Source: Desulfovibrio sp. (GTDB lineage Bacteria; Desulfobacterota; Desulfovibrionia; Desulfovibrionales; Desulfovibrionaceae). Taken from it: a DNA stretch of 64,000 nt. Position numbers and translations under genes: made by a program. Of this stretch, positions 1 to 64,000 are shown one piece after another. The stretch spans positions 1 through 64,000 of the forward strand of contig JAITHT010000012.1 in NCBI GenBank assembly GCA_031279825.1, read 5' to 3'. How positions within the stretch are numbered: the first letter of the stretch is position 1; the number at the start of each line of letters is the position of its first letter. The notes beneath the pieces are model-generated. The model made no database searches. It worked only from the letters and a program-made list of their open reading frames with translations, and had not been told where the DNA came from.

Positions 1-62
1 ACCATGCTCACGGCTTGTTGCTTCAATTCCTGCGTATAACGGCCCCGTGGTGCTTTTGCCAT
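1..62 (-). CDS. IS3-family OrfA transposase, N-terminus only (cut by window edge)
   Basis: Reading leftwards from an ATG at 62, the first 20 codons begin MAKAPRGRYTQELKQQAV, the typical opening of an IS3/IS911 OrfA helix-turn-helix protein (basic start, then 'YTxELKxQAV'). A GGAGG ribosome binding site lies just upstream of the ATG (about 67-72). The rest of the element is outside the window, so completeness cannot be judged. Family placement rests on the N-terminal motif alone. Confidence 0.7.
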   Translation of the reverse strand, partial: MAKAPRGRYTQELKQQAVSM

Positions 63-114
63 AATCCCTCCTCAATAAAGTATGAACTATGGCGTCCATT
101 TTTTCCAGCCTATC

Positions 115-480
115 TCAAAAACCAATTAGATTAGCGATTTCAACCTGTGTAATTTCAATATCTCCATTTTCTAAGATATGGTAACAAACAATTATATGCC
201 AACCAGAATGTCCGTTATGGCCTTCTCCTCCTTTCCAAGCGTTTATACTAGCCTTTACTTCAAGCCCTACGCCATTTGGCCCTATTAAATCTGGATACCT
301 CTGTCCGCTGAATTCCTTATATTGTGATATGTCAGATAGTTTTCTGGTAAATACATTGGATACAATACCAGAAAAATTATTTCCTTGGATAATAGAAGAA
401 AGATTTGACGCCTATAGCTTAAAACGTGGTAAATATCTGTTGCCTATAGTCAACAAAGCGTATGTACTACTGGTTTCCAT
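115..480 (-). pseudogene. PD-(D/E)XK-like gene interrupted by an amber codon
   Basis: From ATG at 480 a reading frame runs to TGA at 115-117 (121 residues) with a single in-frame TAG at 412-414 (codon 23). Both sides of the stop read like protein; the downstream part contains 'RYPDLIGPNGVGLEVKAS', a match to the PD-x(n)-(D/E)xK nuclease core (PD, then ExK with Glu and Lys in place), followed by an 'HNGHSGWHIIV' strand and a C-terminal 'NLIGF'. A purine-rich GAGAGA stretch precedes the ATG. The family is not recognised beyond the motif; it could be a restriction-type nuclease or the DNase domain of a toxin. The IS3 copy lies directly downstream. Decayed gene is the simplest reading, but translation restarting after the stop is not excluded. 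Confidence 0.5.
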
Positions 481-485
481 TTATC

Positions 486-611
486 TCTCTCTCGTCGGCG
501 GAACCGGAGTTGCCGGACAACGGCGAAGCGAAAGGGGAAGAGGTGAACGGCCGCAAGCATGCCAAACTTGCAGCCCGAGGTCGAGAGGAAATGAACCGGC
601 GTCGTTCTTGA
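486..611 (+). other. Possible C-terminal tail of a lost gene
   Basis: A frame ending at TGA 609-611 reads as a charged, protein-like tail ending 'GREEMNRRRS' with codon use unlike the AT-rich DNA on both sides. No start codon, ribosome site or family is recognisable. It is probably the end of a gene whose 5' part was lost when the 115-480 segment was joined here. Weak call. Confidence 0.2.
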
Positions 612-617
612 CGGCTT

Positions 618-1048
618 TCCGGGAATATACCCGCTAAATGTGAAATACTATCTTATTCAAATTACTATATATTATAAAATATCAATTAAATTTAATATGT
701 TAAATTGCATTTCTCCGTCAATATACTTTGTGACCGCTGTGTAGGCCATAAACATAATCAATATACAAATAGATAAAAAAAGCGATTTCTTGTAAAAAAC
801 AGCGAAATTCAATGCCGCTAATGTTATATATGAAGTCTGTAGCTTGTATGAGAAAAGTAGAAGATATGAAAATACCTTGACAAATAAGGCTTCCCGCACG
901 GTGGCGAAAATCGCCGAGTATAAAATATTTCATTTAATATAAAATAGATAGAATAAAATATTCCTGTGGATATAAAGTTTGTATTGACAGGAATGCGGGG
1001 AGAAAATCGTCCTTGTTCACCGGCATCCTTATCGGCTAGAAGCAGTCC
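618..1048. other. AT-rich intergenic region upstream of the second dnaA
   Basis: No convincing gene is seen. The DNA is markedly AT-rich between about 640 and 960. A TGTGGATAT at 965-973 (reverse complement ATATCCACA) differs by one base from the DnaA box TTATCCACA, and a TTGACA at 984-989 could be a -35 element although no good -10 follows. Both hints are weak; a single near-box does not make an origin. Confidence 0.3.
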
Positions 1049-2584
1049 ATGCAAAAAAAATGGACTGAAATTCAGAGAATTCTAGAAAAACATCTGACGC
1101 CAGGGCAATACAAAGTCTGGATAGCTCCCCTTGCGCCCGCATGGGAAGACAAAAAGCTGATACTCTATGCGTCCGGTCATTTTGTAGCGGATTTTATCCA
1201 GGGACGACTATTGCCCCTGATAGACAAGGCGGCAAAACAGATCATGGGTGAAGATTGCCTGGTGCAGGTGAGTTGCCGGCAGGCCGAACCGCAATCTCCA
1301 CACGAGACGAAAAATGCTTATGACCCGCTTTGCGCCCATGGGCCTGCGGCGCCTCAAAGGAGCTTTCCGGACACATCAGGGGAGGGAAGCGCTTTTTCCT
1401 CCTCCCTTCCTGCATCGCCGCTTTCCCGATGCAGGGAACATGCGGACGGGAACAGGCAGCCGTCACCTCCCGCCCCTCGTCCTTTGTCCGCGGCGCAATT
1501 GTCCCTTCCCCTCCATGTTTCTGAAATAAAAGCCTGTTTTGCTTCCGAATATGTCTGGCGTTTCTCTTTTGACGATTTTGTCGTCGGATCATGTAACGAA
1601 CTGGCCCATGCCGCCGCCCGCAACATCTGCAACAGCGCATATGGACCGAATCTCCTTTTTTTAAGTTCCGCTCCCGGCCTTGGAAAAACGCATTTGCTGC
1701 AAGCCGTGGGGAAGAACCTGTGCGAGTCCTGCAACCGCGCAACGCCCAAGGTGGAGTACCTGACGGCCGAAGAGTTTGCTTCACGTTTCTATTTCTCTCT
1801 CAAGACCCAGGATACGAACAGTTTCAAAGCCCGCTATCGGGATATTGACCTGCTTCTTTTAGAAGACGTGCACTTTCTGCAGGGTAAGGAAAAAATGCAG
1901 GCGGAATTGCTGGCCACCATCAAATCTGTCCGGGCCAGAGGGGGCAAGGTGGTGTTTACCAGTTCTTTCAGCCCAAAAGACTTGCGGCAAATGGACGAGC
2001 AACTTCAATCCCGGTTCTGCGCCGGCTTGCTCTCCTTTATCGATCGCCCCGACGAGCAGACGCGCCGCCGTATCCTGCGCCATAAAGCTTCGATCCATCA
2101 GATAATTCTCCCCGATGACGTGGAAGATCTCCTTGCCAAATATGTTCACGTGGATGTTCGCCAGATTGAGAGCTGTCTGCACAACCTTATCCTCAAATCC
2201 AGGGTATGCAATTCCATCATTACCGCGCAAATGGCCCGGGAAGTGATCGCCAACTACGTCGGCCTGTCTCCCGCTCTGGATATGGAAAGTATTGTCGGGT
2301 ATGTATGCCGGGGATTCGGCCTGAGCAGGGATCAGCTTGTCTCCATAAGCCGCAAACAGGAGTATGTGACTGCCCGCAACACCGTTTTTTATCTGGCCCG
2401 TAAGCATACGGATCTATCTCTGGCCGCTATCGGGCAATTTTTTAACCGCAAGCATTCCACTGTCATAAAAGGCATCACCAGCCTGGAACAGGAAATGAGC
2501 CGCGAATCGCCTCTCGGCAGGCAAATCTCCAGCACCGTCGCCATGATTGAACGCAACAGCCTGCATATTTCTTCAGTACAGTAA
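1049..2584 (+). CDS. DnaA paralogue, chromosomal replication initiator-like (second copy)
   Basis: A 511-residue DnaA-family AAA+ ATPase with all four domains. Domain I is at about residues 1-75 (KH-like fold 'TPGQYKVWIAPL'). A long Pro/Ser/Arg-rich linker runs to about 165. The AAA+ module has Walker A 'APGLGKTH' near 208-216, Walker B 'LLLLEDVHFL' near 267 and an arginine-finger box 'LQSRFCAGLL'. Domain IV holds the DNA-binding helix 'GQFFNRKHSTV' near 463. The usual signature there is GRDHTTV; here Asp is replaced by Lys, so box recognition may differ. The gene lies about 28 kb from the dnaA copy beside dnaN-gyrB. Desulfovibrio genomes are known to carry two dnaA genes, so this is probably the non-ori copy, acting as a regulator or alternative initiator. 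The start has no strong Shine-Dalgarno. It converges with the regulator gene ending at 2679. Confidence 0.9.
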   Translation: MQKKWTEIQRILEKHLTPGQYKVWIAPLAPAWEDKKLILYASGHFVADFIQGRLLPLIDKAAKQIMGEDCLVQVSCRQAEPQSPHETKNAYDPLCAHGPAAPQRSFPDTSGEGSAFSSSLPASPLSRCREHADGNRQPSPPAPRPLSAAQLSLPLHVSEIKACFASEYVWRFSFDDFVVGSCNELAHAAARNICNSAYGPNLLFLSSAPGLGKTHLLQAVGKNLCESCNRATPKVEYLTAEEFASRFYFSLKTQDTNSFKARYRDIDLLLLEDVHFLQGKEKMQAELLATIKSVRARGGKVVFTSSFSPKDLRQMDEQLQSRFCAGLLSFIDRPDEQTRRRILRHKASIHQIILPDDVEDLLAKYVHVDVRQIESCLHNLILKSRVCNSIITAQMAREVIANYVGLSPALDMESIVGYVCRGFGLSRDQLVSISRKQEYVTARNTVFYLARKHTDLSLAAIGQFFNRKHSTVIKGITSLEQEMSRESPLGRQISSTVAMIERNSLHISSVQ

Positions 2585-2597
2585 AATTTTGAGAGCA

Positions 2598-2661
2598 TTT
2601 TCCTGAGGCTGTGGCCGACTTGTAGGCGGCCACCATCGGGTATACGGGGCCTTCAGGAAAA
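2598..2661. terminator. Hairpin between convergent genes
   Basis: A two-step inverted repeat: TTTTCCTGA (2598-2606) pairs with TCAGGAAAA (2653-2661), and inside it GTGGCCG (2611-2617) pairs with CGGCCAC (2627-2633). It sits between the convergent stops of dnaA (2584) and the response regulator (2679), and the outer A/T arms would give U-tracts on both strands, so a bidirectional terminator is likely. Its 5' end 'GAGCATTTTC' also matches the edge of the repeat family seen at 39447. Confidence 0.5.
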
Positions 2662-2678
2662 GAACGGGGCATCGCCGG

Positions 2679-4028
2679 TCACTGCATTTTGGCCAGAAGC
2701 GTCTTGCGCGTGATGCCCAGACGCCTGGCCGCCTCGCTTTTATTGCCGCCCGCGTTTTTCACCGTCTGGGCGACGATGACCCGCTCGATTTCCTCAAGGG
2801 TCATATCGGAAAAACTCATTCCCCGGACCGCGTCTGCCCTTTCGCCGTCCAGAAGGCACAGTGGCAATTCGCGTTCGCTGACATACTCCCCCATGAGAAG
2901 TACCACCGCACGCTCCACGGTGTTTTCAAGCTCGCGCACATTACCCGGCCAACAGTATTTCACCAGCCTGTCCATGGCGTCCGGCGTAAAGCCTTTCACC
3001 GTCTTTTCGTTCTTCGCGGCGTATTGCCTGAGAAAATGCGCGGCAAGGATCGGGATGTCCTCGACCCGTTCCCGCAAAGCGGGCAGCGCGAGTGAAACCA
3101 CATTGAGGCGGTAGTACAGATCCTGCCTGAAACGTCCCTCTGCCACCTCTGCCCCAAGATTTTTATTGGTCGCCGCCAGAATGCGGACATCCACCCTGAT
3201 CGTCCGATCGCCGCCGACACGCTGAATTTCGCGTTCTTGAATCACGCGCAGCAGTTTCGCCTGCATAGGCATGGGCATTTCACCGATCTCGTCCAGAAAA
3301 ATCGTTCCGCCGCTTGCGGCCAGAAAACGGCCGTCGCGCCGCTTTTCGGCACCGGTGAAGGCGCCTTTTTCATGCCCGAACATCTCAGATTCCAGCAGGG
3401 TTTCCGTCAAAGCGGCGCAATTAAGGGCGACGTAAGGCCCTTTTCGTTTCTTGCTGTTGGCGTGGACAAGTTTCGCCAGTAGTTCCTTGCCGGTGCCGGA
3501 TTCGCCGCAAATAAGCACGGTGGCGTCGGAGGGGGCTATACTAGCCGTCATATCCAGAAGTCGGCGCATGGCCTGACTTTTACCTATGATTCCGCCGCTG
3601 TCGAAGCCGGACGCGAGCATATCCCGCAGCGTCTTGTTTTCATCGCGCAGGCGGGCGTGATCCGCCGCCCTTTCCAGTGTGATCTTCAGTTCGTCGAAAT
3701 CCAGGGGCTTCGTCAGGTAGTCGTAGGCTCCGGATTTGATGGCTTCCACGGCATCGCCGATGCCGGAATAGGCGGTCATGACAAGGACCGGAATGGCAGG
3801 ATTGTACGCCTTGATTTTTTTAAGGGCCTCAATGCCGCTGATGCCGGTCATCCGAACGTCCATGAGCACCAGATCGAAGGGTTGGCTTGTACACAGAGCC
3901 GCCGCCGTCTCTCCGTCCTCCGCCCCGGTCGCCGTATATCCCCACTCCGTGAGAAGGGCGATCAGAGTCCGGCGGTGGCCACCGTCATCGTCCACCACCA
4001 ACAGTTTGATTCGCGCGTTTCGCGTCAT
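2679..4028 (-). CDS. Sigma-54-dependent response regulator (NtrC/ZraR type)
   Basis: 449 residues: receiver domain 1-120 with acidic pocket 'VVDDD' and phospho-acceptor Asp57 ('LVLMDVRM'). The AAA+ domain follows at about 145-380 with Walker A 'GESGTGKE' and the sigma-54 contact loop GAFTGA. A C-terminal Fis-type helix-turn-helix ends the protein ('NKSEAARRLGITRKTLL'). It therefore activates RNA polymerase holoenzyme containing sigma-54 when phosphorylated. Its ATG overlaps the stop of the sensor kinase by 4 bases (ATGA), so the two are translationally coupled partners. The signal is unknown; targets are not visible in the window. Confidence 0.93.
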   Translation of the reverse strand: MTRNARIKLLVVDDDGGHRRTLIALLTEWGYTATGAEDGETAAALCTSQPFDLVLMDVRMTGISGIEALKKIKAYNPAIPVLVMTAYSGIGDAVEAIKSGAYDYLTKPLDFDELKITLERAADHARLRDENKTLRDMLASGFDSGGIIGKSQAMRRLLDMTASIAPSDATVLICGESGTGKELLAKLVHANSKKRKGPYVALNCAALTETLLESEMFGHEKGAFTGAEKRRDGRFLAASGGTIFLDEIGEMPMPMQAKLLRVIQEREIQRVGGDRTIRVDVRILAATNKNLGAEVAEGRFRQDLYYRLNVVSLALPALRERVEDIPILAAHFLRQYAAKNEKTVKGFTPDAMDRLVKYCWPGNVRELENTVERAVVLLMGEYVSERELPLCLLDGERADAVRGMSFSDMTLEEIERVIVAQTVKNAGGNKSEAARRLGITRKTLLAKMQ

Positions 4029-5821
4029 GAATTCTTCCTTTGCAGAGGGAGGAGCAGCGTGAAGGAACTGCCGGAACCCGGAGCGCTTTCTACGGAGATC
4101 TCGCCTCCGTGCTCTTCGACGATCTGATGGACGATGGCCAGACCGAGACCCGCACCGGACACCTTCGTCGTAAAATACGGCGTGAAGATAGACGCCAGAA
4201 CCTCTTCCGGCATCCCCGCGCCGTCATCCGTAACACGCACGCCGCACATGCTTCCTCCGTCGCGCAGGCCGACGGAGATATCCAGGTTGCCGCCCGCTTC
4301 CATGGACTGGACAGCGTTGAGAAAAATATTGAGCAGGGCCTGCGTGAAACGCTCCGCATGCATCGGCACCGGAAGCGGCCTTTCGCTTTCGGCAAAAGAG
4401 ACGCGGATCCGCTTCGACCGGATATCCGCGTCGGCAAGGCGCAAGGCGCGGCGAACCACCGCGTTGACATCCGTATCGGCAAGTTTCACCGCGCGCGGTT
4501 TGGCGAACTCAAGCAACTGCGATACCACGCGGTTCAGACGATCCACTTCGGCAATCATGCTTTTCGCCGCTTCCGCCTCGGCTTCCGAAGCACGCGTTTT
4601 CGCCAGCAGAAAGGTCGCGAGCCCTTTTATCGAGCTGAGAGGATTGCGGATTTCGTGCGCCACTCCGGCAGCCAGACTGCCGAGCGCGGCAAGTTTGTCG
4701 TTGCGTCGGGATTCCGCCTGCAAGCGTTTCATCTCGGAGACGTCCCGCAGAATAAAAAGATGCCCCAGAAAAAGTCCGTCCTCATTACGAATCCGCGAAG
4801 CGCTCACACTGACGGGCGTAACGGCATCATGCGCCTTAAAGGCCATTTCGCGCTCGATCATCTTTTCGTTTCGGGCGAGATCGGCAATGAGCCCCTCCCA
4901 GTCGAGGCCGGGAACGGCATGTATCGAAGCGCCGGCAACCTTCACCCTGTCCATGCGCAGCATGGCGAGCGCCGCGTCATTCACCATGCCTATGGCGCCG
5001 CCCGGTTCACAGGTGATAAACCCTACGGGCAGGCTGCTCACGACTTCCGATGCCAGGGCGCGGGTATCTTTCAGCAAGCGCCGCGAACGGTGCCAGCCGT
5101 CCGCCCAGAACAGGGAAAAACTGCTGCCGATGGCCAATGCGGCCGCCACAAAGGCGGTCGCCAGATTGCTGAAACGTTCCCTGGCGAGTATGGCCTCGTA
5201 CGGCTCGCTGTCAAAGCCGATCAGGGCGATGCTGCGCGGGAAGAACCGCTCCGCCGGGCCGCTTGCCCGCCGGTCCTCCCTATGCCCCTTTTCCCGGGAG
5301 CAGGATACGCAGTGACGATAACCCGGAGCAGGGGAAAAGCTTCTGTACGCCTCAAAAACGGCGCCGTCGGTTCCCCGGATGATACGCCAGGCCACTTCTT
5401 TCAGCGCTTTGACGGAAGGAAGCGCCTTTTCGGGAAGGAGCTTCCCGACTTCCCGGGGATTGCTGTGCGCGAGAACCTGTCCCTCCGCGTCAACTACGGC
5501 GATGTACAGCAAGCCCTGCCGTCGGGCGGCCGCCATGACGAAGGGTTGCAGGATGTTCGCCTCGCCGCCGAGGGCAATCCCCGTTTTCGTCGCCGCTTCA
5601 AGAGCCCATATGAGCGCATCCGCCCTGTCGAGAAAATTGCGGGTGACGTATTCCCTCTCCCTCTCCGAGTTGCGCAGCGCGAGCAAAACAATCGCCAGAG
5701 CGAAAACGGCGGAGAGACCGGCGATCAGCCAGGGAGAAAAACCGAAAAGCAATTTTCGGGAATAGAGGGAAAATTTTGAGGGCGCGGCATCCGTCGCCCT
5801 GGAAGCGTCTTTGGCGGGCAT
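4025..5821 (-). CDS. Membrane sensor histidine kinase (ZraS/NtrB-like) with PAS domain
   Basis: 598 residues. One membrane segment at about 30-48 ('WLIAGLSAVFALAIVLLAL') and a second near 218-238 enclose a periplasmic sensor domain. That domain contains 'CVSC', a CxxC pair that could bind a metal or react to redox state. Then come a PAS-like domain, a dimerisation/phospho-acceptor helix with 'GVAHEIRNPLSSIKG' (His near 380) and a C-terminal HATPase with N box ('NIFLNAVQSM'), 'DDGAGMP' and 'GLGLAIV'. It is the first gene of a two-gene operon with the NtrC-type regulator. By analogy with ZraSR-like pairs it may sense metal or envelope stress, but that is inference from the CxxC and architecture. 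Confidence 0.9.
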   Translation of the reverse strand: MPAKDASRATDAAPSKFSLYSRKLLFGFSPWLIAGLSAVFALAIVLLALRNSEREREYVTRNFLDRADALIWALEAATKTGIALGGEANILQPFVMAAARRQGLLYIAVVDAEGQVLAHSNPREVGKLLPEKALPSVKALKEVAWRIIRGTDGAVFEAYRSFSPAPGYRHCVSCSREKGHREDRRASGPAERFFPRSIALIGFDSEPYEAILARERFSNLATAFVAAALAIGSSFSLFWADGWHRSRRLLKDTRALASEVVSSLPVGFITCEPGGAIGMVNDAALAMLRMDRVKVAGASIHAVPGLDWEGLIADLARNEKMIEREMAFKAHDAVTPVSVSASRIRNEDGLFLGHLFILRDVSEMKRLQAESRRNDKLAALGSLAAGVAHEIRNPLSSIKGLATFLLAKTRASEAEAEAAKSMIAEVDRLNRVVSQLLEFAKPRAVKLADTDVNAVVRRALRLADADIRSKRIRVSFAESERPLPVPMHAERFTQALLNIFLNAVQSMEAGGNLDISVGLRDGGSMCGVRVTDDGAGMPEEVLASIFTPYFTTKVSGAGLGLAIVHQIVEEHGGEISVESAPGSGSSFTLLLPLQRKNS

Positions 5822-5956
5822 GGGTCAATTGTGAGTATTTTTCCTTCGATTAGTCAAGTCGTTTGTGTAATCATAGTTAAAAAACAGCTCCGGCGCGCAT
5901 CGCCCGCTTGCGCAGGCGGGCGCACTGCGTTAAAAAGAACGTTATTCATCATAAAC

Positions 5957-5971
5957 TGTTACGCAGTAACA
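5957..5971. promoter_or_regulatory. 15-bp palindrome upstream of the 6004 gene
   Basis: TGTTAC-GCA-GTAACA is a perfect inverted repeat 33 bases before the ATG at 6004, in an otherwise A-rich stretch. The symmetry and position suit a dimeric repressor or activator site. A GC-rich hairpin (CGCCCGC / GCGGGCG, about 5900-5922) lies further upstream between the divergent genes. No regulator can be assigned. Confidence 0.35.
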
Positions 5972-6003
5972 AAAAAAGACAATATACATTTTAAGGATCA
6001 ATC

Positions 6004-6327
6004 ATGAGCGGCAACATTGAAGAACTCGGCATCGCTTACGAAGAGGATGGCATTGAAGTCATCAGGGAACTGGATCGGGCCGTTTTGAGCAAAGGCGCGT
6101 GGGCGACCTTGATTTTCCGCTACCGGCAATGGGAACCGGCCAAAGAGGCATACGGCGAGGATAAATACAGCATCCGTCGCTACAGAAAGATGAAGGGAGA
6201 ATACCGGGTCCAGTCCAAATTTACTATTTCCGGCCCGGAGCAGGCCCTCAGACTGATTGACGTCCTGAGGGAATGGACGGCGGAGGCGGCGGGAAAAGGA
6301 GAGGAAGCGATACAATGCCGGCCTTGA
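6004..6327 (+). CDS. Small conserved protein upstream of serS
   Basis: 107 residues, soluble, mixed alpha/beta composition, no signal peptide or membrane segment. The start is supported by AAGGA nine bases upstream. It reads 'ELGIAYEEDGIEVIRELDRAVLSKGAWATLIFRYRQWEP', i.e. a short domain starting with acidic helices and a basic central part ('KYSIRRYRKMKGEYRVQSKF'). I do not recognise a named family, although the composition looks like a conserved Desulfovibrio hypothetical. It lies 33 bases before serS on the same strand and is probably cotranscribed with it. Confidence 0.75.
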   Translation: MSGNIEELGIAYEEDGIEVIRELDRAVLSKGAWATLIFRYRQWEPAKEAYGEDKYSIRRYRKMKGEYRVQSKFTISGPEQALRLIDVLREWTAEAAGKGEEAIQCRP

Positions 6328-6360
6328 CACAATGGCAATTATTTACGTGAGGAGAGCTTC

Positions 6361-7638
6361 ATGCTTGATCGCAAGTTACTGCAGCGCGACCCGGCCGGCG
6401 TGGCCAGGGCGCTTGCCCTGCGCGGCTCGCCCGTTGACGTCGTGGAATTCACCGTTCTTGACGGGCGCCGGCGCGCTTTGCTGGTGGAGATTGAAGGCCT
6501 GAAAAGCGAAAGGAACGCGGTTTCCGCCGAAGTGGCCGCGCACAAACGGGCCGGTAAGGACGCCTCGCCGCTGATTGAGCGCATGGGGATCGTGAACGCC
6601 CGCATCAGGGAACTTGATCAGGCATTGGATGCCGTGCAGGCTGAAGAGCGCGCCTGGATACTTTCCGTGCCGAACATGCCGCATGCGAGCGTCCCCGTCG
6701 GCAGGGATGAGCGGGACAACCCGGTGATTCGCGCCTGGGGGGAGCCCCCGCGCTTCCCTTTCGCGCCGAAGGAGCATTGGGAACTCGGAGAAAGCCTGAA
6801 GGGCCTTGATTTCGGACGGGGAGCCAAGCTTGCCGGCAGCCGCTTCGTAGTCTGCCGGCACTGGGCCGCCCGTCTGGAACGGGCCCTGGCGAATTTTTTT
6901 CTTGACGTCCACACCCGCGAGCACGGTTATACGGAAATGCTCACGCCGCTTATGGTGAACCGCGAGACCATGACCGGCACCGGGCAGTTGCCGAAATTCG
7001 CCGACGATCTGTTCAAGCTGGAAAACTGGGACTATTTTCTTATTCCCACGGCGGAGGTGCCGCTGACCAACCTCCACGCCGCTGAAATTCTTGAGGAAAA
7101 AGAGCTTCCTCTGGCCTATGCCGCCCAGACGCCCTGCTTTCGTTCCGAAGCGGGGAGCTACGGCAAGGACACCAAGGGACTCATCCGCATGCACCAGTTC
7201 ACCAAGGTGGAGATGGTGCGCCTTTCGCATCCTGAACGCTCCTACGAAGAGTTGGAAATCATGCGCGGCCACGCCGAGGCGCTGCTGCAGCGCCTCGAAC
7301 TGCCGCACAGGGTCGTCGCCCTGTGTACGGGAGACATGGGCTTTGCCGCGGCCAAAACTTACGATATCGAAGTATGGCTGCCCGGCCAGAACTGCTACCG
7401 CGAAATATCCTCTTGTTCCAACTGCGGGGATTTTCAGGCCCGTCGGGCGAACTTGCGCTTCAGGCCCGCCGGCGGCGGCAAACCGGAATACCTGCATACC
7501 CTGAACGGTTCCGGCCTGCCCGTGGGCCGTACTCTGGTGGCCATTCTGGAAAACGGCCAAAGGGAAGACGGCGGCGTGGCCATCCCTGAAGCCCTCCGCC
7601 CCTATATGGACGGCCTGAAAGCCATTGAGCCGGACTGA
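6361..7638 (+). CDS. serS: Seryl-tRNA synthetase
   Basis: 425 residues, the normal length for bacterial SerRS. It charges tRNA-Ser (and tRNA-Sec, relevant because selB is present at 40887) with serine in the cytoplasm. An N-terminal antiparallel coiled coil (about 30-100, '[26 protein letters not shown]') binds the tRNA long arm. The class II catalytic core follows with motif 2 '[24 protein letters not shown]' and motif 3 near '[21 protein letters not shown]'. GAGGAGA lies seven bases before the ATG. Assignment is secure. Confidence 0.97.
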
Positions 7639-7738
7639 TGTCGTTTTCAAACAACAGCGCGTTTACCCGGCATTGCAACCAAGAAGGCAACATGGGCCGA
7701 GAGATCCATGCGCCTTGCGCTTGGGCGGGGTTCGGACC

Positions 7739-8068
7739 TAAATCCGAGCTTTCCGCCCGGGAAAATACCTATAGTTGATGCGGGACAGATGCTCGTCCCC
7801 GGCTATTTCGCAATGCATAGCTGTCATAAATGGCGTCTTCAATGCCCTCATCCGACAGGTTGAACCAGCATTGCAAAAGGTACATGCGCAACATCTTCTC
7901 AACGCCCATCGGAAAGCGGCCCCGCTGACCGCTCGGATAATACGGCTCAATGAGCGAAACCCACTCCACCCAAGGAATACACTCGTCCATGGCCTTGAGA
8001 AACTCTTCGCGTTTTGTCGTGCGCTTGCGCAAACCGTATTCGATATCGCTGAAGCCGGGCTGCCGCAT
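7739..8068 (-). pseudogene. IS5-family transposase, N-terminal remnant
   Basis: From ATG at 8068 the frame starts MRQPGFSDIEYGLRKRTTK and continues with 'PYYPSGQRGRFPMGVEKMLRMYLLQCWFNLSDEGIEDAIYDSYALRN', the N-terminal DUF772-type domain of IS5 transposases. After about residue 90 the IS5 match stops and the frame reaches a stop at 7769; another frame stays open to about 7739. The DDE catalytic domain is absent. The upstream end of the element is at about 8153, where the IS-end sequence GGAACCGCTGATTTAATC is read on the minus strand. A sister copy sharing the first 30 residues is at 61758-61856. Confidence 0.75.
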
Positions 8069-8124
8069 GTCTTACCTCCCGTGAAGTAAAGAGAGTATAC
8101 AAAAAAAACTCAGCCTATTGGCGA

Positions 8125-8156
8125 TCCTTGGGCGGCGATTAAATCAGCGGTTCCTT
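8125..8156 (-). repeat. IS5-type element terminal sequence, copy 1
   Basis: GATTAAATCAGCGGTTCC, preceded by a diverged 'TTGGCGATCC', matches the terminal sequence present in full at 8851-8884 and 61903-61938. It is placed about 60 bases upstream of the transposase ATG at 8068, as in the copy near 61856, so it marks the left end of the element. Confidence 0.6.
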
Positions 8157-8221
8157 AAAAGTTGCTCTTTTTGAACTTCAGAAAGAGAACTGATAAATTG
8201 TTTGATTTGTGATTCGTTCAT
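8144..8221 (-). pseudogene. Small ORF truncated by the IS5 end
   Basis: From ATG at 8221 the frame reads MNESQIKQFISSLSEVQKEQ and then LL before entering the IS terminal repeat, which supplies 'RNR' and the TGA stop at 8144-8146. The first 22 codons look like the start of a real gene (amphipathic helix 'IKQFISSLSEVQKEQLL', reminiscent of transposase N-termini), so an insertion has probably cut it. The family cannot be named from this length. Confidence 0.4.
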
Positions 8222-8627
8222 ACTATTTCTCACTTGTTAAGAGAAATATATAACGATTTTCGAGACTTGTACATAGATTTTTATAACTTGATGAATTTAT
8301 TCAGACTTATAAATAATATCAGATTTCGAGAGAAGAGATCAAGAGAACTTATAACAAGTTGAAATTATTGTAAATATATAACTATTTGATTTAATTAAGT
8401 TTATAAAAATTAGACAGGAGTACTAGATTGTATAATAGAGCCAAGTTTTTTCATTCCTCGCCTCCCTCAACAGATAACCATTTTTCTTTTCCTTGTCCAT
8501 TGGCGGCCCGGTCGCTCATCACGCCTTTGCTCCGCCCTACATCCCCAACGGTAGTGATGGGATGGTCCCGCCCACACAAAGCGGGTATGCATAGAACACC
8601 TCAAAACCTATGCAAGGAGACCACCCC
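8222..8627. other. AT-rich gap and IS110 upstream region
   Basis: Between 8222 and about 8420 the DNA is very AT-rich with no coding signal; it would be the promoter region of the truncated gene at 8221. From about 8440 base composition rises and the sequence becomes the 5' untranslated region of the IS110 remnant. No RNA gene or strong promoter can be called. Confidence 0.3.
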
Positions 8628-8792
8628 ATGAAGACCGTTAGCACCGTCGGCATTGAGTTGGCAAAAAACAGTTTTTCCGTGTACGGCGTAGATGCCAAAG
8701 GTAAGCCGGCGCTCAGCCGTACCTTGAGCCGGACCGGAGTCGTGCGCTTTTTCGCTAACCTACCATCAAGCGGATTGTTCGTACGGATATGA
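8628..8792 (+). pseudogene. IS110-family transposase, N-terminal remnant
   Basis: Starts MKTVSTVGIELAKNSFSVYG and continues 'VDAKGKPALSRTLSRTGVVRFFANLPS', the RuvC-like DEDD N-terminus of IS110/IS1111 transposases (first catalytic Asp position in 'VGIDLAKN' is Glu here). GCAAGGAG lies upstream of the ATG. The match ends at 'FFANLPS', where an IS256 remnant on the opposite strand begins. Of a protein of over 300 residues about 47 are left. Confidence 0.75.
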
Positions 8793-8850
8793 CGCCAGTG
8801 CGTTACCGGAAACGCGTAGTAGGAAAGTGTCTCATCGCAAGACGTGTTGG
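8772..8850 (-). pseudogene. IS256 (Mutator) transposase fragment
   Basis: Read leftwards, 'CDETLSYYAFPVTHWRHIRTNNPL' matches the C-terminal region of IS256-family transposases ('YYxFPxEHWRHIRTTNPIE'), the stretch leading to the catalytic Glu. Only this piece survives between the IS110 remnant and an orphan IS5 end. It is not from the same sequence as the IS256 element at 61977, which reads 'FFAYPPEIRKMIYTTNAIE' there. Confidence 0.65.
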
Positions 8851-8884
8851 CGATCATATACTGGGGATTAAATCAGCGGTTCCC
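8851..8884. repeat. Orphan IS5-type terminal sequence, copy 2
   Basis: GATCATATACTGGGGATTAA followed by ATCAGCGGTTCC is identical to the end sequence at 61903-61938, including the preceding 'CGTGTTGGC'. No transposase is attached, so the rest of the element has been lost. Confidence 0.65.
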
Positions 8885-9020
8885 TCAATATGGCCGTAAC
8901 CGCCTCGCCGGCAGGAGACGACGTTACGCCAACCCATTGATTTATCGTTAGAGACAGCGGGGAAGAAATGCCGTGAAGGGGGCATGGAAAGCCGCGGAGA
9001 ACGCGCCGCGGCAAGGGAGT

Positions 9021-9392
9021 TCAGCGGCCTTTCTCCCCCATGGCTTTTTTCAGCCAGGCTTTGATTTCCGCGCCGGGAGCGGATACTCCCTTGATATTGG
9101 CGTTTTCTTTGCGAAAGCCCGGCAGAAGGGAATCCGGCAGAGGGAAGGCGACCAGATCTTCCGCTGTTTCCGAGTTGCGCTGGACAAGTCGGATCATGGG
9201 GATTTCCCCCCATGAGTCCACAACAAAGTAGCGGGAGACGTCGCTTTTGGAGCGTACCGGCGGAAATTCCGCCCGCCAGTCGTTGTTTCCCCATTCCAGA
9301 TACATGGTAACGGCGTCTTCCGGGGTCAAATTCCAATCTATATGCAGATGAAGAAAAGGTTTGAGCGCGTCCATGCCGTCTCTTCCCGTCAT
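9021..9392 (-). CDS. Conserved protein coupled to the SlyD-like isomerase
   Basis: 123 residues, cytoplasmic. The ATG at 9392 shares its A with the TGA of the upstream isomerase gene, so it is translationally coupled. The sequence has 'ALKPFLHLHIDWNLTPEDAVTMYLEWGNNDW', 'RSKSDVSRYFVVDSWGEIPMIRLVQRN' and a basic C-terminal helix 'EIKAWLKKAMGEKGR'. Aromatic and acidic residues are frequent. I do not recognise the family; the context suggests a partner or co-regulated protein of the isomerase. Confidence 0.75.
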   Translation of the reverse strand: MTGRDGMDALKPFLHLHIDWNLTPEDAVTMYLEWGNNDWRAEFPPVRSKSDVSRYFVVDSWGEIPMIRLVQRNSETAEDLVAFPLPDSLLPGFRKENANIKGVSAPGAEIKAWLKKAMGEKGR

Positions 9393-9826
9393 CAACAGGG
9401 ACAGGGCCTGATTCTGACAATTTCGATATCAAAGGCCAAGTTCTTGCCCGCCAGAGGGTGGTTGGCGTCCAACTCGATTTCTTCGTCATTCACCCGGGTG
9501 ACGATAAAATCCATATCCTGCCGATCCACCGTCACCTGGTAATGCGAACCCACATTAGGGTCAACATGGAGAGGCACATCCTCCCGGGGTATGGCGATGA
9601 CCAGATCGTCCTTGTGTTCACCGTAGGCTTCCGCCATGGGGATATACACCGACATCTTGTCGCCCACCTCTTTGCCGGCGACCGCCGCTTCGAATTTGGG
9701 CAGGATCATGCCGTTGCCGAGGACGAATTCCAGCGGCTCGCCGTTGACGGAAGAGTCGAACACGGTACCGTCGTCCAGCTTGCCCGTGTAATGGACAAAT
9801 ACGGAATCGCCTTTTTTCGCACCCAT
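9392..9826 (-). CDS. FKBP-type peptidyl-prolyl isomerase (SlyD-like)
   Basis: 144 residues from the ATG at 9826, chosen because GAGGGGG lies just upstream and the FKBP domain starts directly ('GDSVFVHYTGKLDDGTVFDSS'). The FKBP fold is interrupted by an IF (insert-in-flap) domain ('IPMAEAYGEHKDDLVIAIPRE'), as in SlyD, giving chaperone plus cis-trans prolyl isomerase activity. The protein ends 'HPLAGKNLAFDIEIVRIRPCPC'; E. coli SlyD has a long His/Cys metal-binding tail, here reduced to CPC. First gene of a two-gene operon with 9021-9392. Confidence 0.92.
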   Translation of the reverse strand: MGAKKGDSVFVHYTGKLDDGTVFDSSVNGEPLEFVLGNGMILPKFEAAVAGKEVGDKMSVYIPMAEAYGEHKDDLVIAIPREDVPLHVDPNVGSHYQVTVDRQDMDFIVTRVNDEEIELDANHPLAGKNLAFDIEIVRIRPCPC

Positions 9827-9928
9827 ACGGACCCCCTCAGGCTGTTCCCGGCCGTGCGCAGGCAAGCGCGAGAAGACAGCGGCCTTGATCATTATGAAAA
9901 AAGACACTCGGCAGCGTGAAAGCAACAT

Positions 9929-10289
9929 ACGCGATTTTTCCGGGCGGCGGGCCGCTTCTAGCCGCCTTGAGGAAAAGCCCGGGCATTATTCTCTATGGTG
10001 AGCCTGTTCGCATAAAAAGTCAATGGCGGGCAGTTCCCGGTTTGCCGTGATCCAGCGTTGCGCCGCGTTTTTCGTCTCGTCCGATGATTCCCCCGTCCCC
10101 CCCCGCCGGCGCGGGCCGCAAGCGCGTTCTTACGGAGTGGTAGCCGCTTTCCTCTTCTTTTCTACAGGATGGTAGTTAGTTTATGCGCTATAGTTCGATA
10201 TCTATTCGTCATTATTGAATGCATCATGTGGCGCGGAACATGCATTTATGGAGTGCAGCAACGTTAAAACGCTACAGGAGGTTTTCCCC
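9929..10289. other. Intergenic region between slyD-like gene and cynS
   Basis: No complete gene is seen. On the minus strand a short stretch (about 9990-10080) reads 'NAAQRWITANRELPAIDFL' with a stop at about 9991, looking like the end of a protein, but it lacks a start and runs back into a poly-C tract (eight C at about 10096-10103) and a stop; a broken or frameshifted gene is possible. A TATAGT at 10189-10194 could be a -10 element for cynS, without an obvious -35. Confidence 0.25.
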
Positions 10290-10733
10290 ATGACGCGTTG
10301 TGAAGCGACCGCGGCGATTATCGCCGCTAAAAAAGCAAAAAAGATGACGTGGAAAGATATTGCCGAGGCTGTCGGCGCAAGCCCGGTATGGGTTACATCG
10401 GCTCTTCTGGGGCGCAACAGCATGACGGCGGACTTAGCGGGTAAAGCGGCCGCCGCGCTCGATCTTGATGAAGAGGTGGAGGAAGCGTTGCGGCGGTGCC
10501 CGACCAAGGGAGCGATCAGCGATGACATTGCCGCTGATCCGCTGATCTATCGTTTTCAAGAGATAATTTACGTGTACGGCACGACAATAAAGGAACTTAT
10601 TCATGAGGAATTTGGCGACGGCATCATGAGCGCCATTGATTTTGAGATGGATATCAAACGCCTGCCGGATCCCAAGGGAGATCGCGTGGTAGTGACATAT
10701 AACGGCAAATTTCTGCCTTACCGCAAGTGGTAG
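10290..10733 (+). CDS. cynS: Cyanate hydratase (cyanase)
   Basis: 147 residues. Converts cyanate plus bicarbonate to ammonia and CO2 (via carbamate), detoxifying cyanate and supplying nitrogen. The start at 10290 is chosen because AGGAGG lies nine bases before it; upstream in-frame ATGs lack a site. The N-terminal helix-turn-helix-like domain ('TWKDIAEAVGASPVWVTSALLG') precedes the cyanase core, with the catalytic Arg, Glu and Ser expected in 'YRFQEIIYVYGTTIKELIHE' and 'GIMSAIDFEM'. Slightly shorter than E. coli CynS (156). It heads an operon with a nitrate/cyanate-type ABC transporter. Confidence 0.95.
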   Translation: MTRCEATAAIIAAKKAKKMTWKDIAEAVGASPVWVTSALLGRNSMTADLAGKAAAALDLDEEVEEALRRCPTKGAISDDIAADPLIYRFQEIIYVYGTTIKELIHEEFGDGIMSAIDFEMDIKRLPDPKGDRVVVTYNGKFLPYRKW

Positions 10734-10763
10734 CGCGCGTCACGCGGCATGAAGGAGACTCTT

Positions 10764-12170
10764 ATGCGTTCTGAACACGTCAATACTCCGGGCTGTTTTG
10801 CGGATCCCTTTGACAGTGAGGCATCCCTGCTTTCCCGATGCGCCTGCGGGTGCGGCGGCGCTGCGGGGACGCATGATGCGCCGATCAGAAAAGTCCCCGC
10901 TTCGGGAGATCGCGAAGGATTGATTGCCCGCCTGGTGGAAAGCGCCGTAACGCGCGCTCTCTTCGGCGGGCACGAACCGTCCCGCCGGGTTTTTATGCGG
11001 GCGATGGGCGCGGGAGCGGCCGTCGCCCTGATAGGCGGCATGTTTCCTCTGGAAGCCGCCAAGGCGCTGGCTTCCGAAAAAATCGGCACTTTGGAAAAAA
11101 AAGACGTCACAATCGGCTTTATGCCCATTACCTGCGGCACACCTATCATCATGGCCCATCCGATGGGCTTTTACGCCCGCTACGGCCTGACTGGGGCCGT
11201 GGTACAAAAAGCCTCCGGCTGGGCCATGATACGGGATTGGGCCGTCTCCGGACAAACTGACTATGCGCACATGCTGGCGCCGATGCCCATTGCCATGACG
11301 CTCGGCCTCGGATCAACCCGGATGCCCTTTGTTGTGCCCGCCATTGAAAACGTCAACGGACAGGCCATTACCCTGCACATAAAACATGACAAGGTGAAAA
11401 CAGCCGCCCAAATGAAAGGGTTTCGCTTCGCCGTGCCCTTTGATTATTCCATGCACAACCTGTTGTTGCGCTATTTTCTTGCCGAGGGCGGAGTGAATCC
11501 GGACACGGAGGTGCAAATACGCGTCCTGCCGCCGCCGGAAATGGTCGCCAACCTCAAGGCGGGCAATCTGGACGGCTATCTGTCTCCCGACCCTTTCAAC
11601 CAGCGTGCCGTTTACGAGAAGGTCGGTTTCATTTTCAAGCTTACCAGGGACCTGTGGGAGGGCCATCCCTGCTGTTCTTTCGCCGTATCGGAAAAATTCG
11701 CCAAGGAGGCCCCGAACGCCTTCAGGGCCGTTGTGCACGCCATTATCGACGCGACCCTCTACAGTTCAGATCCGGCGAATCGTAAAGAAATAGCCGTGGC
11801 CATCGCCCCCCGTAACTATTTGAACCAGCCGGTTGAGGTAATCGAACAGGTGCTTACCGGAGAGTTTCCGGATGGTTTAGGCAATACGCTCTCCGTTCCG
11901 CAACGTATCGATTTCGATCCATTCCCCTGGCAATCCATGGCGGTATGGATATTAACCCAGCTCAAGCGCTGGGGGTATATCAAGGAAGACGTCGATTACC
12001 GAAAGGTTGCCGAAAGCGTTTTTCTGGCCGGAGACTGCGCCGCCGTCATGCGGGAAATGGGCAAGGCGCCGCCGGATACCGGGTACAGGAAGCATACTAT
12101 CATGGGCAAGGAGTTTAATCCGGCGGAGCCGGAAGCATATCTCAATTCATTTTCCATGCGTAAGACATAA
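10764..12170 (+). CDS. ABC transporter substrate-binding protein, NrtA/CynA family, Tat-exported
   Basis: 468 residues from the ATG at 10764, preceded by AAGGAG; an ATG at 10749 in the same frame overlaps that site and is less likely. The N-terminus carries a Cys cluster 'CACGCGG' seen in NrtA-type proteins, then a twin-arginine signal 'SRRVFMRAMGAGAAVALIGG' about 75 residues in. The mature part is a NMT1-like periplasmic binding protein ('IGFMPITCGTPIIMAHPMGFYARYG'). It should bind an anion such as cyanate, nitrate or bicarbonate; cynS next door favours cyanate. The following permease gene is separated by a very strong hairpin. Confidence 0.85.
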   Translation: MRSEHVNTPGCFADPFDSEASLLSRCACGCGGAAGTHDAPIRKVPASGDREGLIARLVESAVTRALFGGHEPSRRVFMRAMGAGAAVALIGGMFPLEAAKALASEKIGTLEKKDVTIGFMPITCGTPIIMAHPMGFYARYGLTGAVVQKASGWAMIRDWAVSGQTDYAHMLAPMPIAMTLGLGSTRMPFVVPAIENVNGQAITLHIKHDKVKTAAQMKGFRFAVPFDYSMHNLLLRYFLAEGGVNPDTEVQIRVLPPPEMVANLKAGNLDGYLSPDPFNQRAVYEKVGFIFKLTRDLWEGHPCCSFAVSEKFAKEAPNAFRAVVHAIIDATLYSSDPANRKEIAVAIAPRNYLNQPVEVIEQVLTGEFPDGLGNTLSVPQRIDFDPFPWQSMAVWILTQLKRWGYIKEDVDYRKVAESVFLAGDCAAVMREMGKAPPDTGYRKHTIMGKEFNPAEPEAYLNSFSMRKT

Positions 12171-12180
12171 TCCGCGATAC

Positions 12181-12227
12181 GGGATCGGGACAGCGGCGCT
12201 ATTGCCTCGCGCCGCTGTCCCGATCCC
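12181..12227. terminator. 19-bp perfect hairpin inside the cyanate operon
   Basis: Arms 12181-12199 (GGGATCGGGACAGCGGCGC) and 12209-12227 are perfectly complementary around a 9-base loop. It lies between the binding-protein stop (12170) and the permease start (12269). No U-tract follows, so rather than a simple terminator it is likely an mRNA-stabilising or partial-termination element that lets the binding protein be made in excess over the membrane parts. Confidence 0.7.
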
Positions 12228-12268
12228 GGAAACGATTTATGCATCTTATGCATCAAGGCGGCAGAATT

Positions 12269-13027
12269 ATGAACGGTAGAGCTATCATATTGAGTTGCAG
12301 CCTCGGCTGTCTGATGCTTTTGCTATGGCATGTGGCAACCGCGGGTTCGGAATTGCCGACGCCGTCGGCCGTATTGAAAGTTGCCCGGGAATTCCTGCGG
12401 TCCCCGTTCTATGACGCCGGGCCGAACGACAAGGGTATAGGCATTCTCGCCGCATACAGCATAGGCCGCCTTGCCGCCGGATTCGGCTGCGCGTCGGTCT
12501 GCGCCGTGCTGCTTGGCGTGTGGCTCGGGCGACGGCCTATACTTTTCGCGGCGCTGAATCCTTATATTCAGATTCTACGGGCGATCTCGCCAATCGCCTG
12601 GATGCCTCTTTTACTCTATTCCGTTAAAGACAGCGGCATCACGGCGTTTTTGGTCGTTTTCATGGCCAGCCTCTGGCCGACTCTCGCCAACACCGCCTTC
12701 GGCGTCGCCAATATCAAAAAGGATTATCTGAATGTCGCGGCCATCTTACAGATAAGCCCCTTGAAAACTTTACTCAGGATCATTCTGCCGGCCGCCGGTC
12801 CGACAATCGTGGCGGGGCTGAAGATATCCATGGGCAGCGCCTGGGTGGCCGTCATTCCGGCGGAAGCCCTGCTCGGTTCCATGGGGCTCGGGTACTTCGT
12901 ATGGAACGAGTGGAACAACCTTTCGCTGACAAGCGTGGTTTTTGCCATTCTGGTCATCGGTATTGTGGGCGTGATTGTGGATTTTCTGTTCAGCAGGCTG
13001 TCCAGGCGATTAGCCTATACCGACTGA
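12269..13027 (+). CDS. ABC transporter permease (NrtB/CynB-like)
   Basis: 252 residues starting at the ATG at 12269 (AAGGCGG upstream). About six membrane segments, beginning 'IILSCSLGCLMLLLWHVA'. The EAA loop that contacts the ATPase is visible around 'LNVAAILQISPLKTLLRIILPAAGPTIVAGLK'. It belongs to the BPD_transp_1 family of nitrate/sulfonate/taurine/cyanate importers and should form a homodimer in the inner membrane with the ATPase at 13048. Lies downstream of the 19-bp hairpin. Confidence 0.9.
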   Translation: MNGRAIILSCSLGCLMLLLWHVATAGSELPTPSAVLKVAREFLRSPFYDAGPNDKGIGILAAYSIGRLAAGFGCASVCAVLLGVWLGRRPILFAALNPYIQILRAISPIAWMPLLLYSVKDSGITAFLVVFMASLWPTLANTAFGVANIKKDYLNVAAILQISPLKTLLRIILPAAGPTIVAGLKISMGSAWVAVIPAEALLGSMGLGYFVWNEWNNLSLTSVVFAILVIGIVGVIVDFLFSRLSRRLAYTD

Positions 13028-13047
13028 AGGTCGATAAAGGGACTCTC

Positions 13048-13827
13048 ATGCAAAAAGCGCTTCTTGAAATCGATCATGTCTCCCGCAGCTACGCCGTGCC
13101 GGGGAAAAAGGAAAAAGTGACCGTATTTCAGGATGTATGCCTGAAAATACACAAGGGAGAATTCGTTACCGTCGTCGGCCACTCGGGCTGCGGTAAATCG
13201 ACATTACTCAATATTATTGCCGGAATAGACCGCGCCGAGGAGGGCATGGTGCTGGTCAACGGGCGCAGAATAGATTCGCCGGGCCTTGATCGCATGGTCG
13301 TTTTTCAAAATTTTGCCCTGATGCCCTGGTTGACGGTATATCAAAATATCCGTTTGGCCGTACAGGCCGCGTATCCCGACTGGGAACAGCAAAAAATAGA
13401 TGAGCGCACCCGCGCGTATGTGGAAATGGTCAATTTAAAGGGAGCCGAGGATAAATTGCCCGCCGCGCTGTCGGGCGGCATGCGGCAGCGTTGCGGCCTG
13501 GCCAGAGCCTTTTCCGTCCAGCCGCCCATCATGCTGCTGGACGAACCCTTTGCCCAGATAGACGCGCTGACGCGCGGGGTCATTCAGGACGAACTGATCC
13601 GCATGTGGACGGAGAGCGACGTCACCATTTTTATGGTTACCCATGATGTGGACGAGGCCATTTTACTTTCGGATCGTATATTGCTTATGACGCCCGGTCC
13701 CGGCGCGCGTGTGGCGGAGACCGTCGCCATAGAGATTCCCCGGCCGAGAGAGCGTAAGCGCATAATAGAGCACGAGCGCTACTATAGTTACCGGAACAGG
13801 ATTATCAAATTTTTGGCCGGCGAGTGA
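13048..13827 (+). CDS. ABC transporter ATP-binding protein (NrtD/CynD-like)
   Basis: 259 residues from ATG 13048. Walker A 'GHSGCGKST' near 45, Q-loop 'VVFQNFALMPW', signature 'LSGGMRQRCGLARA', Walker B 'IMLLDEPFAQID' and switch His in 'MVTHDVDEA'. The 'ALMPWLTVYQNI' context is typical of nitrate/cyanate/taurine importers. It powers the permease at 12269, completing a cynS-binding protein-permease-ATPase operon; in cyanobacteria the same four functions occur as cynABDS, here with cynS first. Confidence 0.92.
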   Translation: MQKALLEIDHVSRSYAVPGKKEKVTVFQDVCLKIHKGEFVTVVGHSGCGKSTLLNIIAGIDRAEEGMVLVNGRRIDSPGLDRMVVFQNFALMPWLTVYQNIRLAVQAAYPDWEQQKIDERTRAYVEMVNLKGAEDKLPAALSGGMRQRCGLARAFSVQPPIMLLDEPFAQIDALTRGVIQDELIRMWTESDVTIFMVTHDVDEAILLSDRILLMTPGPGARVAETVAIEIPRPRERKRIIEHERYYSYRNRIIKFLAGE

Positions 13828-13850
13828 AATACAGAAGCCTGCGAAATAGC

Positions 13851-13886
13851 CGCCTGCGCCTTTCGGGGGCGCGCGGCGCGCAGGCG
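13851..13886. terminator. GC-rich hairpin between convergent operons
   Basis: CGCCTGCGC (13851-13859) pairs with GCGCAGGCG (13878-13886) between the end of the cyanate operon (13827) and the end of pheA (13947). There is no U-tract, so if it terminates it does so as a bidirectional barrier. Confidence 0.45.
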
Positions 13887-13946
13887 TCCCCTGCACGCCG
13901 AGGAGCGCTTCAAAAGCAGAACGTTCCACGTTCGCGAATATTCCGC

Positions 13947-15035
13947 CTACTCCTGTCTGCCTGAAGGATAGCTGCCCAGAACACGCAGGCTCAGGCAGTG
14001 TTCTTCCAGAGATTCGAGGATCCCAGCGTATTCTTTGTTAAATATATCGCATTCAAGATCGGCGAAAAAAATGTACTTCCAGTTATCCCCCTGAGGCCGC
14101 GACTCCAATTTGCGCATATTAATGCTTTTATCGGCCAGACATTGCAGTACCCTGAACAGACTGCCGGGTTTATCGGCCACGGAAAAAAGCAGCGACGTCT
14201 TATCCGCGCCGGGACGATCCGCCGGATTGCGCCCCACGACAGCGAAGCGAGTCCAGTTACCGGGCTGATCTTCCATTCCATTGGCAAGCAGATGCAAGCC
14301 GAGTTCTGCGGCGAGGTCCGCATGCGCGATAGCGGCCGCCCCCGCTTCTTCGGCCACATGATGGGCCGCCGCCGCGGTGCTTTCCAACGGCGCCACTCTG
14401 GCGCGCGGCAGATTGCGCATAAGCCAGTTGGCGCACTGGGCCAAAGGCTGAGGGTGGGAGTACACCACGTTGACGGAAGCCAAATCCCGCTCGCGGGAGA
14501 GCAGGCTGTGCCGTATCCGGCAGTATGTTTCCGTCCGGATATGCAACGGGTGTTTCATAAATAAATCAAAGCTCTGGCCGACGCTTCCCTGGAGAGAATT
14601 TTCAAGGGGCACCACACCGATATCGCAATCTCCGGACTCCACCGCCTGAAACACCATAGGCAGGTTGTGCTGCGGGTGAAAAGAGGCGAGGCTGCCCAAA
14701 AGCGCCCGCCCCGCCATGTGGGAAAAGGTGCCCTCCGGTCCGAGAAAGGCCACTCGCTGGGGACTCTGCAAATAGCGGGATGAGGACAGTATTTCCCGGT
14801 AAATGGCCCGCAGGTGGGATTCCGGCAAAGGACCGGCGCTGCAGGTCGCCAGTGTTTTCAAAAGCTCCGCTTCACGCCCAGGACGAAAGATTGGGGAAGC
14901 GGCGCTGCCGCGCTTAAGCGAGCCTACGTCCAAACTGAGGGTGGCCCGCTTGTTCAGCAACGCCACCAGAGAACGATCAACCTCGCTTATGGCCGCCCGC
15001 AGTTCCTCAAGAGAATGTTCCGGATTTGCCGCCAT
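13947..15035 (-). CDS. pheA: Bifunctional chorismate mutase / prephenate dehydratase
   Basis: 362 residues from ATG 15035 (GAAGG site upstream, inside the end of the preceding gene). An AroQ chorismate mutase domain is at about 5-90 ('LEELRAAISEVDRSLVALLNKRATLSLDVG'). The prephenate dehydratase domain spans about 100-275 ('VAFLGPEGTFSHMAGRALLG', 'PLENSLQGSVGQSFDLF', 'ENWTRF'-type motif 'NWTRFAVVGR'). A C-terminal ACT domain ('TSLLFSVADKPGSLFRVLQCLADKSINMRKLESRP') senses phenylalanine. It makes phenylpyruvate from chorismate. Third gene of the attenuated aromatic operon, 5 bases after the DHQ synthase stop. Confidence 0.96.
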   Translation of the reverse strand: MAANPEHSLEELRAAISEVDRSLVALLNKRATLSLDVGSLKRGSAASPIFRPGREAELLKTLATCSAGPLPESHLRAIYREILSSSRYLQSPQRVAFLGPEGTFSHMAGRALLGSLASFHPQHNLPMVFQAVESGDCDIGVVPLENSLQGSVGQSFDLFMKHPLHIRTETYCRIRHSLLSRERDLASVNVVYSHPQPLAQCANWLMRNLPRARVAPLESTAAAAHHVAEEAGAAAIAHADLAAELGLHLLANGMEDQPGNWTRFAVVGRNPADRPGADKTSLLFSVADKPGSLFRVLQCLADKSINMRKLESRPQGDNWKYIFFADLECDIFNKEYAGILESLEEHCLSLRVLGSYPSGRQE

Positions 15036-15040
15036 GCCCG

Positions 15041-16081
15041 TCAGCCTTCTTTGATGTCTTCGCTGATACGAATACCGAAATGCCGCCCCGCCGTATCCGT
15101 ACGGCACAAGACCGTATCTCCTTCCTTAAGGGCCGCCACGCTCACGCTTTTTCCCTCAGGGGTAACCAGACGAATGGTTTCGGCATTTTGCAGAAACACC
15201 GCTCCGCCGGAAGAAACGCTCTCCTTCCCGCTCCTGACGATCTCCGCTTCCACCATCAACATCGGCCGGCGCTCCACCTTGACTCTGCCCACGACAGCCT
15301 GAAAAGCGGCTCCCGTATAATCCACGATCAACACTTCGCTGCCGGCCCTCAATTCGTCGAGGTAGGCGGTACGATCCTCCGGCATAAGGGCATAGGAGTG
15401 CACGCCGCCGGCATTCACCCGAAAAGGACGGGAGGCCACATATTCATTGGGCTCGGTTTCAGCGTTCACCAAAAAGGTGAACGAAGCCGAATTACCCACC
15501 AGCATCCCTTGGCCGGCACGCATACGGGTAGTGGTGTCCACGCAGACCCTGTGCCCCATGCCGGCATGGCTGATGCGCGTGATAACGGCCGGGGTCAGGG
15601 AGACGGCGCCGGATTCGTTCTTGACGGCGGCTATAATAGCCTTGAGGTCCGGCAGGGCTTCCCGAAGGATCACCATGGCTTCCACTCCATGCTCCAGTAC
15701 TCCTCTGGCGAGCTCGGCTTCTTCCAGGCAGCCCACCTCCACAGCGATACCCGGAGAAGAAGCCAGAAGATTCTCCAGGGGAATGATCTCCCACCCGCCG
15801 GCCAGGACCACCAGACGGGAGAGTTCCGACAAGGGTTCTCCCGGCCCGGCGGCAGAGCGGCCGCGGGCGGCACGGACAAGTTCGGCTGCCCGTTCTTCAT
15901 CGGCTTTGCCGCCCAAAGCTATTCTATCGACGTCCGATTCCGCGAACACGGCGCATCTGGCCAGACTTCTCGCGGCGGCTACCTTGTGATCCGGCACAAT
16001 CAGGCCGTCCACTCCGGCCTCCAGAGCTCTGGTAATGTCCTCAATGACATAGGGGATTGAACGGTAATATACCCGGCGCAT
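15041..16081 (-). CDS. 3-dehydroquinate synthase II (archaeal-type)
   Basis: 346 residues. Converts 2-amino-3,7-dideoxy-D-threo-hept-6-ulosonate to 3-dehydroquinate with NAD, replacing AroB in organisms using the alternative shikimate entry. Typical sequence blocks are 'GVDGLIVPDHKVAAARSLA', 'GMGHRVCVDTTTRMRAGQGMLVGN', 'EPNEYVASRPFRVNAGGVHSY' and 'EDRTAYLDELRAGSEVLIVDY'. The start overlaps the upstream ADH synthase stop by one base (TGATG), so the pair is coupled. Known from methanogens, Aquifex and Desulfovibrio; no conventional aroB or DAHP synthase is seen in the window. Confidence 0.93.
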   Translation of the reverse strand: MRRVYYRSIPYVIEDITRALEAGVDGLIVPDHKVAAARSLARCAVFAESDVDRIALGGKADEERAAELVRAARGRSAAGPGEPLSELSRLVVLAGGWEIIPLENLLASSPGIAVEVGCLEEAELARGVLEHGVEAMVILREALPDLKAIIAAVKNESGAVSLTPAVITRISHAGMGHRVCVDTTTRMRAGQGMLVGNSASFTFLVNAETEPNEYVASRPFRVNAGGVHSYALMPEDRTAYLDELRAGSEVLIVDYTGAAFQAVVGRVKVERRPMLMVEAEIVRSGKESVSSGGAVFLQNAETIRLVTPEGKSVSVAALKEGDTVLCRTDTAGRHFGIRISEDIKEG

Positions 16082-16881
16082 CAGTCTTCACCCACCACGG
16101 AAAGAGCCTGTTCAACCGTCCAGCTGGCGTGCACAATGCCGGAAAGAGCGGCCACCAGCATCCGCGGACGGGAATGCTGAAAGACATTGCGGCCGACGGA
16201 CAGACCGGCGGCCCCGGCGCGTATGCTGTCATGCACCAACTGAAGAAACTCGCGTGTGGATCCCATCTTCGCCCCCCCGGCAATGACAACAGGGATACAA
16301 CAACTTTCAACCACATGAGCAAAACTGTCTATATTGCCGCAGTACGGCACTTTGACGATATCCGCCCCCAGTTCCACGGCCACCCGGGCGCAGTGAGCCA
16401 CCACATCCGGATCGAAACCATCCGTAACCAGCGGACCACGGGCGTACACCATGGCCAGCAGGGGAAGCCCCCAGTCCTGGGCTTCACTGGCCACTCGCCC
16501 GAGATCGGCCAGCATGGTCCCTTCGGCCACATCCCCTATGTTCAGATGTACGGAAACGCCGTCCGCGCCCAGCTTCAACGCGTCTTCCACCGAAGCGACC
16601 AATGTTTTGGAATTTGCATTGGGCGACAGATTGCTGCTGCCCGAAAGATGCACGATAAGCCCGATGTCGCGCCCGCCATGACGATGGCCGCAACGAACAA
16701 GTCCCTTATGCATGAGTACGGCGTCGGCGCCTCCCTCGGCCACTTCGCTCACCGCGATTTTCGCATCCACCAGACCGGGGATGGGGCCGACACTTACCCC
16801 GTGATCCATGGGCACGATAATGCAGCGTTTGGTGTTGCGGTTAAAGATCCGTTCCATTCGAATGGATTTCCCGATGTGCAT
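16081..16881 (-). CDS. 2-amino-3,7-dideoxy-D-threo-hept-6-ulosonate (ADH) synthase
   Basis: 266 residues, fructose-bisphosphate aldolase class I-like TIM barrel (DeoC/LacD superfamily). First step of the alternative shikimate route, joining a 6-deoxy-ketose phosphate to aspartate semialdehyde. Motifs: 'CIIVPMDHGVSVGPIPGL' at the start, 'GADGVSVHLNIGD', Schiff-base Lys in 'GADIVKVPYCG' and 'VVIAGGAKMG' for phosphate binding. AAGGAA lies nine bases before the ATG. First structural gene after the aromatic leader and attenuator at 16976-17140; followed directly by DHQ synthase II and pheA. Confidence 0.93.
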   Translation of the reverse strand: MHIGKSIRMERIFNRNTKRCIIVPMDHGVSVGPIPGLVDAKIAVSEVAEGGADAVLMHKGLVRCGHRHGGRDIGLIVHLSGSSNLSPNANSKTLVASVEDALKLGADGVSVHLNIGDVAEGTMLADLGRVASEAQDWGLPLLAMVYARGPLVTDGFDPDVVAHCARVAVELGADIVKVPYCGNIDSFAHVVESCCIPVVIAGGAKMGSTREFLQLVHDSIRAGAAGLSVGRNVFQHSRPRMLVAALSGIVHASWTVEQALSVVGED

Positions 16882-16975
16882 AGCTGTGTTTCCTTGTGGC
16901 GGGGAATACCCCGGTTTGTCGACTCGTCTCTCCTGCCGGATGAACGGAAAGTGTCGAGCTTACGCCGGCGGAACA

Positions 16976-17010
16976 ATAAAAAAGCCGCCGGCCTTACGCC
17001 CGCGGCTTTC
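16976..17010 (-). terminator. Attenuator terminator of the aromatic operon
   Basis: On the minus strand the arm read from 17009 (AAAGCCG, extending into CGGGC) pairs with GGCCGGCGGCTTT ending at 16981, with one mismatch and a 5-base loop, and is followed by a U-rich run (plus-strand A tract 16977-16983). It lies 95 bases before the first structural gene, so it can only work as an attenuator. Its 5' arm contains CCGCGGGC (16998-17005), which can instead pair with GCCCGCGG at 17055-17062 in the leader. Confidence 0.8.
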
Positions 17011-17062
17011 GAGAAGTTGGTTTCGTCTGATTATGCAGTTACACCAATCCTCCACCGCGGGC
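16998..17062 (-). promoter_or_regulatory. Antiterminator pairing in the aromatic leader
   Basis: GCCCGCGG (minus strand, 17062-17055, the Ala-Arg-Gly codons just after the aromatic run) is perfectly complementary to CCGCGGGC (17005-16998), the 5' arm of the terminator. A ribosome stalled on the aromatic codons would leave this region free to pair and so disrupt the terminator. The two structures share bases and are mutually exclusive. Confidence 0.75.
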
Positions 17063-17140
17063 TTTGCCGAACCAAAAATAAAAGAATCCGTAAAAAAACG
17101 GAGAAGGTTGCGCAAATCGGGTGGAAAAAGTTGTCATCAT
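17039..17140 (-). CDS. Aromatic amino acid leader peptide
   Basis: A 33-codon ORF with ATG at 17140 (or 17137) and TAA at 17039-17041. The central stretch reads FFYGFFYFWF: six Phe, two Tyr and one Trp in ten codons, with two further Phe upstream, far beyond chance. It is followed immediately by the antiterminator and terminator and then by genes for aromatic biosynthesis, the layout of ribosome-mediated attenuation. The mix of all three aromatic residues suits an operon whose first two enzymes feed the common pathway and whose third makes phenylalanine. A Shine-Dalgarno is weak (AAGTAACAG about 15 bases upstream). Confidence 0.85.
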   Translation of the reverse strand: MMTTFSTRFAQPSPFFYGFFYFWFGKARGGGLV

Positions 17141-17217
17141 CAATATCGCACGCTGTTACTTAAAAAATAGGGAAAAGATGCTTCATGCGCGAAACACACG
17201 CTGCATGATAGCGTATG

Positions 17218-17244
17218 TCTATACCGGCGACGGAAAAAAGTCAA
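17218..17244 (-). promoter_or_regulatory. Probable sigma-70 promoter of the aromatic leader
   Basis: On the minus strand TTGACT (17244-17239) is followed after 15 bases by TATAGA (17223-17218). The spacing is short of the ideal 17, but both hexamers are good and they sit about 75 bases before the leader-peptide ATG. Confidence 0.5.
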
Positions 17245-17337
17245 GCGTCCGCGGCTTTTTTTCACATTGTCCGCATGGTTGTTCCCGCCCGCGTCGCAAC
17301 AGTGTGCGTTTGCGGATAGCGCCATGTCATGCGTCGC

Positions 17338-18501
17338 CTATTGACAGAATACAGCGGACACCTCCGCCATTACGTCGCCGACGGGTAGCTGCTGGGGGCA
17401 TTTAGCCTCGCATTCGCCGCAATGCAGACAGCGGTCGGCCATTTCATCCACTTCAAGCACCAAATGCTTGTACACATATTGAATATGTCCCCGCGCCGTT
17501 GCATCGTCCGTCAAAAAATAATCGTTATACATCATAAAATTTCTGGGGATATTCACGCCCCGCGGGCAAGGCAGGCAATAGCCGCAAGCGGTGCAGGGAA
17601 CTTTGATCCGGCGCGAGAACTCACCGCGGACAGCCTCTATGGCGGCCTTGTCTCCATCTGTCAACGGTCCGGCGTTACAGGCGATGCCGAGATTTTCCTC
17701 AACATGTTCCATACTGCTCATGCCGCTTAAGACCACGGATACTTCCGGCTGGTCCCACAGCCAGCGCAAAGCCCAGTCCGCCAGGGACCAATCGGGTCTG
17801 GCCCCGGCAAGGCGGGCACGCAAAACCTCAGGCATCTGGTTAATCAGAAAACCGCCGCGCAGGGGCTCCATAATCACCACGCCCATGCCTTTTCCGGCGG
17901 CCGATTTGAGCCCGGCTTCCCCCGCCTGATACTCCCTGTCCAGATAGTTGTATTGAATCTGGACAAACTCCCAGTCATAGCCTTCTACTATCTCCTGAAA
18001 AACGGAGAAGCGATCATGGAAAGAAAAGCCCACATGTCTGATGCGACCGTCTTTTCGCGCTTCTTCAAAAAAACCCGCGAGATCGGCTGCTTGCATGGCA
18101 GGCCAGTAACGGGCGTTCAGAGTATGGGCAAGATAGAAGTCAATGTGCGCGCTTTGCAGACGCTTCAACTGCATATCCAGTATCCGATTCATGTCCGCCC
18201 GTGTTTTGACCAGCCACGTGGGCAGCTTGGTCGCCACCTTGACCCTGTTCCGGTAGCCCCCAAGCAATGCCTTGCCCACCATGGGCTCGGAAGCGCCGGG
18301 TTCAGCAAAGCCCCCACTCCCGTGATAGGGCCAGGCCGTGTCCAGATAGGTGACTCCCCGATCAACGGCCCTGCGGATCATGGCAATGGCCAAGTCCTCG
18401 TCGATGCAGGAAGGATCCGGGCCGGCAACGGGCAGACGCATGCAGCCGAAGCCCAGGATGGAAGCCGTTTCGCCTGTTTTACCCACAAGTCTCTGGTGCA
18501 T
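17338..18501 (-). CDS. Aldo/keto reductase with C-terminal ferredoxin-type Fe-S domain
   Basis: 387 residues from ATG 18501; a GTG at 18537 would add 12 residues and cannot be excluded. The N-terminal 300 residues form an AKR barrel ('LGFGCMRLPV', 'YLDTAWPYHGSG', catalytic Tyr in 'AWPYHG', 'KVATKLPTWLV'). The C-terminal part has CTACGYCLPCPRGVNIP and CLHCGECEAKCPQQLPV, two CxxCxxC...CP sets for 4Fe-4S binding, as in the COG1453 'predicted oxidoreductase' family of anaerobes. Substrate unknown. It lies upstream of, and on the same strand as, the aromatic leader, which has its own promoter. Confidence 0.9.
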   Translation of the reverse strand: MHQRLVGKTGETASILGFGCMRLPVAGPDPSCIDEDLAIAMIRRAVDRGVTYLDTAWPYHGSGGFAEPGASEPMVGKALLGGYRNRVKVATKLPTWLVKTRADMNRILDMQLKRLQSAHIDFYLAHTLNARYWPAMQAADLAGFFEEARKDGRIRHVGFSFHDRFSVFQEIVEGYDWEFVQIQYNYLDREYQAGEAGLKSAAGKGMGVVIMEPLRGGFLINQMPEVLRARLAGARPDWSLADWALRWLWDQPEVSVVLSGMSSMEHVEENLGIACNAGPLTDGDKAAIEAVRGEFSRRIKVPCTACGYCLPCPRGVNIPRNFMMYNDYFLTDDATARGHIQYVYKHLVLEVDEMADRCLHCGECEAKCPQQLPVGDVMAEVSAVFCQ

Positions 18502-18756
18502 GGAGTGTGTTTCTTCTATGATTGATAGCAATTTCACAATGAAACCGCTGATGATTCTGAAGCATTACCCTTACTCCTTTCCAGGTCAAGAGAAAAAATT
18601 GTGGACAAAGCGGCATTGACAACGATGGTTTCGTGAATGTTCCCCTCTTCCCTTGCTCCTGCTCTGGTGTTATACGCATACACGCGCTTTTTTTCCGCCG
18701 GAAAACGCTCCTCTGTCCGTTTACCGGCGCAACCCGGACACTTGCGGAAACAGCGT

Positions 18757-19902
18757 ATGTTCGCAAAGCAATATACAGGACGCCGGGTTTTCATTACCGG
18801 CCATACCGGCTTCAAAGGGACCTGGCTTACCGCCTGGCTTTTGGAACTTGGTGCCGTAATCGCGGGCTATTCCCTCGATCCGCCTTCCGAGCCTTCGGGA
18901 TTCGCCTCACTCTGTCTGGAAAAACGCATCCTCCACATGCACGGCGACGTACGCGACAGAACCGCTTTGGCAGAAGCCGTAGCGTCCTTTCAGCCGGAAA
19001 TCGTCTTCCATATGGCGGCTCAGGCTCTGGTGCGGCCTTCTTATGAAAATCCGGCTCTGACCTTTGAAAGCAACGCCATGGGGACTCTGCATCTGCTTGA
19101 AGCGGTGAGGTTGACGCCTGGCGTGCGGGCTGTCGTCTGTATCACCAGCGACAAGTGCTATCGTAACAATGAATGGGTTTGGGGATACAGAGAGAACGAC
19201 CATCTGGGCGGCGAAGACCCTTACAGCGCCTCCAAGGCTTGTGCGGAAATCATCGCCCACTCGTATTTTTCCTCCTTTTTCAGGGACGGCCCGCGTATAG
19301 CCACAGTACGGGCAGGAAATGTCGTAGGCGGCGGGGACTGGGCCGCCGATCGCATTGTGCCCGATTGCGCAAGAGCCTGGGCGGAACAGCGGGCCGTCAC
19401 CATACGCAGCCCTCTGGCCACGCGGCCCTGGCAGCATGTGCTTGAACCCCTGTCCGGTTATTTGTGGCTGGGAGCACGGTTGTCCATGGAAAAAAAAGCC
19501 ATGGAGGACGTTCTGCCCCTGAACGGGCAAGCCTTCAACTTTGGTCCTGCCGCTGATGTCAACGCCACGGTGGCTCAGGTGGCCGACGCTCTGGCAGGAC
19601 ACTGGCCCGGCTTCACGGCTTCCATGGACGCCTGCGGACAAGCGGGGAAAAAAGAATGCACCCTGCTCAAACTCTGCTGCGATAAAGCGCTGACCCATCT
19701 CGCCTGGCGAGCCACGCTTTGCTTTGATGAAACCATCGCCTTCACCGCCGCCTGGTACCGCGAATATTATACCGCCTTGAAAAGCCGGCGCGGCGCGGCC
19801 ATGTCCGACGCCGACTCCGGGGATATGTACGGCTTTACCGCCAGGCAAATAGCCGAGTACAGCGCAAAAGCCGCGCGCGGGAATCTGCCGTGGACGCGAT
19901 AG
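18757..19902 (+). CDS. rfbG: CDP-glucose 4,6-dehydratase
   Basis: 381 residues from ATG 18757. A short-chain dehydrogenase-type enzyme that converts CDP-glucose to CDP-4-keto-6-deoxyglucose, the first committed step to CDP-3,6-dideoxyhexoses and related surface sugars. NAD motif 'ITGHTGFKGTW', then 'VFHMAAQALVRPSYENP', catalytic 'TSDKCY' and 'YSASK' (Tyr-xxx-Lys intact), with the RfbG-typical 'RNNEWVWGYRENDHLGGEDPYS' and 'RPWQHVLEPLSGYL'. First gene of a three-gene cassette with a GTG-start epimerase and a second SDR. The cytidylyltransferase partner (rfbF) is not in the window. Confidence 0.93.
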   Translation: MFAKQYTGRRVFITGHTGFKGTWLTAWLLELGAVIAGYSLDPPSEPSGFASLCLEKRILHMHGDVRDRTALAEAVASFQPEIVFHMAAQALVRPSYENPALTFESNAMGTLHLLEAVRLTPGVRAVVCITSDKCYRNNEWVWGYRENDHLGGEDPYSASKACAEIIAHSYFSSFFRDGPRIATVRAGNVVGGGDWAADRIVPDCARAWAEQRAVTIRSPLATRPWQHVLEPLSGYLWLGARLSMEKKAMEDVLPLNGQAFNFGPAADVNATVAQVADALAGHWPGFTASMDACGQAGKKECTLLKLCCDKALTHLAWRATLCFDETIAFTAAWYREYYTALKSRRGAAMSDADSGDMYGFTARQIAEYSAKAARGNLPWTR

Positions 19903-20366
19903 CCGAAGGAGTGACGGCAAGTTCCATCCATGGCGTATATTGTCATGAACTTGCCCAGATAGAGACGGAAGGCGGCCCCGTGTTGCATATGCTGCGGATT
20001 GACAGCCCTCTGTATACGGGATTCGGCGAAATCTATTTTTCCACGATCCTGCCGGGAGCGGTCAAGGCATGGAAGCTCCACCGCCTCCAGACGCAACTTT
20101 TTGCCGTACCCTCCGGGCTGGTTGAAGTCGTCATCCACGATGCGCGAGAAAATTCGCCGTCACGCGGCGCCGTCGCATCCTTTCTGCTGGGCAGGCCGCA
20201 TCATTACCGCCTGTTGCGCGTTCCCCCATTGCTCTGGTATGGCTTCACCGCCAAAGGGTACGTTCCGGGGATATTGGCCAACTGCGCGGATATTCCCCAT
20301 TCTCCTGACGAGTCGGAACGTCTTCCCAAAGACTCCCCCCGTATCCCCTATTCCTGGAACAGGTGA
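19890..20366 (+). CDS. dTDP-4-dehydrorhamnose 3,5-epimerase-like protein
   Basis: 158 residues with a GTG start overlapping the rfbG stop by 13 bases, so translation is coupled. A cupin of the RmlC-like type: 'GFGEIYFSTILPGAVKAWKLHRLQTQLFAVPSGLVEVVIHD' has the His and basic residues of the active-site sheet, and the end 'PRIPYSW' is typical. It should epimerise a 4-keto-6-deoxy nucleotide sugar, here probably the CDP-linked product of RfbG. The exact stereochemistry cannot be read from sequence. Confidence 0.8.
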   Translation: MDAIAEGVTASSIHGVYCHELAQIETEGGPVLHMLRIDSPLYTGFGEIYFSTILPGAVKAWKLHRLQTQLFAVPSGLVEVVIHDARENSPSRGAVASFLLGRPHHYRLLRVPPLLWYGFTAKGYVPGILANCADIPHSPDESERLPKDSPRIPYSWNR

Positions 20367-20372
20367 TGCGGC

Positions 20373-21449
20373 ATGGGCATGCAACGGGAAGCGCCTGCAG
20401 AAAAAGACAGGAACGCGTCGCCTTCAATCCCCATGCGCTATCTGGTCACGGGCGGACTGGGCTATGCCGGGGCATGGTTCACAAGCGCTCTCGCCGCTGC
20501 CGGACATGAAACCTTCGTGCTGTCCCGTAAAACAGGGGTGCCCGCGTTGCACGCCAACCCTTTGCCGGGGAGGGCAAGACCCTCTGATGACGCGCTTCCC
20601 TATACCCTGATCCAGGCGGATCTGGAGAAACAAGGTCCGGAAGAACTGGCGGCGCTGCTGCCGGACGGCCTTGACGTCGTGATTCATGCCGCCAGTTTTA
20701 ACGAAAGCTTTGCACAGGACTACGGACGACGCGCTTTGATCGTGAACGCCCTCGGCACCCGGAACCTGCTGGACGCCCTTATCGTGCAAAATACGAATTC
20801 CGCGCGGCCTCTCCCCTTAGTGCTGTATATCAGCACCGTCCATGTCTATGGCGCATCCCACGGGCATATCACGGAAAACAGCCCCTTGCGGCCCCGGAAC
20901 GACTACGCCCTGACGCATCTGTTCGGCGAGGAATACTGCCGCATGTTCATGCGCGTCCATAATCTGCCCCTCATCGTCATCCGCCTGAGCAACGGATATG
21001 GCGCGCCCAAAACGGCAGACAGCACGAAATGGTATCTGCTGTTGCACGATTTGTGCCGCAACGCCGTCAGCCGGGGCCGGATCGTCCTGCGCTCCGATCC
21101 GGCCATTCGCCGTGACTTCATCTGGCTGGGAGACGCGGCCGCGGCGGTGAAAGCCCTTTCGGGCAGGCCGGATCTAAGCGGCGGAATTTTCAATCTTTCT
21201 TCGGGGGCAAGCCTCCGTCTCGACGAGGTCGCACGGCGGGTGTGCGCCGTCGCCTCGCGCTTCTTTCGCAAAGACGTACCGCTGGTGCTGGAGGGTGAAC
21301 AGTATTCCGCAAGCGAACCGAGCTTCTTGCATGTGGATAACGCCGCTATACGCGCCGCCTTGAATCTCTGTTTCCATGATCGCATGGAGGAGGAAATCCT
21401 TGCTCTGTTGTCATTGCCGACCGCAGGGCAAACCGTCGGCCTTCCGTAA
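20373..21449 (+). CDS. NAD-dependent epimerase/dehydratase with altered catalytic motif
   Basis: 358 residues, extended SDR fold. NAD motif 'VTGGLGYAGAWF' near 24-35, 'LVLYISTVHVYGASHG' with the catalytic Ser/Thr, then 'NDYALTHLFGEEY', where the usual YxxxK has His in place of Lys. The C-terminal half is normal ('VIRLSNGYGAPKTADSTKWYLLLHDLCRNA', 'RRDFIWLGDAA', 'GGIFNLSSGASLRLDEVA'). Seven bases after the epimerase gene, same operon. It probably reduces or epimerises the 4-keto sugar; the Lys to His change could lower activity or mark a distinct subfamily. Confidence 0.82.
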   Translation: MGMQREAPAEKDRNASPSIPMRYLVTGGLGYAGAWFTSALAAAGHETFVLSRKTGVPALHANPLPGRARPSDDALPYTLIQADLEKQGPEELAALLPDGLDVVIHAASFNESFAQDYGRRALIVNALGTRNLLDALIVQNTNSARPLPLVLYISTVHVYGASHGHITENSPLRPRNDYALTHLFGEEYCRMFMRVHNLPLIVIRLSNGYGAPKTADSTKWYLLLHDLCRNAVSRGRIVLRSDPAIRRDFIWLGDAAAAVKALSGRPDLSGGIFNLSSGASLRLDEVARRVCAVASRFFRKDVPLVLEGEQYSASEPSFLHVDNAAIRAALNLCFHDRMEEEILALLSLPTAGQTVGLP

Positions 21450-21800
21450 AAGACGCCGCCGCGCGGGGTCCCTTAGCACGACGCCCGCGCTTCGTCCGAT
21501 CGGCTCATGGGCTTTCATCAGAACCTCCTTTGTGGTCTGAAACCCCGGCCGAAAGGCCATATAGCCCCGACCCCGCCATGAAGGGCAGGGTTTCTTTCCG
21601 GGAAGGACGCAGCTTGGCTTTTGCCCGGCGCGGATGGGGGGCATGGGGGGCGCGAGCCCTACAGTCTGAGCGGAAGCTTGGGAGGGGGCAAACCCCTCCC
21701 AAGCGCGAAACGCGAAGCCCTAAGGGGCTTCGCTACCTCATTTGGATACATAGGCCATTGGCCTATGTATGAAATCACTTGTAGTAAGGAGGCTTTTCCC
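21450..21800. other. Intergenic region with three consecutive hairpins upstream of the lrgA-like gene
   Basis: No gene. From 21676 it holds three perfect hairpins in a row: GCTTGGGAGGGG / CCCCTCCCAAGC (21676-21687 with 21693-21704), GCGAAGCCC / GGGCTTCGC (21712-21720 with 21725-21733) and the 12-bp palindrome at 21746-21770. The last is repeated upstream of gyrA. The first two could end transcription of the sugar cassette. Confidence 0.6.
21746..21770. repeat. 25-bp palindrome, copy 1 (before lrgA-like gene)
   Basis: ATACATAGGCCA, one central T, then TGGCCTATGTAT: a perfect inverted repeat, followed by GAAATCACTTG. The same palindrome plus GAGATCACTTG occurs at 35894-35918 before gyrA. Position 30 bases before the lrgA-like ATG fits either an operator or a mobile palindromic repeat. 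Confidence 0.75.
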
Positions 21801-22160
21801 ATGGCGTCGGCTGTTACATTTCTTCTGCAAAGCGCTGTGCTCGTGCTGATCTATACCCTCTGCTCCCTGTTCGTGACGTGGACGCATTTTCCCCTCCCCG
21901 CCAACGTCCTCGGCCTTATCATCCTGTTTTGTCTGCTATGCGCCGGAATAGTCAAGGAAGAACACATTCAAAGCGCCGCGGGCTTTTTTCTCAAGCATCT
22001 GGTCTTTTTTTTCATCGCGGTAGCCGTGGAGCTTATCGACTGGGGAACAACCTTTTATGATTACGGGCTGATTTTGTTCCTGGCACTCTTCGTCAGTACG
22101 ATCATTCCTTATTACTCCGTAGGCGTCATGATGCAAAAATTCATGAAGGGGAAAAACTGA
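21801..22160 (+). CDS. CidA/LrgA family membrane protein
   Basis: 119 residues from ATG 21801, preceded by AAGGAGG. Four membrane segments, starting 'FLLQSAVLVLIYTLCSLFV', with the family hallmark 'LPANVLGLIILFCLLCAGIV' and the polar 'EEHIQSAAGFFLKHLVFFFIAVAVEL'. LrgA/CidA proteins are holin-like or metabolite exporters (pyruvate or glycolate in some bacteria) acting with an LrgB partner, encoded next with a one-base overlap. The 25-bp palindrome lies just upstream and may be a control site. Confidence 0.88.
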   Translation: MASAVTFLLQSAVLVLIYTLCSLFVTWTHFPLPANVLGLIILFCLLCAGIVKEEHIQSAAGFFLKHLVFFFIAVAVELIDWGTTFYDYGLILFLALFVSTIIPYYSVGVMMQKFMKGKN

Positions 22161-22855
22161 TGTCTCACCTTATTACGCTTTTTTTCATCCTGCTGACCAT
22201 GATCGTGTATACTCTGGCCAGACGCGTTTATTTCACGTACAAGTGCCACCCGCTGCTTAACATCGTCGCGTGGAGCGTGTCCGCAATCATCGGCTTTCTG
22301 CTGATCTTCGATATTCCCTACAAAAAGTACGCACCGGCCAAAGACATCATCTTCCTCATGCTCGGTCCGGCCACAGTGGGACTGGCTCTGCCCCTGTATC
22401 GCTACCGCGCCGTTCTGAAACGCCGGGCGGCAGTTCTTATAGGCTCCGTTGCCGTCGGCTCTCTGCTGACCATGCTGTCCGCCACGCTGATAAGCAAAAT
22501 CGGCGGCCTGCCCAGAGAAGTGGTCATATCCATCATGCCTAAAGGGGTATCTGTTCCCTTTACCTTGGAAATAAGCCAGATGTACGGCGGCGTTCCCGCC
22601 CTGGCGGCGGCTTTCGTCGTGGCCACAGGAACCTTGGGCGCCGTCATCGGCGGTTGGCAGATGACATTTTGCGGCATAATCGATCCTGTGGCTCGAGGAC
22701 TGGCCCACGGCACGGCCGCGCATGCGCAAGGCACGGCCACAGCCCTGATAGAGGGGGAGCAGCAAGGCGCCATGGCGGGCCTTGCCATGATTCTCGCCGG
22801 CATACTCACCGCCGTCTTTTCTCCCATGGTGGTATTCTTGCTGGATGCCGTCTGA
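22160..22855 (+). CDS. LrgB family membrane protein
   Basis: 231 residues, multi-pass. The ATG shares its A with the LrgA-like TGA (TGATG). LrgB hallmark around 'LGPATVGLALPLYRYR' and 'ISIMPKGVSVPFTLEISQMYGG', the latter matching 'PKSVTTPIAMxIS' in the family. With the preceding protein it should form the two-part membrane complex linked to pyruvate/glycolate transport or murein hydrolase control. Which of these roles applies is not visible. Confidence 0.9.
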   Translation: MSHLITLFFILLTMIVYTLARRVYFTYKCHPLLNIVAWSVSAIIGFLLIFDIPYKKYAPAKDIIFLMLGPATVGLALPLYRYRAVLKRRAAVLIGSVAVGSLLTMLSATLISKIGGLPREVVISIMPKGVSVPFTLEISQMYGGVPALAAAFVVATGTLGAVIGGWQMTFCGIIDPVARGLAHGTAAHAQGTATALIEGEQQGAMAGLAMILAGILTAVFSPMVVFLLDAV

Positions 22856-22949
22856 TGCCGATTGCACATGCAACCTGCCTGCCTGTATCCGGCCTTGGAT
22901 CGCGACGGACGGCGCGCCGAAAGGCAAAGCCGACATCCGCACAGCCGCC

Positions 22950-25637
22950 TCACTTCAGAAATTGGCCTAATTTCGCTATCACTTCCCGCATATCCAACGG
23001 TTTACTCACATGGGCATGCATGCCCGCCTCAATGCATCGCTCCACATCTTCGCGGAACGCATTGGCTGTCATAGCCACGATGGGGACGTCCCCGGCCCAC
23101 GGATGATCAAGTCCGCGTATGTGGCGCGTCGCTTCGTAGCCGTCCATCACGGGCATCTGTATGTCCATAAAAATCATACTGTAGCGTTCAGGCTCGGCGC
23201 TGAACATGCGCACGGCCTGTTCGCCGTCCAGCGCGCACTCAATGCGTATGCGGGTCGGTTCCAGCAGGCTCTGCACGATCTCCCGGTTAATGTCCACATC
23301 TTCAACCAACAGCAGACAATACTCCTCAAAACAGGGAAATTCCTCCTTCGCGTCCGCTGTATCCAGGCAAGTCTGCAGAGCTTGCGCGCCAAGGCAAGTG
23401 TTGATGCAATCGGCTATATTGGAGGCAAACAGCGGCTTAGGCAGGAATTTATCAACGCCGGCGGCTTGGGCTTTATCCGCCAACATGCTCCATTCGGCGG
23501 AAGAGACCATGGCGACGACGGCCGGCCCCGCATCACGCCCTTTTATCCAACGGGTCAGATCAAAGCCGTCCATGCCCGACATTTTCCAGTCCACAAAGTA
23601 GAGATCGTACTGCCCCTGCTGCTGAATCATCCCGCAGGCTTCTTCTCCGCTGGCGGCCACATCGCAGGCAATACCGAGTTGCTGCGCCAATTCGACAAAA
23701 TACTCCAGCATGGCCGGATCATCGTCCACCATAAGCACGCGAATATTGTCCCAGTTCACATCCGGCTTGAGCAAACTCCGCTGCAGCTTGGAACCCTGCA
23801 TGGCCCGTATGGTAAAAATAAAGGAAGCCCCCTGTCCCAATTCTGATTCCAGCCAGATAGTACCCTCCATCATCTCCACTATTGTTTTCGAAATAGCGAG
23901 GCCAAGACCTGTGCCGCCGAACTTGCGGGCCACCCCGCCGTCGGCCTGCGAAAATGATGAGAACAGTTTTGCCTGGTGCTCTTTGCTGATGCCAATCCCC
24001 GAATCTTTTATGGAAATACGCAACGTGCACACGCCGTTGTCGTCTTTTCCCTCCAAACGCGCGTCGCAGTGAACGCTTCCCCCTTCGGGGGTAAACTTCA
24101 CCGCGTTAGATAAAAGATTAGCGATAACCTGCGCCAAACGTTGCTCGTCGCCGATCAGATTGCGCGGCATATTCTGATCGATACGCACAATAAGCTTTTG
24201 CTGTTTTTCCTCGGCTCGAAAAGTGATAATGTCGATTACTTTTTGCAGCATCTTTTCAAAAGAAAACTCTTCGGGAAAAAGTTCAAACTTGTTCGCCTCA
24301 ATTTTCGACATATCCAGAATATCATTGATAACGCCAAGCAGATGCCTGGATGCTCCCGCTATTTTTCCCAGGCAATAGTCTTTTTTCTCCATATCGGCGA
24401 AAGAGGACTTGGCGATGGTCGTCATGCCGATGATTGCGTTCATGGGGGTACGCATTTCATGACTCATGCGGGCCAAAAATTCGCTTTTCGCAAAATTGGC
24501 GCGTTGCGCTTCCTGTGTGGCTAGGGTGGCCTGTTCCGCCAAAAGTTCCGCTTCGCGGTTTTTTTGTTCGGCAATCACAATCATCTTCTTGAAATTGCTT
24601 ACCATATGGCGCAGCGCTTGCGCCAGCGCGCCCACCTCGTCTTCCCGCCGGACGGACAGAGGCGTGTCCATATCTCCATTCGACACGGCGACGGCATAAC
24701 GTATGGTGGAGGTCAGCGCGCCGATCACCCCGCGCATCGTCCACCAGAGAATACCGGCCAGCATCAGGAAGAACGCGACGGCGAGTGAAAGGTTTATCCA
24801 TGCCAGGCGGGTTGTCGGGCTGTAAAAATCTTTTACGGGACAAGCCGTAATAAAAAACCAGTCGGTGGAACGAGCGCGTTCGACAAAAAACAGGGAGGGC
24901 GTCCCGTCGAGTTCATCTTCAAAGACGTCGCTGCCGTCGGCCATGCCGACAAGACGCTGCCGCAAGGCGTCGGGAATATTCCGCCCGAGGGCGCCGTTTT
25001 CCCTGTGTCCGATAATCGCGCCCTCGCTGTTGACAATCATGGCGTAGCCATAGTTCCCCAACAGGCTGACCGGCATGACGTAACGGGAATTTATTTCATC
25101 GACCCGCACGGCGGCCATGAAAACGCCGATAACCGGCCCTTCTTCCGCGTCGCGAACCGGAATAGAGATAAAAACGGCGAGCCGCCCTGTCTGGCGGCTT
25201 TTTTCCACTTTGGAAACAAAGCTTCTGCCCGCCATTCCCTCTTTGAAATATTCCCGGTCGGCCCTGTTCGCTCCCACGCTACCGGAGGTGCTGGCCACAA
25301 TAATTCCCTGAGAATTCAGGGCAATCATGCTGTTATACAATGGCTGGCGTTTAATCAATTCATGCATTTGCGTTTCAAGATCCGCCCGATTGCCCTCTCC
25401 CCGCAAAAAAAGCTTGACGGTCGGCTCCGAGGCGAGAACGGACAGGTCAAGATGGGCGGTGGAGATGACCAGATCCACAAATTCGCGCAAACTACGGGCG
25501 GCGCGTCGGCCATCGTTTAAGGCGGCATCGGTGATGACGTCGTCGGCCGCATGATAACTGACGTATCCCGCGCCTAGTCCAAGGGAGGACACAGTGCATA
25601 AAATAAGGAGAAACAGTTGCATCCGTATTGTTGTCAT
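22950..25637 (-). CDS. Hybrid sensor histidine kinase with Cache sensor and two receivers
   Basis: 895 residues from ATG 25637 (a GTG two codons upstream is possible). N-terminal membrane segment 'LFLLILCTVSSLGLGAGYV', a periplasmic double-Cache domain (about 30-280, 'YFKEGMAGRSFVSKVEKSRQTGRLAVFISIPVRD'), a second segment 'LAWINLSLAVAFFLMLAGILWW', then HAMP and HisKA with 'FLARMSHEMRTPMNAIIGM'. HATPase follows ('DSGIGI', 'GTGLGLAIS') and two receiver domains with Asp in 'LYFVDWKMSGMDG' and 'MIFMDIQMPVMDGYEATRHI'. Probably senses a small organic molecule outside the cytoplasmic membrane. No cognate regulator is adjacent. Confidence 0.92.
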   Translation of the reverse strand: MTTIRMQLFLLILCTVSSLGLGAGYVSYHAADDVITDAALNDGRRAARSLREFVDLVISTAHLDLSVLASEPTVKLFLRGEGNRADLETQMHELIKRQPLYNSMIALNSQGIIVASTSGSVGANRADREYFKEGMAGRSFVSKVEKSRQTGRLAVFISIPVRDAEEGPVIGVFMAAVRVDEINSRYVMPVSLLGNYGYAMIVNSEGAIIGHRENGALGRNIPDALRQRLVGMADGSDVFEDELDGTPSLFFVERARSTDWFFITACPVKDFYSPTTRLAWINLSLAVAFFLMLAGILWWTMRGVIGALTSTIRYAVAVSNGDMDTPLSVRREDEVGALAQALRHMVSNFKKMIVIAEQKNREAELLAEQATLATQEAQRANFAKSEFLARMSHEMRTPMNAIIGMTTIAKSSFADMEKKDYCLGKIAGASRHLLGVINDILDMSKIEANKFELFPEEFSFEKMLQKVIDIITFRAEEKQQKLIVRIDQNMPRNLIGDEQRLAQVIANLLSNAVKFTPEGGSVHCDARLEGKDDNGVCTLRISIKDSGIGISKEHQAKLFSSFSQADGGVARKFGGTGLGLAISKTIVEMMEGTIWLESELGQGASFIFTIRAMQGSKLQRSLLKPDVNWDNIRVLMVDDDPAMLEYFVELAQQLGIACDVAASGEEACGMIQQQGQYDLYFVDWKMSGMDGFDLTRWIKGRDAGPAVVAMVSSAEWSMLADKAQAAGVDKFLPKPLFASNIADCINTCLGAQALQTCLDTADAKEEFPCFEEYCLLLVEDVDINREIVQSLLEPTRIRIECALDGEQAVRMFSAEPERYSMIFMDIQMPVMDGYEATRHIRGLDHPWAGDVPIVAMTANAFREDVERCIEAGMHAHVSKPLDMREVIAKLGQFLK

Positions 25638-25657
25638 GCCCACTCATTGATGTCCGG

Positions 25658-25738
25658 CTAATGGGTAAGAAAAAAGTCCAAAATCTCAATGGAATTGCCC
25701 AAAGGATCCATCGTGGTCTTTGACAAGGGTTGCATCAG
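25658..25738 (-). pseudogene. C-terminal tail of a glyoxalase/VOC-type gene
   Basis: A 26-codon open stretch ends 'TTMDPLGNSIEILDFFLTH' and a TAG stop at 25658-25660. 'DPxGNxIEIL' is the C-terminal strand signature of VOC (glyoxalase/dioxygenase) proteins, including the metal-binding Glu. Upstream it meets a stop and then IS5 remnant sequence, so the gene was truncated, probably by the insertion. Confidence 0.55.
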
Positions 25739-25740
25739 TT

Positions 25741-25925
25741 AAAAAGTGTCGTCAATTAATTTTTGCCCAAATAGCGATGCGCCTGATATGCACAGCAGCC
25801 AAGAATGATGACGTGTTCTTGGCATATCTTCTGGCGATGCCTCTTGTACGCGCCATGTCCTGATTGCCTCCACGCGCTCCGGCCGCATGCGGATGCACCT
25901 TGATGTGGCTTGCATCTATCATCAG
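25741..25925 (-). pseudogene. IS5-family transposase remnant (DDE core)
   Basis: The minus strand reads '[30 protein letters not shown]', the first catalytic Asp region of IS5/IS1031 transposases ('xxDSTxIRAHQHAAGA+GG'). It then runs into frameshifted sequence and stops. No start or remaining domains. It abuts the 3' end of hisH on one side and the glyoxalase-like tail on the other. Confidence 0.7.
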
Positions 25926-26557
25926 CCATTCGCAATGCGGCAATAGCCATAAAAATTTTTCAACAGCCTGAGCCCGGCCCTACCGCTTTTTTCCGGATGA
26001 AATTGCACGGCCCAAAAGCCTTCTCGCCCGTACGCCGAACAAAATTCCCGACCGTGATAGGTGGTTGTTATCACCATATCCGGCTCGGGCTCCGCATAGT
26101 AGCCGTGCACAAAATAAAATTCCGCATCCGCCGCTATGCCCTCAAAAAGCAGGTCAGGCCGTTTAAGGATGTAGCCGTTCCAACCCATATGGGGAATGCA
26201 TATGGGCTCTCCCTCCTCATCCTTAAGAGAGGATTCGAAACGCACACATTTACCCTTAACCAGTCCAAGGGTCCTGGTTTGCGCCTCTTCACTGTGTTCC
26301 AACAGAATCTGGCAACCAAGACATACGCCTAAAAGTGGTTTGCCCTGACGCACCAACTCCTTGAGTACCTTGTCCAAACCCGTACGCGTCAAAAGTTCCA
26401 TCGCCTGCCCGGCTGCGCCTACACCGGGAAAAATCACTCCGGACGCCGTCAACAGTTCTCCGGCATCCGCCGTAATCCGAGCCGGTATCCCCTGAGAGAC
26501 GAGCCCTCTCAGAACACTCGTCTGGTTTCCCGCCTCATAATCCAGTATCGCCAGCAT
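25922..26557 (-). CDS. hisH: Imidazole glycerol phosphate synthase, glutaminase subunit
   Basis: 211 residues. With HisF it transfers ammonia from glutamine to PRFAR in histidine synthesis. Triad: Cys in '[18 protein letters not shown]', His and Glu in '[11 protein letters not shown]'; start '[18 protein letters not shown]' is canonical. The protein ends '[14 protein letters not shown]'; the last residues and the stop overlap the IS5 remnant, so the natural C-terminus has been replaced but the active site is untouched. Last gene of a minus-strand run after tatD. hisF is not in the window. Confidence 0.93.
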
Positions 26558-26641
26558 ACTGCCATACTCCTGTCTTGCGACGTGAAAAACTGACTGTCCA
26601 CGCTCAGGCCCTATAAGCCGTTGTCTGCCGAGATAGCGACA

Positions 26642-27475
26642 TCATGTTCCTAATGTTCCTATGCCAAAAAAACGACGGGCATTGTTCCCGCAGATGGTCC
26701 ACAGATCGGCGGGCGCCATTTGACGGGCTTCGGCCATAGCAGCGATAGTGTACCCAAGATTGGCGGGTTCATTACGCTTGCCGCGCAAGGGTATCGGTGA
26801 AAGATACGGACTGTCTGTTTCCACCAGCAGACGATCTTCCGGGACGTCCGCCACGGCCTTACGCAAAATGGCGTTGGCTGGAAAGGTGACAGGACCCGGA
26901 ACGGAAAGATACCAGCCGTTGCCGACTATGCGTCCGGCCATTGCGCTGTCTCCGCCGAAGCAATGCCAAAGAAGGGGATAGCCGGAGAAACCCTGTGTTT
27001 CGAGAAGCGCGAAGGTTTCGGATTCGGCATCGCGACAGTGCACGACCACAGGGAGCGAGAGTTGCCTGGCAAGGGCCAATTGTTTGATAAAGAATTTTTT
27101 CTGGATTGCCGGCGGACACTCTTTCCAATAGAAGTCCAAGCCTATTTCGCCAATGGCCCGGATACGGGTATCACTTAATACGGCCTGACGGATTTTTTCA
27201 ACGACGTCGCAAGAAAAGAGATGCGCTTCCGTAGGGTGGATGCCGAGGATAAAAAAAACATGGGGATGCGCGTCGAACAGACTCTTATCCCTTTGCCAAG
27301 CCTCCGGGCTGAGAAATACTTGAATGATCTGAGCGACTCCGGCGGCTGCTGCACGTTCAATCACCTGATCAAAATCAGCGTTGAAGGCTCTGCCGTTAAG
27401 ATGGGCATGAGATTCGACGCCCGTACGGGGAAGAATCGGCGGAGGCTCGGCCACCAACTGCTTTTTTTTGCTCAT
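26642..27475 (-). CDS. TatD-family metal-dependent hydrolase/DNase
   Basis: 277 residues, TIM-barrel amidohydrolase fold. Metal ligands are visible: 'ESHAHL' (HxH), Glu in 'AIGEIGLDFYW', His in 'LPVVVHCRDAE', His in 'LLWHCFGG' and Asp in 'VETDSPYLSP'. TatD proteins act as 3'-5' exonucleases or deoxyribonucleases in DNA repair. The ATG overlaps the recR stop by 4 bases, tying it to the dnaX-ebfC-recR operon. About 15 extra N-terminal residues ('MSKKKQLVAEPPPIL') precede the usual start. Confidence 0.92.
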   Translation of the reverse strand: MSKKKQLVAEPPPILPRTGVESHAHLNGRAFNADFDQVIERAAAAGVAQIIQVFLSPEAWQRDKSLFDAHPHVFFILGIHPTEAHLFSCDVVEKIRQAVLSDTRIRAIGEIGLDFYWKECPPAIQKKFFIKQLALARQLSLPVVVHCRDAESETFALLETQGFSGYPLLWHCFGGDSAMAGRIVGNGWYLSVPGPVTFPANAILRKAVADVPEDRLLVETDSPYLSPIPLRGKRNEPANLGYTIAAMAEARQMAPADLWTICGNNARRFFGIGTLGT

Positions 27476-28080
27476 GGCAAGTCTTGCCTGTACTTGAGAG
27501 ATTGACGCAAGGTTTCTTTATCCATAAATTTCACTTCCGCGCCAAGAGGGATGCCCTGAGCCAGTCTGGAGACGCGAATACGGCCGTGACGAGTCTGAAT
27601 ACGACCTCGGATGTACGAGGCGGTATTTTCCGCTTCCACGGTGGCGCCCAAGGCGAGGATGATTTCGGTTATCTCTCCCTGATCAAGGCGCTGATCGAGA
27701 AGTTCCAAATCAAGACCATCCGGATGCATGTTATCCAAAGGGGAAAGAAGCCCTCCAAGAATGAAATACTGCCCCCTGTAGAAGCCTCCCGCATCCAGGG
27801 TGAGCATGCTGTCCCAATCCGTCACCAAGCAAAGAAGGTCACGTGATCGGGAAGGATCGGCGCATACAGGGCAGGGATTTTTATCTGAAAGACATCGGCA
27901 ACCGTCACACAGATGCAAATTGTCACGCAAATCGTGAATGGCTTCGCCAAGGCGCCGGGTTTCAGCCTCAGGCCACTTGAGAAATGCCATGGCGCAACGC
28001 AAGGCTGACTTCGGTCCAAGGCCGGGCAGCCGCGATAGTTGATCAACCACAGCCTTAAGAGGCTCGGGGAGTTGGTACAC
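27472..28080 (-). CDS. recR: Recombination mediator RecR
   Basis: 202 residues. Helps RecF/RecO load RecA at gapped DNA. N-terminal helix-hairpin-helix ('LSRLPGLGPKSALRCAMAFL'), a zinc finger 'CDGCRCLSDKNPCPVC' near 57-72, then a Toprim domain ('LLCLVTDWDSMLTLDAGGFYRGQYFILGGLLSPLD') and the C-terminal Walker-B-like 'EIILALGATVEAENTASYI'. Lies in the widespread dnaX-ebfC-recR cluster. Confidence 0.96.
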   Translation of the reverse strand: MYQLPEPLKAVVDQLSRLPGLGPKSALRCAMAFLKWPEAETRRLGEAIHDLRDNLHLCDGCRCLSDKNPCPVCADPSRSRDLLCLVTDWDSMLTLDAGGFYRGQYFILGGLLSPLDNMHPDGLDLELLDQRLDQGEITEIILALGATVEAENTASYIRGRIQTRHGRIRVSRLAQGIPLGAEVKFMDKETLRQSLKYRQDLP

Positions 28081-28173
28081 GGCATCTCTTCCAAAGTTGC
28101 AGGGTTATGCGCAAAGTACGAAAAAAGAACAATCCCTTCAAGGTATTTCTCCGCCGCATTGCCCTCGTCGCGC

Positions 28174-28485
28174 TCAAAAGAGGCCGGGAATTTTCAGGCC
28201 GCCGGCCAGAGAGCTTACTTCACGATCGGCAAGCTCGCGGGACAGTCGCAGTGCCGTATTAACAGCCGCAACGACAAGATCCTGGAGCATTTCCACATCC
28301 TCAGGAGCGACGAGATTTTTATCTATGGCAATGGAGCGTATTTCCTGCCTGCCCGTGCAGATTACCCGGACCATGCCGCCGCCGCTGCTGCCTTCCACGA
28401 TTTTTTTACTCAAGGCTTCCTGAATCTCTACAAATTTAGTCTGCATTGTCTGCGCCTGGCGCAGGATGTCTCCCATGTCCTGCAT
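28174..28485 (-). CDS. ebfC: Nucleoid-associated protein YbaB/EbfC family
   Basis: 103 residues from ATG 28485, with AAAGGAG seven bases upstream; longer frames reaching into dnaX are not needed. A coiled-coil helical protein ('DILRQAQTMQTKFVEIQEALSKKIVEGSSGGGMVRVICTG') that forms tweezer-like DNA-binding dimers. Its place between dnaX and recR is the standard arrangement across bacteria. Confidence 0.93.
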   Translation of the reverse strand: MQDMGDILRQAQTMQTKFVEIQEALSKKIVEGSSGGGMVRVICTGRQEIRSIAIDKNLVAPEDVEMLQDLVVAAVNTALRLSRELADREVSSLAGGLKIPGLF

Positions 28486-28495
28486 ATCCGCTCCT

Positions 28496-30331
28496 TTATC
28501 GTATCTGTCCGTAGTCGATAATCTTCGCGCCAAATTGCTCCTGCAGTTCTTTAACCAAAGTATGACGCAAAATATCGGCGTGCAGTTCTTCCCGATTTTT
28601 GCGCATTGCGGATCTTGTCTGAATCTCCAGAGGAGGGACGGTGCCGCGCCAAAGCAAAAGCAAACGGTTGAGGGCCTCCTGCGCGTGAGGATCCTGCAAA
28701 CGTTCGGCGGAAAAAACATCCTGTGCCGTGAGCACAAGAGTGTCTTGCCGCCAGATCGCCTCTGTATGTCGCAGTAAAGGAATAAACCAGGGAGGAAGCT
28801 CAAGGCCGTCGGCCAGAGAAAATACCGTCTGCCAATCCTTATCCTGATCCTTTTTTATAGGGGGTAAATCACCGGCAATAACAGGAGAGTTCCCCTCAAC
28901 TGCCGGGACAATGTCCGCCACGTCCGTCTTGCCGGCATCCTCGTGAGGAAAAGAATTCTCAGGAACAGCCTGAGGCAGTATATTTTTTTCATGAACAGAG
29001 GATGAACGCTCCTGAGCGGAAGGAGCGGATACGGGCGCGGAAGAAAATAATGTTTCGCCTGAAAAATGCCGGATATCGTCAGAATCTTTCGACTCGTCGC
29101 CTGCCTGTCCGGCTTCGCCGTGTTGAGCTTCTTGCCTGTAACCGGGAATGTCTTGCACAGAAGGGATTTGCCTGTTGCCCTCGTTGCCGGCCGGCCCTCT
29201 TCGCCTGCCCAAAGAAGAAATATTTTCCAAAGAAAGCAATTGCGGCAGTATTGTCAAGTTCAAGAGAAGCAATTCTAGACCCAGAGCCGGTTCCAGACTG
29301 GCAAGCACCCGGCGCTGGCCTTCAAGGGTCATTTGCCAACAGGCGTGAATATATTGCAACGAAAAAGCCTTACTGCTCTCCAGGTAAAGCCTAGCTTCGT
29401 TCGCCGGCAACTCCACCACAGAAAGCGCCGCCTCGCCGGATTGGCGCAGAATAAACATATTGCGCCACAGCGAAGAAAGTTCCCGCAGAAAAAAGCCCAT
29501 ATCCAAACCCTGATCCAGCATTTCACGCAAGGTAGTACTTACGCTTACTACATCGCTGTTTTTAAACCCTTCAATCATGCGCATGAAGCTTTCCTGGCCA
29601 GCCAGACCGAGCACTCCTCTGGCGGCTTCTTCCGTCAGATTGCCTGTTCCCAAAGCTAATACCTGACCAAGCATGGACATGGCATCGCGCACACTGCCGG
29701 CGCCGCGTCTGGCGATAAGACGGACAGCTTTTTCTTCATACTGCATCCCTTCGCGTTCAAGCACGTCGGCAAGATGCGCCGTCAGGGCATTTTCAGGCAA
29801 CGGCTTGAAGACATAATGCTGGCAACGACTGATTATGGTGGAGGGAAATTTATGAGGCTCGGTGGTAGCCATAATAAATGTGACTCCGGCCGGAGGTTCT
29901 TCCAGAGTTTTGAGCAGGGCGTTAAACGCCTCGCGCGAAAGCATGTGCGCTTCATCTATGATGAATATCTTATACCGGCCTTCCATGGGGGCATACCCTA
30001 TAACCTCTTTGAGACGACGAACGTCGTCAATACCCCTATTGGAAGCGCCGTCTATTTCCACTACATCCACAGCGGAACCCGCTGTCACTGCCCGACATAA
30101 GTCGCAGATATTACAGGGTTCAGATGCAGGCGCGCTACGGCAATTAAGCGCCTTGGCAAAAATACGGGCTAAGGTGGTTTTGCCCACCCCCCTGGTACCG
30201 CTAAAAAGATATGCAGGCGCGATCTTATTCTCGGAAGAAGCCCGCGAAAGAATCGTCCTGAGCGTGTTTTGTCCTACTACTTGGGCAAAAGTCTGGGGCC
30301 TGTATTTGATGGTCAGGGCTATCTGGTTCAT
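28496..30331 (-). CDS. dnaX: DNA polymerase III subunits gamma/tau
   Basis: 611 residues. Clamp-loader AAA+ ATPase: Walker A 'GTRGVGKTT' at 45-53, zinc-binding Cys at about 64, 73, 76 and 79 ('CRSAPASEPCNICDLC'), Walker B with 'IFIIDEAHML', sensor 1 'FIMATTEPHKFPSTIISRCQ'. Domain III follows. A low-complexity acidic linker (about 390-510) leads to a C-terminal tau-type domain ending 'LQEQFGAKIIDYGQIR'. No slippery A-run that would make a gamma form was noted. First gene of the minus-strand operon, divergent from dnaA at 30681. Confidence 0.96.
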   Translation of the reverse strand: MNQIALTIKYRPQTFAQVVGQNTLRTILSRASSENKIAPAYLFSGTRGVGKTTLARIFAKALNCRSAPASEPCNICDLCRAVTAGSAVDVVEIDGASNRGIDDVRRLKEVIGYAPMEGRYKIFIIDEAHMLSREAFNALLKTLEEPPAGVTFIMATTEPHKFPSTIISRCQHYVFKPLPENALTAHLADVLEREGMQYEEKAVRLIARRGAGSVRDAMSMLGQVLALGTGNLTEEAARGVLGLAGQESFMRMIEGFKNSDVVSVSTTLREMLDQGLDMGFFLRELSSLWRNMFILRQSGEAALSVVELPANEARLYLESSKAFSLQYIHACWQMTLEGQRRVLASLEPALGLELLLLNLTILPQLLSLENISSLGRRRGPAGNEGNRQIPSVQDIPGYRQEAQHGEAGQAGDESKDSDDIRHFSGETLFSSAPVSAPSAQERSSSVHEKNILPQAVPENSFPHEDAGKTDVADIVPAVEGNSPVIAGDLPPIKKDQDKDWQTVFSLADGLELPPWFIPLLRHTEAIWRQDTLVLTAQDVFSAERLQDPHAQEALNRLLLLWRGTVPPLEIQTRSAMRKNREELHADILRHTLVKELQEQFGAKIIDYGQIR

Positions 30332-30680
30332 AGTTTTGCAAACTCTTCACTATCGTTAATGAACTGGAATTTACAGAAAAGGCTACGGTAATTGGACGCA
30401 AGAGGTCAATACCCTCACAATTGAATTCCCTATCCTTTTATGATAGGGTGAAAGCTTGGTTTGGGAATACTTTCATCCAGGATACAGCCCGACCCCGCCC
30501 AAGCGCAAAACTCATGGGCATGAAGGCCAATGCTACTTTTTGGTTCGCAATGCGCCTTCTCTATTCAAAGTGAAAATACTCTTAGCATTCAAAAATACCT
30601 ATATACAAGCATTCCCGGTATTTTTTACATTAAACAAGCGTTGATTTTTCCGATATAGAAGCTTTATAGGTCATATTTCT
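30332..30680. other. Intergenic region between dnaX and dnaA
   Basis: Divergent promoter region, AT-rich after about 30550. A 7-bp hairpin CCCTATC / GATAGGG lies at about 30429-30449. I searched for DnaA boxes (TTATNCACA, both strands) and found none, so the origin is not evident here; the short dnaA-dnaN gap also lacks boxes. No RNA gene is recognised. Confidence 0.4.
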
Positions 30681-32069
30681 ATGGTTATATGTAAATATAC
30701 GTTAAGACGGCATCTTGAAAAAACTTTTGCCGACAGGGAACTGACTCAATGGTTTGATCCTCTTACCATAGTTGTTGATGAAAACAACGGTATCATACGG
30801 GTATATTTCCCACATGCCTTTTTCGGGCAATGGTTCATGAAAGCCAGGAAAGACGATTTTGAACGGCAGGTCGCCTCCCATATACATTCTATGCGGATAC
30901 TGTACGAAAAAGACTATGCAGTCGCCTATAGGACAACAAAAACGTCTTCAGGCAGAGAATACTCATCGTCGCGAATAGCCTATCCTGCAGACATACAAGA
31001 CTCTCCTTCTTTTCCTGTTGCTCCTCCCAGACGCCATTCTCCAAACAGCCAAAACAATCTTTCTGCGGAAAATCCGTACTTGCTGCTTGACAGACATACA
31101 TTCGACACCTTTATCAGCAACAAAAAAAACGATTTTTCCCTGGCTGCAGCCAGGGAAGCAGTTGAAAAAGTGTTTTCTCCGGCCTATACTCCACTCCTCA
31201 TATACGGACACAGCGGATCCGGGAAAACTCACCTGCTTGGAGCTATGGCGAATGCTTTACGCCATCAAAATCCCCAGGTGTCTTTTTTCTACGGAGGAAC
31301 GAACTACCTGCAGCATATCCTCAACCCATCATCCTATTATGTAGATGAACATACTGTATTTATTGATGATATTCAAAAAATATACCACAATCAGACATTA
31401 CAGGACTCTCTTATTACCTTGATTGATATTTTTCACTCCCTACAACGCCTGTTGGTTCTTTGCAGCGACATCCATCCTGCCAATCATCCAAAAGTAGCTC
31501 CCAAGTTGCTTTCTCGTCTCAGCGGCGGTTTGATCATAGAATTGAAAAAACCGGATATCGACATACGCATGCAGTACCTGCAGCAAAAAAATACCGGCCT
31601 CAGTCTTGGGCTGAAACAAAAACACATGCTTTATTTAGCACAAAATTATCAGGATATTCGAAGTATTAACGGCGCTCTGGCTAAAATTTCCGTCTATCAT
31701 TCCTTACATCATAATAAAAATAATATGGAACTGTCCTTTGAGCGCAGCCTGGAAGAACCGTTACCTCACCACGTTCTCTCCCTTGATGATATTCTCGAAA
31801 TAGTCTCCAAACAATTTTCCGTCAGTACAGAGTGCCTCACCGGAAAAACAAGAGATAAATCAGTTAGCTTGGCAAGACCGGTAGCCATGCTGTTCTGTCG
31901 TGAACTGCTCGGTCTTTCCCTCGTACAGATAGGAAAAATATTCAGCGGCAGGGATCATTCTTCCATTCTCTATTCCTTGAATAAAATAAAGATATTTCAA
32001 AAGAATGACAAAGATACGCACACAAAGATAAACGCTTTGAAACAAATGTGCCTTACACGGAGGGAATAA
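30681..32069 (+). CDS. dnaA: DnaA, replication initiator (dnaN-linked copy)
   Basis: 462 residues. Domain I about 1-80, linker to about 130, AAA+ module with Walker A 'GHSGSGKTH' near 177 and Walker B 'TVFIDDIQKIY', an arginine-finger box 'LLSRLSGGLIIELKKPD', and domain IV with 'GKIFSGRDHSSILYSL' (usual GRDHTTV; Thr-Thr-Val has become Ser-Ser-Ile). Heads the classical dnaA-dnaN-gyrB-gyrA block, so it is the best candidate for the main initiator. Its coding DNA is clearly more AT-rich than most other genes in the window. It shares limited identity with the copy at 1049. Confidence 0.95.
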   Translation: MVICKYTLRRHLEKTFADRELTQWFDPLTIVVDENNGIIRVYFPHAFFGQWFMKARKDDFERQVASHIHSMRILYEKDYAVAYRTTKTSSGREYSSSRIAYPADIQDSPSFPVAPPRRHSPNSQNNLSAENPYLLLDRHTFDTFISNKKNDFSLAAAREAVEKVFSPAYTPLLIYGHSGSGKTHLLGAMANALRHQNPQVSFFYGGTNYLQHILNPSSYYVDEHTVFIDDIQKIYHNQTLQDSLITLIDIFHSLQRLLVLCSDIHPANHPKVAPKLLSRLSGGLIIELKKPDIDIRMQYLQQKNTGLSLGLKQKHMLYLAQNYQDIRSINGALAKISVYHSLHHNKNNMELSFERSLEEPLPHHVLSLDDILEIVSKQFSVSTECLTGKTRDKSVSLARPVAMLFCRELLGLSLVQIGKIFSGRDHSSILYSLNKIKIFQKNDKDTHTKINALKQMCLTRRE

Positions 32070-32204
32070 GATGACTTTGTTCATATTATGCAAAAAGCGC
32101 AGGCGTCTGTTCCCGGGATGTTCTTATAAAGTTTTTTTAAATCACGCTATTGTGTAATTTAGAAACAATTTTACCTCCTCTATAATACTAAATAAGGAAA
32201 TAAT

Positions 32205-33356
32205 ATGTATTTAAAAGTCATTAAAGAAAACGTCATCGAAGGCTTACAAAAAGCCGCCAACATTATTCCTCAGCGTACAGGCGCGGCTTACTTGCGCTCC
32301 ATTTGGCTGAAAGCGGAAAATAATATCTTGGAGGTGTTGTCCACTGACTCAAGTATAGAATTTCGCGGTTTCTATACTGCAGAAGTGATGGAAAGCGGTC
32401 TTGTAGGCGTCCAGGGACGCGCTTTTGTGGAACTTTTACGCCGTCTGCCTCCGGGGCAGATTTCCCTTAAGCTTGATGCAACGACTTCAGCCTTACATAT
32501 AGAACAGGGAAGACGCAACTATAAATTGCCTATTAATGATGCCACATGGTTCCAAAAATTTTCTGATTTTCCAGAAGAAGGGGCGATCATGTGGTCAGGG
32601 GATTTTGTACAGGATATCATTGATCGCATCGCTTTCTGCATTGGTGACGAAGGGTCTGACGCTCTTGCTTGTTTGTCCATGAAGCCCGCCGGCGAAGATG
32701 CCGTTGAGGTGGCGGGAATGAACGGACACCAATTCGCTATGATGAGTTTCATGCATGACGATTTGCGTGCGCTGCTTCCTGAAAAAGGGATTTTAATTCA
32801 GAAAAAGTATTTGAGCGAATTGAAAAAATGGCTGGGCACAGATGAGATTAATGTCAATTGTGATGGAAAACGTTTGTTTGTGCGTACGGAAGATAAGAAA
32901 GAGAGCTTGAGTCTCCCTCTATCTTCGTTCCAATATCCTGATTATTCTGTGTTTTTATCTCGATTGCATGGAGAGGATATTTCCACTCTGAGTATAGATC
33001 GAAGTGAAGCTCAGGAAGCCTTGATGCGTATAGCTATTTTTAACTCTGAAAGTAACCGGTGCACGTATTTAGAATTGTCGGAAAAAGAACTTATTCTTAC
33101 GGCCATGGGGCAGGATACGGGATCCGCTTCTGAAAGTATGGATGTTGAGTATAAGGGAACTATTGAAAAAATAGCCTTTCCCACCAACAATCTTCTTTCC
33201 ATTATGGATCATTACGCCTCGGCGAAATTGCTGTTTACCCTGACAAGCCCTGAAGGGCCTTGCGGCATTACCGGCAAGGATGACGCTGAGTACCTTGTGA
33301 TCATCATGCCGATGAAAATTCTGGATGACGTTAATTTCAGCGAAGAACAGGTTTGA
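32205..33356 (+). CDS. dnaN: DNA polymerase III beta sliding clamp
   Basis: 383 residues, the usual three-domain clamp length. Starts 'LKVIKENVIEGLQKAANIIPQRTG' and ends with 'AEYLVIIMPMKI', close to the standard 'xxYVVMPMRI/L' C-terminus that lines the partner-binding cleft. Encircles DNA and tethers the replicative polymerase. A 135-base gap separates it from dnaA, and gyrB follows after 6 bases. Confidence 0.95.
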   Translation: MYLKVIKENVIEGLQKAANIIPQRTGAAYLRSIWLKAENNILEVLSTDSSIEFRGFYTAEVMESGLVGVQGRAFVELLRRLPPGQISLKLDATTSALHIEQGRRNYKLPINDATWFQKFSDFPEEGAIMWSGDFVQDIIDRIAFCIGDEGSDALACLSMKPAGEDAVEVAGMNGHQFAMMSFMHDDLRALLPEKGILIQKKYLSELKKWLGTDEINVNCDGKRLFVRTEDKKESLSLPLSSFQYPDYSVFLSRLHGEDISTLSIDRSEAQEALMRIAIFNSESNRCTYLELSEKELILTAMGQDTGSASESMDVEYKGTIEKIAFPTNNLLSIMDHYASAKLLFTLTSPEGPCGITGKDDAEYLVIIMPMKILDDVNFSEEQV

Positions 33357-33359
33357 TAG

Positions 33360-35780
<2,421 letters not shown>

Positions 35781-35783
35781 AAG

Positions 35784-35814
35784 TCATTTCATAATTTACG
35801 ATGAAATGATTTTT
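35784..35814 (+). terminator. gyrB terminator
   Basis: TCATTTCAT (35784-35792) pairs with ATGAAATGA (35801-35809) and is followed by TTTTT. It starts three bases after the gyrB stop. Confidence 0.65.
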
Positions 35815-35920
35815 AACGCCGGACGAAAGTCCGGCGCGCCGCCACAAGCGGCGTGAGCAAGCCGAAACCGCGTTTTTCGGCGAAGCGATCCTCATACATA
35901 GGCCATTGGCCTATGTATGA
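35815..35920. repeat. Multi-hairpin intergenic element, copy before gyrA
   Basis: Successive hairpins: GCCGGAC/GTCCGGC, GCGCCGCC/GGCGGCG-like, GCCGAAA/TTTTCGGC-like, then the perfect 25-bp palindrome at 35894-35918 (extended by TC...GA). The middle part aligns with 44275-44330 ('GCGCCGCC..AGGCGGCGT', 'GTTTTTC', 'CGATCCT'), and the last palindrome equals the one at 21746. Confidence 0.65.
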
Positions 35921-36020
35921 GATCACTTGGAGAGAAATAACGCTTCAAATAGTCGTTTAACGGCGGGCAAAGGACTTTTACAGTTTTGCCGGTCGAGTGG
36001 AAATAAAGGAATCCTTATTC

Positions 36021-38513
36021 ATGTCTCAACGTCCGCCGAAAGAAAGCCTGGAAGCAAGACCGGGCGTCAGCATAGAAAAAGAACTGAAAAAATCCTATTT
36101 GGAATACTCGCTTTCCGTGATTATCGGCCGGGCTATTCCGGATGTGCGTGATGGGCTTAAGCCCGTACATCGCCGCATTTTGTTCGCGCAACATGAACTG
36201 GGGAACAGCTATACAAGGCCTCCTAAAAAATCTGCCCGCGTAGTGGGTGACGTTATCGGCAAATATCACCCGCATGGCGACTCGGCGGTTTATGATGCCC
36301 TGGTCCGCATGGCTCAGGATTTTGTCATGCGCGATACATTAGTTGACGGGCAAGGCAATTTCGGTTCCATAGACGGAGATGCTCCGGCGGCCATGCGATA
36401 TACGGAAGTGCGCATGTCTCGTCTTGCCGGCGAATTTCTTGACGATATTGATAAAGAAACGGTGGAATTCAGGCCGAATTATGACAATTCCCTTGAGGAA
36501 CCCTCCGTTTTGCCTACCAAAGTACCTAATTTTTTGCTTAACGGCACTTCAGGCATTGCCGTCGGCATGGCTACCAACGTGCCGCCGCATAATCTCGGTG
36601 AACTCTGCGATGCGTTGCTGCTGCTGGTGGATAATCAAAACTGTACGGTACGCGATTTGATGGAATACGTGCAAGGTCCTGATTTTCCTACCAGTGGCAT
36701 GATTTACGCCGGCAAGGGCCTTGAGGACGCTTTCACTACAGGGCGCGGATCGGTTAAAATTCGCGGCCGGGTTGAGTTTGAAACACGTAAGAAGGGCGCG
36801 GAAGCCATTGTCATCAGAGAGATCCCCTATGCTTTGAATAAATCCGGCTTGGTGGAGAAAATTGCTCTGTTGGTGAACGAACGCAAAATAGAAGGCGTTG
36901 CGGATCTGAGGGATGAATCTGATCGCCGCGGCATTCGCATCGTTTTAGATTTGAAACGCGGCGTCATTCCCGAAATCATCACCAACGCCCTGTATAAATA
37001 TACTCCCTTAGAAACGTCTTTTGCTTACAACATGTTGGCTGTTGTTAACAATAAGCCGCAATTATTGAATTTAAAATCCGCGCTTGTTTATTTTTTGGAA
37101 CACCGGCGTGAGGTGATTCTCCGGCGTACCCGCCATGATTTGAAAAAATCCGAGGCCAGGGCGCATATTCTTGAAGGATTGCGCGTTGCTTTGGATAATA
37201 TTGACGAGGTGGTGGCCCTGATTAGGGCATCGCTTTCTCCTGTCGAGGCAAGGGACGGTCTGATGGAGCGTTTCAGGCTGTCTGAGCCTCAGGCCCAGGC
37301 TATTCTGGATATGCGGTTGCAACGTCTCACCGGTTTGGAACACGAAAAACTTCTTGAGGAATATAAAGAACTGATTAAAAAAATTGAATATTTCAAGGCA
37401 ATTCTTGAAAATGAGGATGTCCTGCGCGGGGTCGTACGCGATGAAATTCGCGAATTAAAAGAGACGTACGCCACGCCGCGAAAAACCGAAGTGCAGCATG
37501 ACGATTTGGCGGGTATTGATGTTGAGGATTTGATTCCTGATGAAGACGTCGTGATCACTTTGTCCAGGCGGGGGTATATCAAGCGCACCACTCTGGATAA
37601 CTATCAGCAGCAGCGCCGGGGAGGAAAAGGCATAGCCGGTCTGCACATGGGCGAAGACGATGTGGTGCAGGATTTTCTCACTACCTCCAATCATCAGTTT
37701 TTGCTTCTTTTCACCAACAGGGGGCGCATGCACCAGTTGAAAGTGCATCAGGTCCCTGAAGGCAGCCGTACGGCTAAGGGCGTGCATATAGCCAACCTTC
37801 TTCCTCTGGACAAGGACGAATGGGTGACGACGGCTTTGACTGTGCGCGAGTTCAATGCGGATCAATATTTTTTGTTTGTCACCAAGAAGGGAATGGTGAA
37901 ACGTTCAGACGCCTCACTCTATGCCCGTTGCCGTAAAATTGGCCTTAACGCGGTCAGTCTCCGTGATGATGATGAACTGATTATGGTGCGGGAAGTGCAG
38001 GATAGTTGTCAGGTGGTGCTTATTACGGAAGCCGGGCTGGCTATCCGCTTCAGTTGCAATGAGGTCAGGCCGATGGGGAGGAGCGCTTCCGGGGTCAAAG
38101 GCATTGCCTTGCGCGGCGTGGATAGTGTCGTGGCCTGCGTCATTATGAAAAAGGAAAACGAAGAAAGCTCCATTATGAGTATTTCGCGCAACGGTTACGG
38201 TAAGCGAACCAAACTTGAACTTTATCGTATTCAGTCGCGCGGAGGTAAAGGCGTCATAAATTTTCGGGCAACATCTAAAACCGGGCCGGTGATTGGAGCA
38301 ATGCCGGTTTCTGATAATGACGCTTTGATTCTGCTCACGTCCATGAATAAAATCATCCGAATCGGAGTAGAAGAGGTGAGAAGTATCGGCAGGGCTACGC
38401 AGGGGGTGCGCCTTGTAAGCCTGGGCGAGGGGGCTTCGGTGGTGGGTTTTGATCGCATTGATGACGGCGGGGAAGAATCTGTCGCCGGCAGAGTTGAAGA
38501 GAGACCTCTGTAA
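36021..38513 (+). CDS. gyrA: DNA gyrase subunit A
   Basis: 830 residues from ATG 36021 (AAAGGA upstream); a GTG 24 bases earlier is less likely. Breakage-reunion subunit of gyrase. Quinolone-resistance region '[19 protein letters not shown]', active-site Tyr in '[18 protein letters not shown]', then tower and coiled-coil domains and the C-terminal beta-pinwheel with the GyrA box '[11 protein letters not shown]' and related blades ('[11 protein letters not shown]'). Not in an uninterrupted operon with gyrB: a terminator and a multi-hairpin element separate them. Confidence 0.97.
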
Positions 38514-38586
38514 GCGAGACGAAAAACGCGATTTTCGGCGAAGGAAAGAAAAGGAGTGTTTTTATTCCTTGGATCTCGGGGGATCT

Positions 38587-39450
38587 ATGTCGTATAGCGC
38601 ACTCAAACTGGCTTTTTTGCTGCTGGGTTTTCCTTTGGCGCTTGCCATGATGTTTTTCCTCGGAGGGTACTACGCTCCGAAGGAGATCGGCTGGAAAAGC
38701 GATCTGGCTATGGCTGAAAAGGCGCTCAAGGACAGAGACATCGGCGATGCCGAGATGTTCTATGAGCGCTATTTGCGTAAAAATCCCACAGGTGAGCAGC
38801 GTTGGAAGGTGTGGGACAGTTTACTGAACATTTCTTTGAATTTTCGTCAGGATAAACTTACGGCCAAACATTATCTGGAAATTATGCTGCTTGAATATGC
38901 GGACGATGTGCCCAAACGCCGGAAGATCAGGAAGCAACTGGCCGGAGTGTGCAATGATTTGCGCTTGTATGACAGGGCTGTGGCAATTTGGGAAGCTCTT
39001 GTGAAAGATGAGGAGACGCCTGCTGAAGAAAAGGCGGTTTTTTACCGGGATCTTTTTCATGCATACATGCGCCGTCTGGAATTTACCATGGCCACCGATG
39101 TTCTGAATCTTTGTTTGCAGTCGGAGATCACACCTGCGACCAAGGCTGATTGTCTTTACGATCTGGCCGAAGCGGAGATGTTTGCGTATGATCTGGAAAA
39201 ATCCGAAAAGGCCCTACGTTCGCTTTTAGAGATGCCCGCCGCCTCTTCTCAGCGCCGTGTGCTGGCGGTATTTATGCTGGCGGATGTGCTGGAGCAGCAG
39301 AATCGTTTTGAGGAGGCCGATCAGCTTTTTACAAGTATCCGGGAAAATTTTCCCAACAGCAAGGTCATTGAAATGCGCATTTCTTCCCTGAAAGGGAGGC
39401 AGAGGCAGGCGACTAAAAAATCCGAGCTTAGTCCGGTGCGGAGGCGTTAG
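38587..39450 (+). CDS. TPR-like membrane-anchored protein
   Basis: 287 residues from ATG 38587 (GGGGG upstream). An N-terminal membrane anchor 'LAFLLLGFPLALAMMFFLGGYY', then tandem helical TPR-like repeats ('AMAEKALKDRDIGDAEMFYERYLRKNP', 'RLYDRAVAIWEALVKDEET', 'RFEEADQLFTSIRENFPNSK') facing the periplasm. Function unknown; it follows gyrA in Desulfovibrio-type ori clusters. Its TAG stop lies within the repeat that begins at 39447. Confidence 0.82.
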   Translation: MSYSALKLAFLLLGFPLALAMMFFLGGYYAPKEIGWKSDLAMAEKALKDRDIGDAEMFYERYLRKNPTGEQRWKVWDSLLNISLNFRQDKLTAKHYLEIMLLEYADDVPKRRKIRKQLAGVCNDLRLYDRAVAIWEALVKDEETPAEEKAVFYRDLFHAYMRRLEFTMATDVLNLCLQSEITPATKADCLYDLAEAEMFAYDLEKSEKALRSLLEMPAASSQRRVLAVFMLADVLEQQNRFEEADQLFTSIRENFPNSKVIEMRISSLKGRQRQATKKSELSPVRRR

Positions 39451-39569
39451 AGCATTTTCACTTTGAAAATGCTCTGGCAACCGGCAGCGTAAGCGTCGGC
39501 TCTCGTGCACGAGGAGTGGGTGAAACTTGTTTTCGCCGAGTGCGCCGTTTCAACGTTACTCTGCTCTAA
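39447..39569. repeat. About 123-bp intergenic repeat with TTAGAGCA / TGCTCTAA ends
   Basis: The element begins TTAGAGCA (39447) and ends TGCTCTAA (39569), a perfect 8-bp inverted repeat, and starts with an internal hairpin AGAGCATTTTC / GAAAATGCTCT. Reverse-complemented, its right half ('AGAGCAG.GTAACGTTGAAACG', 'GGCGAAAACA') matches 44010-44080, and its hairpin resembles those at 60155 and 61231. It supplies the stop codon of the TPR gene. Confidence 0.6.
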
Positions 39570-39575
39570 GACCCG

Positions 39576-39797
39576 CTATTTCTGCCCCTTTGATGCGCCG
39601 TCGTTGCCGCGTTGCGCCTTGCGGGAAGCCCGTCTGCCCAGCAGAAAGAATATGACCGGCAAGAGAAGCGCGCCCACTATGATTCCCAGGGAGCGAGCCT
39701 GTGAAACCACCTGATCGCTGAAAAGCGGCTTGCTCAGGAGCAGGCGCGCGCTGCCGACGCATGTCAGCATGCTCAGTGTGTACCATAAATAGCGCAT
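39576..39797 (-). CDS. Small membrane protein
   Basis: 73 residues. ATG at 39797 with AGGAG 12 bases upstream. Two hydrophobic stretches, 'YLWYTLSMLTCVGSARLLL' and 'LGIIVGALLLPVIFFLLG', followed by a basic polar tail 'RRASRKAQRGNDGASKGQK'. Divergent from gpsA. No family recognised; could be a short inner-membrane protein of unknown role. Confidence 0.6.
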   Translation of the reverse strand: MRYLWYTLSMLTCVGSARLLLSKPLFSDQVVSQARSLGIIVGALLLPVIFFLLGRRASRKAQRGNDGASKGQK

Positions 39798-39887
39798 ACA
39801 TCGGACTCCTGTTTCGCGCGAATACGATTTTTTTTTTCAGCCGAAAATCAATTGTGTAACAGGCGCACATCGTCATAAGGAAAGGCC

Positions 39888-40880
39888 ATGCGCATGACAG
39901 TTATCGGCGGGGGCAGTTGGGGTACGGCTTTAGGGCACCTTATAGCGGAAAAAGGCATTGAGGTCACGCTGTTGCTGCGGGATGCCTCACAGGCTGACGC
40001 CGTCAATCAAAGGCATGAAAATCCCCGCTATCTCCCCGGTTTGACACTTGACCCGGGATTACGGGCGGAAACAGATGCGAAATCCGGCCTGGCCGGAGCG
40101 GACATATGCCTGCTTGCCGTTCCGTGTCAATTTTTGCGTCGTGTCCTTAATGAGCTTGTTCCCCATATTCCGGAACAGTCCATCCCCGTATGCGCGAGCA
40201 AAGGCATAGAAAGCGGGAGTCTGAAGCGCATGTCGGAAGTGATGGCCGATATTCTACCGGCGTGGTCCAGCCGCTACGCCGTTCTCTCCGGACCGTCATT
40301 TGCCAGAGAAGTGGTTGAAGGCAAGCCCGCCGCCGTGGCTCTGGGCTGCGCCGACGCCTTTCTCGGCGAGGAATTGCGCGGCGTATTTTCCACCAGCCGT
40401 TTCCGGGTATATTCCAGTACCGATCTTGTCGGAGTGGAACTGGGCGGCGCTGTGAAAAACGTTATGGCCATCGCTTCCGGTTTATGTGACGGGCTTGGGC
40501 TTGGCGATAACGCCCGTGCCGCTCTTATCACCCGGGGCCTTGCGGAGATGAGCCGGCTGGGTTTGGCTCTCGGAGCGCGGCCGGTTACCTTTATGGGTCT
40601 TTCCGGTATGGGAGATTTGGTACTCACCTGTACCGGGGCTTTGTCGCGCAACCGCCGTGTGGGCATACGCCTGGCCGCCGGAGAATCTATGCGGCAGATA
40701 GTGTCCAGCATGCTTATGGTCGCCGAGGGAATCAAGACGGCTGAAGCCGTTCTTCTTCTGGGAGACAGGTTCGGCGTTGAACTGCCCATTGTGGACGCCA
40801 TATGCCGTGTGCTTGCGTGCGGCGCGGCACCAAAAGCTCTGGTGCATGAACTCATGACCAGGGCTTTGCGGGAGGAATGA
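39888..40880 (+). CDS. gpsA: Glycerol-3-phosphate dehydrogenase [NAD(P)+]
   Basis: 330 residues. Reduces dihydroxyacetone phosphate to sn-glycerol 3-phosphate for phospholipid synthesis. Rossmann motif 'VIGGGSWGTALGHLI', catalytic Lys in 'GGAVKNVMAIASG', and 'FMGLSGMGDLVLTCTGALSRNRRVG' typical of GpsA. AAGGAAAGG precedes the ATG. Six bases upstream of selB and likely cotranscribed. Confidence 0.96.
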   Translation: MRMTVIGGGSWGTALGHLIAEKGIEVTLLLRDASQADAVNQRHENPRYLPGLTLDPGLRAETDAKSGLAGADICLLAVPCQFLRRVLNELVPHIPEQSIPVCASKGIESGSLKRMSEVMADILPAWSSRYAVLSGPSFAREVVEGKPAAVALGCADAFLGEELRGVFSTSRFRVYSSTDLVGVELGGAVKNVMAIASGLCDGLGLGDNARAALITRGLAEMSRLGLALGARPVTFMGLSGMGDLVLTCTGALSRNRRVGIRLAAGESMRQIVSSMLMVAEGIKTAEAVLLLGDRFGVELPIVDAICRVLACGAAPKALVHELMTRALREE

Positions 40881-40886
40881 AAGTCT

Positions 40887-42815
40887 ATGCCCGTAGTCAT
40901 GGGAACCGCCGGCCATATCGATCATGGAAAAACCTCGCTTGTTCGCGCGTTGACGGGAAAGGACTGCGACAGGCTCGAAGAGGAAAAACGCCGGGGCATA
41001 ACTATAGAATTGGGATTTGCCGAACTTCCCTTGCCTGGAGGGCGCGGTCTGTCCATCGTGGATGTGCCTGGACACGAGCGTTTCGTACGTACCATGGTAG
41101 CGGGCGCTGCCGGGGTTGATTGCGTGCTTTTTGTGATTGCCGCCGACGAAGGGGTTATGCCGCAGACCCGCGAACACCTGGAAATATGCGCGCTGCTCGG
41201 GATACGCGCCGGCATCGTCGCTCTGACTAAAGTCGATGCCGTGGATGAAGAACTCCTGGCGCTTGCCAAGGAAGATGTCGCGGCCTTTCTTAAAGGCACG
41301 ATGCTGGAAGGGGTGCCTGTGATTCCGGTTTCCGCGCATAGTGGGCAGGGCATGGACACCCTGCTCTCCGCATTGGTCTCCCTTGAATCCGGTCTGGCGC
41401 CGATCCGTTCGCAGGACCTGTTCCGTTTGCCGGTTGATCGCGTTTTTACCTTGCGCGGTTACGGCACAATAATTACCGGCACCATGCTTTCCGGGCAGAT
41501 AAGTGTGGGGGATATGGTGGAATTTTCTCCAAGCGGAGTAATCAGTAAAGTACGCGGCTTGCAAAGTCACGGCGCGGTCACGGCAAAGGTCCAGGCCGGT
41601 CGCCGTATTGCGGTCAATGTTCCTGATGTGGCTGTGGAACAGGTGCGCAGGGGTGAGGTGCTCAGCCGGCCGGGCAGCCTTTTCCCCAGCGAGCGATGGG
41701 CCTTGCAGGTCACGTGCCTTGTTTCCTCTCCACGGCCTTTGCGCCACAGGGCGGAGGTGCATTTTCACCACGGCTCGCGCGAAATACAGGCCCGTCTGTA
41801 TTTCTCCGACCGCGATAAACTTCTGCCCGGCGATTCCTGCTTTTGCGAACTTCGTTTCCCCGAGGCAATACCCGGAGTTTTCGGCGATCGTTGCGTGATA
41901 CGCAGCTTCTCGCCGTTGCGCACTGTGGCCGGGGGCATAGTGCTCAATTCTCTGGGCGTGAATATGCGCCGGCGCGATCCAGGTTTTGCCGATCGTTGCC
42001 GCATGCTTTCCTCCATCAGTCAGGCATCTGACGCGGAGCGTATTCTCAGCCAACTCGTATGTACCGCAGGCGGAGAAACTGGAATTGCTTTCTCCTGCCT
42101 GCGTGTGCTTACCAAACTTGATGACGGGCCGCTGGAAGAACTTTTGACGTTTTTATCCGGCAAAGGGCAAATCGTCTGTTTCGACAGGGATCAACGCCTG
42201 TATATGGCGGAATGTTTTTTTGAGGAACTCTGCCGCACCTGTGAAAAACGTGTGGCCTCGTATCACGAGCGCTATCCGGAAAAACAGGGTATACGGCGCA
42301 GCGAACTGCTCTCAAGCTGGGGGAAAGGCCTCTCTCCAAGACTTGTTCATTGCGTGCTTGAACGCCTTGCACGGCAAGGCCGCTTTATACCTGAGGGAGA
42401 GCGCCTGCGTCTGCCCGATCATACGGCTGCCTTCAGCAAAGATTTGGCACCTTTGGGAGATTCCCTGCTTGCCGCCTACGCGCATTCCGGCCTTACCCCC
42501 CCCAATCGACATGAACTGCTCAAGACTCTGCAAATCGACAACAAGGATGCCAGATCGCTTTTTGACGCCCTGTGCGCCTCAGGGCGGCTGGTGCGCGTGA
42601 CAGAGGAGTTATGGTTTGCCGCCGAACATCTGGCCGAGGCGGAAAAGCTCTTACTCCAATGGTTTGAAAACCGCGACAGCATTGATATGGCGGAATTTCG
42701 CGGCATAACCGGCCTTTCCCGCAAATATCTTGTGGCGTTGCTGGAATACTTTGATGACAGGAAGATTACCCTTCGCATAGGGGACAGGCGCGTTCTCAGA
42801 AAATCCCGGGCGTAG
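40887..42815 (+). CDS. selB: Selenocysteine-specific elongation factor
   Basis: 642 residues. Delivers Sec-tRNA to UGA codons marked by a SECIS hairpin. GTPase domain: G1 'GTAGHIDHGKTSLVRALTG', G2/G3 with 'RGITIELGFAELPLP', 'VDVPGHERFV', 'TKVDAV'. EF-Tu-like domains 2 and 3 follow, and a C-terminal set of winged helices (about 380-640, ending 'YLVALLEYFDDRKITLRIGDRRVL') that bind the SECIS RNA. Its presence means the genome makes selenoproteins; no selA, selC or selenoprotein is seen in this window. Confidence 0.95.
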   Translation: MPVVMGTAGHIDHGKTSLVRALTGKDCDRLEEEKRRGITIELGFAELPLPGGRGLSIVDVPGHERFVRTMVAGAAGVDCVLFVIAADEGVMPQTREHLEICALLGIRAGIVALTKVDAVDEELLALAKEDVAAFLKGTMLEGVPVIPVSAHSGQGMDTLLSALVSLESGLAPIRSQDLFRLPVDRVFTLRGYGTIITGTMLSGQISVGDMVEFSPSGVISKVRGLQSHGAVTAKVQAGRRIAVNVPDVAVEQVRRGEVLSRPGSLFPSERWALQVTCLVSSPRPLRHRAEVHFHHGSREIQARLYFSDRDKLLPGDSCFCELRFPEAIPGVFGDRCVIRSFSPLRTVAGGIVLNSLGVNMRRRDPGFADRCRMLSSISQASDAERILSQLVCTAGGETGIAFSCLRVLTKLDDGPLEELLTFLSGKGQIVCFDRDQRLYMAECFFEELCRTCEKRVASYHERYPEKQGIRRSELLSSWGKGLSPRLVHCVLERLARQGRFIPEGERLRLPDHTAAFSKDLAPLGDSLLAAYAHSGLTPPNRHELLKTLQIDNKDARSLFDALCASGRLVRVTEELWFAAEHLAEAEKLLLQWFENRDSIDMAEFRGITGLSRKYLVALLEYFDDRKITLRIGDRRVLRKSRA

Positions 42816-42915
42816 CGGCGTTATGACGCGAATGCGGCGCCTGCGCATATCAATCGTCGGATCCTTATCCTCCGGCGGCGGATTCGCCAATGTCGGTGAC
42901 ACGGTCACATGCCTC

Positions 42916-42931
42916 TTAACACTTGTGTTAA
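42916..42931. promoter_or_regulatory. TTAACAC-TT-GTGTTAA palindrome downstream of selB
   Basis: A perfect 7-bp inverted repeat in the 215-base gap between convergent selB and the hydroxyacid dehydrogenase. Possibly an operator-like site or part of a weak terminator; no T-run follows. Confidence 0.3.
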
Positions 42932-43030
42932 TTAGTCGCCCCTTAAAAATATTGCAACGAGCTGAAATATCTATAAAACCAATAAAAAATACGGCATGTT
43001 ATCGAATTTCTTCTGCAATCCTTCTCGTTT

Positions 43031-43999
43031 TCATGCATTATTACAGACATTAACGGGTCTGCCCTTAAGAAAATTCTTCAGGTTGTCAAAGATCATCCGC
43101 ATGAGTTTGGTCCGGGATTCACTGGTGCACCAAGCCACATGGGGAGTGATGATGCAATTGGGGGCGAAGCGTAATGGGTAATCGTCAGGCATGGGCTCCT
43201 GAACGACAACATCCAGAGCGGCTCCGGCAATGACGCCGTTTTCCAGAGCTTCCAAAAGGTCCTTTTCGTTGATTAACGGCCCCCGGGAACAGTTAATGAG
43301 AATAGCCGTCTTTTTCATAAGACGTAAAAGGCCCGCATTGACCATGCCGTTGGTGTCCGGGGTCAAAGGACAGTGCAGGCTGACGATGTCGGCCTGCCTG
43401 AAAAGATCGACGAGATTCGTAAAAATAAACGGAGCATAGTCAGGCGCCGGTTTCGGCCTGGGATTGCAAGCAAGGATATTCATGCCGAAACCGTGCCCGA
43501 TCTTTGCAACGGCCGCGCCTATGTTGCCGAAGCCGACAATGCCGAGAGTCTTGCCATGCATGCCGACAATAGGTTTGTCCCAATAACAGAAATGTGTGCT
43601 TTTGGACCATTCACCGTTGCGCACGGATTGGATGAACCAGCAAATGTTGGACTGCAGAGCCAACATCAGGGCTATGGTGTGCTGAGATACCGCTTCGGTG
43701 GAATAGTCGGGCACGTTGCAGACAGGGATCCCTCGCGCCGCCGCCGCCACCCCATCCACGTGGTTGTAGCCTGTGGCCATAAGCCCGATATAGCGCAGAT
43801 TTTTCGCTGCGGCTATGTGTTCTGCCGTGATGTGGACCTTATTGGTAAAGATGACTTCCGCATCCCGGATACGCTCCAACGTCTCATGCGCCAAGGTATG
43901 ATCATAGCTGACGACATAACCGAGTTCGGTAAAATCAGGCCACTGAATATCCCGGCGGATCGTGCCTGCATCAAGAAAGACAATACGGAGTTGAGACAT
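43031..43999 (-). CDS. D-2-hydroxyacid dehydrogenase
   Basis: 322 residues, D-isomer 2-hydroxyacid dehydrogenase family (hydroxypyruvate/glycerate or lactate type). Rossmann motif 'MHGKTLGIVGFGNIGAAVAKIG', 'HCPLTPDTNGMVNAGLLRLMKKTAILINCSRGPLINEKDLLEALENG' with catalytic Arg in 'NCSRG', Glu in 'VVQEPMPDDYP' and His in 'ITPHVAWCT'. Substrate is not decided by the sequence; the closest description is glycerate dehydrogenase-like. Lone gene, converging with selB. Confidence 0.92.
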   Translation of the reverse strand: MSQLRIVFLDAGTIRRDIQWPDFTELGYVVSYDHTLAHETLERIRDAEVIFTNKVHITAEHIAAAKNLRYIGLMATGYNHVDGVAAAARGIPVCNVPDYSTEAVSQHTIALMLALQSNICWFIQSVRNGEWSKSTHFCYWDKPIVGMHGKTLGIVGFGNIGAAVAKIGHGFGMNILACNPRPKPAPDYAPFIFTNLVDLFRQADIVSLHCPLTPDTNGMVNAGLLRLMKKTAILINCSRGPLINEKDLLEALENGVIAGAALDVVVQEPMPDDYPLRFAPNCIITPHVAWCTSESRTKLMRMIFDNLKNFLKGRPVNVCNNA

Positions 44000-44468
44000 A
44001 GAACTTACCTCAAAATTCAGAGCAGGTTACCTTTGAAACGCCGTGCTCGTCGCTTACGGCGAAAACATGTTTTTGTCGCCGGTAGTATCGGATCAATCAG
44101 CGCCACCATTGCGACCCGCGTAGGGTAAGCGCTCCTTTTTTTCAGAAAAAAGACGCAAAAAGAAGTGAAAACAGAAAGGGAGGCAGGTCAAAATGCAACA
44201 CAATAACAATATGTATTTATTTGACCATAGTGTTTACTTGCAAAAGTAAACACTATAAAACCCTGGAGGGTTTTGCGCCGCCGAAGGCGGCGTAAGTCGG
44301 CTGAAAGCCATGTTTTTCAGCCGACGATCCTGCAAAAATATACTTTGAATTTTTGCAATTAGACACTAGGAAGAAAAAATACATCGGAACAGACACTTGC
44401 GCAGAGTTTTCCTGACAAGGGAGCGCCTCGGGTAGTGCGACGCTGGCTGGGCGCAGTCGCTTTATGCG
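44000..44468. other. Intergenic region with repeat and palindromes
   Basis: No gene. 44010-44110 is a copy of the 39447 repeat in opposite orientation ('AGAGCAGGTTACCTTTGAAACGCC', 'GGCGAAAACATG'). Then come a perfect 13-bp inverted repeat (44227-44239 with 44244-44256), a GGCGGCG hairpin, a GCTGAAA/TTTTCAGC hairpin (about 44296-44325) and TGCAAAAAT/ATTTTTGCA (about 44333-44359): the same chain of hairpins as before gyrA. Confidence 0.55.
44227..44256. repeat. 13-bp perfect inverted repeat
   Basis: ATAGTGTTTACTT and AAGTAAACACTAT flank a GCAA loop, immediately before the multi-hairpin string that continues to 44365. Far from any start codon (over 200 bases on either side), so it is unlikely to be a simple operator. 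Confidence 0.6.
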
Positions 44469-47450
44469 TCAATCACCCCGATTTTTGTCAGGCGAAGGGA
44501 CTAACCACAGGTGCAGTTTGTGGTTCAGTTGTTCCACATCTATGGGCTTACTCAGAAAATCATTCATCCCCACCGCTAGACAGCGATCTCGATCATCGGT
44601 CATGGCATTGGCGGTCAGGGCGATTATAGGAACAGCGTTCGCCGAGGGGAGCGGAAGCGTCCGAATGGCTTTGGCGGCATCCAGACCATCCATGACAGGC
44701 ATCTGCAGATCCATAAGCACCAGATCAAAGACATCCGCTTCAACGGCACGCACAGCCTCTTGCCCATTGCTTACGGCCGTTACCTGCACATGATGCCGCT
44801 TGAGCAATGCAACAATAATTTCCTGATTAATCTCATTGTCTTCAACGACAAGAATCTTTGCCGATTCAGGCAACGGAGCGACGGCAAGTTGCCGCTCGCC
44901 GCGTCCGTGTACGGCCGCGCCCTCACGAAGAGTTTCTTCCACGCGTGCAGTTTTACCCAAGGTCAGAATAAAGGCGAAGGTGGCGCCTTCTCCCTCAACG
45001 CTGCTGACGGAGATATCGCTGCCGCCCATGAGTCGGACAAGTTGCTGCGAAATACTCAAACCAAGACCGGTTCCTCCGTATTTGCGCGTCGTACTGCTGT
45101 CCACCTGCTGAAAACTGGTAAACAGACGCTCAATGGCTTCTTTGGGAATACCTATGCCGGTATCTGCCACTGAAAATTGCAAAACATACCTGTGTTCATG
45201 TTCCTCCTGAATACGGCAAGAAAGGCTCACGTAACCCTGCCTGGTAAATTTGATGGCGTTATTGACGAGATTCAGCAGCACTTGGCGCAGACGCAGAGGA
45301 TCCCCCATGACGTTACCGGGCATCTCCGGCAGAGAGAGCGTAAACTCCACAGACTTGTCCATCAACAGCATCCGTACGCTGGCCTCAAGTTCCAGGCAGA
45401 GATCGTTGAGAGAAAAGGGGATTGTCTCTACGGTCATTTCTCCGGCTTCAATTTTGGAAAAATCAAGAATGTCGTTGATAATGCCCAGCAGATTTTTTGC
45501 CGCTCCGGAAATCTTGCTCAAATAATTGCGCTGCTGATCATCGGGATTGGCGGATAAGGCCAAATGGCTCATACCCAGCACCACGTTCATGGGGGTGCGT
45601 ATCTCGTGACTCATATGCGCCAGAAAGCGGCTTTTAGATTGATTCGCCTCTTCGGCTTTGATGCGCAGGTGAAGAAGTTGTTTTTCCATTTGCGAGCGCT
45701 CGGTAATATCCATACACACGCAAAGCAGGTCACTGCTCCCGCCGTTTCCGCTGCTTCTGCTGATAAGCTTCTGTGATACTAAAAAGGTATGTTCTTTGCC
45801 GTCGCGTAAAACAAAGGAATATTCGAAAGTGCCGGCCTTGCCTGATGCAAAGGAGTCCTGTTCCCTGGCGAGCATCGCGTCCATAGCGTGACCAAGCCAA
45901 TCCGCAAAATGCGTCTTGCCTATCAGGCTTCGGCCTTCACCGAAAATTTGCTCAAAGACGGCATTATACATGGTCAGACGACAATCGCTGTCTTTGATAA
46001 AGACCATGCCGGGCAATTGATCTATGACCTCCTGCAAATATTTGATTTGCCTCTTGTTGCTATTTTGCAGGTTGACGACACGAGTTACATCTCGGATAGC
46101 TATGCACTGAATCTCCTCGTTCTCTCCAAGAAAGAAATGACTTAATTCACAATACGCAGTCCCTTGTTTCGTCACAATGGACATCAGAGGACTGTTGGCG
46201 TCCGAGGTTTGCCAGTTTGTCTGTGATACGTCCTCCGGGCTCAAAGGGCGCATGTGCGCGAGATCGATATGCGAGGGCTCCCGCACGTCGAAAATGGCAA
46301 GGGCAACGCTGTTAGCCTGCAATATCTCGCCGGTAATCCAATTTTGCAGAACAAACCCGGTTTCGCTTTCCGTAAACACGTTTTCAAAAAGCGCGTCGTT
46401 TGCGGAAATTTTCGCCATCATAGAAGCGAGTCTGGCGTCTTCTCTGGTCAGTTTAACGGACACCACGCGCAAGCAGACCAGAATGACCCCAAGCCCCAGA
46501 CTGAGCAGTACCGCCGTAATCAGAAAACCGCGCCACATGAGTTCGTTTTTTTCAAAAATAATCAGATCTCCCAGAGAAGAACCTGAAGAATTCCTTAAAG
46601 GAAAAGAACTTACGGAATAATGATCGTAGTTAAAAAATACAGTAAAATACTTGTCTTTATTGCCCGTGAGGCGATCAGAGATCTGTTCCAGAAAAGATAG
46701 AAGAAAATTTTCATCAAGGGATTTTTCCGGAGCGTATACGCAAATATTCTTGCCGGCATCCAGCCACAAAGCAGGGGAAGAGTTTTCCGATCGTGCTTCG
46801 GAAGGGGGGGGGATCATGTCCTCATGAGCTTCATTAAGGAGAAAAAGCAAACTCATACTCTGCGGCTTGGACATAACGCGCACGATATCGCCCAAATCAG
46901 CGACCGCTTCAATATAGCCAAGGACAGAACCCTGAGAAAAAAGCGCTTTCATCACGCGCATAGCCAATTCGCCGGCCCTTCCCCTTCCCAGGCTGATGAC
47001 GGAGGCACCGGAACGTTCCGCTTCGGAAAATAAAGAGTCTGGGATGGCGCTCCGCATATTTCCCGGATGCCCGATACCGGCAAGTACGCGCCTCCGCGCA
47101 TCTATAAACACCAAGGAAGAAATCCTTCGCTCCTCGCGCAGTCGCTCGAATGCCGCTTGGTAGGCCGCTGCCATGCCCCCGGCATCACGGGATTCGAAAA
47201 AACCGTACAAACGGGAGTCTGTGGCAATAACATCCAGCAAGCTGTCCATCAGGGCGCGCTGAGAAGTGATAACGGCCTGATAATGGTTCGCCGACGAACG
47301 GCTCAGGTCCGCCTGCCCCTCCGAGTATTGGACATACTGAAAGTAAATGACTATACTGGTAAGAAAAAACAGGACAAGCATTCCCACGGAAAAAGAGCCC
47401 AGCAACAGCTTGCGGACACTGGGGAATTGTTCTCCAGAGATTTTCCACAT
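44469..47450 (-). CDS. Hybrid sensor histidine kinase with PAS domains
   Basis: 993 residues from ATG 47450, eight bases after GAGGAG. Membrane segment 'LLLGSFSVGMLVLFFLTSIVIYF', a large periplasmic sensor domain (about 45-305), second segment 'GFLITAVLLSLGLGVILVCL', and two PAS-like domains ('FENVFTESETGFVLQNW', 'DQLPGMVFIKDSDCRLTMYN'). A HisKA domain follows with 'FLAHMSHEIRTPMNVVLGM', then HATPase ('DTGIGIPKE', 'GTGLGLSIS') and a receiver ('VLMDLQMPVMDGLDAAKAI'). Signal unknown. No output regulator adjacent. Confidence 0.92.
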   Translation of the reverse strand: MWKISGEQFPSVRKLLLGSFSVGMLVLFFLTSIVIYFQYVQYSEGQADLSRSSANHYQAVITSQRALMDSLLDVIATDSRLYGFFESRDAGGMAAAYQAAFERLREERRISSLVFIDARRRVLAGIGHPGNMRSAIPDSLFSEAERSGASVISLGRGRAGELAMRVMKALFSQGSVLGYIEAVADLGDIVRVMSKPQSMSLLFLLNEAHEDMIPPPSEARSENSSPALWLDAGKNICVYAPEKSLDENFLLSFLEQISDRLTGNKDKYFTVFFNYDHYSVSSFPLRNSSGSSLGDLIIFEKNELMWRGFLITAVLLSLGLGVILVCLRVVSVKLTREDARLASMMAKISANDALFENVFTESETGFVLQNWITGEILQANSVALAIFDVREPSHIDLAHMRPLSPEDVSQTNWQTSDANSPLMSIVTKQGTAYCELSHFFLGENEEIQCIAIRDVTRVVNLQNSNKRQIKYLQEVIDQLPGMVFIKDSDCRLTMYNAVFEQIFGEGRSLIGKTHFADWLGHAMDAMLAREQDSFASGKAGTFEYSFVLRDGKEHTFLVSQKLISRSSGNGGSSDLLCVCMDITERSQMEKQLLHLRIKAEEANQSKSRFLAHMSHEIRTPMNVVLGMSHLALSANPDDQQRNYLSKISGAAKNLLGIINDILDFSKIEAGEMTVETIPFSLNDLCLELEASVRMLLMDKSVEFTLSLPEMPGNVMGDPLRLRQVLLNLVNNAIKFTRQGYVSLSCRIQEEHEHRYVLQFSVADTGIGIPKEAIERLFTSFQQVDSSTTRKYGGTGLGLSISQQLVRLMGGSDISVSSVEGEGATFAFILTLGKTARVEETLREGAAVHGRGERQLAVAPLPESAKILVVEDNEINQEIIVALLKRHHVQVTAVSNGQEAVRAVEADVFDLVLMDLQMPVMDGLDAAKAIRTLPLPSANAVPIIALTANAMTDDRDRCLAVGMNDFLSKPIDVEQLNHKLHLWLVPSPDKNRGD

Positions 47451-47687
47451 TCCGTTGTGCTCCTCTCGTTGGTTACGCCGCTGTGGCGGACTGGCACCGC
47501 ACACGCTTCGGCGATGTGCCGGTCGGCAAAAAGTTGTTTTGCGAACGGTATAATACTACCAGCCTTATGCCAAAAGCAAGATGGCAAATCGACGCTTGCC
47601 CCAAAATTTTTATTCATGTTTCATTGTTGACTGAGGATTTGGAATGCGCGGCATGCTTGCCGCGCCGAAACCGAAACCCCGCGCGCC

Positions 47688-48839
47688 ATGCCTGATACGC
47701 TTGAACACTATGCCCCCGCTGTACCCCGGCCCGTCGCCAAAACGTGCATGATCAGCGACTTGGATCTTGGCACCGACGTCGCGGATCTGTTTGTTCTGGC
47801 TTCGGCTCAACAGGGACAAGCCCGTAACGGCCCTTACTGGCGTCTGGAATTGCGCGATGCCAGCGGCAGCATCAGCGGAAAAATTTGGAGTCCCCAGAGT
47901 CAGTCCTATTCGGGCATGGTGACGGGCATACCCGTATGGGTCAAAGGCCGGGTAACGAGCTACCGGGACAAACTGGAACTGGCGGTTGACTCCATACGAC
48001 CTCTGGTAGAGGAAGAGTCCGCTGCTCTTGATCTTTCGTTGTTCGTAGCCTCCAGCCCTCTTTCTCCTCCAGCCATGCTTGAAGAGTTGACGGCGTTATG
48101 CCGCAAGGAGTTAACGCATAAGCCATGGCGAAGACTCATCCTCGGCCTGCTTTCCGACAGCGATATCGCCGCGCGCCTGCGTCTGGCGCCAGCCGCTAAA
48201 AGCATGCACCACGCCTATGCCGGTGGGCTGCTGGAACACACCTTGTCCGTGGCCCGATTATGCATGCGTCTGGCGGATCAGTATCCGCAATTGGATCGTC
48301 AAACGCTTCTCGCCGGTGCGGTATGCCACGATCTCGGCAAAATATGGGAACTAAGCTCCGGCCTGGCTGTGGACTATACTCAGGCGGGCAGACTGCTTGG
48401 GCATATTTTCCTGATTTTGGAGAAATTGGAACCCGTCATCAAAAAATCCGGATTAGAATCCGGACTGGCTGAGCATTTACAGCATCTTATTCTTAGCCAC
48501 CACGGCACGCATGAATTCGGTTCGCCACGGTTGCCGGCCACAGCGGAAGCCCTAGCCTTGCATTATGCCGATACTATCGACGCCAAATTACAACAAATAC
48601 ATGTAGCTCTTGCCGAAATAGAAGACAATGGCTGGTCGGCGTATAATACTCCCTTGGAACGTTTTTTATTTCATGCCGCACCCACGCCGAAAGAGTCCGC
48701 CCCCCGGGCTGAACACTCGATAACGCGGCAGGCGCCCTCCCAGTCAAAAAACAAGGGCTCTACGGAAAACGGCAACGCCTCGTCGTCTGCCGACACAGAC
48801 AGCCCTCCGCGCCAGCAACCTTTACCCCTTTTCAGATGA
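47688..48839 (+). CDS. YhaM-like 3'-5' exoribonuclease (OB fold plus HD domain)
   Basis: 383 residues. N-terminal OB-fold ('YWRLELRDASGSISGKIW', about 40-110) and a central HD hydrolase domain with 'HHAYAGGLLEHTLSVARLC', 'GAVCHDLGKIWE' and 'HLILSHHGTHEFGSPRLPATAEALALHYADTIDAK'. This is the layout of YhaM/CBF1 nucleases. The C-terminal 60 residues are polar and Ser/Pro-rich, disordered. tmk starts inside its last codons (4-base overlap). Role: RNA (and DNA) 3' end trimming. Confidence 0.88.
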   Translation: MPDTLEHYAPAVPRPVAKTCMISDLDLGTDVADLFVLASAQQGQARNGPYWRLELRDASGSISGKIWSPQSQSYSGMVTGIPVWVKGRVTSYRDKLELAVDSIRPLVEEESAALDLSLFVASSPLSPPAMLEELTALCRKELTHKPWRRLILGLLSDSDIAARLRLAPAAKSMHHAYAGGLLEHTLSVARLCMRLADQYPQLDRQTLLAGAVCHDLGKIWELSSGLAVDYTQAGRLLGHIFLILEKLEPVIKKSGLESGLAEHLQHLILSHHGTHEFGSPRLPATAEALALHYADTIDAKLQQIHVALAEIEDNGWSAYNTPLERFLFHAAPTPKESAPRAEHSITRQAPSQSKNKGSTENGNASSSADTDSPPRQQPLPLFR

Positions 48840-49480
48840 TGTTTATTGCGTTTGAAGGCATAGAAGGCTCCGGCAAAAGCACGGTTCTTGAGTGGCTGTG
48901 CGATCGTTTCGCCGGACAAGGCGTCTCGTTTCTCCGTACGCGAGAACCAGGCGGCAGCGACATCGGCGAAACCCTGCGCGCTTTGCTCCTGGACGCTCGG
49001 CAAACTATCGTGCCGGAGGCGGAACTTTTTCTGTATCTGGCTGACCGAGCCCAACATGTGCGCCAAGTAATCCGTCCCGCCCTTGAACGGGGGGAATTTG
49101 TCATCTCCGATCGGTACGCCGATTCCACCATTGTGTATCAGGGATATGGCCGAGGTCTTGATGTTGAGGAGTTATTCCGCCTCAATGAAATAGCTGTGGG
49201 CGGCCTGTGGCCGGATATGACCGTTCTTCTGGATGTGGACCCCGCTGTCGGGTTGGACAGAGCCAGGGTGCGTAACCATGAACAAGGAACAGACGTCACC
49301 GAAGGCCGTTTCGAAACCGAAGAGTTGAGCTTTCATCACCGAATCCGTCAGGGCTATCTCGCATGGGCCAAACGCCATCCCCGGCGCTTTCATATTGTGG
49401 ACGCCGCTCTCCCTATGGAGTCTGTACGCGCCGTTATCGTAAATTTTATGAACACCCTGCTCTCACATAGCAACAAATGA
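48836..49480 (+). CDS. tmk: Thymidylate kinase
   Basis: 214 residues. Phosphorylates dTMP to dTDP. P-loop 'FIAFEGIEGSGKSTVLEWL', DR(Y/H) motif 'VISDRYADSTIVYQGYGRGLD' and a LID region ('RARVRNHEQGTDVTEGRFETEELSFHHRIRQGYLAWA'). Two ATG codons in a row at 48836 and 48839; the first overlaps the yhaM-like stop. Probably an operon with the preceding gene. Confidence 0.94.
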   Translation: MMFIAFEGIEGSGKSTVLEWLCDRFAGQGVSFLRTREPGGSDIGETLRALLLDARQTIVPEAELFLYLADRAQHVRQVIRPALERGEFVISDRYADSTIVYQGYGRGLDVEELFRLNEIAVGGLWPDMTVLLDVDPAVGLDRARVRNHEQGTDVTEGRFETEELSFHHRIRQGYLAWAKRHPRRFHIVDAALPMESVRAVIVNFMNTLLSHSNK

Positions 49481-49586
49481 AGAAATTCTTGCAGGATATG
49501 CTTGCAAATCCTTGCAGAGTATTTCAGAATTACAAAGATTCGTCGACTGTGTAATGGCCCTAAGGCGGGCTTTTCTGGAGGAAGTC

Positions 49587-50306
49587 ATGGCGGGAGGATC
49601 GTGGAAAGTTGCTTACGCGGACTTTGTTACCGCGATGATGGCGTTTTTTTTACTCATGTGGATCTTGAACATGGCACCTAAAGAAACCTTGACCGGCTTG
49701 GCTGGCTTTTTTCAATCCAACGCCCAAGCGCTGTCCAACACCGTTTCGCCGTACAGCATCTCAAATAATCCGATGGTGCAATACGTGGACAAACTGGACA
49801 CTCGCGACTTTAAAATGGATGAAATTGAGCAGTCGCACTATGCCATTGCCCAAGCGCTCAAGCAACTCCTCTTGCAAGACGCGCTGCCTTCAAGCTCAAG
49901 CGGCATTACGTCGGACGGTATTGGCGTGATGCTGCATATTACCTCGGATCTCATGTTTAAGCCAGGCACTGCGGAATTTACCGATGAGGGCAAAAAAATT
50001 CTGGATCAGGTCGTGGATGTCATGCACAAATACAAAGTCTATCTGGTTGTGCGCGGGCATGCGGATTCCTCTGAGAGCGGGGCTCCCGTGTATCCTTCAA
50101 AATGGGAACTTTCCGCCGGGCGGGGAAATTCCGCCGTGCGTTACCTGATCGGCAAAGGAATGAACCCCAACTTGATACGCAGTGTGGCGTACGCCGACAC
50201 CCGTCCGCGGGTGCCGTCAACCGTGCCCGGGGCCGCCGCCTTAAACAGCCGGGTGGAATTCAACTTTCACCGGCCTGAGGTAATGTCGACCATTGTCGGA
50301 TATTAG
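49587..50306 (+). CDS. MotB-like flagellar stator protein (OmpA-type C-terminus)
   Basis: 239 residues from ATG 49587, chosen for CTGGAGGAAG upstream and because 'GSWKVAYADFVTAMMAFFLLMWILN' is the MotB transmembrane helix with the proton-binding Asp ('YADF'). The C-terminal OmpA domain ('LMFKPGTAEFTDEGKKILDQVVDVMHKYKVYLVVRGHADSSE', 'ELSAGRGNSAVRYLIGKGMNP') anchors to peptidoglycan. The expected motA is not adjacent, so it may pair with a MotA encoded elsewhere. Confidence 0.88.
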   Translation: MAGGSWKVAYADFVTAMMAFFLLMWILNMAPKETLTGLAGFFQSNAQALSNTVSPYSISNNPMVQYVDKLDTRDFKMDEIEQSHYAIAQALKQLLLQDALPSSSSGITSDGIGVMLHITSDLMFKPGTAEFTDEGKKILDQVVDVMHKYKVYLVVRGHADSSESGAPVYPSKWELSAGRGNSAVRYLIGKGMNPNLIRSVAYADTRPRVPSTVPGAAALNSRVEFNFHRPEVMSTIVGY

Positions 50307-50307
50307 C

Positions 50308-50327
50308 GCATTTCACACGTGAAATGC
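50308..50327. terminator. Hairpin after motB
   Basis: GCATTTCAC / GTGAAATGC, two-base loop, starting two bases after the stop; it belongs to the group of 'GCATTTCA' palindromes found after several stop codons in this window. Convergent gene cbiD ends at 50460. Confidence 0.45.
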
Positions 50328-50459
50328 TTCGCATTACCCAGTAGTCGGTTATGCGCAGCGCCTGCTGTCTTGCCCTGTTTCTCTTGTTTGCGGCTGCGGG
50401 GTACGTGCCCGAATAGCGCGCGAGCGGCTTGAGGCACAGGAGGCTATTTCGCACGCATG

Positions 50460-51797
50460 TTATAGAAGCAATTGTCCATGTGTGGAAAACACGCGCAACG
50501 TCAATTCCGGAGAGTCTTTTCTGTCCGAAGCGCCGCTGGTAGTGGCCTTTTGCAGCCAATACCGCATCATGCTCAAGGCTCTTTGGGCAAGACGCTCCAA
50601 CACGGCTTTGCCCAGACGAGCATCCCGCTCCTGCAAAAGGGCAAAAGCTCCTGAGACCGTGGGCATGGCGCGTAAGGCGGCACAAAGGGATTCCGGCCCC
50701 CCGGCCTCCCGGCAATAGCTGGCCAACAACTCCATATCCGCGGAGGCCGCTGTCGCGTGAGTCCATTGCAGACCTTGGGCCAATTTCAGCAATTTTCCCG
50801 GAAAACAGACCCAGATGATACAGGTAAACGGACGTTGCACGGCCTCCCGCAGGGAAAAGGCGGCGTAATCCGCCACTTGTATGCCCGCCTGAGGGGACAG
50901 CGCCGGGTAAAGCGCAAAACCCAGGCGTTCGCTACGTCGCCCGGTGGCCAATAAGACGGTCCGCAAACCAAGCGCCGCCGCCACATCCAACCCCAGGCGG
51001 ACAGTGTCCTTCCATGCCTCATGGCTGTAAGGCCGCACGGTGCCTCTGGTGCCAAGAATGGAAAGACCACCTATAATGCCGAGGCGGGCGTTCAGGGTAT
51101 GCTTGGCCCGCGCCTCGCCGTCAGGCACAGACACCAACAGGTGAAGAGGGCCGGCATAGCCCAGCACGTCGGCCGCCTCCATGGCGGCCATGGCGATTTG
51201 CCGGCGGGGAATGGGATTGATAGCCGGCTCGCCTATCGCCGCCGGAAGACCCGGCAAAGTCACCGTACCTACACCTACACCGCCGTAAAGAACAATTGTC
51301 CGGGATTCCAGCGTCACCTCTATGGGGCTGGAGTAACCCCCGCCAGCGCCTTCCGGCAAGCGGGGGCGGCATGGCGCGCTTTCAGTCTCCTGTCTCCCTG
51401 CATGCGCCGTTTCGTCAACGCCGGGAAGATTCAGCAGCTTTCCCCCGGCAAGATCTTTACTTTGCTTTACGCACAGAGGAAACGGATATGCGGAAGCATG
51501 GACAATGATGCGCGCCCCATGGGTCACGTCTGGATCATCGCCGCCGTTTTTAATGATTGAGGCAAAAGCCGTGCTGCCCTCTTTTTTTCCATATGCAACA
51601 GGCACGATAAGCCTTGCGGGCGTCGGGAAGGGCTCGCGCCATGCATCCATGCACGGGCTGCCGTCGTCACAAAAGGGTGGCAGAAGCACGGCAACCGTTT
51701 CCGGCAACGGTGCGTCAAAAAGCAGATGTACAGCGGCAAAGGCTGCGGCAGAGGCTGCGGTACCGGTGCTGAATCCGTCTTGTAGGGGCCTTTGCAT
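50460..51797 (-). CDS. cbiD: Cobalt-precorrin-5B C1-methyltransferase
   Basis: 445 residues from ATG 51797 ('MQRPLQDGFSTGTAASAAAFAAV'). Upstream in-frame TTG is unlikely. CbiD methylates C1 of the corrin ring in the anaerobic cobalamin pathway. Typical blocks are 'GFSTGTAASAAA', 'KNGGDDPDVTHGARI', 'GVGTVTLPGLPAAIGEPAINPIPRRQI', 'NARLGIIGGLSILGTRGTVRPYSHEAW' and 'GRRSERLGFALYPALS'. Slightly long for the family (usually about 370-400), with an insertion around 125-150. Other cbi genes are not in the window; no B12 riboswitch was recognised upstream. Confidence 0.93.
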   Translation of the reverse strand: MQRPLQDGFSTGTAASAAAFAAVHLLFDAPLPETVAVLLPPFCDDGSPCMDAWREPFPTPARLIVPVAYGKKEGSTAFASIIKNGGDDPDVTHGARIIVHASAYPFPLCVKQSKDLAGGKLLNLPGVDETAHAGRQETESAPCRPRLPEGAGGGYSSPIEVTLESRTIVLYGGVGVGTVTLPGLPAAIGEPAINPIPRRQIAMAAMEAADVLGYAGPLHLLVSVPDGEARAKHTLNARLGIIGGLSILGTRGTVRPYSHEAWKDTVRLGLDVAAALGLRTVLLATGRRSERLGFALYPALSPQAGIQVADYAAFSLREAVQRPFTCIIWVCFPGKLLKLAQGLQWTHATAASADMELLASYCREAGGPESLCAALRAMPTVSGAFALLQERDARLGKAVLERLAQRALSMMRYWLQKATTSGASDRKDSPELTLRVFSTHGQLLL

Positions 51798-51922
51798 AAA
51801 AAAGAGATGAAGACCTCCCGTCCTACCGATTTGAGGGAGGGTAAACAACCTATTGAAACATTACAGAACACATTTCTCAGACATTATTATTCCCTTGACC
51901 ACAGGGTGGGGGCATATATGCT

Positions 51923-54376
51923 CTAAAAAAACATCTCATTCTTCAATAATTGCTCACCGCTGTTATCCTCGCCGCCATCGCCGCCGGCATCATATCTTGG
52001 GGGAATTGCGGTGATGCACGGAAAGCCTCCGGATAGCGCGCCATCTTCTGAAGAGTCTCCGCGAACCCAGGAGATGCCGGGCGGCACGCTGAAATCATCA
52101 GGCGGGTACAGGGGGTCGGCCACTTGTCGGTATTTGATGAAAATAGGCAGAGCCGCCTTGCCGCCGTATTCTGATCTCCCCATGGGAAGGTTATTGTCGT
52201 AGCCCACGTAAACGCTGGTGACGAGGTGCGGGGTAAAGCCTATGAACCATGCATCGCGTTCGTCATTGGACGTGCCGGTTTTGCCGCCCATGGGACGGCC
52301 GAGCACGCGGGCGGCGCTGCCTGTGCCTCCGGTTATGACGCCTTTAAGGAGATAATTCATGATAAAAGCGTTTTGGGGAGAAATAGCTCCTCTCGTATCC
52401 GGTTCGAAACTCACCAGAGTTTCGTTCCAACTATTGTTAATAGCGGTGATGATGCGCGGTTTAATGCGTACGCCCTTATTGGCGAACGCGGTATAGACCT
52501 CCGCCATGGTTTGCGGAGTGGTTTCATAGCTGCCCAAGCTTACCGCCAACACGGCGGGAATGTCGCCGGATATACCGAGATCGTGGGCGCGTTGGATGAC
52601 GAGATCCATGCCCACCTGCTGGGCCACGCGCACGGTGCAGACGTTGCGCGATGCGGCCAGAGCCCTGCTCACGGGCATTGGGCCGAGAAACTTGCCGTCG
52701 GCGTTGCCCGGCGTCCAGACTCTGCGAGTATATCTGTCCGGTAAGGCAAAGGGGGTATCGTACACAATGGTGCCGGGCGTGAATCCCTGATCTACGGCAG
52801 CAGAGTAAACTATGGGCTTGAAGGAGGAGCCGGGTTGGCGTTTGGCCTGCGTGGCGCGGTTGAACTGACTTTCCGGAGAAAAGGCGTAGCCGCCGGCTAT
52901 GGCCACCAAATCGCCGCTGTCCACTTCAATGGAGGCTACCGCGCCTTGCAAATCGGGCATTTGTTCAAGGCTGAGTTGGATGGGCGTTTCCTGAGTCACG
53001 GCGGAGGAATCGTATGGCGTCGTCGGATTCTTCTTGTTCCCCGGATCAGCGGGAAAACTTATCGGATTGGCCATTCCTTTGCTGCCGACAGCGGATACCC
53101 AAACCACGTCTCCGGGCGCGAGCACCTTGGTGGCTTCGCGGATTGCGGCAACCGATGCCGCTGCAATCTTGGGGTTAGGCGTACGGCACCAACCCATGGT
53201 TCTGACGTGTATATAGCCTTTGTAATTATTGCCCAGGCTCGCTTCCGCACCGTCCTTGGTCACCTTGAGGATCAGCGCCTTTGTCCAGCCTGCGTTATCC
53301 AGACGTTGCGGAGCGAATGCCTGTTTTTTTAAAAAGAGTTCGTATTCCGCAGGAGGGACTTGTTCTATCGGCCCGCGCCAACCTCGCCGGTGATCCGCTT
53401 CATTCAGGCCGGCGCGCAACGCATATTCCGCAGCCCTCTGGTGGAGAGGATCCATGGCCGTATATACATGCAGGCCGCCGTTATAAACCGCTTGCTCGCC
53501 GTACAAGTCAATGGAGATGCCCAAGCGCTTGACGTTGTCCTCATCAAAAAAGGCGATGAGTTGTCGGCGCACTTCTTCCAGATACCATGAACCTACGGTC
53601 CAGGATGGATCCGCCATCCCTTTGTATATCATGGGTTGGGCCACAGCCGCATCATATTCTTGTTTGGAGATGAAGCCCACTTGCAACATGCGCCCCAGCA
53701 CCCAGAGTTGGCGTTTCCGGGCGGCCTCGGGGTTTGTAAAGGGATTGTTTTCGGAAGGAGCCTTGGGCAGGGCAGCGAGCACGGCGCATTCCGCCGTGGT
53801 CAGATCCTTGATATGTTTGGCGAAGTAGGTGCGAGCCGCCGCTTCCACTCCATGGGCGCTGTTGCCGAGATAAATATGGTTGAGATATATGTAAAGAATC
53901 TGTTCTTTGGTCAGATACTTTTCCAGATCAAGAGCCAGGAGAGCTTCTCTGATCTTTCTCCGCAAGTCTCTTTTCGGACCCACAACCAATTGCTTCACCA
54001 ATTGTTGCGTAATGGTGCTCCCCCCGCTGACCGTCTTTACAGCCAGCAGGTTGGTGATGAAGGCGCGCGCTATTGCATAGAAGTCCACTCCTTCATGTGC
54101 GTAAAAGCGAGCGTCTTCAGTCGCTAAAAAAGCTTTGACCAGATAGGGAGACATCTCCTCAAGGTTGACGAGAAAGCGTTTTTCACGAAAAAAATATCCC
54201 ATGATGCTGCCGTCTCTGGCATAGACCGTAGTCACCTGGGCGGGACGGTAATCCTGCACCTTAGTGATGCTGGGCAGATCGTGCGAAGCCCAGACGTATA
54301 TTCCAAATAAGGCGATCCCTCCAAGAATCCCCAACGTGCTGAAAGAGATGAGCAGAAAAACCAAGATGCGTTTCAT
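51923..54376 (-). CDS. mrcA: Penicillin-binding protein 1A
   Basis: 817 residues. Bifunctional class A PBP: membrane anchor 'ILVFLLISFSTLGILGGIALFGIYVWA', glycosyltransferase GT51 ('AFLATEDARFYAHEGVDFYAIARAFITNL', 'VSGGSTITQQLVKQL', 'YLNHIYLGNSAHGVEAAARTYF'), an OB-like insert, then transpeptidase with SxxK 'GSSFKPIVY', SxN 'SRN' in 'ALAASRNVCTVRV' and KTG 'GGKTGTSND'. Builds and cross-links peptidoglycan. ATG at 54376. Confidence 0.95.
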   Translation of the reverse strand: MKRILVFLLISFSTLGILGGIALFGIYVWASHDLPSITKVQDYRPAQVTTVYARDGSIMGYFFREKRFLVNLEEMSPYLVKAFLATEDARFYAHEGVDFYAIARAFITNLLAVKTVSGGSTITQQLVKQLVVGPKRDLRRKIREALLALDLEKYLTKEQILYIYLNHIYLGNSAHGVEAAARTYFAKHIKDLTTAECAVLAALPKAPSENNPFTNPEAARKRQLWVLGRMLQVGFISKQEYDAAVAQPMIYKGMADPSWTVGSWYLEEVRRQLIAFFDEDNVKRLGISIDLYGEQAVYNGGLHVYTAMDPLHQRAAEYALRAGLNEADHRRGWRGPIEQVPPAEYELFLKKQAFAPQRLDNAGWTKALILKVTKDGAEASLGNNYKGYIHVRTMGWCRTPNPKIAAASVAAIREATKVLAPGDVVWVSAVGSKGMANPISFPADPGNKKNPTTPYDSSAVTQETPIQLSLEQMPDLQGAVASIEVDSGDLVAIAGGYAFSPESQFNRATQAKRQPGSSFKPIVYSAAVDQGFTPGTIVYDTPFALPDRYTRRVWTPGNADGKFLGPMPVSRALAASRNVCTVRVAQQVGMDLVIQRAHDLGISGDIPAVLAVSLGSYETTPQTMAEVYTAFANKGVRIKPRIITAINNSWNETLVSFEPDTRGAISPQNAFIMNYLLKGVITGGTGSAARVLGRPMGGKTGTSNDERDAWFIGFTPHLVTSVYVGYDNNLPMGRSEYGGKAALPIFIKYRQVADPLYPPDDFSVPPGISWVRGDSSEDGALSGGFPCITAIPPRYDAGGDGGEDNSGEQLLKNEMFF

Positions 54377-54442
54377 AAGACTGTACCTGTATGGCCGTGG
54401 GGCATATATGCTGTGTTAAAAATAAGAAGAAGAGGGGGAGGC

Positions 54443-55114
54443 TTACTCAAGGCCCCAGTCTTTTCTTAAGGCTGAGTGCTGCATCCGGACCGTTGCGGAG
54501 GTGGACCGCAACAGCGCGATTCCATGGGCTGGCCCGTATGCCTTTTGAAAAATAAGACAATCCGTTGAGGAAAACAAGGTCAGGCTGCCCCCTATGAGCC
54601 AAGCGGGAAATAGAAGACAGTACCATGGTCGGGCACTCCGTGGCAAACGGCATCCGGAACTGCCCAGAAATGCGCATGAGCCGTCAGAGCGCGTCCGTAG
54701 CGACAAATGCCGTCCGTTTACCGGAAACAGCGTCATAATGCGTTTTTTTTGTCCTGTAAACAAGGCGCACATGGAGGAGATGAAGTCCGGCCTATTTTCT
54801 TCCTCAGCGCATAAGGCGTCTCCTCCCGGTGGCGGCGCGGCCATATCTTGTAGCGGCGCGCTTTCGGGAGATATCCTTTCTTCCTCCCGGGCAAAACTTT
54901 CCGTATCGGCCGGCGGGGAGACTGTCGCCAGATGTCTGTAAGGAACAAGCCGGCGCCATTCCGGGAGAGAAAGCGGAAAACTCAAGTACGTCCGTTGCGG
55001 ATCTGTACGGCAGCAGCCCCCTTTGTCCTCGGCGCACAGCCTGCACAGGGCATCTCCCTGTGCAGGAGCATCCAAAGCAGGCGCAGGGATGAAATTATCC
55101 AGTATAAAGTTCAT
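54443..55114 (-). CDS. Cysteine-cluster protein (YkgJ/zinc- or iron-chelating type)
   Basis: 223 residues. N-terminal 'LCRLCAEDKGGCCRTDPQRTYLSFPLSLPEW' and a second set 'CAFLGSSGCRLPRSARPWYCLLFPAW': the spaced CxxC...CC and C...C...Y-C pattern of the YkgJ family, which is thought to bind metal or an Fe-S centre. Between them is a variable acidic stretch. The C-terminus is basic. Role unknown; the nearest neighbours are PBP1A and phosphomannomutase. Confidence 0.72.
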   Translation of the reverse strand: MNFILDNFIPAPALDAPAQGDALCRLCAEDKGGCCRTDPQRTYLSFPLSLPEWRRLVPYRHLATVSPPADTESFAREEERISPESAPLQDMAAPPPGGDALCAEEENRPDFISSMCALFTGQKKRIMTLFPVNGRHLSLRTRSDGSCAFLGSSGCRLPRSARPWYCLLFPAWLIGGSLTLFSSTDCLIFQKAYGPAHGIALLRSTSATVRMQHSALRKDWGLE

Positions 55115-55267
55115 GAGAAACTGCCGCTACGTTGCAAGATTGATGTGGATGTGCGCGGGAAGGTATCTGCGCGTAAGCCGGAGCGGATGGGCGAAAAAAG
55201 TGTGCGTACGGGGCGCATGCGTTACGGCGGTGCCTCAATAAAGTATAGTTGCACTGACAGGAGACTA

Positions 55268-56626
55268 TTACCGGATAAGCGCGAGCAATTCGTCCCGCCT
55301 TGCTTCCATCAGGGAAGGATCGGCTCGGCTCTCCACATTCAGGCGCAGCAGCGGTTCCGTGTTTGACGAGCGTAAATTAAAACGCCAGTCTCCCATATCC
55401 ACGCTCAAGCCATCCACAAAAGTCACGGTTTTGGCCGTTTTTTCATAGCGCACACGGACCGCTTCCAGAATTTGCCCGACATTACCTACGCTCCGGTTGA
55501 TTTCGCCGCTTACCGGGAAAAGGCGCATTCGCTCTTTCACCAATTCGGACAAAGGCTTGCCGCTATGGCTGAGTAATTTGTACAACAGCAGCCAGGCGAG
55601 CATGCCGCTGTCGCAATGGGAAAAATCACGGAAATAGTGGTGCGCGCTCATCTCTCCGCCGTACAAGGCATTTTCGGCGCGCATACGCTCCTTCATAAAG
55701 GCATGACCGGCTTTACTTTCAAAGGGAATTCCTCCGGCTGCCAGAACCATTTCCTGCGTATTCCAGACAAGACGCGAGTCATGTATGATTGTTTCTCCCG
55801 GATGCTCCGCCAACAGCGTTGCGGCTATCAGACCCACCACATAGTATCCTTCAATGAAGTTTCCTTGTTCGTCAAAAAAGAAACAGCGATCGAAATCGCC
55901 ATCAAAGGCAACGCCGATATCCGCCCTATGCCGTAGTACTGCCAGACTTGTCACCCTTCTATTCTCAGGCAGCAGGGGGTTGGGCACTCCGTTGGGAAAC
56001 GTGCCGTCAGGCTCCTCATGGAGAGGGATGATCGTGCAGGGCAAACGGGAGAGAATGTCTCGTATGGGCAGCCAGGCGCAGCCATTGCCGGCGTTAATCA
56101 CTATGGTCAGGGGGGCGAACTGCCTTAGGGTCTTTTCACCGAAATAGCCAAGCAAGTGATCAGTATATTCCGTCCGGAAGGTTTGCCGGCGCGTATTCCC
56201 CTTTTTCCGGACGATGGGTAAATCTTTGGAGAGGATGCGATCTCTGACGGCGTGCAGGCCGCTGTCCGCGCTGACAGGCGCGGCTCCGGCGCGCACCAGT
56301 TTCATGCCGTTCCAGTCCGCCGGATTATGGCTGGCCGTAATCATAATGCCGCCGTCAAAACCTTGGCTGAACGTGGCATGATATACTTCTTCCGTACCGC
56401 AAAGGCCTATATCCACAACCTCTACTCCTCCATCCTCAAGGCCGTTAGCCAGCACCAGAGAGATATCCCGACTGGAAAGGCGCGCGTCCCGGCCGATGCA
56501 GACGGTCGTAGGCGCAAACTCGGCGGCAAAGGCTAAGCCGATTTGCCTGGCCAACTCCAGATTGAGTTCCTCGGGTACACGTCCTCGAATGTCATATGCC
56601 TTGAAACAGGAAAGGGCTGTGGACAT
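55268..56626 (-). CDS. Phosphomannomutase/phosphoglucomutase
   Basis: 452 residues from ATG 56626, seven bases after GGAGG. Interconverts hexose 6- and 1-phosphates for nucleotide-sugar synthesis. Start 'FKAYDIRGRVPEELN', phosphoserine loop 'GGIMITASHNPADWNGMKLV', metal loop 'GVAFDGDFDRCFFFDEQGN', sugar-binding 'YGGEMSAHHYFRDF' and phosphate-binding 'RSSNTEPLLRLNVES'. Of the AlgC/ManB type. Could supply precursors for the surface-sugar cassette at 18757, but that link is inference. Confidence 0.94.
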   Translation of the reverse strand: MSTALSCFKAYDIRGRVPEELNLELARQIGLAFAAEFAPTTVCIGRDARLSSRDISLVLANGLEDGGVEVVDIGLCGTEEVYHATFSQGFDGGIMITASHNPADWNGMKLVRAGAAPVSADSGLHAVRDRILSKDLPIVRKKGNTRRQTFRTEYTDHLLGYFGEKTLRQFAPLTIVINAGNGCAWLPIRDILSRLPCTIIPLHEEPDGTFPNGVPNPLLPENRRVTSLAVLRHRADIGVAFDGDFDRCFFFDEQGNFIEGYYVVGLIAATLLAEHPGETIIHDSRLVWNTQEMVLAAGGIPFESKAGHAFMKERMRAENALYGGEMSAHHYFRDFSHCDSGMLAWLLLYKLLSHSGKPLSELVKERMRLFPVSGEINRSVGNVGQILEAVRVRYEKTAKTVTFVDGLSVDMGDWRFNLRSSNTEPLLRLNVESRADPSLMEARRDELLALIR

Positions 56627-56657
56627 GTGGGCCTCCAAAAAATTGCGATAAGCGTGA

Positions 56658-58616
56658 TTATTCGCCGGCGCGGGCAGGTTCGCTTTCCATAAGCGCAGCA
56701 AGGCGTCCTGCAATGCTTTTGGCCTTTGCCCTGCCAATGCCGGGTACCTCACTCAGGGAGTTTTCGCCGGCTGCGGCCATGGCCGCCAGAGAGCCGAAAT
56801 GCGCGAAAAGCCGGCGAGCCGTTTCCGGACCCACGCCAGGCAGACGGGTCAGTTCTCCCGCAAGGGTAACCGCGGCCCGGGCTTTCCTGTGGCGGTTGAT
56901 GACGTAGTCATGCGCCGTATCGCGAATGCGCTGCAAGAAAAGAAGCTCTCGGCTGCCGGGCGGCATGTTCAGGGGATTGCTTCTGCCGGGCACAAAGATG
57001 CGGTCGCTTACATTGCCTGCCCGCCGATCAGGGAGGTTGGCTTCAGTTCTGGCTTTGGCGATGGAAGCCATAAAAAAGCTATTGCCCGTGCCTTTTTCTC
57101 CGAACACGCGTTGCACGGCAGCCAACTGTCCTTTCCCGCCGTCCACCAGCAGCAGGTCAGGCCAGGGTTCTCCGGCCGCGGCGCGCCTTACGGCCCATGC
57201 AGCGAGAGCCGCGTAATCGTCTCCGGCTTCGGCCCGGTCTTCCGTCAGGGCGTCATCAAGGGCATAAATTCTGAACGCTTCGGGAAGGGGATTTTCGTCT
57301 TCAAATACGACAAGTCCGGCGCGAACCTGTCGTCCGGCGGTATGGGAAATATCCACCGCCTCAATACGCCGCGCGGGTCTGTCCATGCCCAGGTACTTAG
57401 CCAAAACCCCGGCCAAAGGGGGGTGAATGGTGTTTTTTATCGCCTCGCGGGCATTGGAGGCGGCCATAACGGACAAAGCATCCTCGTCTCTGCTGCGTGG
57501 TTCGGTAATGTGCACCGGTGAGCCTCGGATTTCAGCAAGAGCGGTTTCCAAGGGCGCCATGCCGTCTTCTTGCGCGTTCTCATGGAAAGATGGCTTTTCA
57601 GCAACGCGGGAAGCGTTGAAAAGCCCGTCTGAAGAAGAGGCGAGCAGCCAGGGGATCACAATGCGCGGAGGGATGCTTTCTTCAAATTCCCGGCGATTCA
57701 GATAATATTGGGTTAAAAAGCCGCGAATTAATTCCGGGGTATCTTCCACGGTGAGTCCGGGCCAGAAATAATTGCGTCCGTCCAGGAGGCGTCCGTCGCG
57801 TACAAAGACTATGCCCAAGGCGAGTCCTTCAGGCACCTGGGCCACTCCTACAATATCCAGAGTACGGGTCTCGGGTAAAACCACGGACTGACGTTCCAAG
57901 GTGTATTCTACGGTCTTGATTTGGTCGCGCAGGCGCGCCGCCTGTTCAAAACGAAGTTCGGCCGCGGCCAGCGCCATTTCCTCTCTGAGTTTATGCACAA
58001 GTTCCCGGGAACGGCCGGACAAGAGCAGGATAGTCTTGTTCAGCAAGGATTGATAGTCTTCGCGGGTCACGGAGAGAACGCAAGGGGCAAGACATTGCCC
58101 CATATCGTAATAGAGGCAGGGACGGGTACGATTGGCAAAGGCGACATCACGGCAACGGCGCAGAGGAAAGTATTTGTGTATAAGCTTCCATGTTTCGCGT
58201 GCCGCCGAGGCGGAGGCAAAGGGGCCGAAAAAGCGGGCATGCCGGCCTTTGTCCGGATGGCGGCTACGGCGCACTATCTCTATTCGGGGATACGGATGCG
58301 CGTTGCCTATACGGAAGAGGAGATATTCCTTGTCATCACGCAAAACAATATTATAGCGCGGACGGTGTTTTTTGATCAGGCTGGCTTCCAGCAGCAGAGC
58401 TTCTTTTTCGGTGCTTGTGCGCAATATGTCGATGCCGGAGGAGGCGCGCAGCATGGTACGCGTCTTGGGCGAAAGGGAGGATTCGTCGCGAAAGTAGGAT
58501 GCGATGCGATGGCGCAGGCGTTTTGCCTTGCCTACATAGAGGATCCGCCCGGCGCTGTCTTTGTATAAATAGACACCGGGTGCAACGGGAAAAAACGAAA
58601 GGTCGGGCTTTTCCAT
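56658..58616 (-). CDS. uvrC: Excinuclease ABC subunit C
   Basis: 652 residues starting at ATG 58616 ('MEKPDLSFFPVAPGVYLYKD'); a longer start inside the neighbour at 58673 or 58650 is possible since the ribosome site is weak. GIY-YIG nuclease domain ('GVYLYKDSAGRILYVGKAKRLRHRIASYF') makes the 3' incision. A UVR motif ('LVHKLREEMALAAAELRFEQAARLRDQI') follows, then the RNase H-like domain ('VDISHTAGRQVRAGLVVFEDENP', 'LLLVDGGKGQLAAV') for the 5' incision and two C-terminal helix-hairpin-helix motifs. Confidence 0.95.
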   Translation of the reverse strand: MEKPDLSFFPVAPGVYLYKDSAGRILYVGKAKRLRHRIASYFRDESSLSPKTRTMLRASSGIDILRTSTEKEALLLEASLIKKHRPRYNIVLRDDKEYLLFRIGNAHPYPRIEIVRRSRHPDKGRHARFFGPFASASAARETWKLIHKYFPLRRCRDVAFANRTRPCLYYDMGQCLAPCVLSVTREDYQSLLNKTILLLSGRSRELVHKLREEMALAAAELRFEQAARLRDQIKTVEYTLERQSVVLPETRTLDIVGVAQVPEGLALGIVFVRDGRLLDGRNYFWPGLTVEDTPELIRGFLTQYYLNRREFEESIPPRIVIPWLLASSSDGLFNASRVAEKPSFHENAQEDGMAPLETALAEIRGSPVHITEPRSRDEDALSVMAASNAREAIKNTIHPPLAGVLAKYLGMDRPARRIEAVDISHTAGRQVRAGLVVFEDENPLPEAFRIYALDDALTEDRAEAGDDYAALAAWAVRRAAAGEPWPDLLLVDGGKGQLAAVQRVFGEKGTGNSFFMASIAKARTEANLPDRRAGNVSDRIFVPGRSNPLNMPPGSRELLFLQRIRDTAHDYVINRHRKARAAVTLAGELTRLPGVGPETARRLFAHFGSLAAMAAAGENSLSEVPGIGRAKAKSIAGRLAALMESEPARAGE

Positions 58617-58645
58617 AACATTATCGGCGCTGCGCCTGTTTCGGC

Positions 58646-60103
58646 TCATGTCGCGGAAGAGCCTGTCCGGCAAGAGATCTCCGCGCCGCCGCTTCTTTTT
58701 TCCGCGATGGCTCGGGCAGGTATGATGCCCGTAGCGGCGGCGGCGACAATATTGCCGGATACCCCCGGACCATCGCCGGCTACATACAGGCTGGGCAAGG
58801 AGGTCTCCAGATTGCCGTCGGTTTCCACCTGGGTGGCGAAAAACTTGATTTCCGGCGCGTACAGAAGGGTTTCTTCATTGGCAACACCGGGAATGACGCT
58901 GTTTAGTTGCAGGAGCCCTTCCACAACGTTGGTGACGATACGTTCAGGCAGAGCCATGGCGATGTCGCCCGGAGTGACGTTACGCATGGTGGGCGCTAAA
59001 GAACCCTTGTTAATGCGGTTCCATGTGGAACGTCGGCCGCGCTTGAGATCTCCGAAACGCTGCAACAGCGGCTTGCCTCCACCGATAAGCGTGGCCAGCT
59101 TGCCAAGGGCCATCCCATAGCCCTGATTGTCGGACACCGGATCCGTAAGCACCACTTTGGAGAGAAACGCGAAATTGGAATTTTCGGATTTCTTGTCGCG
59201 AAAGGCGTGTCCGTTGACGCATACGAATTCCTGGTAGTTTTCCAGAGTGACAAACCCTTCCGGATTTGTGCAGAACGTGCGCGTTCCATCGTCATATTTT
59301 GCGGTTTGTACAAAAAAAGTAGGATCATAGATGACGCTGGTCAGAGCATGGAGGATATCTTTATGCACTTCAACCCGAACGCCGATTTCGATACCGCGCT
59401 GGCTGACGCCGAGATTGAATGAACGAGCGATTTCACTCATCCAGTCGGCTCCCGAGCGGCCGGGGGCAAGAATTACAGCATTTGCCGAAAAGTTTTCGGT
59501 AAGCGTGCGCACGCCGCATGCGCGTCCAGCGTCGGTCAATACTCCGGTTACATGCTGTCCGGTAAGGATGGTAACGCCTTTTTGCCTGAGCCATCGGCAC
59601 ATACCGCTTATGTGGCGGGGCAGGAAATCACTGCCCAAATGTTTCTGTTTAATAAGGAGCAGATCAATGCCTGCCCGTTTAGCGTTTCTGCGGATTTCTT
59701 CGGCGCTTTCCATATCTGTGGGAAAAACCGGGGCATCCATACCGAAACGGTTGAATATGGCTTCGGTTTCATCAATCAGACACTGAGACTCCGCACTATT
59801 CAGAAATTGCGTCAGATCAGTTTTTCCCAATTTATGGATAAAATTCAGTTTACCGTCGGAAAAAAGCCCGGCTCCTCCCATTCCCGAAAGGATATGGCAG
59901 GGTGAGCAATGAAGGCATCTGCCTGTATTGCCCACAGGGCAACGGCGTTTTTCCGCCATTTCTCCCCGTTCAAGCAAAATTACGGATAGGTCCGTGTGTT
60001 CAGCCAGCCAATAGGAGGCAAAAAGACCGGCAGGACCGCCGCCGACAATAGCTACGTCATATCTGTGGTGGACGTTGTTCACAAAGAGCGACTCATGCTG
60101 CAA
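58646..60103 (-). CDS. FAD-dependent dehydrogenase (COG2509-type)
   Basis: 485 residues. TTG start at 60103 is the first usable codon (GTG at 60085 possible; no in-frame ATG). FAD site 'DVAIVGGGPAGLFASYWLA' near 16-35, then a conserved 'EKRRCPVGNTGRCLHCSPCHILSGMGGAGLFSDGKLN' with a Cys cluster, and 'SLYVAGDGPGVSGNIVAAAATGI' near the C-terminus. The family is widespread in anaerobes but the substrate is unknown; flavin dehydrogenase of the BaiN/HI0933-related group. Gap of 29 bases to uvrC. Confidence 0.85.
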   Translation of the reverse strand: MQHESLFVNNVHHRYDVAIVGGGPAGLFASYWLAEHTDLSVILLERGEMAEKRRCPVGNTGRCLHCSPCHILSGMGGAGLFSDGKLNFIHKLGKTDLTQFLNSAESQCLIDETEAIFNRFGMDAPVFPTDMESAEEIRRNAKRAGIDLLLIKQKHLGSDFLPRHISGMCRWLRQKGVTILTGQHVTGVLTDAGRACGVRTLTENFSANAVILAPGRSGADWMSEIARSFNLGVSQRGIEIGVRVEVHKDILHALTSVIYDPTFFVQTAKYDDGTRTFCTNPEGFVTLENYQEFVCVNGHAFRDKKSENSNFAFLSKVVLTDPVSDNQGYGMALGKLATLIGGGKPLLQRFGDLKRGRRSTWNRINKGSLAPTMRNVTPGDIAMALPERIVTNVVEGLLQLNSVIPGVANEETLLYAPEIKFFATQVETDGNLETSLPSLYVAGDGPGVSGNIVAAAATGIIPARAIAEKRSGGAEISCRTGSSAT

Positions 60104-60154
60104 GAGGATGTGCGGATTTGAGCGAGGCGTTCACTATCTGTTTTAATATTATAG

Positions 60155-60177
60155 AGCAATTTCAAGATGAAATTGCT
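60155..60177. repeat. AGCAATTTCA palindrome
   Basis: AGCAATTTCA (60155-60164) and TGAAATTGCT (60168-60177) with a 3-base loop, between two minus-strand genes. Near-identical to 61231-61257; both begin TAGAGCAATTTC. Confidence 0.5.
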
Positions 60178-60232
60178 GTAAAATGTGATTGATCCGGTAT
60201 CCTGTCAAGAATAACTATATCACGAATCATTA

Positions 60233-61207
60233 TCATCGATCCCGATTCTGAATATAGAGCATCATTTGCCGCAATACCATCCGTTCTGCAGATTCCGGCA
60301 ACACATCAAGGGAAGCTCCCGCTGCGATAAGGCGACTATCGGCCAATTCCCGGGTGCGCTGAGCGTATCCCTGCCTATAGATGCACGCGTTCACCTCATC
60401 AAGTTCGGCGGAATTGATGGCGTTATCGCGAAAGCGTTGCTTAAAGCACGTCGCTTCCTGTTCCGGCAGAGAGGCGATATATAATTGGAGCGGCGGCGTT
60501 ATTTTACCTTCCCGGATATCGCCACCCAAGGGTTTACCGGTCTTTTCCGTCGGAAAAAAGTCCAGAGCGTCATCCACTATTTGAAAGGCGACGCCCAGTT
60601 CAAGCCCGAAAGTCGCGGCAGCCTGTATCAAAGGTTCAGCCGCTCCGGACAGGATTGCTCCGAGTTCGCAGGATGAACGCAACATCCACGCTGTCTTCCC
60701 GGTAATGATATCAAGGTATTGTTCCTGCGATAAATACATGTCGCGCAGGTGGGCAAATTCCGCCATTTCCCCGACGGCTGTTCGCATGACCGCTTCGGAA
60801 ACACACGCCGTCAGCCGAGCGTCACCAAAGGAAGACACTATATGCAACGCTTTGGCCAGCATAGCGTCGCCGGTCAGGATGGCCGGAGCCATTCCATACA
60901 GGATGTGGGCGGCAGGCTTGTTGCGGCGCAAATCAGCATTATCAAGAATGTCGTCATGCAGCAGTGTGGCGGCATGCAGTATTTCTATAGCTGCGCCGAG
61001 TTCATACAGAAGTTCGCTTGTTTTTTCCTGACAGTTGAGAGCACGGCCCACGAGCAAGGTAAGGAGCGGGCGCAGTCGTTTGCCGCCGGCCAGGAGCACA
61101 TGCCGCGCCACCGGACGCGCCTCATCGGGAAGTTCTGCAATGCGCCGTTCAATGGCCTTATTAATCTTCGGCTGTTCCCGGCGAAGATAACTATGGAGTT
61201 CCCTCAT
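60233..61207 (-). CDS. Polyprenyl diphosphate synthase
   Basis: 324 residues. All-helical trans-isoprenyl synthase. First Asp-rich motif 'LLHDDILDNADLRRNKPAAH', second 'VAFQIVDDALDFFPTEKTGKPLGGDIREGKITPPL'; 'AGGKRLRPLL' binds the allylic substrate end. The bulk before the first DDxxD suggests long-chain products (octaprenyl-type, for the menaquinone side chain) rather than farnesyl. Fits a menaquinone-using anaerobe. Confidence 0.9.
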   Translation of the reverse strand: MRELHSYLRREQPKINKAIERRIAELPDEARPVARHVLLAGGKRLRPLLTLLVGRALNCQEKTSELLYELGAAIEILHAATLLHDDILDNADLRRNKPAAHILYGMAPAILTGDAMLAKALHIVSSFGDARLTACVSEAVMRTAVGEMAEFAHLRDMYLSQEQYLDIITGKTAWMLRSSCELGAILSGAAEPLIQAAATFGLELGVAFQIVDDALDFFPTEKTGKPLGGDIREGKITPPLQLYIASLPEQEATCFKQRFRDNAINSAELDEVNACIYRQGYAQRTRELADSRLIAAGASLDVLPESAERMVLRQMMLYIQNRDR

Positions 61208-61509
61208 ACGGATAACCGGCGTTGTGTGTTAGAGCAATTTCACAATGAAATTGCTCTCGCGGCGATTCTTTCGCGCGCCGCACGCCCATGAGGCACAGGC
61301 GAAATTTATTTTTGCCGGCAGTGCCGGATGGAGCGCCTCAAAGGTAAAATGCTCCAGGGCCTGTTAAGGAAACGCTGAATAATGAAGTCAAGCAGGCTTT
61401 ATTATTCAGCGGGGCAGCAAAAAACCGTCAAAGTTGCTGCATTTGAGCTGTATTTCCTTCTATTTTCTTCATTTTGTGCCCCTTTTCCCAAAAAAAGGCG
61501 CACGTATCC
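61208..61509. other. Intergenic repeat region
   Basis: No gene. A perfect 12-bp inverted repeat AGAGCAATTTCA / TGAAATTGCTCT (61231-61242 with 61246-61257) opens a stretch related to the 39447 repeat, ending near 61350 with 'CAAAGGTAAAATGCTC'. It is followed by an 11-bp inverted repeat CGCTGAATAAT / ATTATTCAGCG (about 61372-61412), perhaps an IS end. Confidence 0.45.
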
Positions 61510-61856
61510 TCATGCCGGCAGTGGCCTGCCGGTCCGGATGCACATCAAGAGATTCGCGCTGGTGAGTAGCATATGCAACCGATGCGTATTTTTGGCCAGG
61601 CCACGGTAAACTGTCTTACTATATCCGAAGAAGCGCTTGATAATCAGCGACGGGTGTTCAACCTTGGAACGGATCGAGGACTTGCGCCGCTCGATCCGCT
61701 TTTCGTAGTCGGGCAAATGATTCTGAGCCTTCCGTACGCTTCCGGCCCGCCGGTTGATCAGGGAATGAACTCGTCCATAGCCTTCAGAAATTCTTCACGT
61801 TTTGTCGTACGCTTGCGAAGGCCGTATTCGACGTCGCTGAAGCCGGCCTGTTTCAT
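61510..61856 (-). pseudogene. IS5-family transposase with large internal deletion
   Basis: The N-terminal piece from ATG 61856 reads MKQAGFSDVEYGLRKRTTKR and stops after 32 codons at 61758. Downstream another frame carries the C-terminus 'YEKRIERRKSSIRSKVEHP' with 'IIKRFFGYSKTVYRGLAKN', the conserved end of IS5 transposases that includes the catalytic Glu ('VEH' region), stopping at 61510. The middle of the protein and most of the DDE core are gone. The IS end lies at 61903-61938. Same family as the remnant at 7739-8068. Confidence 0.75.
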
Positions 61857-61902
61857 TGGCGCCTCCCGTGGATGGGGAGAGTATAATGAAAATGCAACGT
61901 GT

Positions 61903-61938
61903 TGGCGATCATATACTGGGGATTAAATCAGCGGTTCC
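61903..61938. repeat. IS5-type terminal sequence, copy 3
   Basis: Identical to 8851-8884 (GATCATATACTGGGGATTAA then ATCAGCGGTTCC) and located about 50 bases upstream of the transposase start at 61856, which fixes it as the 5' end of this IS. Confidence 0.7.
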
Positions 61939-61976
61939 TAAAGTTGCGTCTTGTTGGTGAGATTGCATAAATTTTA

Positions 61977-63020
61977 GAGGGTGTCCATAATTTTGTGTAA
62001 TCGGTTTTTCTATTAAGTGGGAAACCTGTCCTCAAACAGGATGGCAAATCGATTCAGTGCCGCCTTCCAGTCCTTGACGGGCATCGTCCATTTTTTGCTG
62101 ATACTCCGGAGCGCCAGCCAGAAGATTTTGAAAACCGCCTCGTCACGGGGGAAACCCCCTTTGGCCTTGGTGACTTTCCGCAGACTCATGTTCAGCGATT
62201 CTATGGCGTTAGTCGTGTAAATCATCTTTCGGATCTCCGGCGGATACGCAAAGAAGGGGATCACACGTTGCCAGTTCGCCCGCCAGGATTTTGCTATCAG
62301 GGGATAGCTGGAGTTCCATTTGCGCTCCATGTCTTCAAGGGTCGATTCCGCAAGCTCCACCGTTATGGTAACACCGAGAGCCAAGTACACGGCTTTGGCG
62401 CCCACTGTGCCCGAGTCGCGCACTTTGACGTGGATGCAATCCAGGTACAGGATGGGGTAAACGGCATCAAGCGGACGGCCCTGCCATTGGCGGACTTCAT
62501 CAGACACCTCATCCGTCACCGCGTTGATCATCGCCGGGGAGACCTCGGTGTGGTACAGCTCCTTCAAATGCCCTTGGATTGTCCGCACACTCATACCTCT
62601 GGCGTAGAGCGAAATAATGAGGTCGTCGAAGCCCTGCCAGTGGGTCTGGTTCTTCTCCACCAACTGTGGCTCGAAACTTCCGTCACGGTCACGGGGAATG
62701 GCGATGGGCAGGGAGCCGTTTTTCCCTTTCAAGGTCTTTTTGCTCGTGCCGTTGCGGGTGTTGCCTTCGGCATTAACGACCTTGCCGTGTTTTTCGTAGC
62801 CCAGGTGGTGGGTTATTTCCGCTTGCAGGGCGCGTTCCACGACCTGTTTCGTTAGTTGCTCCAGGATACCACTTTTGCCCAGCAGATCGTCCGGTTTTTG
62901 ATACTTGGTAAGTAGCGCATCAATCAACTCGTCGGGAATGTCTTGGGGCTCGACCATTATCTGTCCTCCGATTCTTGAGGTAACATGATTGGCCGATTAC
63001 ACAAAATTTCTTACACCCTC
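61977..63020. mobile_element. IS256-family element, complete ends, internally deleted
   Basis: About 1,044 bases bounded by imperfect 28-bp terminal inverted repeats: GAGGGTGTCCATAATTTTGT at 61977 and the complement of the right end (62993-63020), both continuing with GTAATCGG. Flanks are AAATTTTA on the left and AAATTTTT on the right, compatible with an 8-bp target duplication with one difference. IS256 members are normally about 1.3 kb; the missing length equals the gap in the transposase. Confidence 0.8.
62013..62957 (-). CDS. IS256-family transposase lacking the second catalytic Asp
   Basis: 314 residues against about 400 for the family. The start ('PDELIDALLTKYQKPDDLLG'), DNA-binding region and first catalytic Asp ('ILYLDCIHVKVRD') are present, as is the end with catalytic Glu ('TTNAIESLN'). 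Between 'KAVYLALGVTI' and 'TVELAESTLEDMERKW' about 85 residues are missing, including the usual 'DGLKGFPEAI' that holds the second Asp. The deletion is in frame. The protein should be catalytically dead but might still bind the ends; movement would need another copy. Confidence 0.85.
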   Translation of the reverse strand: MVEPQDIPDELIDALLTKYQKPDDLLGKSGILEQLTKQVVERALQAEITHHLGYEKHGKVVNAEGNTRNGTSKKTLKGKNGSLPIAIPRDRDGSFEPQLVEKNQTHWQGFDDLIISLYARGMSVRTIQGHLKELYHTEVSPAMINAVTDEVSDEVRQWQGRPLDAVYPILYLDCIHVKVRDSGTVGAKAVYLALGVTITVELAESTLEDMERKWNSSYPLIAKSWRANWQRVIPFFAYPPEIRKMIYTTNAIESLNMSLRKVTKAKGGFPRDEAVFKIFWLALRSISKKWTMPVKDWKAALNRFAILFEDRFPT

Positions 63021-63042
63021 AAATTTTTTACAACACAGATGG

Positions 63043-63432
63043 CTATTGGAATTTTAATTCCCTTACAACTTGCATAGTTTTTTTATCTATCTCCAAACAA
63101 AATGACTTTCCATCATACCCAAAAAAAGTTATTGAAGACTCAATGCTTTTAAACATAACATTAAATATATATGTATTTTCTAAATAATTATATTCTTGTT
63201 CAGTTCTTTTTGATGTTCTTTCTGTCTCAATATCATATAGAAACTCTCCTTTTTCAGAGAAACGTAGTATCGTCTCATGAGTATCGTTTTTTACGCGTGT
63301 TTCTTCATATTCAATATCGAAATCATTTTTCGATAATTTTTTAGTATTTATAATATAATCATTGACAACAGATAGCGCACTATGTAGCTCGTCAATAGAA
63401 ATTTCCATAACATGTTGGTTTCTATTATACAT
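63043..63432 (-). CDS. Putative immunity protein
   Basis: 129 residues, AGGAGA seven bases before the ATG. Acidic, low GC, unlike the neighbouring IS. Starts 'MYNRNQHVMEISIDELHSAL'; rich in Asp/Glu/Asn/Tyr with beta-strand pattern ('YIFNVMFKSIESSITFFGYDGKSF'). It lies 38 bases after the stop of the toxin fragment at 63471 on the same strand. Small AT-rich acidic genes in this position typically encode immunity to the C-terminal toxin. Function is inferred from position only. Confidence 0.55.
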   Translation of the reverse strand: MYNRNQHVMEISIDELHSALSVVNDYIINTKKLSKNDFDIEYEETRVKNDTHETILRFSEKGEFLYDIETERTSKRTEQEYNYLENTYIFNVMFKSIESSITFFGYDGKSFCLEIDKKTMQVVRELKFQ

Positions 63433-63470
63433 TTGTATCTCCTAAAGATTGCACATGGATATATATCACA

Positions 63471-64000
63471 TTATGGATTGACATAGTAATATCCACCGTG
63501 CCCCCTGACTATACTTGGCAATCCAAGTGCTTTCGCATTTTTTCTATCTTGCGTGCTGGGAGGATCCATGTACCCCTCAGTTGCCGAACCTGGATGCGTA
63601 TGGTAAAGGCCAACAGCCTGAACAGGCCGTTCTCCCATGTCAATATAATTACGGTTTCTACCATCGACAGGGATGACGCCAGAGCCATCCTCATTCTGAA
63701 TTATCCACCCGCCTTGCTCCTTTTTGGGGCTTAACGCATCATCCATTTCATCCGGCGCATATGGAAGGGAGTCTTCCCAAGCCTTTTCAATAGCAGCACA
63801 GACAACAGGGTCATTGGCAAGATCTTGCCCTCTAGGTTTATTCGGATGTGGTACGGCTGCCATTGCTGCTATTGCTTCTTGTTGAACTCTGCCTTGCTGT
63901 TGATAGGCTTTTCCCATTGGCGCTTCCCCCCCTTCTTCTTCCTCCGTAGCGGCATCCTCCCCGCCCTCCTGCTGTTCCGGCTCCAGCGGCGGCATGGGCT
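63471..64000 (-). CDS. Polymorphic toxin C-terminus with JAMM peptidase motif (continues past window)
   Basis: At least 175 residues, 5' end outside the window; the first visible Met has no ribosome site and is preceded by open frame. A low-complexity acidic linker ('EPEQQEGGEDAATEEEEGG') leads to 'RGQDLANDPVVCAAIEKAWEDSLPYA'. Then come the peptidase-like core 'KKEQGGWIIQNEDGSGVI', 'VGLYHTHPGSATEGYMDPPS' and 'TQD', matching JAMM/MPN E...HxHxxx...SxxD metal ligands, as in the DUF4329/JAB-type toxin domains of RHS and related proteins. Ends 'GHGGYYYVNP'. Probably the effector end of an RHS or T6SS-linked toxin, with 63043-63432 as immunity. Confidence 0.65.
   Translation of the reverse strand, partial: PMPPLEPEQQEGGEDAATEEEEGGEAPMGKAYQQQGRVQQEAIAAMAAVPHPNKPRGQDLANDPVVCAAIEKAWEDSLPYAPDEMDDALSPKKEQGGWIIQNEDGSGVIPVDGRNRNYIDMGERPVQAVGLYHTHPGSATEGYMDPPSTQDRKNAKALGLPSIVRGHGGYYYVNP

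Follow-up and report, generated by a model that had tools for sequence, protein, structure and literature searches.

The ADH synthase operon of this Desulfovibrio sp. is very probably controlled by a ribosome-mediated transcription attenuator which, judging from its leader, would operate as an OR gate for Phe, Tyr and Trp. The operon lies on the minus strand of the window (the whole stretch of DNA analysed, 64 kb). It starts with the gene for ADH synthase (2-amino-3,7-dideoxy-D-threo-hept-6-ulosonate synthase; 16081..16881; TIGR01949, 381 bits with a cut-off of 299), followed by a 3-dehydroquinate (DHQ) synthase II family gene (15041..16081; PRK02290, 452.6 bits) and by pheA, encoding chorismate mutase/prephenate dehydratase (PRK11898, 241.8 bits), whose true start probably lies inside the ORF 13947..15107. 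These matches agree with the gene order proposed by the sequence-only reading of this DNA. Since the following genes are on the opposite strand, pheA is the last gene of the operon, which contains neither a trp gene nor tyrA.

The leader peptide ORF (17039..17140, minus strand) comprises 33 codons from the ATG at 17140 to the TAA at 17041-17039 and encodes MMTTFSTRFAQPSPFFYGFFYFWFGKARGGGLV; its codons 15-24 (17069..17098) form the regulatory run FFYGFFYFWF, which combines Phe, Tyr and Trp. Strand 2 of the switch, GCCCGCGG (17055..17062), overlaps leader codons 27-29 and is the perfect complement, over 8 bp and with G-C pairs throughout, of strand 3, CCGCGGGC (16998..17005). Strand 3 at the same time contributes to the 5' arm of an intrinsic terminator hairpin (16980..17010) with a U-tract at 16976..16983, and antiterminator and terminator therefore overlap. 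The leader, the pairing and the overlapping terminator had all been described beforehand and are confirmed by the sequence read directly. Folded separately, the two states have predicted energies of -31.1 kcal/mol (antiterminator, z -4.4) and -22.3 kcal/mol (terminator, z -4.4), and a competing hairpin between strand 2 and the early leader (candidate strand 1, 17112..17128), which might serve as a protector, is predicted at -27.2 kcal/mol (z -3.4), so that all three lie well past their shuffles. The window's own antiterminator duplex is moderately better than those of shuffled leaders (p 0.025), and the weight of the duplex evidence is carried by the set of relatives. In all six frames of the window, the FFYGFFYFWF run is the sole site with at least nine aromatic codons in 12, and no such site occurred across 20 first-order Markov simulations of the window. 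The arrangement of leader and switch is not due to chance. No clear Shine-Dalgarno-like sequence was seen before the leader start, which counts against the attenuator; no Rfam family, T-box and known riboswitches included, reached its gathering score anywhere in the window or was accepted at permissive thresholds.

Conservation in relatives had been set beforehand as the test of this attenuator, and in the comparison, which took in about a hundred relatives, both the run of aromatic codons and the pairing proved to be kept, with compensatory changes. ADH synthase was found in 140 of 149 genomes of the Desulfovibrionaceae; the sampling covered the genus and family of the window, 80 loci of named genomes and genomes with several copies, and leaders were located by searching for aromatic runs. 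These sulfate-reducing bacteria carry the same layout before ADH synthase across the whole of the Desulfovibrionaceae, in five other families of their order and also in the Desulfobacterales, and the named genomes with the leader range from Desulfovibrio to Desulfonatronospira, Desulfohalobiaceae and Desulfobacteraceae. Nearly all copies that stand first in an ADH synthase-DHQ synthase-pheA operon are preceded by a short ORF with a mixed aromatic run just before the motif GCCYGYGG, after which follows a terminator with the 5' arm GGCCRCRGGC. The few operon-first copies in which such a leader was not found are L012, L041, L057, L089 and L097; little upstream sequence is available for L012 and L089, and L041 has a mixed run farther upstream. 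A covariance model (R1) built from 44 sequences matched 26 of 26 genomes of a second set, families f2-f6 of the order included, and its best matches in these families lie before ADH synthase and after runs such as FYFWYFYF or YFWFFWYYYF.

Covariation was assessed in the 44-sequence alignment by scoring pairing per cell, with partners slid and with 500 shuffles as controls. Across the ten pairs of the antiterminator 94.8% of cells are paired, against 40-49% with partners slid by 1-3 columns; 19 cells are altered on both sides, a number that none of the 500 shuffles reached, and pair 13-94 alternates between U-A, C-G and A-U. In the terminator 99.2% of cells are paired and 32 are altered on both sides, again with 0/500 shuffles as high. 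Strand 2 is read in one common frame in 67 of 71 operon leaders and in other frames in the remaining 4, from which it follows that the constraint at strand 2 acts on the RNA. The protector hairpin 1:2 predicted in the window reaches p<=0.05 in 28 of 112 relatives and was not found as a general feature of the set. The predicted antiterminator shares a strand with the terminator, and its spacing is such that a stalled ribosome would leave strand 2 free.

This spacing is itself conserved. In 71 operon leaders aligned at strand 2, each of the codon positions -3 to -9 is aromatic in 76-96% of cases, a fraction inflated by the location of the leaders via aromatic runs, and F, Y and W interchange at these positions. 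In 62 of 85 leaders, 9 nt separate the start of the last aromatic codon from strand 2. Trp is absent from codon -3, the one nearest to strand 2 (0/71), and frequent at codon -4, 12 nt before strand 2 (30/71); among relatives it lies at least 12 nt upstream of strand 2 in 91 of 94 cases. Given the footprint of the ribosome, 12 nt is the nearest stall position expected to leave strand 2 free. In the window, the Trp codon starts 12 nt and the last Phe codon 9 nt before strand 2, and because of this shorter distance a ribosome stalled at that Phe codon should partly cover strand 2. The proposal that stalling at any aromatic codon would release the strand needs correction in that the codons would not all be equally effective. 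Tyr and Phe codons are present in 78/78 operon leaders, Phe is the commonest residue of the runs, and Trp is absent from some leaders. The order of residues is not kept; the aromatic class and the distance to strand 2 are. Of the Phe codons in operon leaders 81% are TTT, as against 28% in ADH synthase genes.

The leader and the operon are predicted to be co-transcribed from a promoter-like element that lies upstream of the leader and not inside or after it, as the attenuator would need. It consists of a -35-like element TTGACT (17239..17244, minus strand) and, 17 nt past it, a putative -10-like element TAGACA (17216..17221), which fits the TTGACA-N17/18-TA pattern of the relatives and would place the transcript start near 17208. 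A sigma-70 scan under strict rules called no promoter in the leader region of the window; the informative evidence is comparative, as TTGACA/T occurs within 120 nt upstream of the leader start in 103 of 112 leaders and its reverse complement in 3. The -35 box of the window begins 104 nt before the first ATG (17140), giving a predicted 5' UTR of ~68 nt. Of the 103 relatives that have a -35 box, 59 have it starting only 35-40 nt ahead of the ATG; if a -10 element follows at the usual distance, transcripts would start at the ATG or within a few bases of it, and these 59 relatives are predicted to have leaderless leader mRNAs.

The anatomy of the leader, its conservation and covariation and the match between codons and operon are read from sequence, and from them we infer how translation, stalling, antitermination and induction would be coupled. 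Transcription would start upstream of the leader, and if charged tRNA for Phe, Tyr or Trp were scarce, the translating ribosome would stall in the run. With its start 9-12 nt past the first base of the last aromatic codon, strand 2 would then be free to pair with the emerging strand 3, the terminator would be blocked and the operon read. With all three amino acids plentiful, the ribosome would cross strand 2 on its way to the stop codon, strand 3 would pair with strand 4 and transcription would terminate.

The sensing codons vary with the genetic context. Operons with trpE have Phe, Tyr and Trp codons in 23/23 leaders; Trp occurs in 13 of 19 leaders of operons without trpE, counted where the sequence extended for at least 7 kb from the start of the gene (Fisher p=0.005), and in 0 of 17 leaders of stand-alone ADH synthase isozymes (Fisher p=2e-11), p-values which are indicative only, since the sequences are related and independence is overstated. 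The search for aromatic runs does not inflate this difference between operon and stand-alone leaders. The runs of the stand-alone isozymes are Phe-only (FFFSFFFF), Tyr-only (YAYYYYY, YYYYGY) or Phe/Tyr. The idea that leader Trp merely mirrors the trp genes of the operon is only partly true, as the 13 leaders that keep Trp without trpE attest; the three-gene operon of the window, which lacks trp genes, likewise keeps it. In the isozyme tree most stand-alone copies fall into separate Phe-leader, Tyr-leader and no-leader clades. Where the full operon holds a tandem pair, the first copy clusters with Phe-type isozymes yet carries a mixed leader, and the codons therefore follow the operon and not the isozyme. 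A stand-alone copy in Humidesulfovibrio (L069), kin to the operon copies, carries a Phe-only run in place of the SQYWYYWF of its relatives. The separate trpE of the window genome (L178, G000:C78, ~17152) has a Trp leader, MRTRSRQFFVFRVAVLPAGLSLRAFWWWRGFCCAVMVHA, with the run AFWWWRGF and its own terminator, and the separate trpE of several relatives have leaders with W pairs or triples. The same predicted switch is found in this order with other codon sets, i.e. Trp on separate trp operons and Phe or Tyr on stand-alone isozymes.

Several individual loci deserve mention. L152, L156, L159, L161, L162 and L163 form a separate clade of stand-alone ADH synthases for which no aromatic leader was found. 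In L168 (G004:C22) ADH synthase is followed by trpE behind a mixed leader with two Trp codons (FWFGFYWF), an arrangement that differs from the others inside the same genus. L142 (G018:C5:5014-5808) is a stand-alone ADH synthase with a Phe-rich leader and a TAG stop inside the six-frame match. At ~1430-1600 of the reverse-complemented locus L259 (G170:C2:260830-260910), a sodium/solute symporter (a TIGR00813 superfamily match, below cut-off) is preceded by the same switch and a Phe/Tyr leader (SFYFYGYYFFG), which suggests a regulated Phe/Tyr importer. In L214 (~1400-1620; G005:C106) and L228 (~1400-1620; G008:C104), an iron-containing alcohol dehydrogenase is preceded by a similar terminator and by a short ORF in which Trp codons are paired; in L214 an apparent aldehyde dehydrogenase comes next. 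Trp control has no obvious rationale at either locus.

The pattern of Trp codons bears most directly on the possibility that the leader senses a single amino acid, e.g. Phe by way of pheA, and that Tyr and Trp codons are tolerated with no role in sensing. The prevalence of Phe in the runs, the existence of leaders that lack Trp and an operon with pheA and no trp or tyrA gene are all compatible with such a sensor. Tolerated codons, however, would have to account for Trp in every trpE-operon leader and in no stand-alone isozyme leader, for Tyr alongside Phe in every operon leader, and for the placement of Trp where stalling would free strand 2; moreover, leaders of single specificity do exist and look different (FFFSFFFF, YAYYYYY, FWWWRGF). 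We consider a one-amino-acid sensor improbable, and it is on account of the Trp pattern that attenuation by all three amino acids is preferred.

It is even less probable that the leader encodes an arrest peptide whose nascent chain senses a free aromatic amino acid or metabolite in the ribosome tunnel instead of tRNA charging. Some nascent chains are known to arrest their ribosome on sensing a free amino acid, as TnaC does with Trp (PMC8429421). Here no peptide is conserved, and the reading was rejected: only aromatic class and distance persist among the residues, the stretch past the run is dictated by RNA pairing and differs in reading frame in 4 of 71 operon leaders, and runs that are F-only, Y-only or W-rich are all found on this switch. 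Least credible of all is a plain terminator of the upstream gene (17338-18537) accompanied by a fortuitous ORF without regulatory function. That gene is on the same strand as the leader and the terminator is strong, but the run, its distance, the covarying antiterminator and the promoter are conserved over six families of the order, and these comparative data contradict a chance terminator.

Turning from the window to its relatives, we lean towards a wider proposal for the Desulfovibrionales and related bacteria, namely that aromatic synthesis is largely under a single modular RNA switch whose codon cassettes are interchangeable: F+Y+W for the common-pathway operon, W for separate trp operons, F or Y for stand-alone ADH synthase isozymes, with a further isozyme clade without a leader. 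The cassette would follow genetic context and not isozyme ancestry, and the leader mRNA would be leaderless in many lineages.

An attenuator has been predicted before upstream of the Desulfovibrio vulgaris operon aroA'-aroB'-pheA-aroF-tyrA-trp (Song et al. 2005, Table 7; PMC1173090). The operon is of the same type and the element very probably the same as that in the window; the earlier entry is a database prediction only, in which the leader peptide, its aromatic codons, its conservation and the isozyme pattern are not described. The sequence-only interpretation as a whole is supported, and this listing is one of three points on which it is corrected. A 2013 survey considered only the four amino acid attenuator motifs that Rfam contained at the time (PMC3766115).

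The limit of one or two sensed amino acids stated for classical leaders is inaccurate, as ilv leaders carry codons for Ile, Val and Leu and sense three amino acids with one leader. The leaders of ilvGMEDA and ilvBN resemble the present one in bearing codons for all end products of a branched pathway, in their case branched-chain and here aromatic; to our knowledge, they are not accompanied by a series of isozymes whose leaders use one switch with a single specificity each. An actinobacterial ilv leader offers a further example with Ile, Val and Leu codons (PMC1262725). The proteobacterial Phe leader (pheA/pheST; Rfam Phe_leader RF01859) and Trp_leader share with the window a leader ORF with regulatory codons, cognate biosynthetic genes downstream and a mutually exclusive antiterminator and terminator. 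Unlike them, the window leader has codons for three amino acids and precedes archaeal-type pathway entry genes, which it would control, and no homology to RF01859 is recognisable (best score 16.7 bits with a gathering score of 55). In Sinorhizobium meliloti, the trpL leader ORF is leaderless, with the mRNA starting at the start codon (PMC7298713), as predicted for the 59 relatives and in contrast to the predicted 5' UTR of the window; trpL responds to Trp only. While the mechanism of attenuation is known, neither a mixed Phe/Tyr/Trp leader nor isozyme-specific ADH synthase leaders were found described in the open-access literature, and as far as we found the aromatic triple, the isozyme-specific leaders and the predicted leaderless leader mRNAs are undescribed.

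The DAHP synthase isozymes AroF, AroG and AroH of E. coli likewise stand at the entry of the pathway, and each is linked to a different aromatic end product; their control is exerted by TyrR, TrpR and feedback inhibition (PMC5343134), whereas that of the ADH synthase isozymes would, by prediction, be exerted by leader peptides. The leaders constitute a natural series in which the same RNA switch is kept and the sensing codons vary with what the operon makes, and therefore the rules of multi-input attenuation (codon order, distance and number) become readable from evolution and testable by codon swaps. The leader codons also predict for which end product each uncharacterised ADH synthase isozyme, and one transporter, would be specific. 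TrpR and TyrR are conserved in gammaproteobacteria and absent in other classes according to a 2016 survey (PMC5343134), and the modular leader switch suggests how bacteria outside the group with TrpR/TyrR regulons could control the synthesis of aromatic amino acids.
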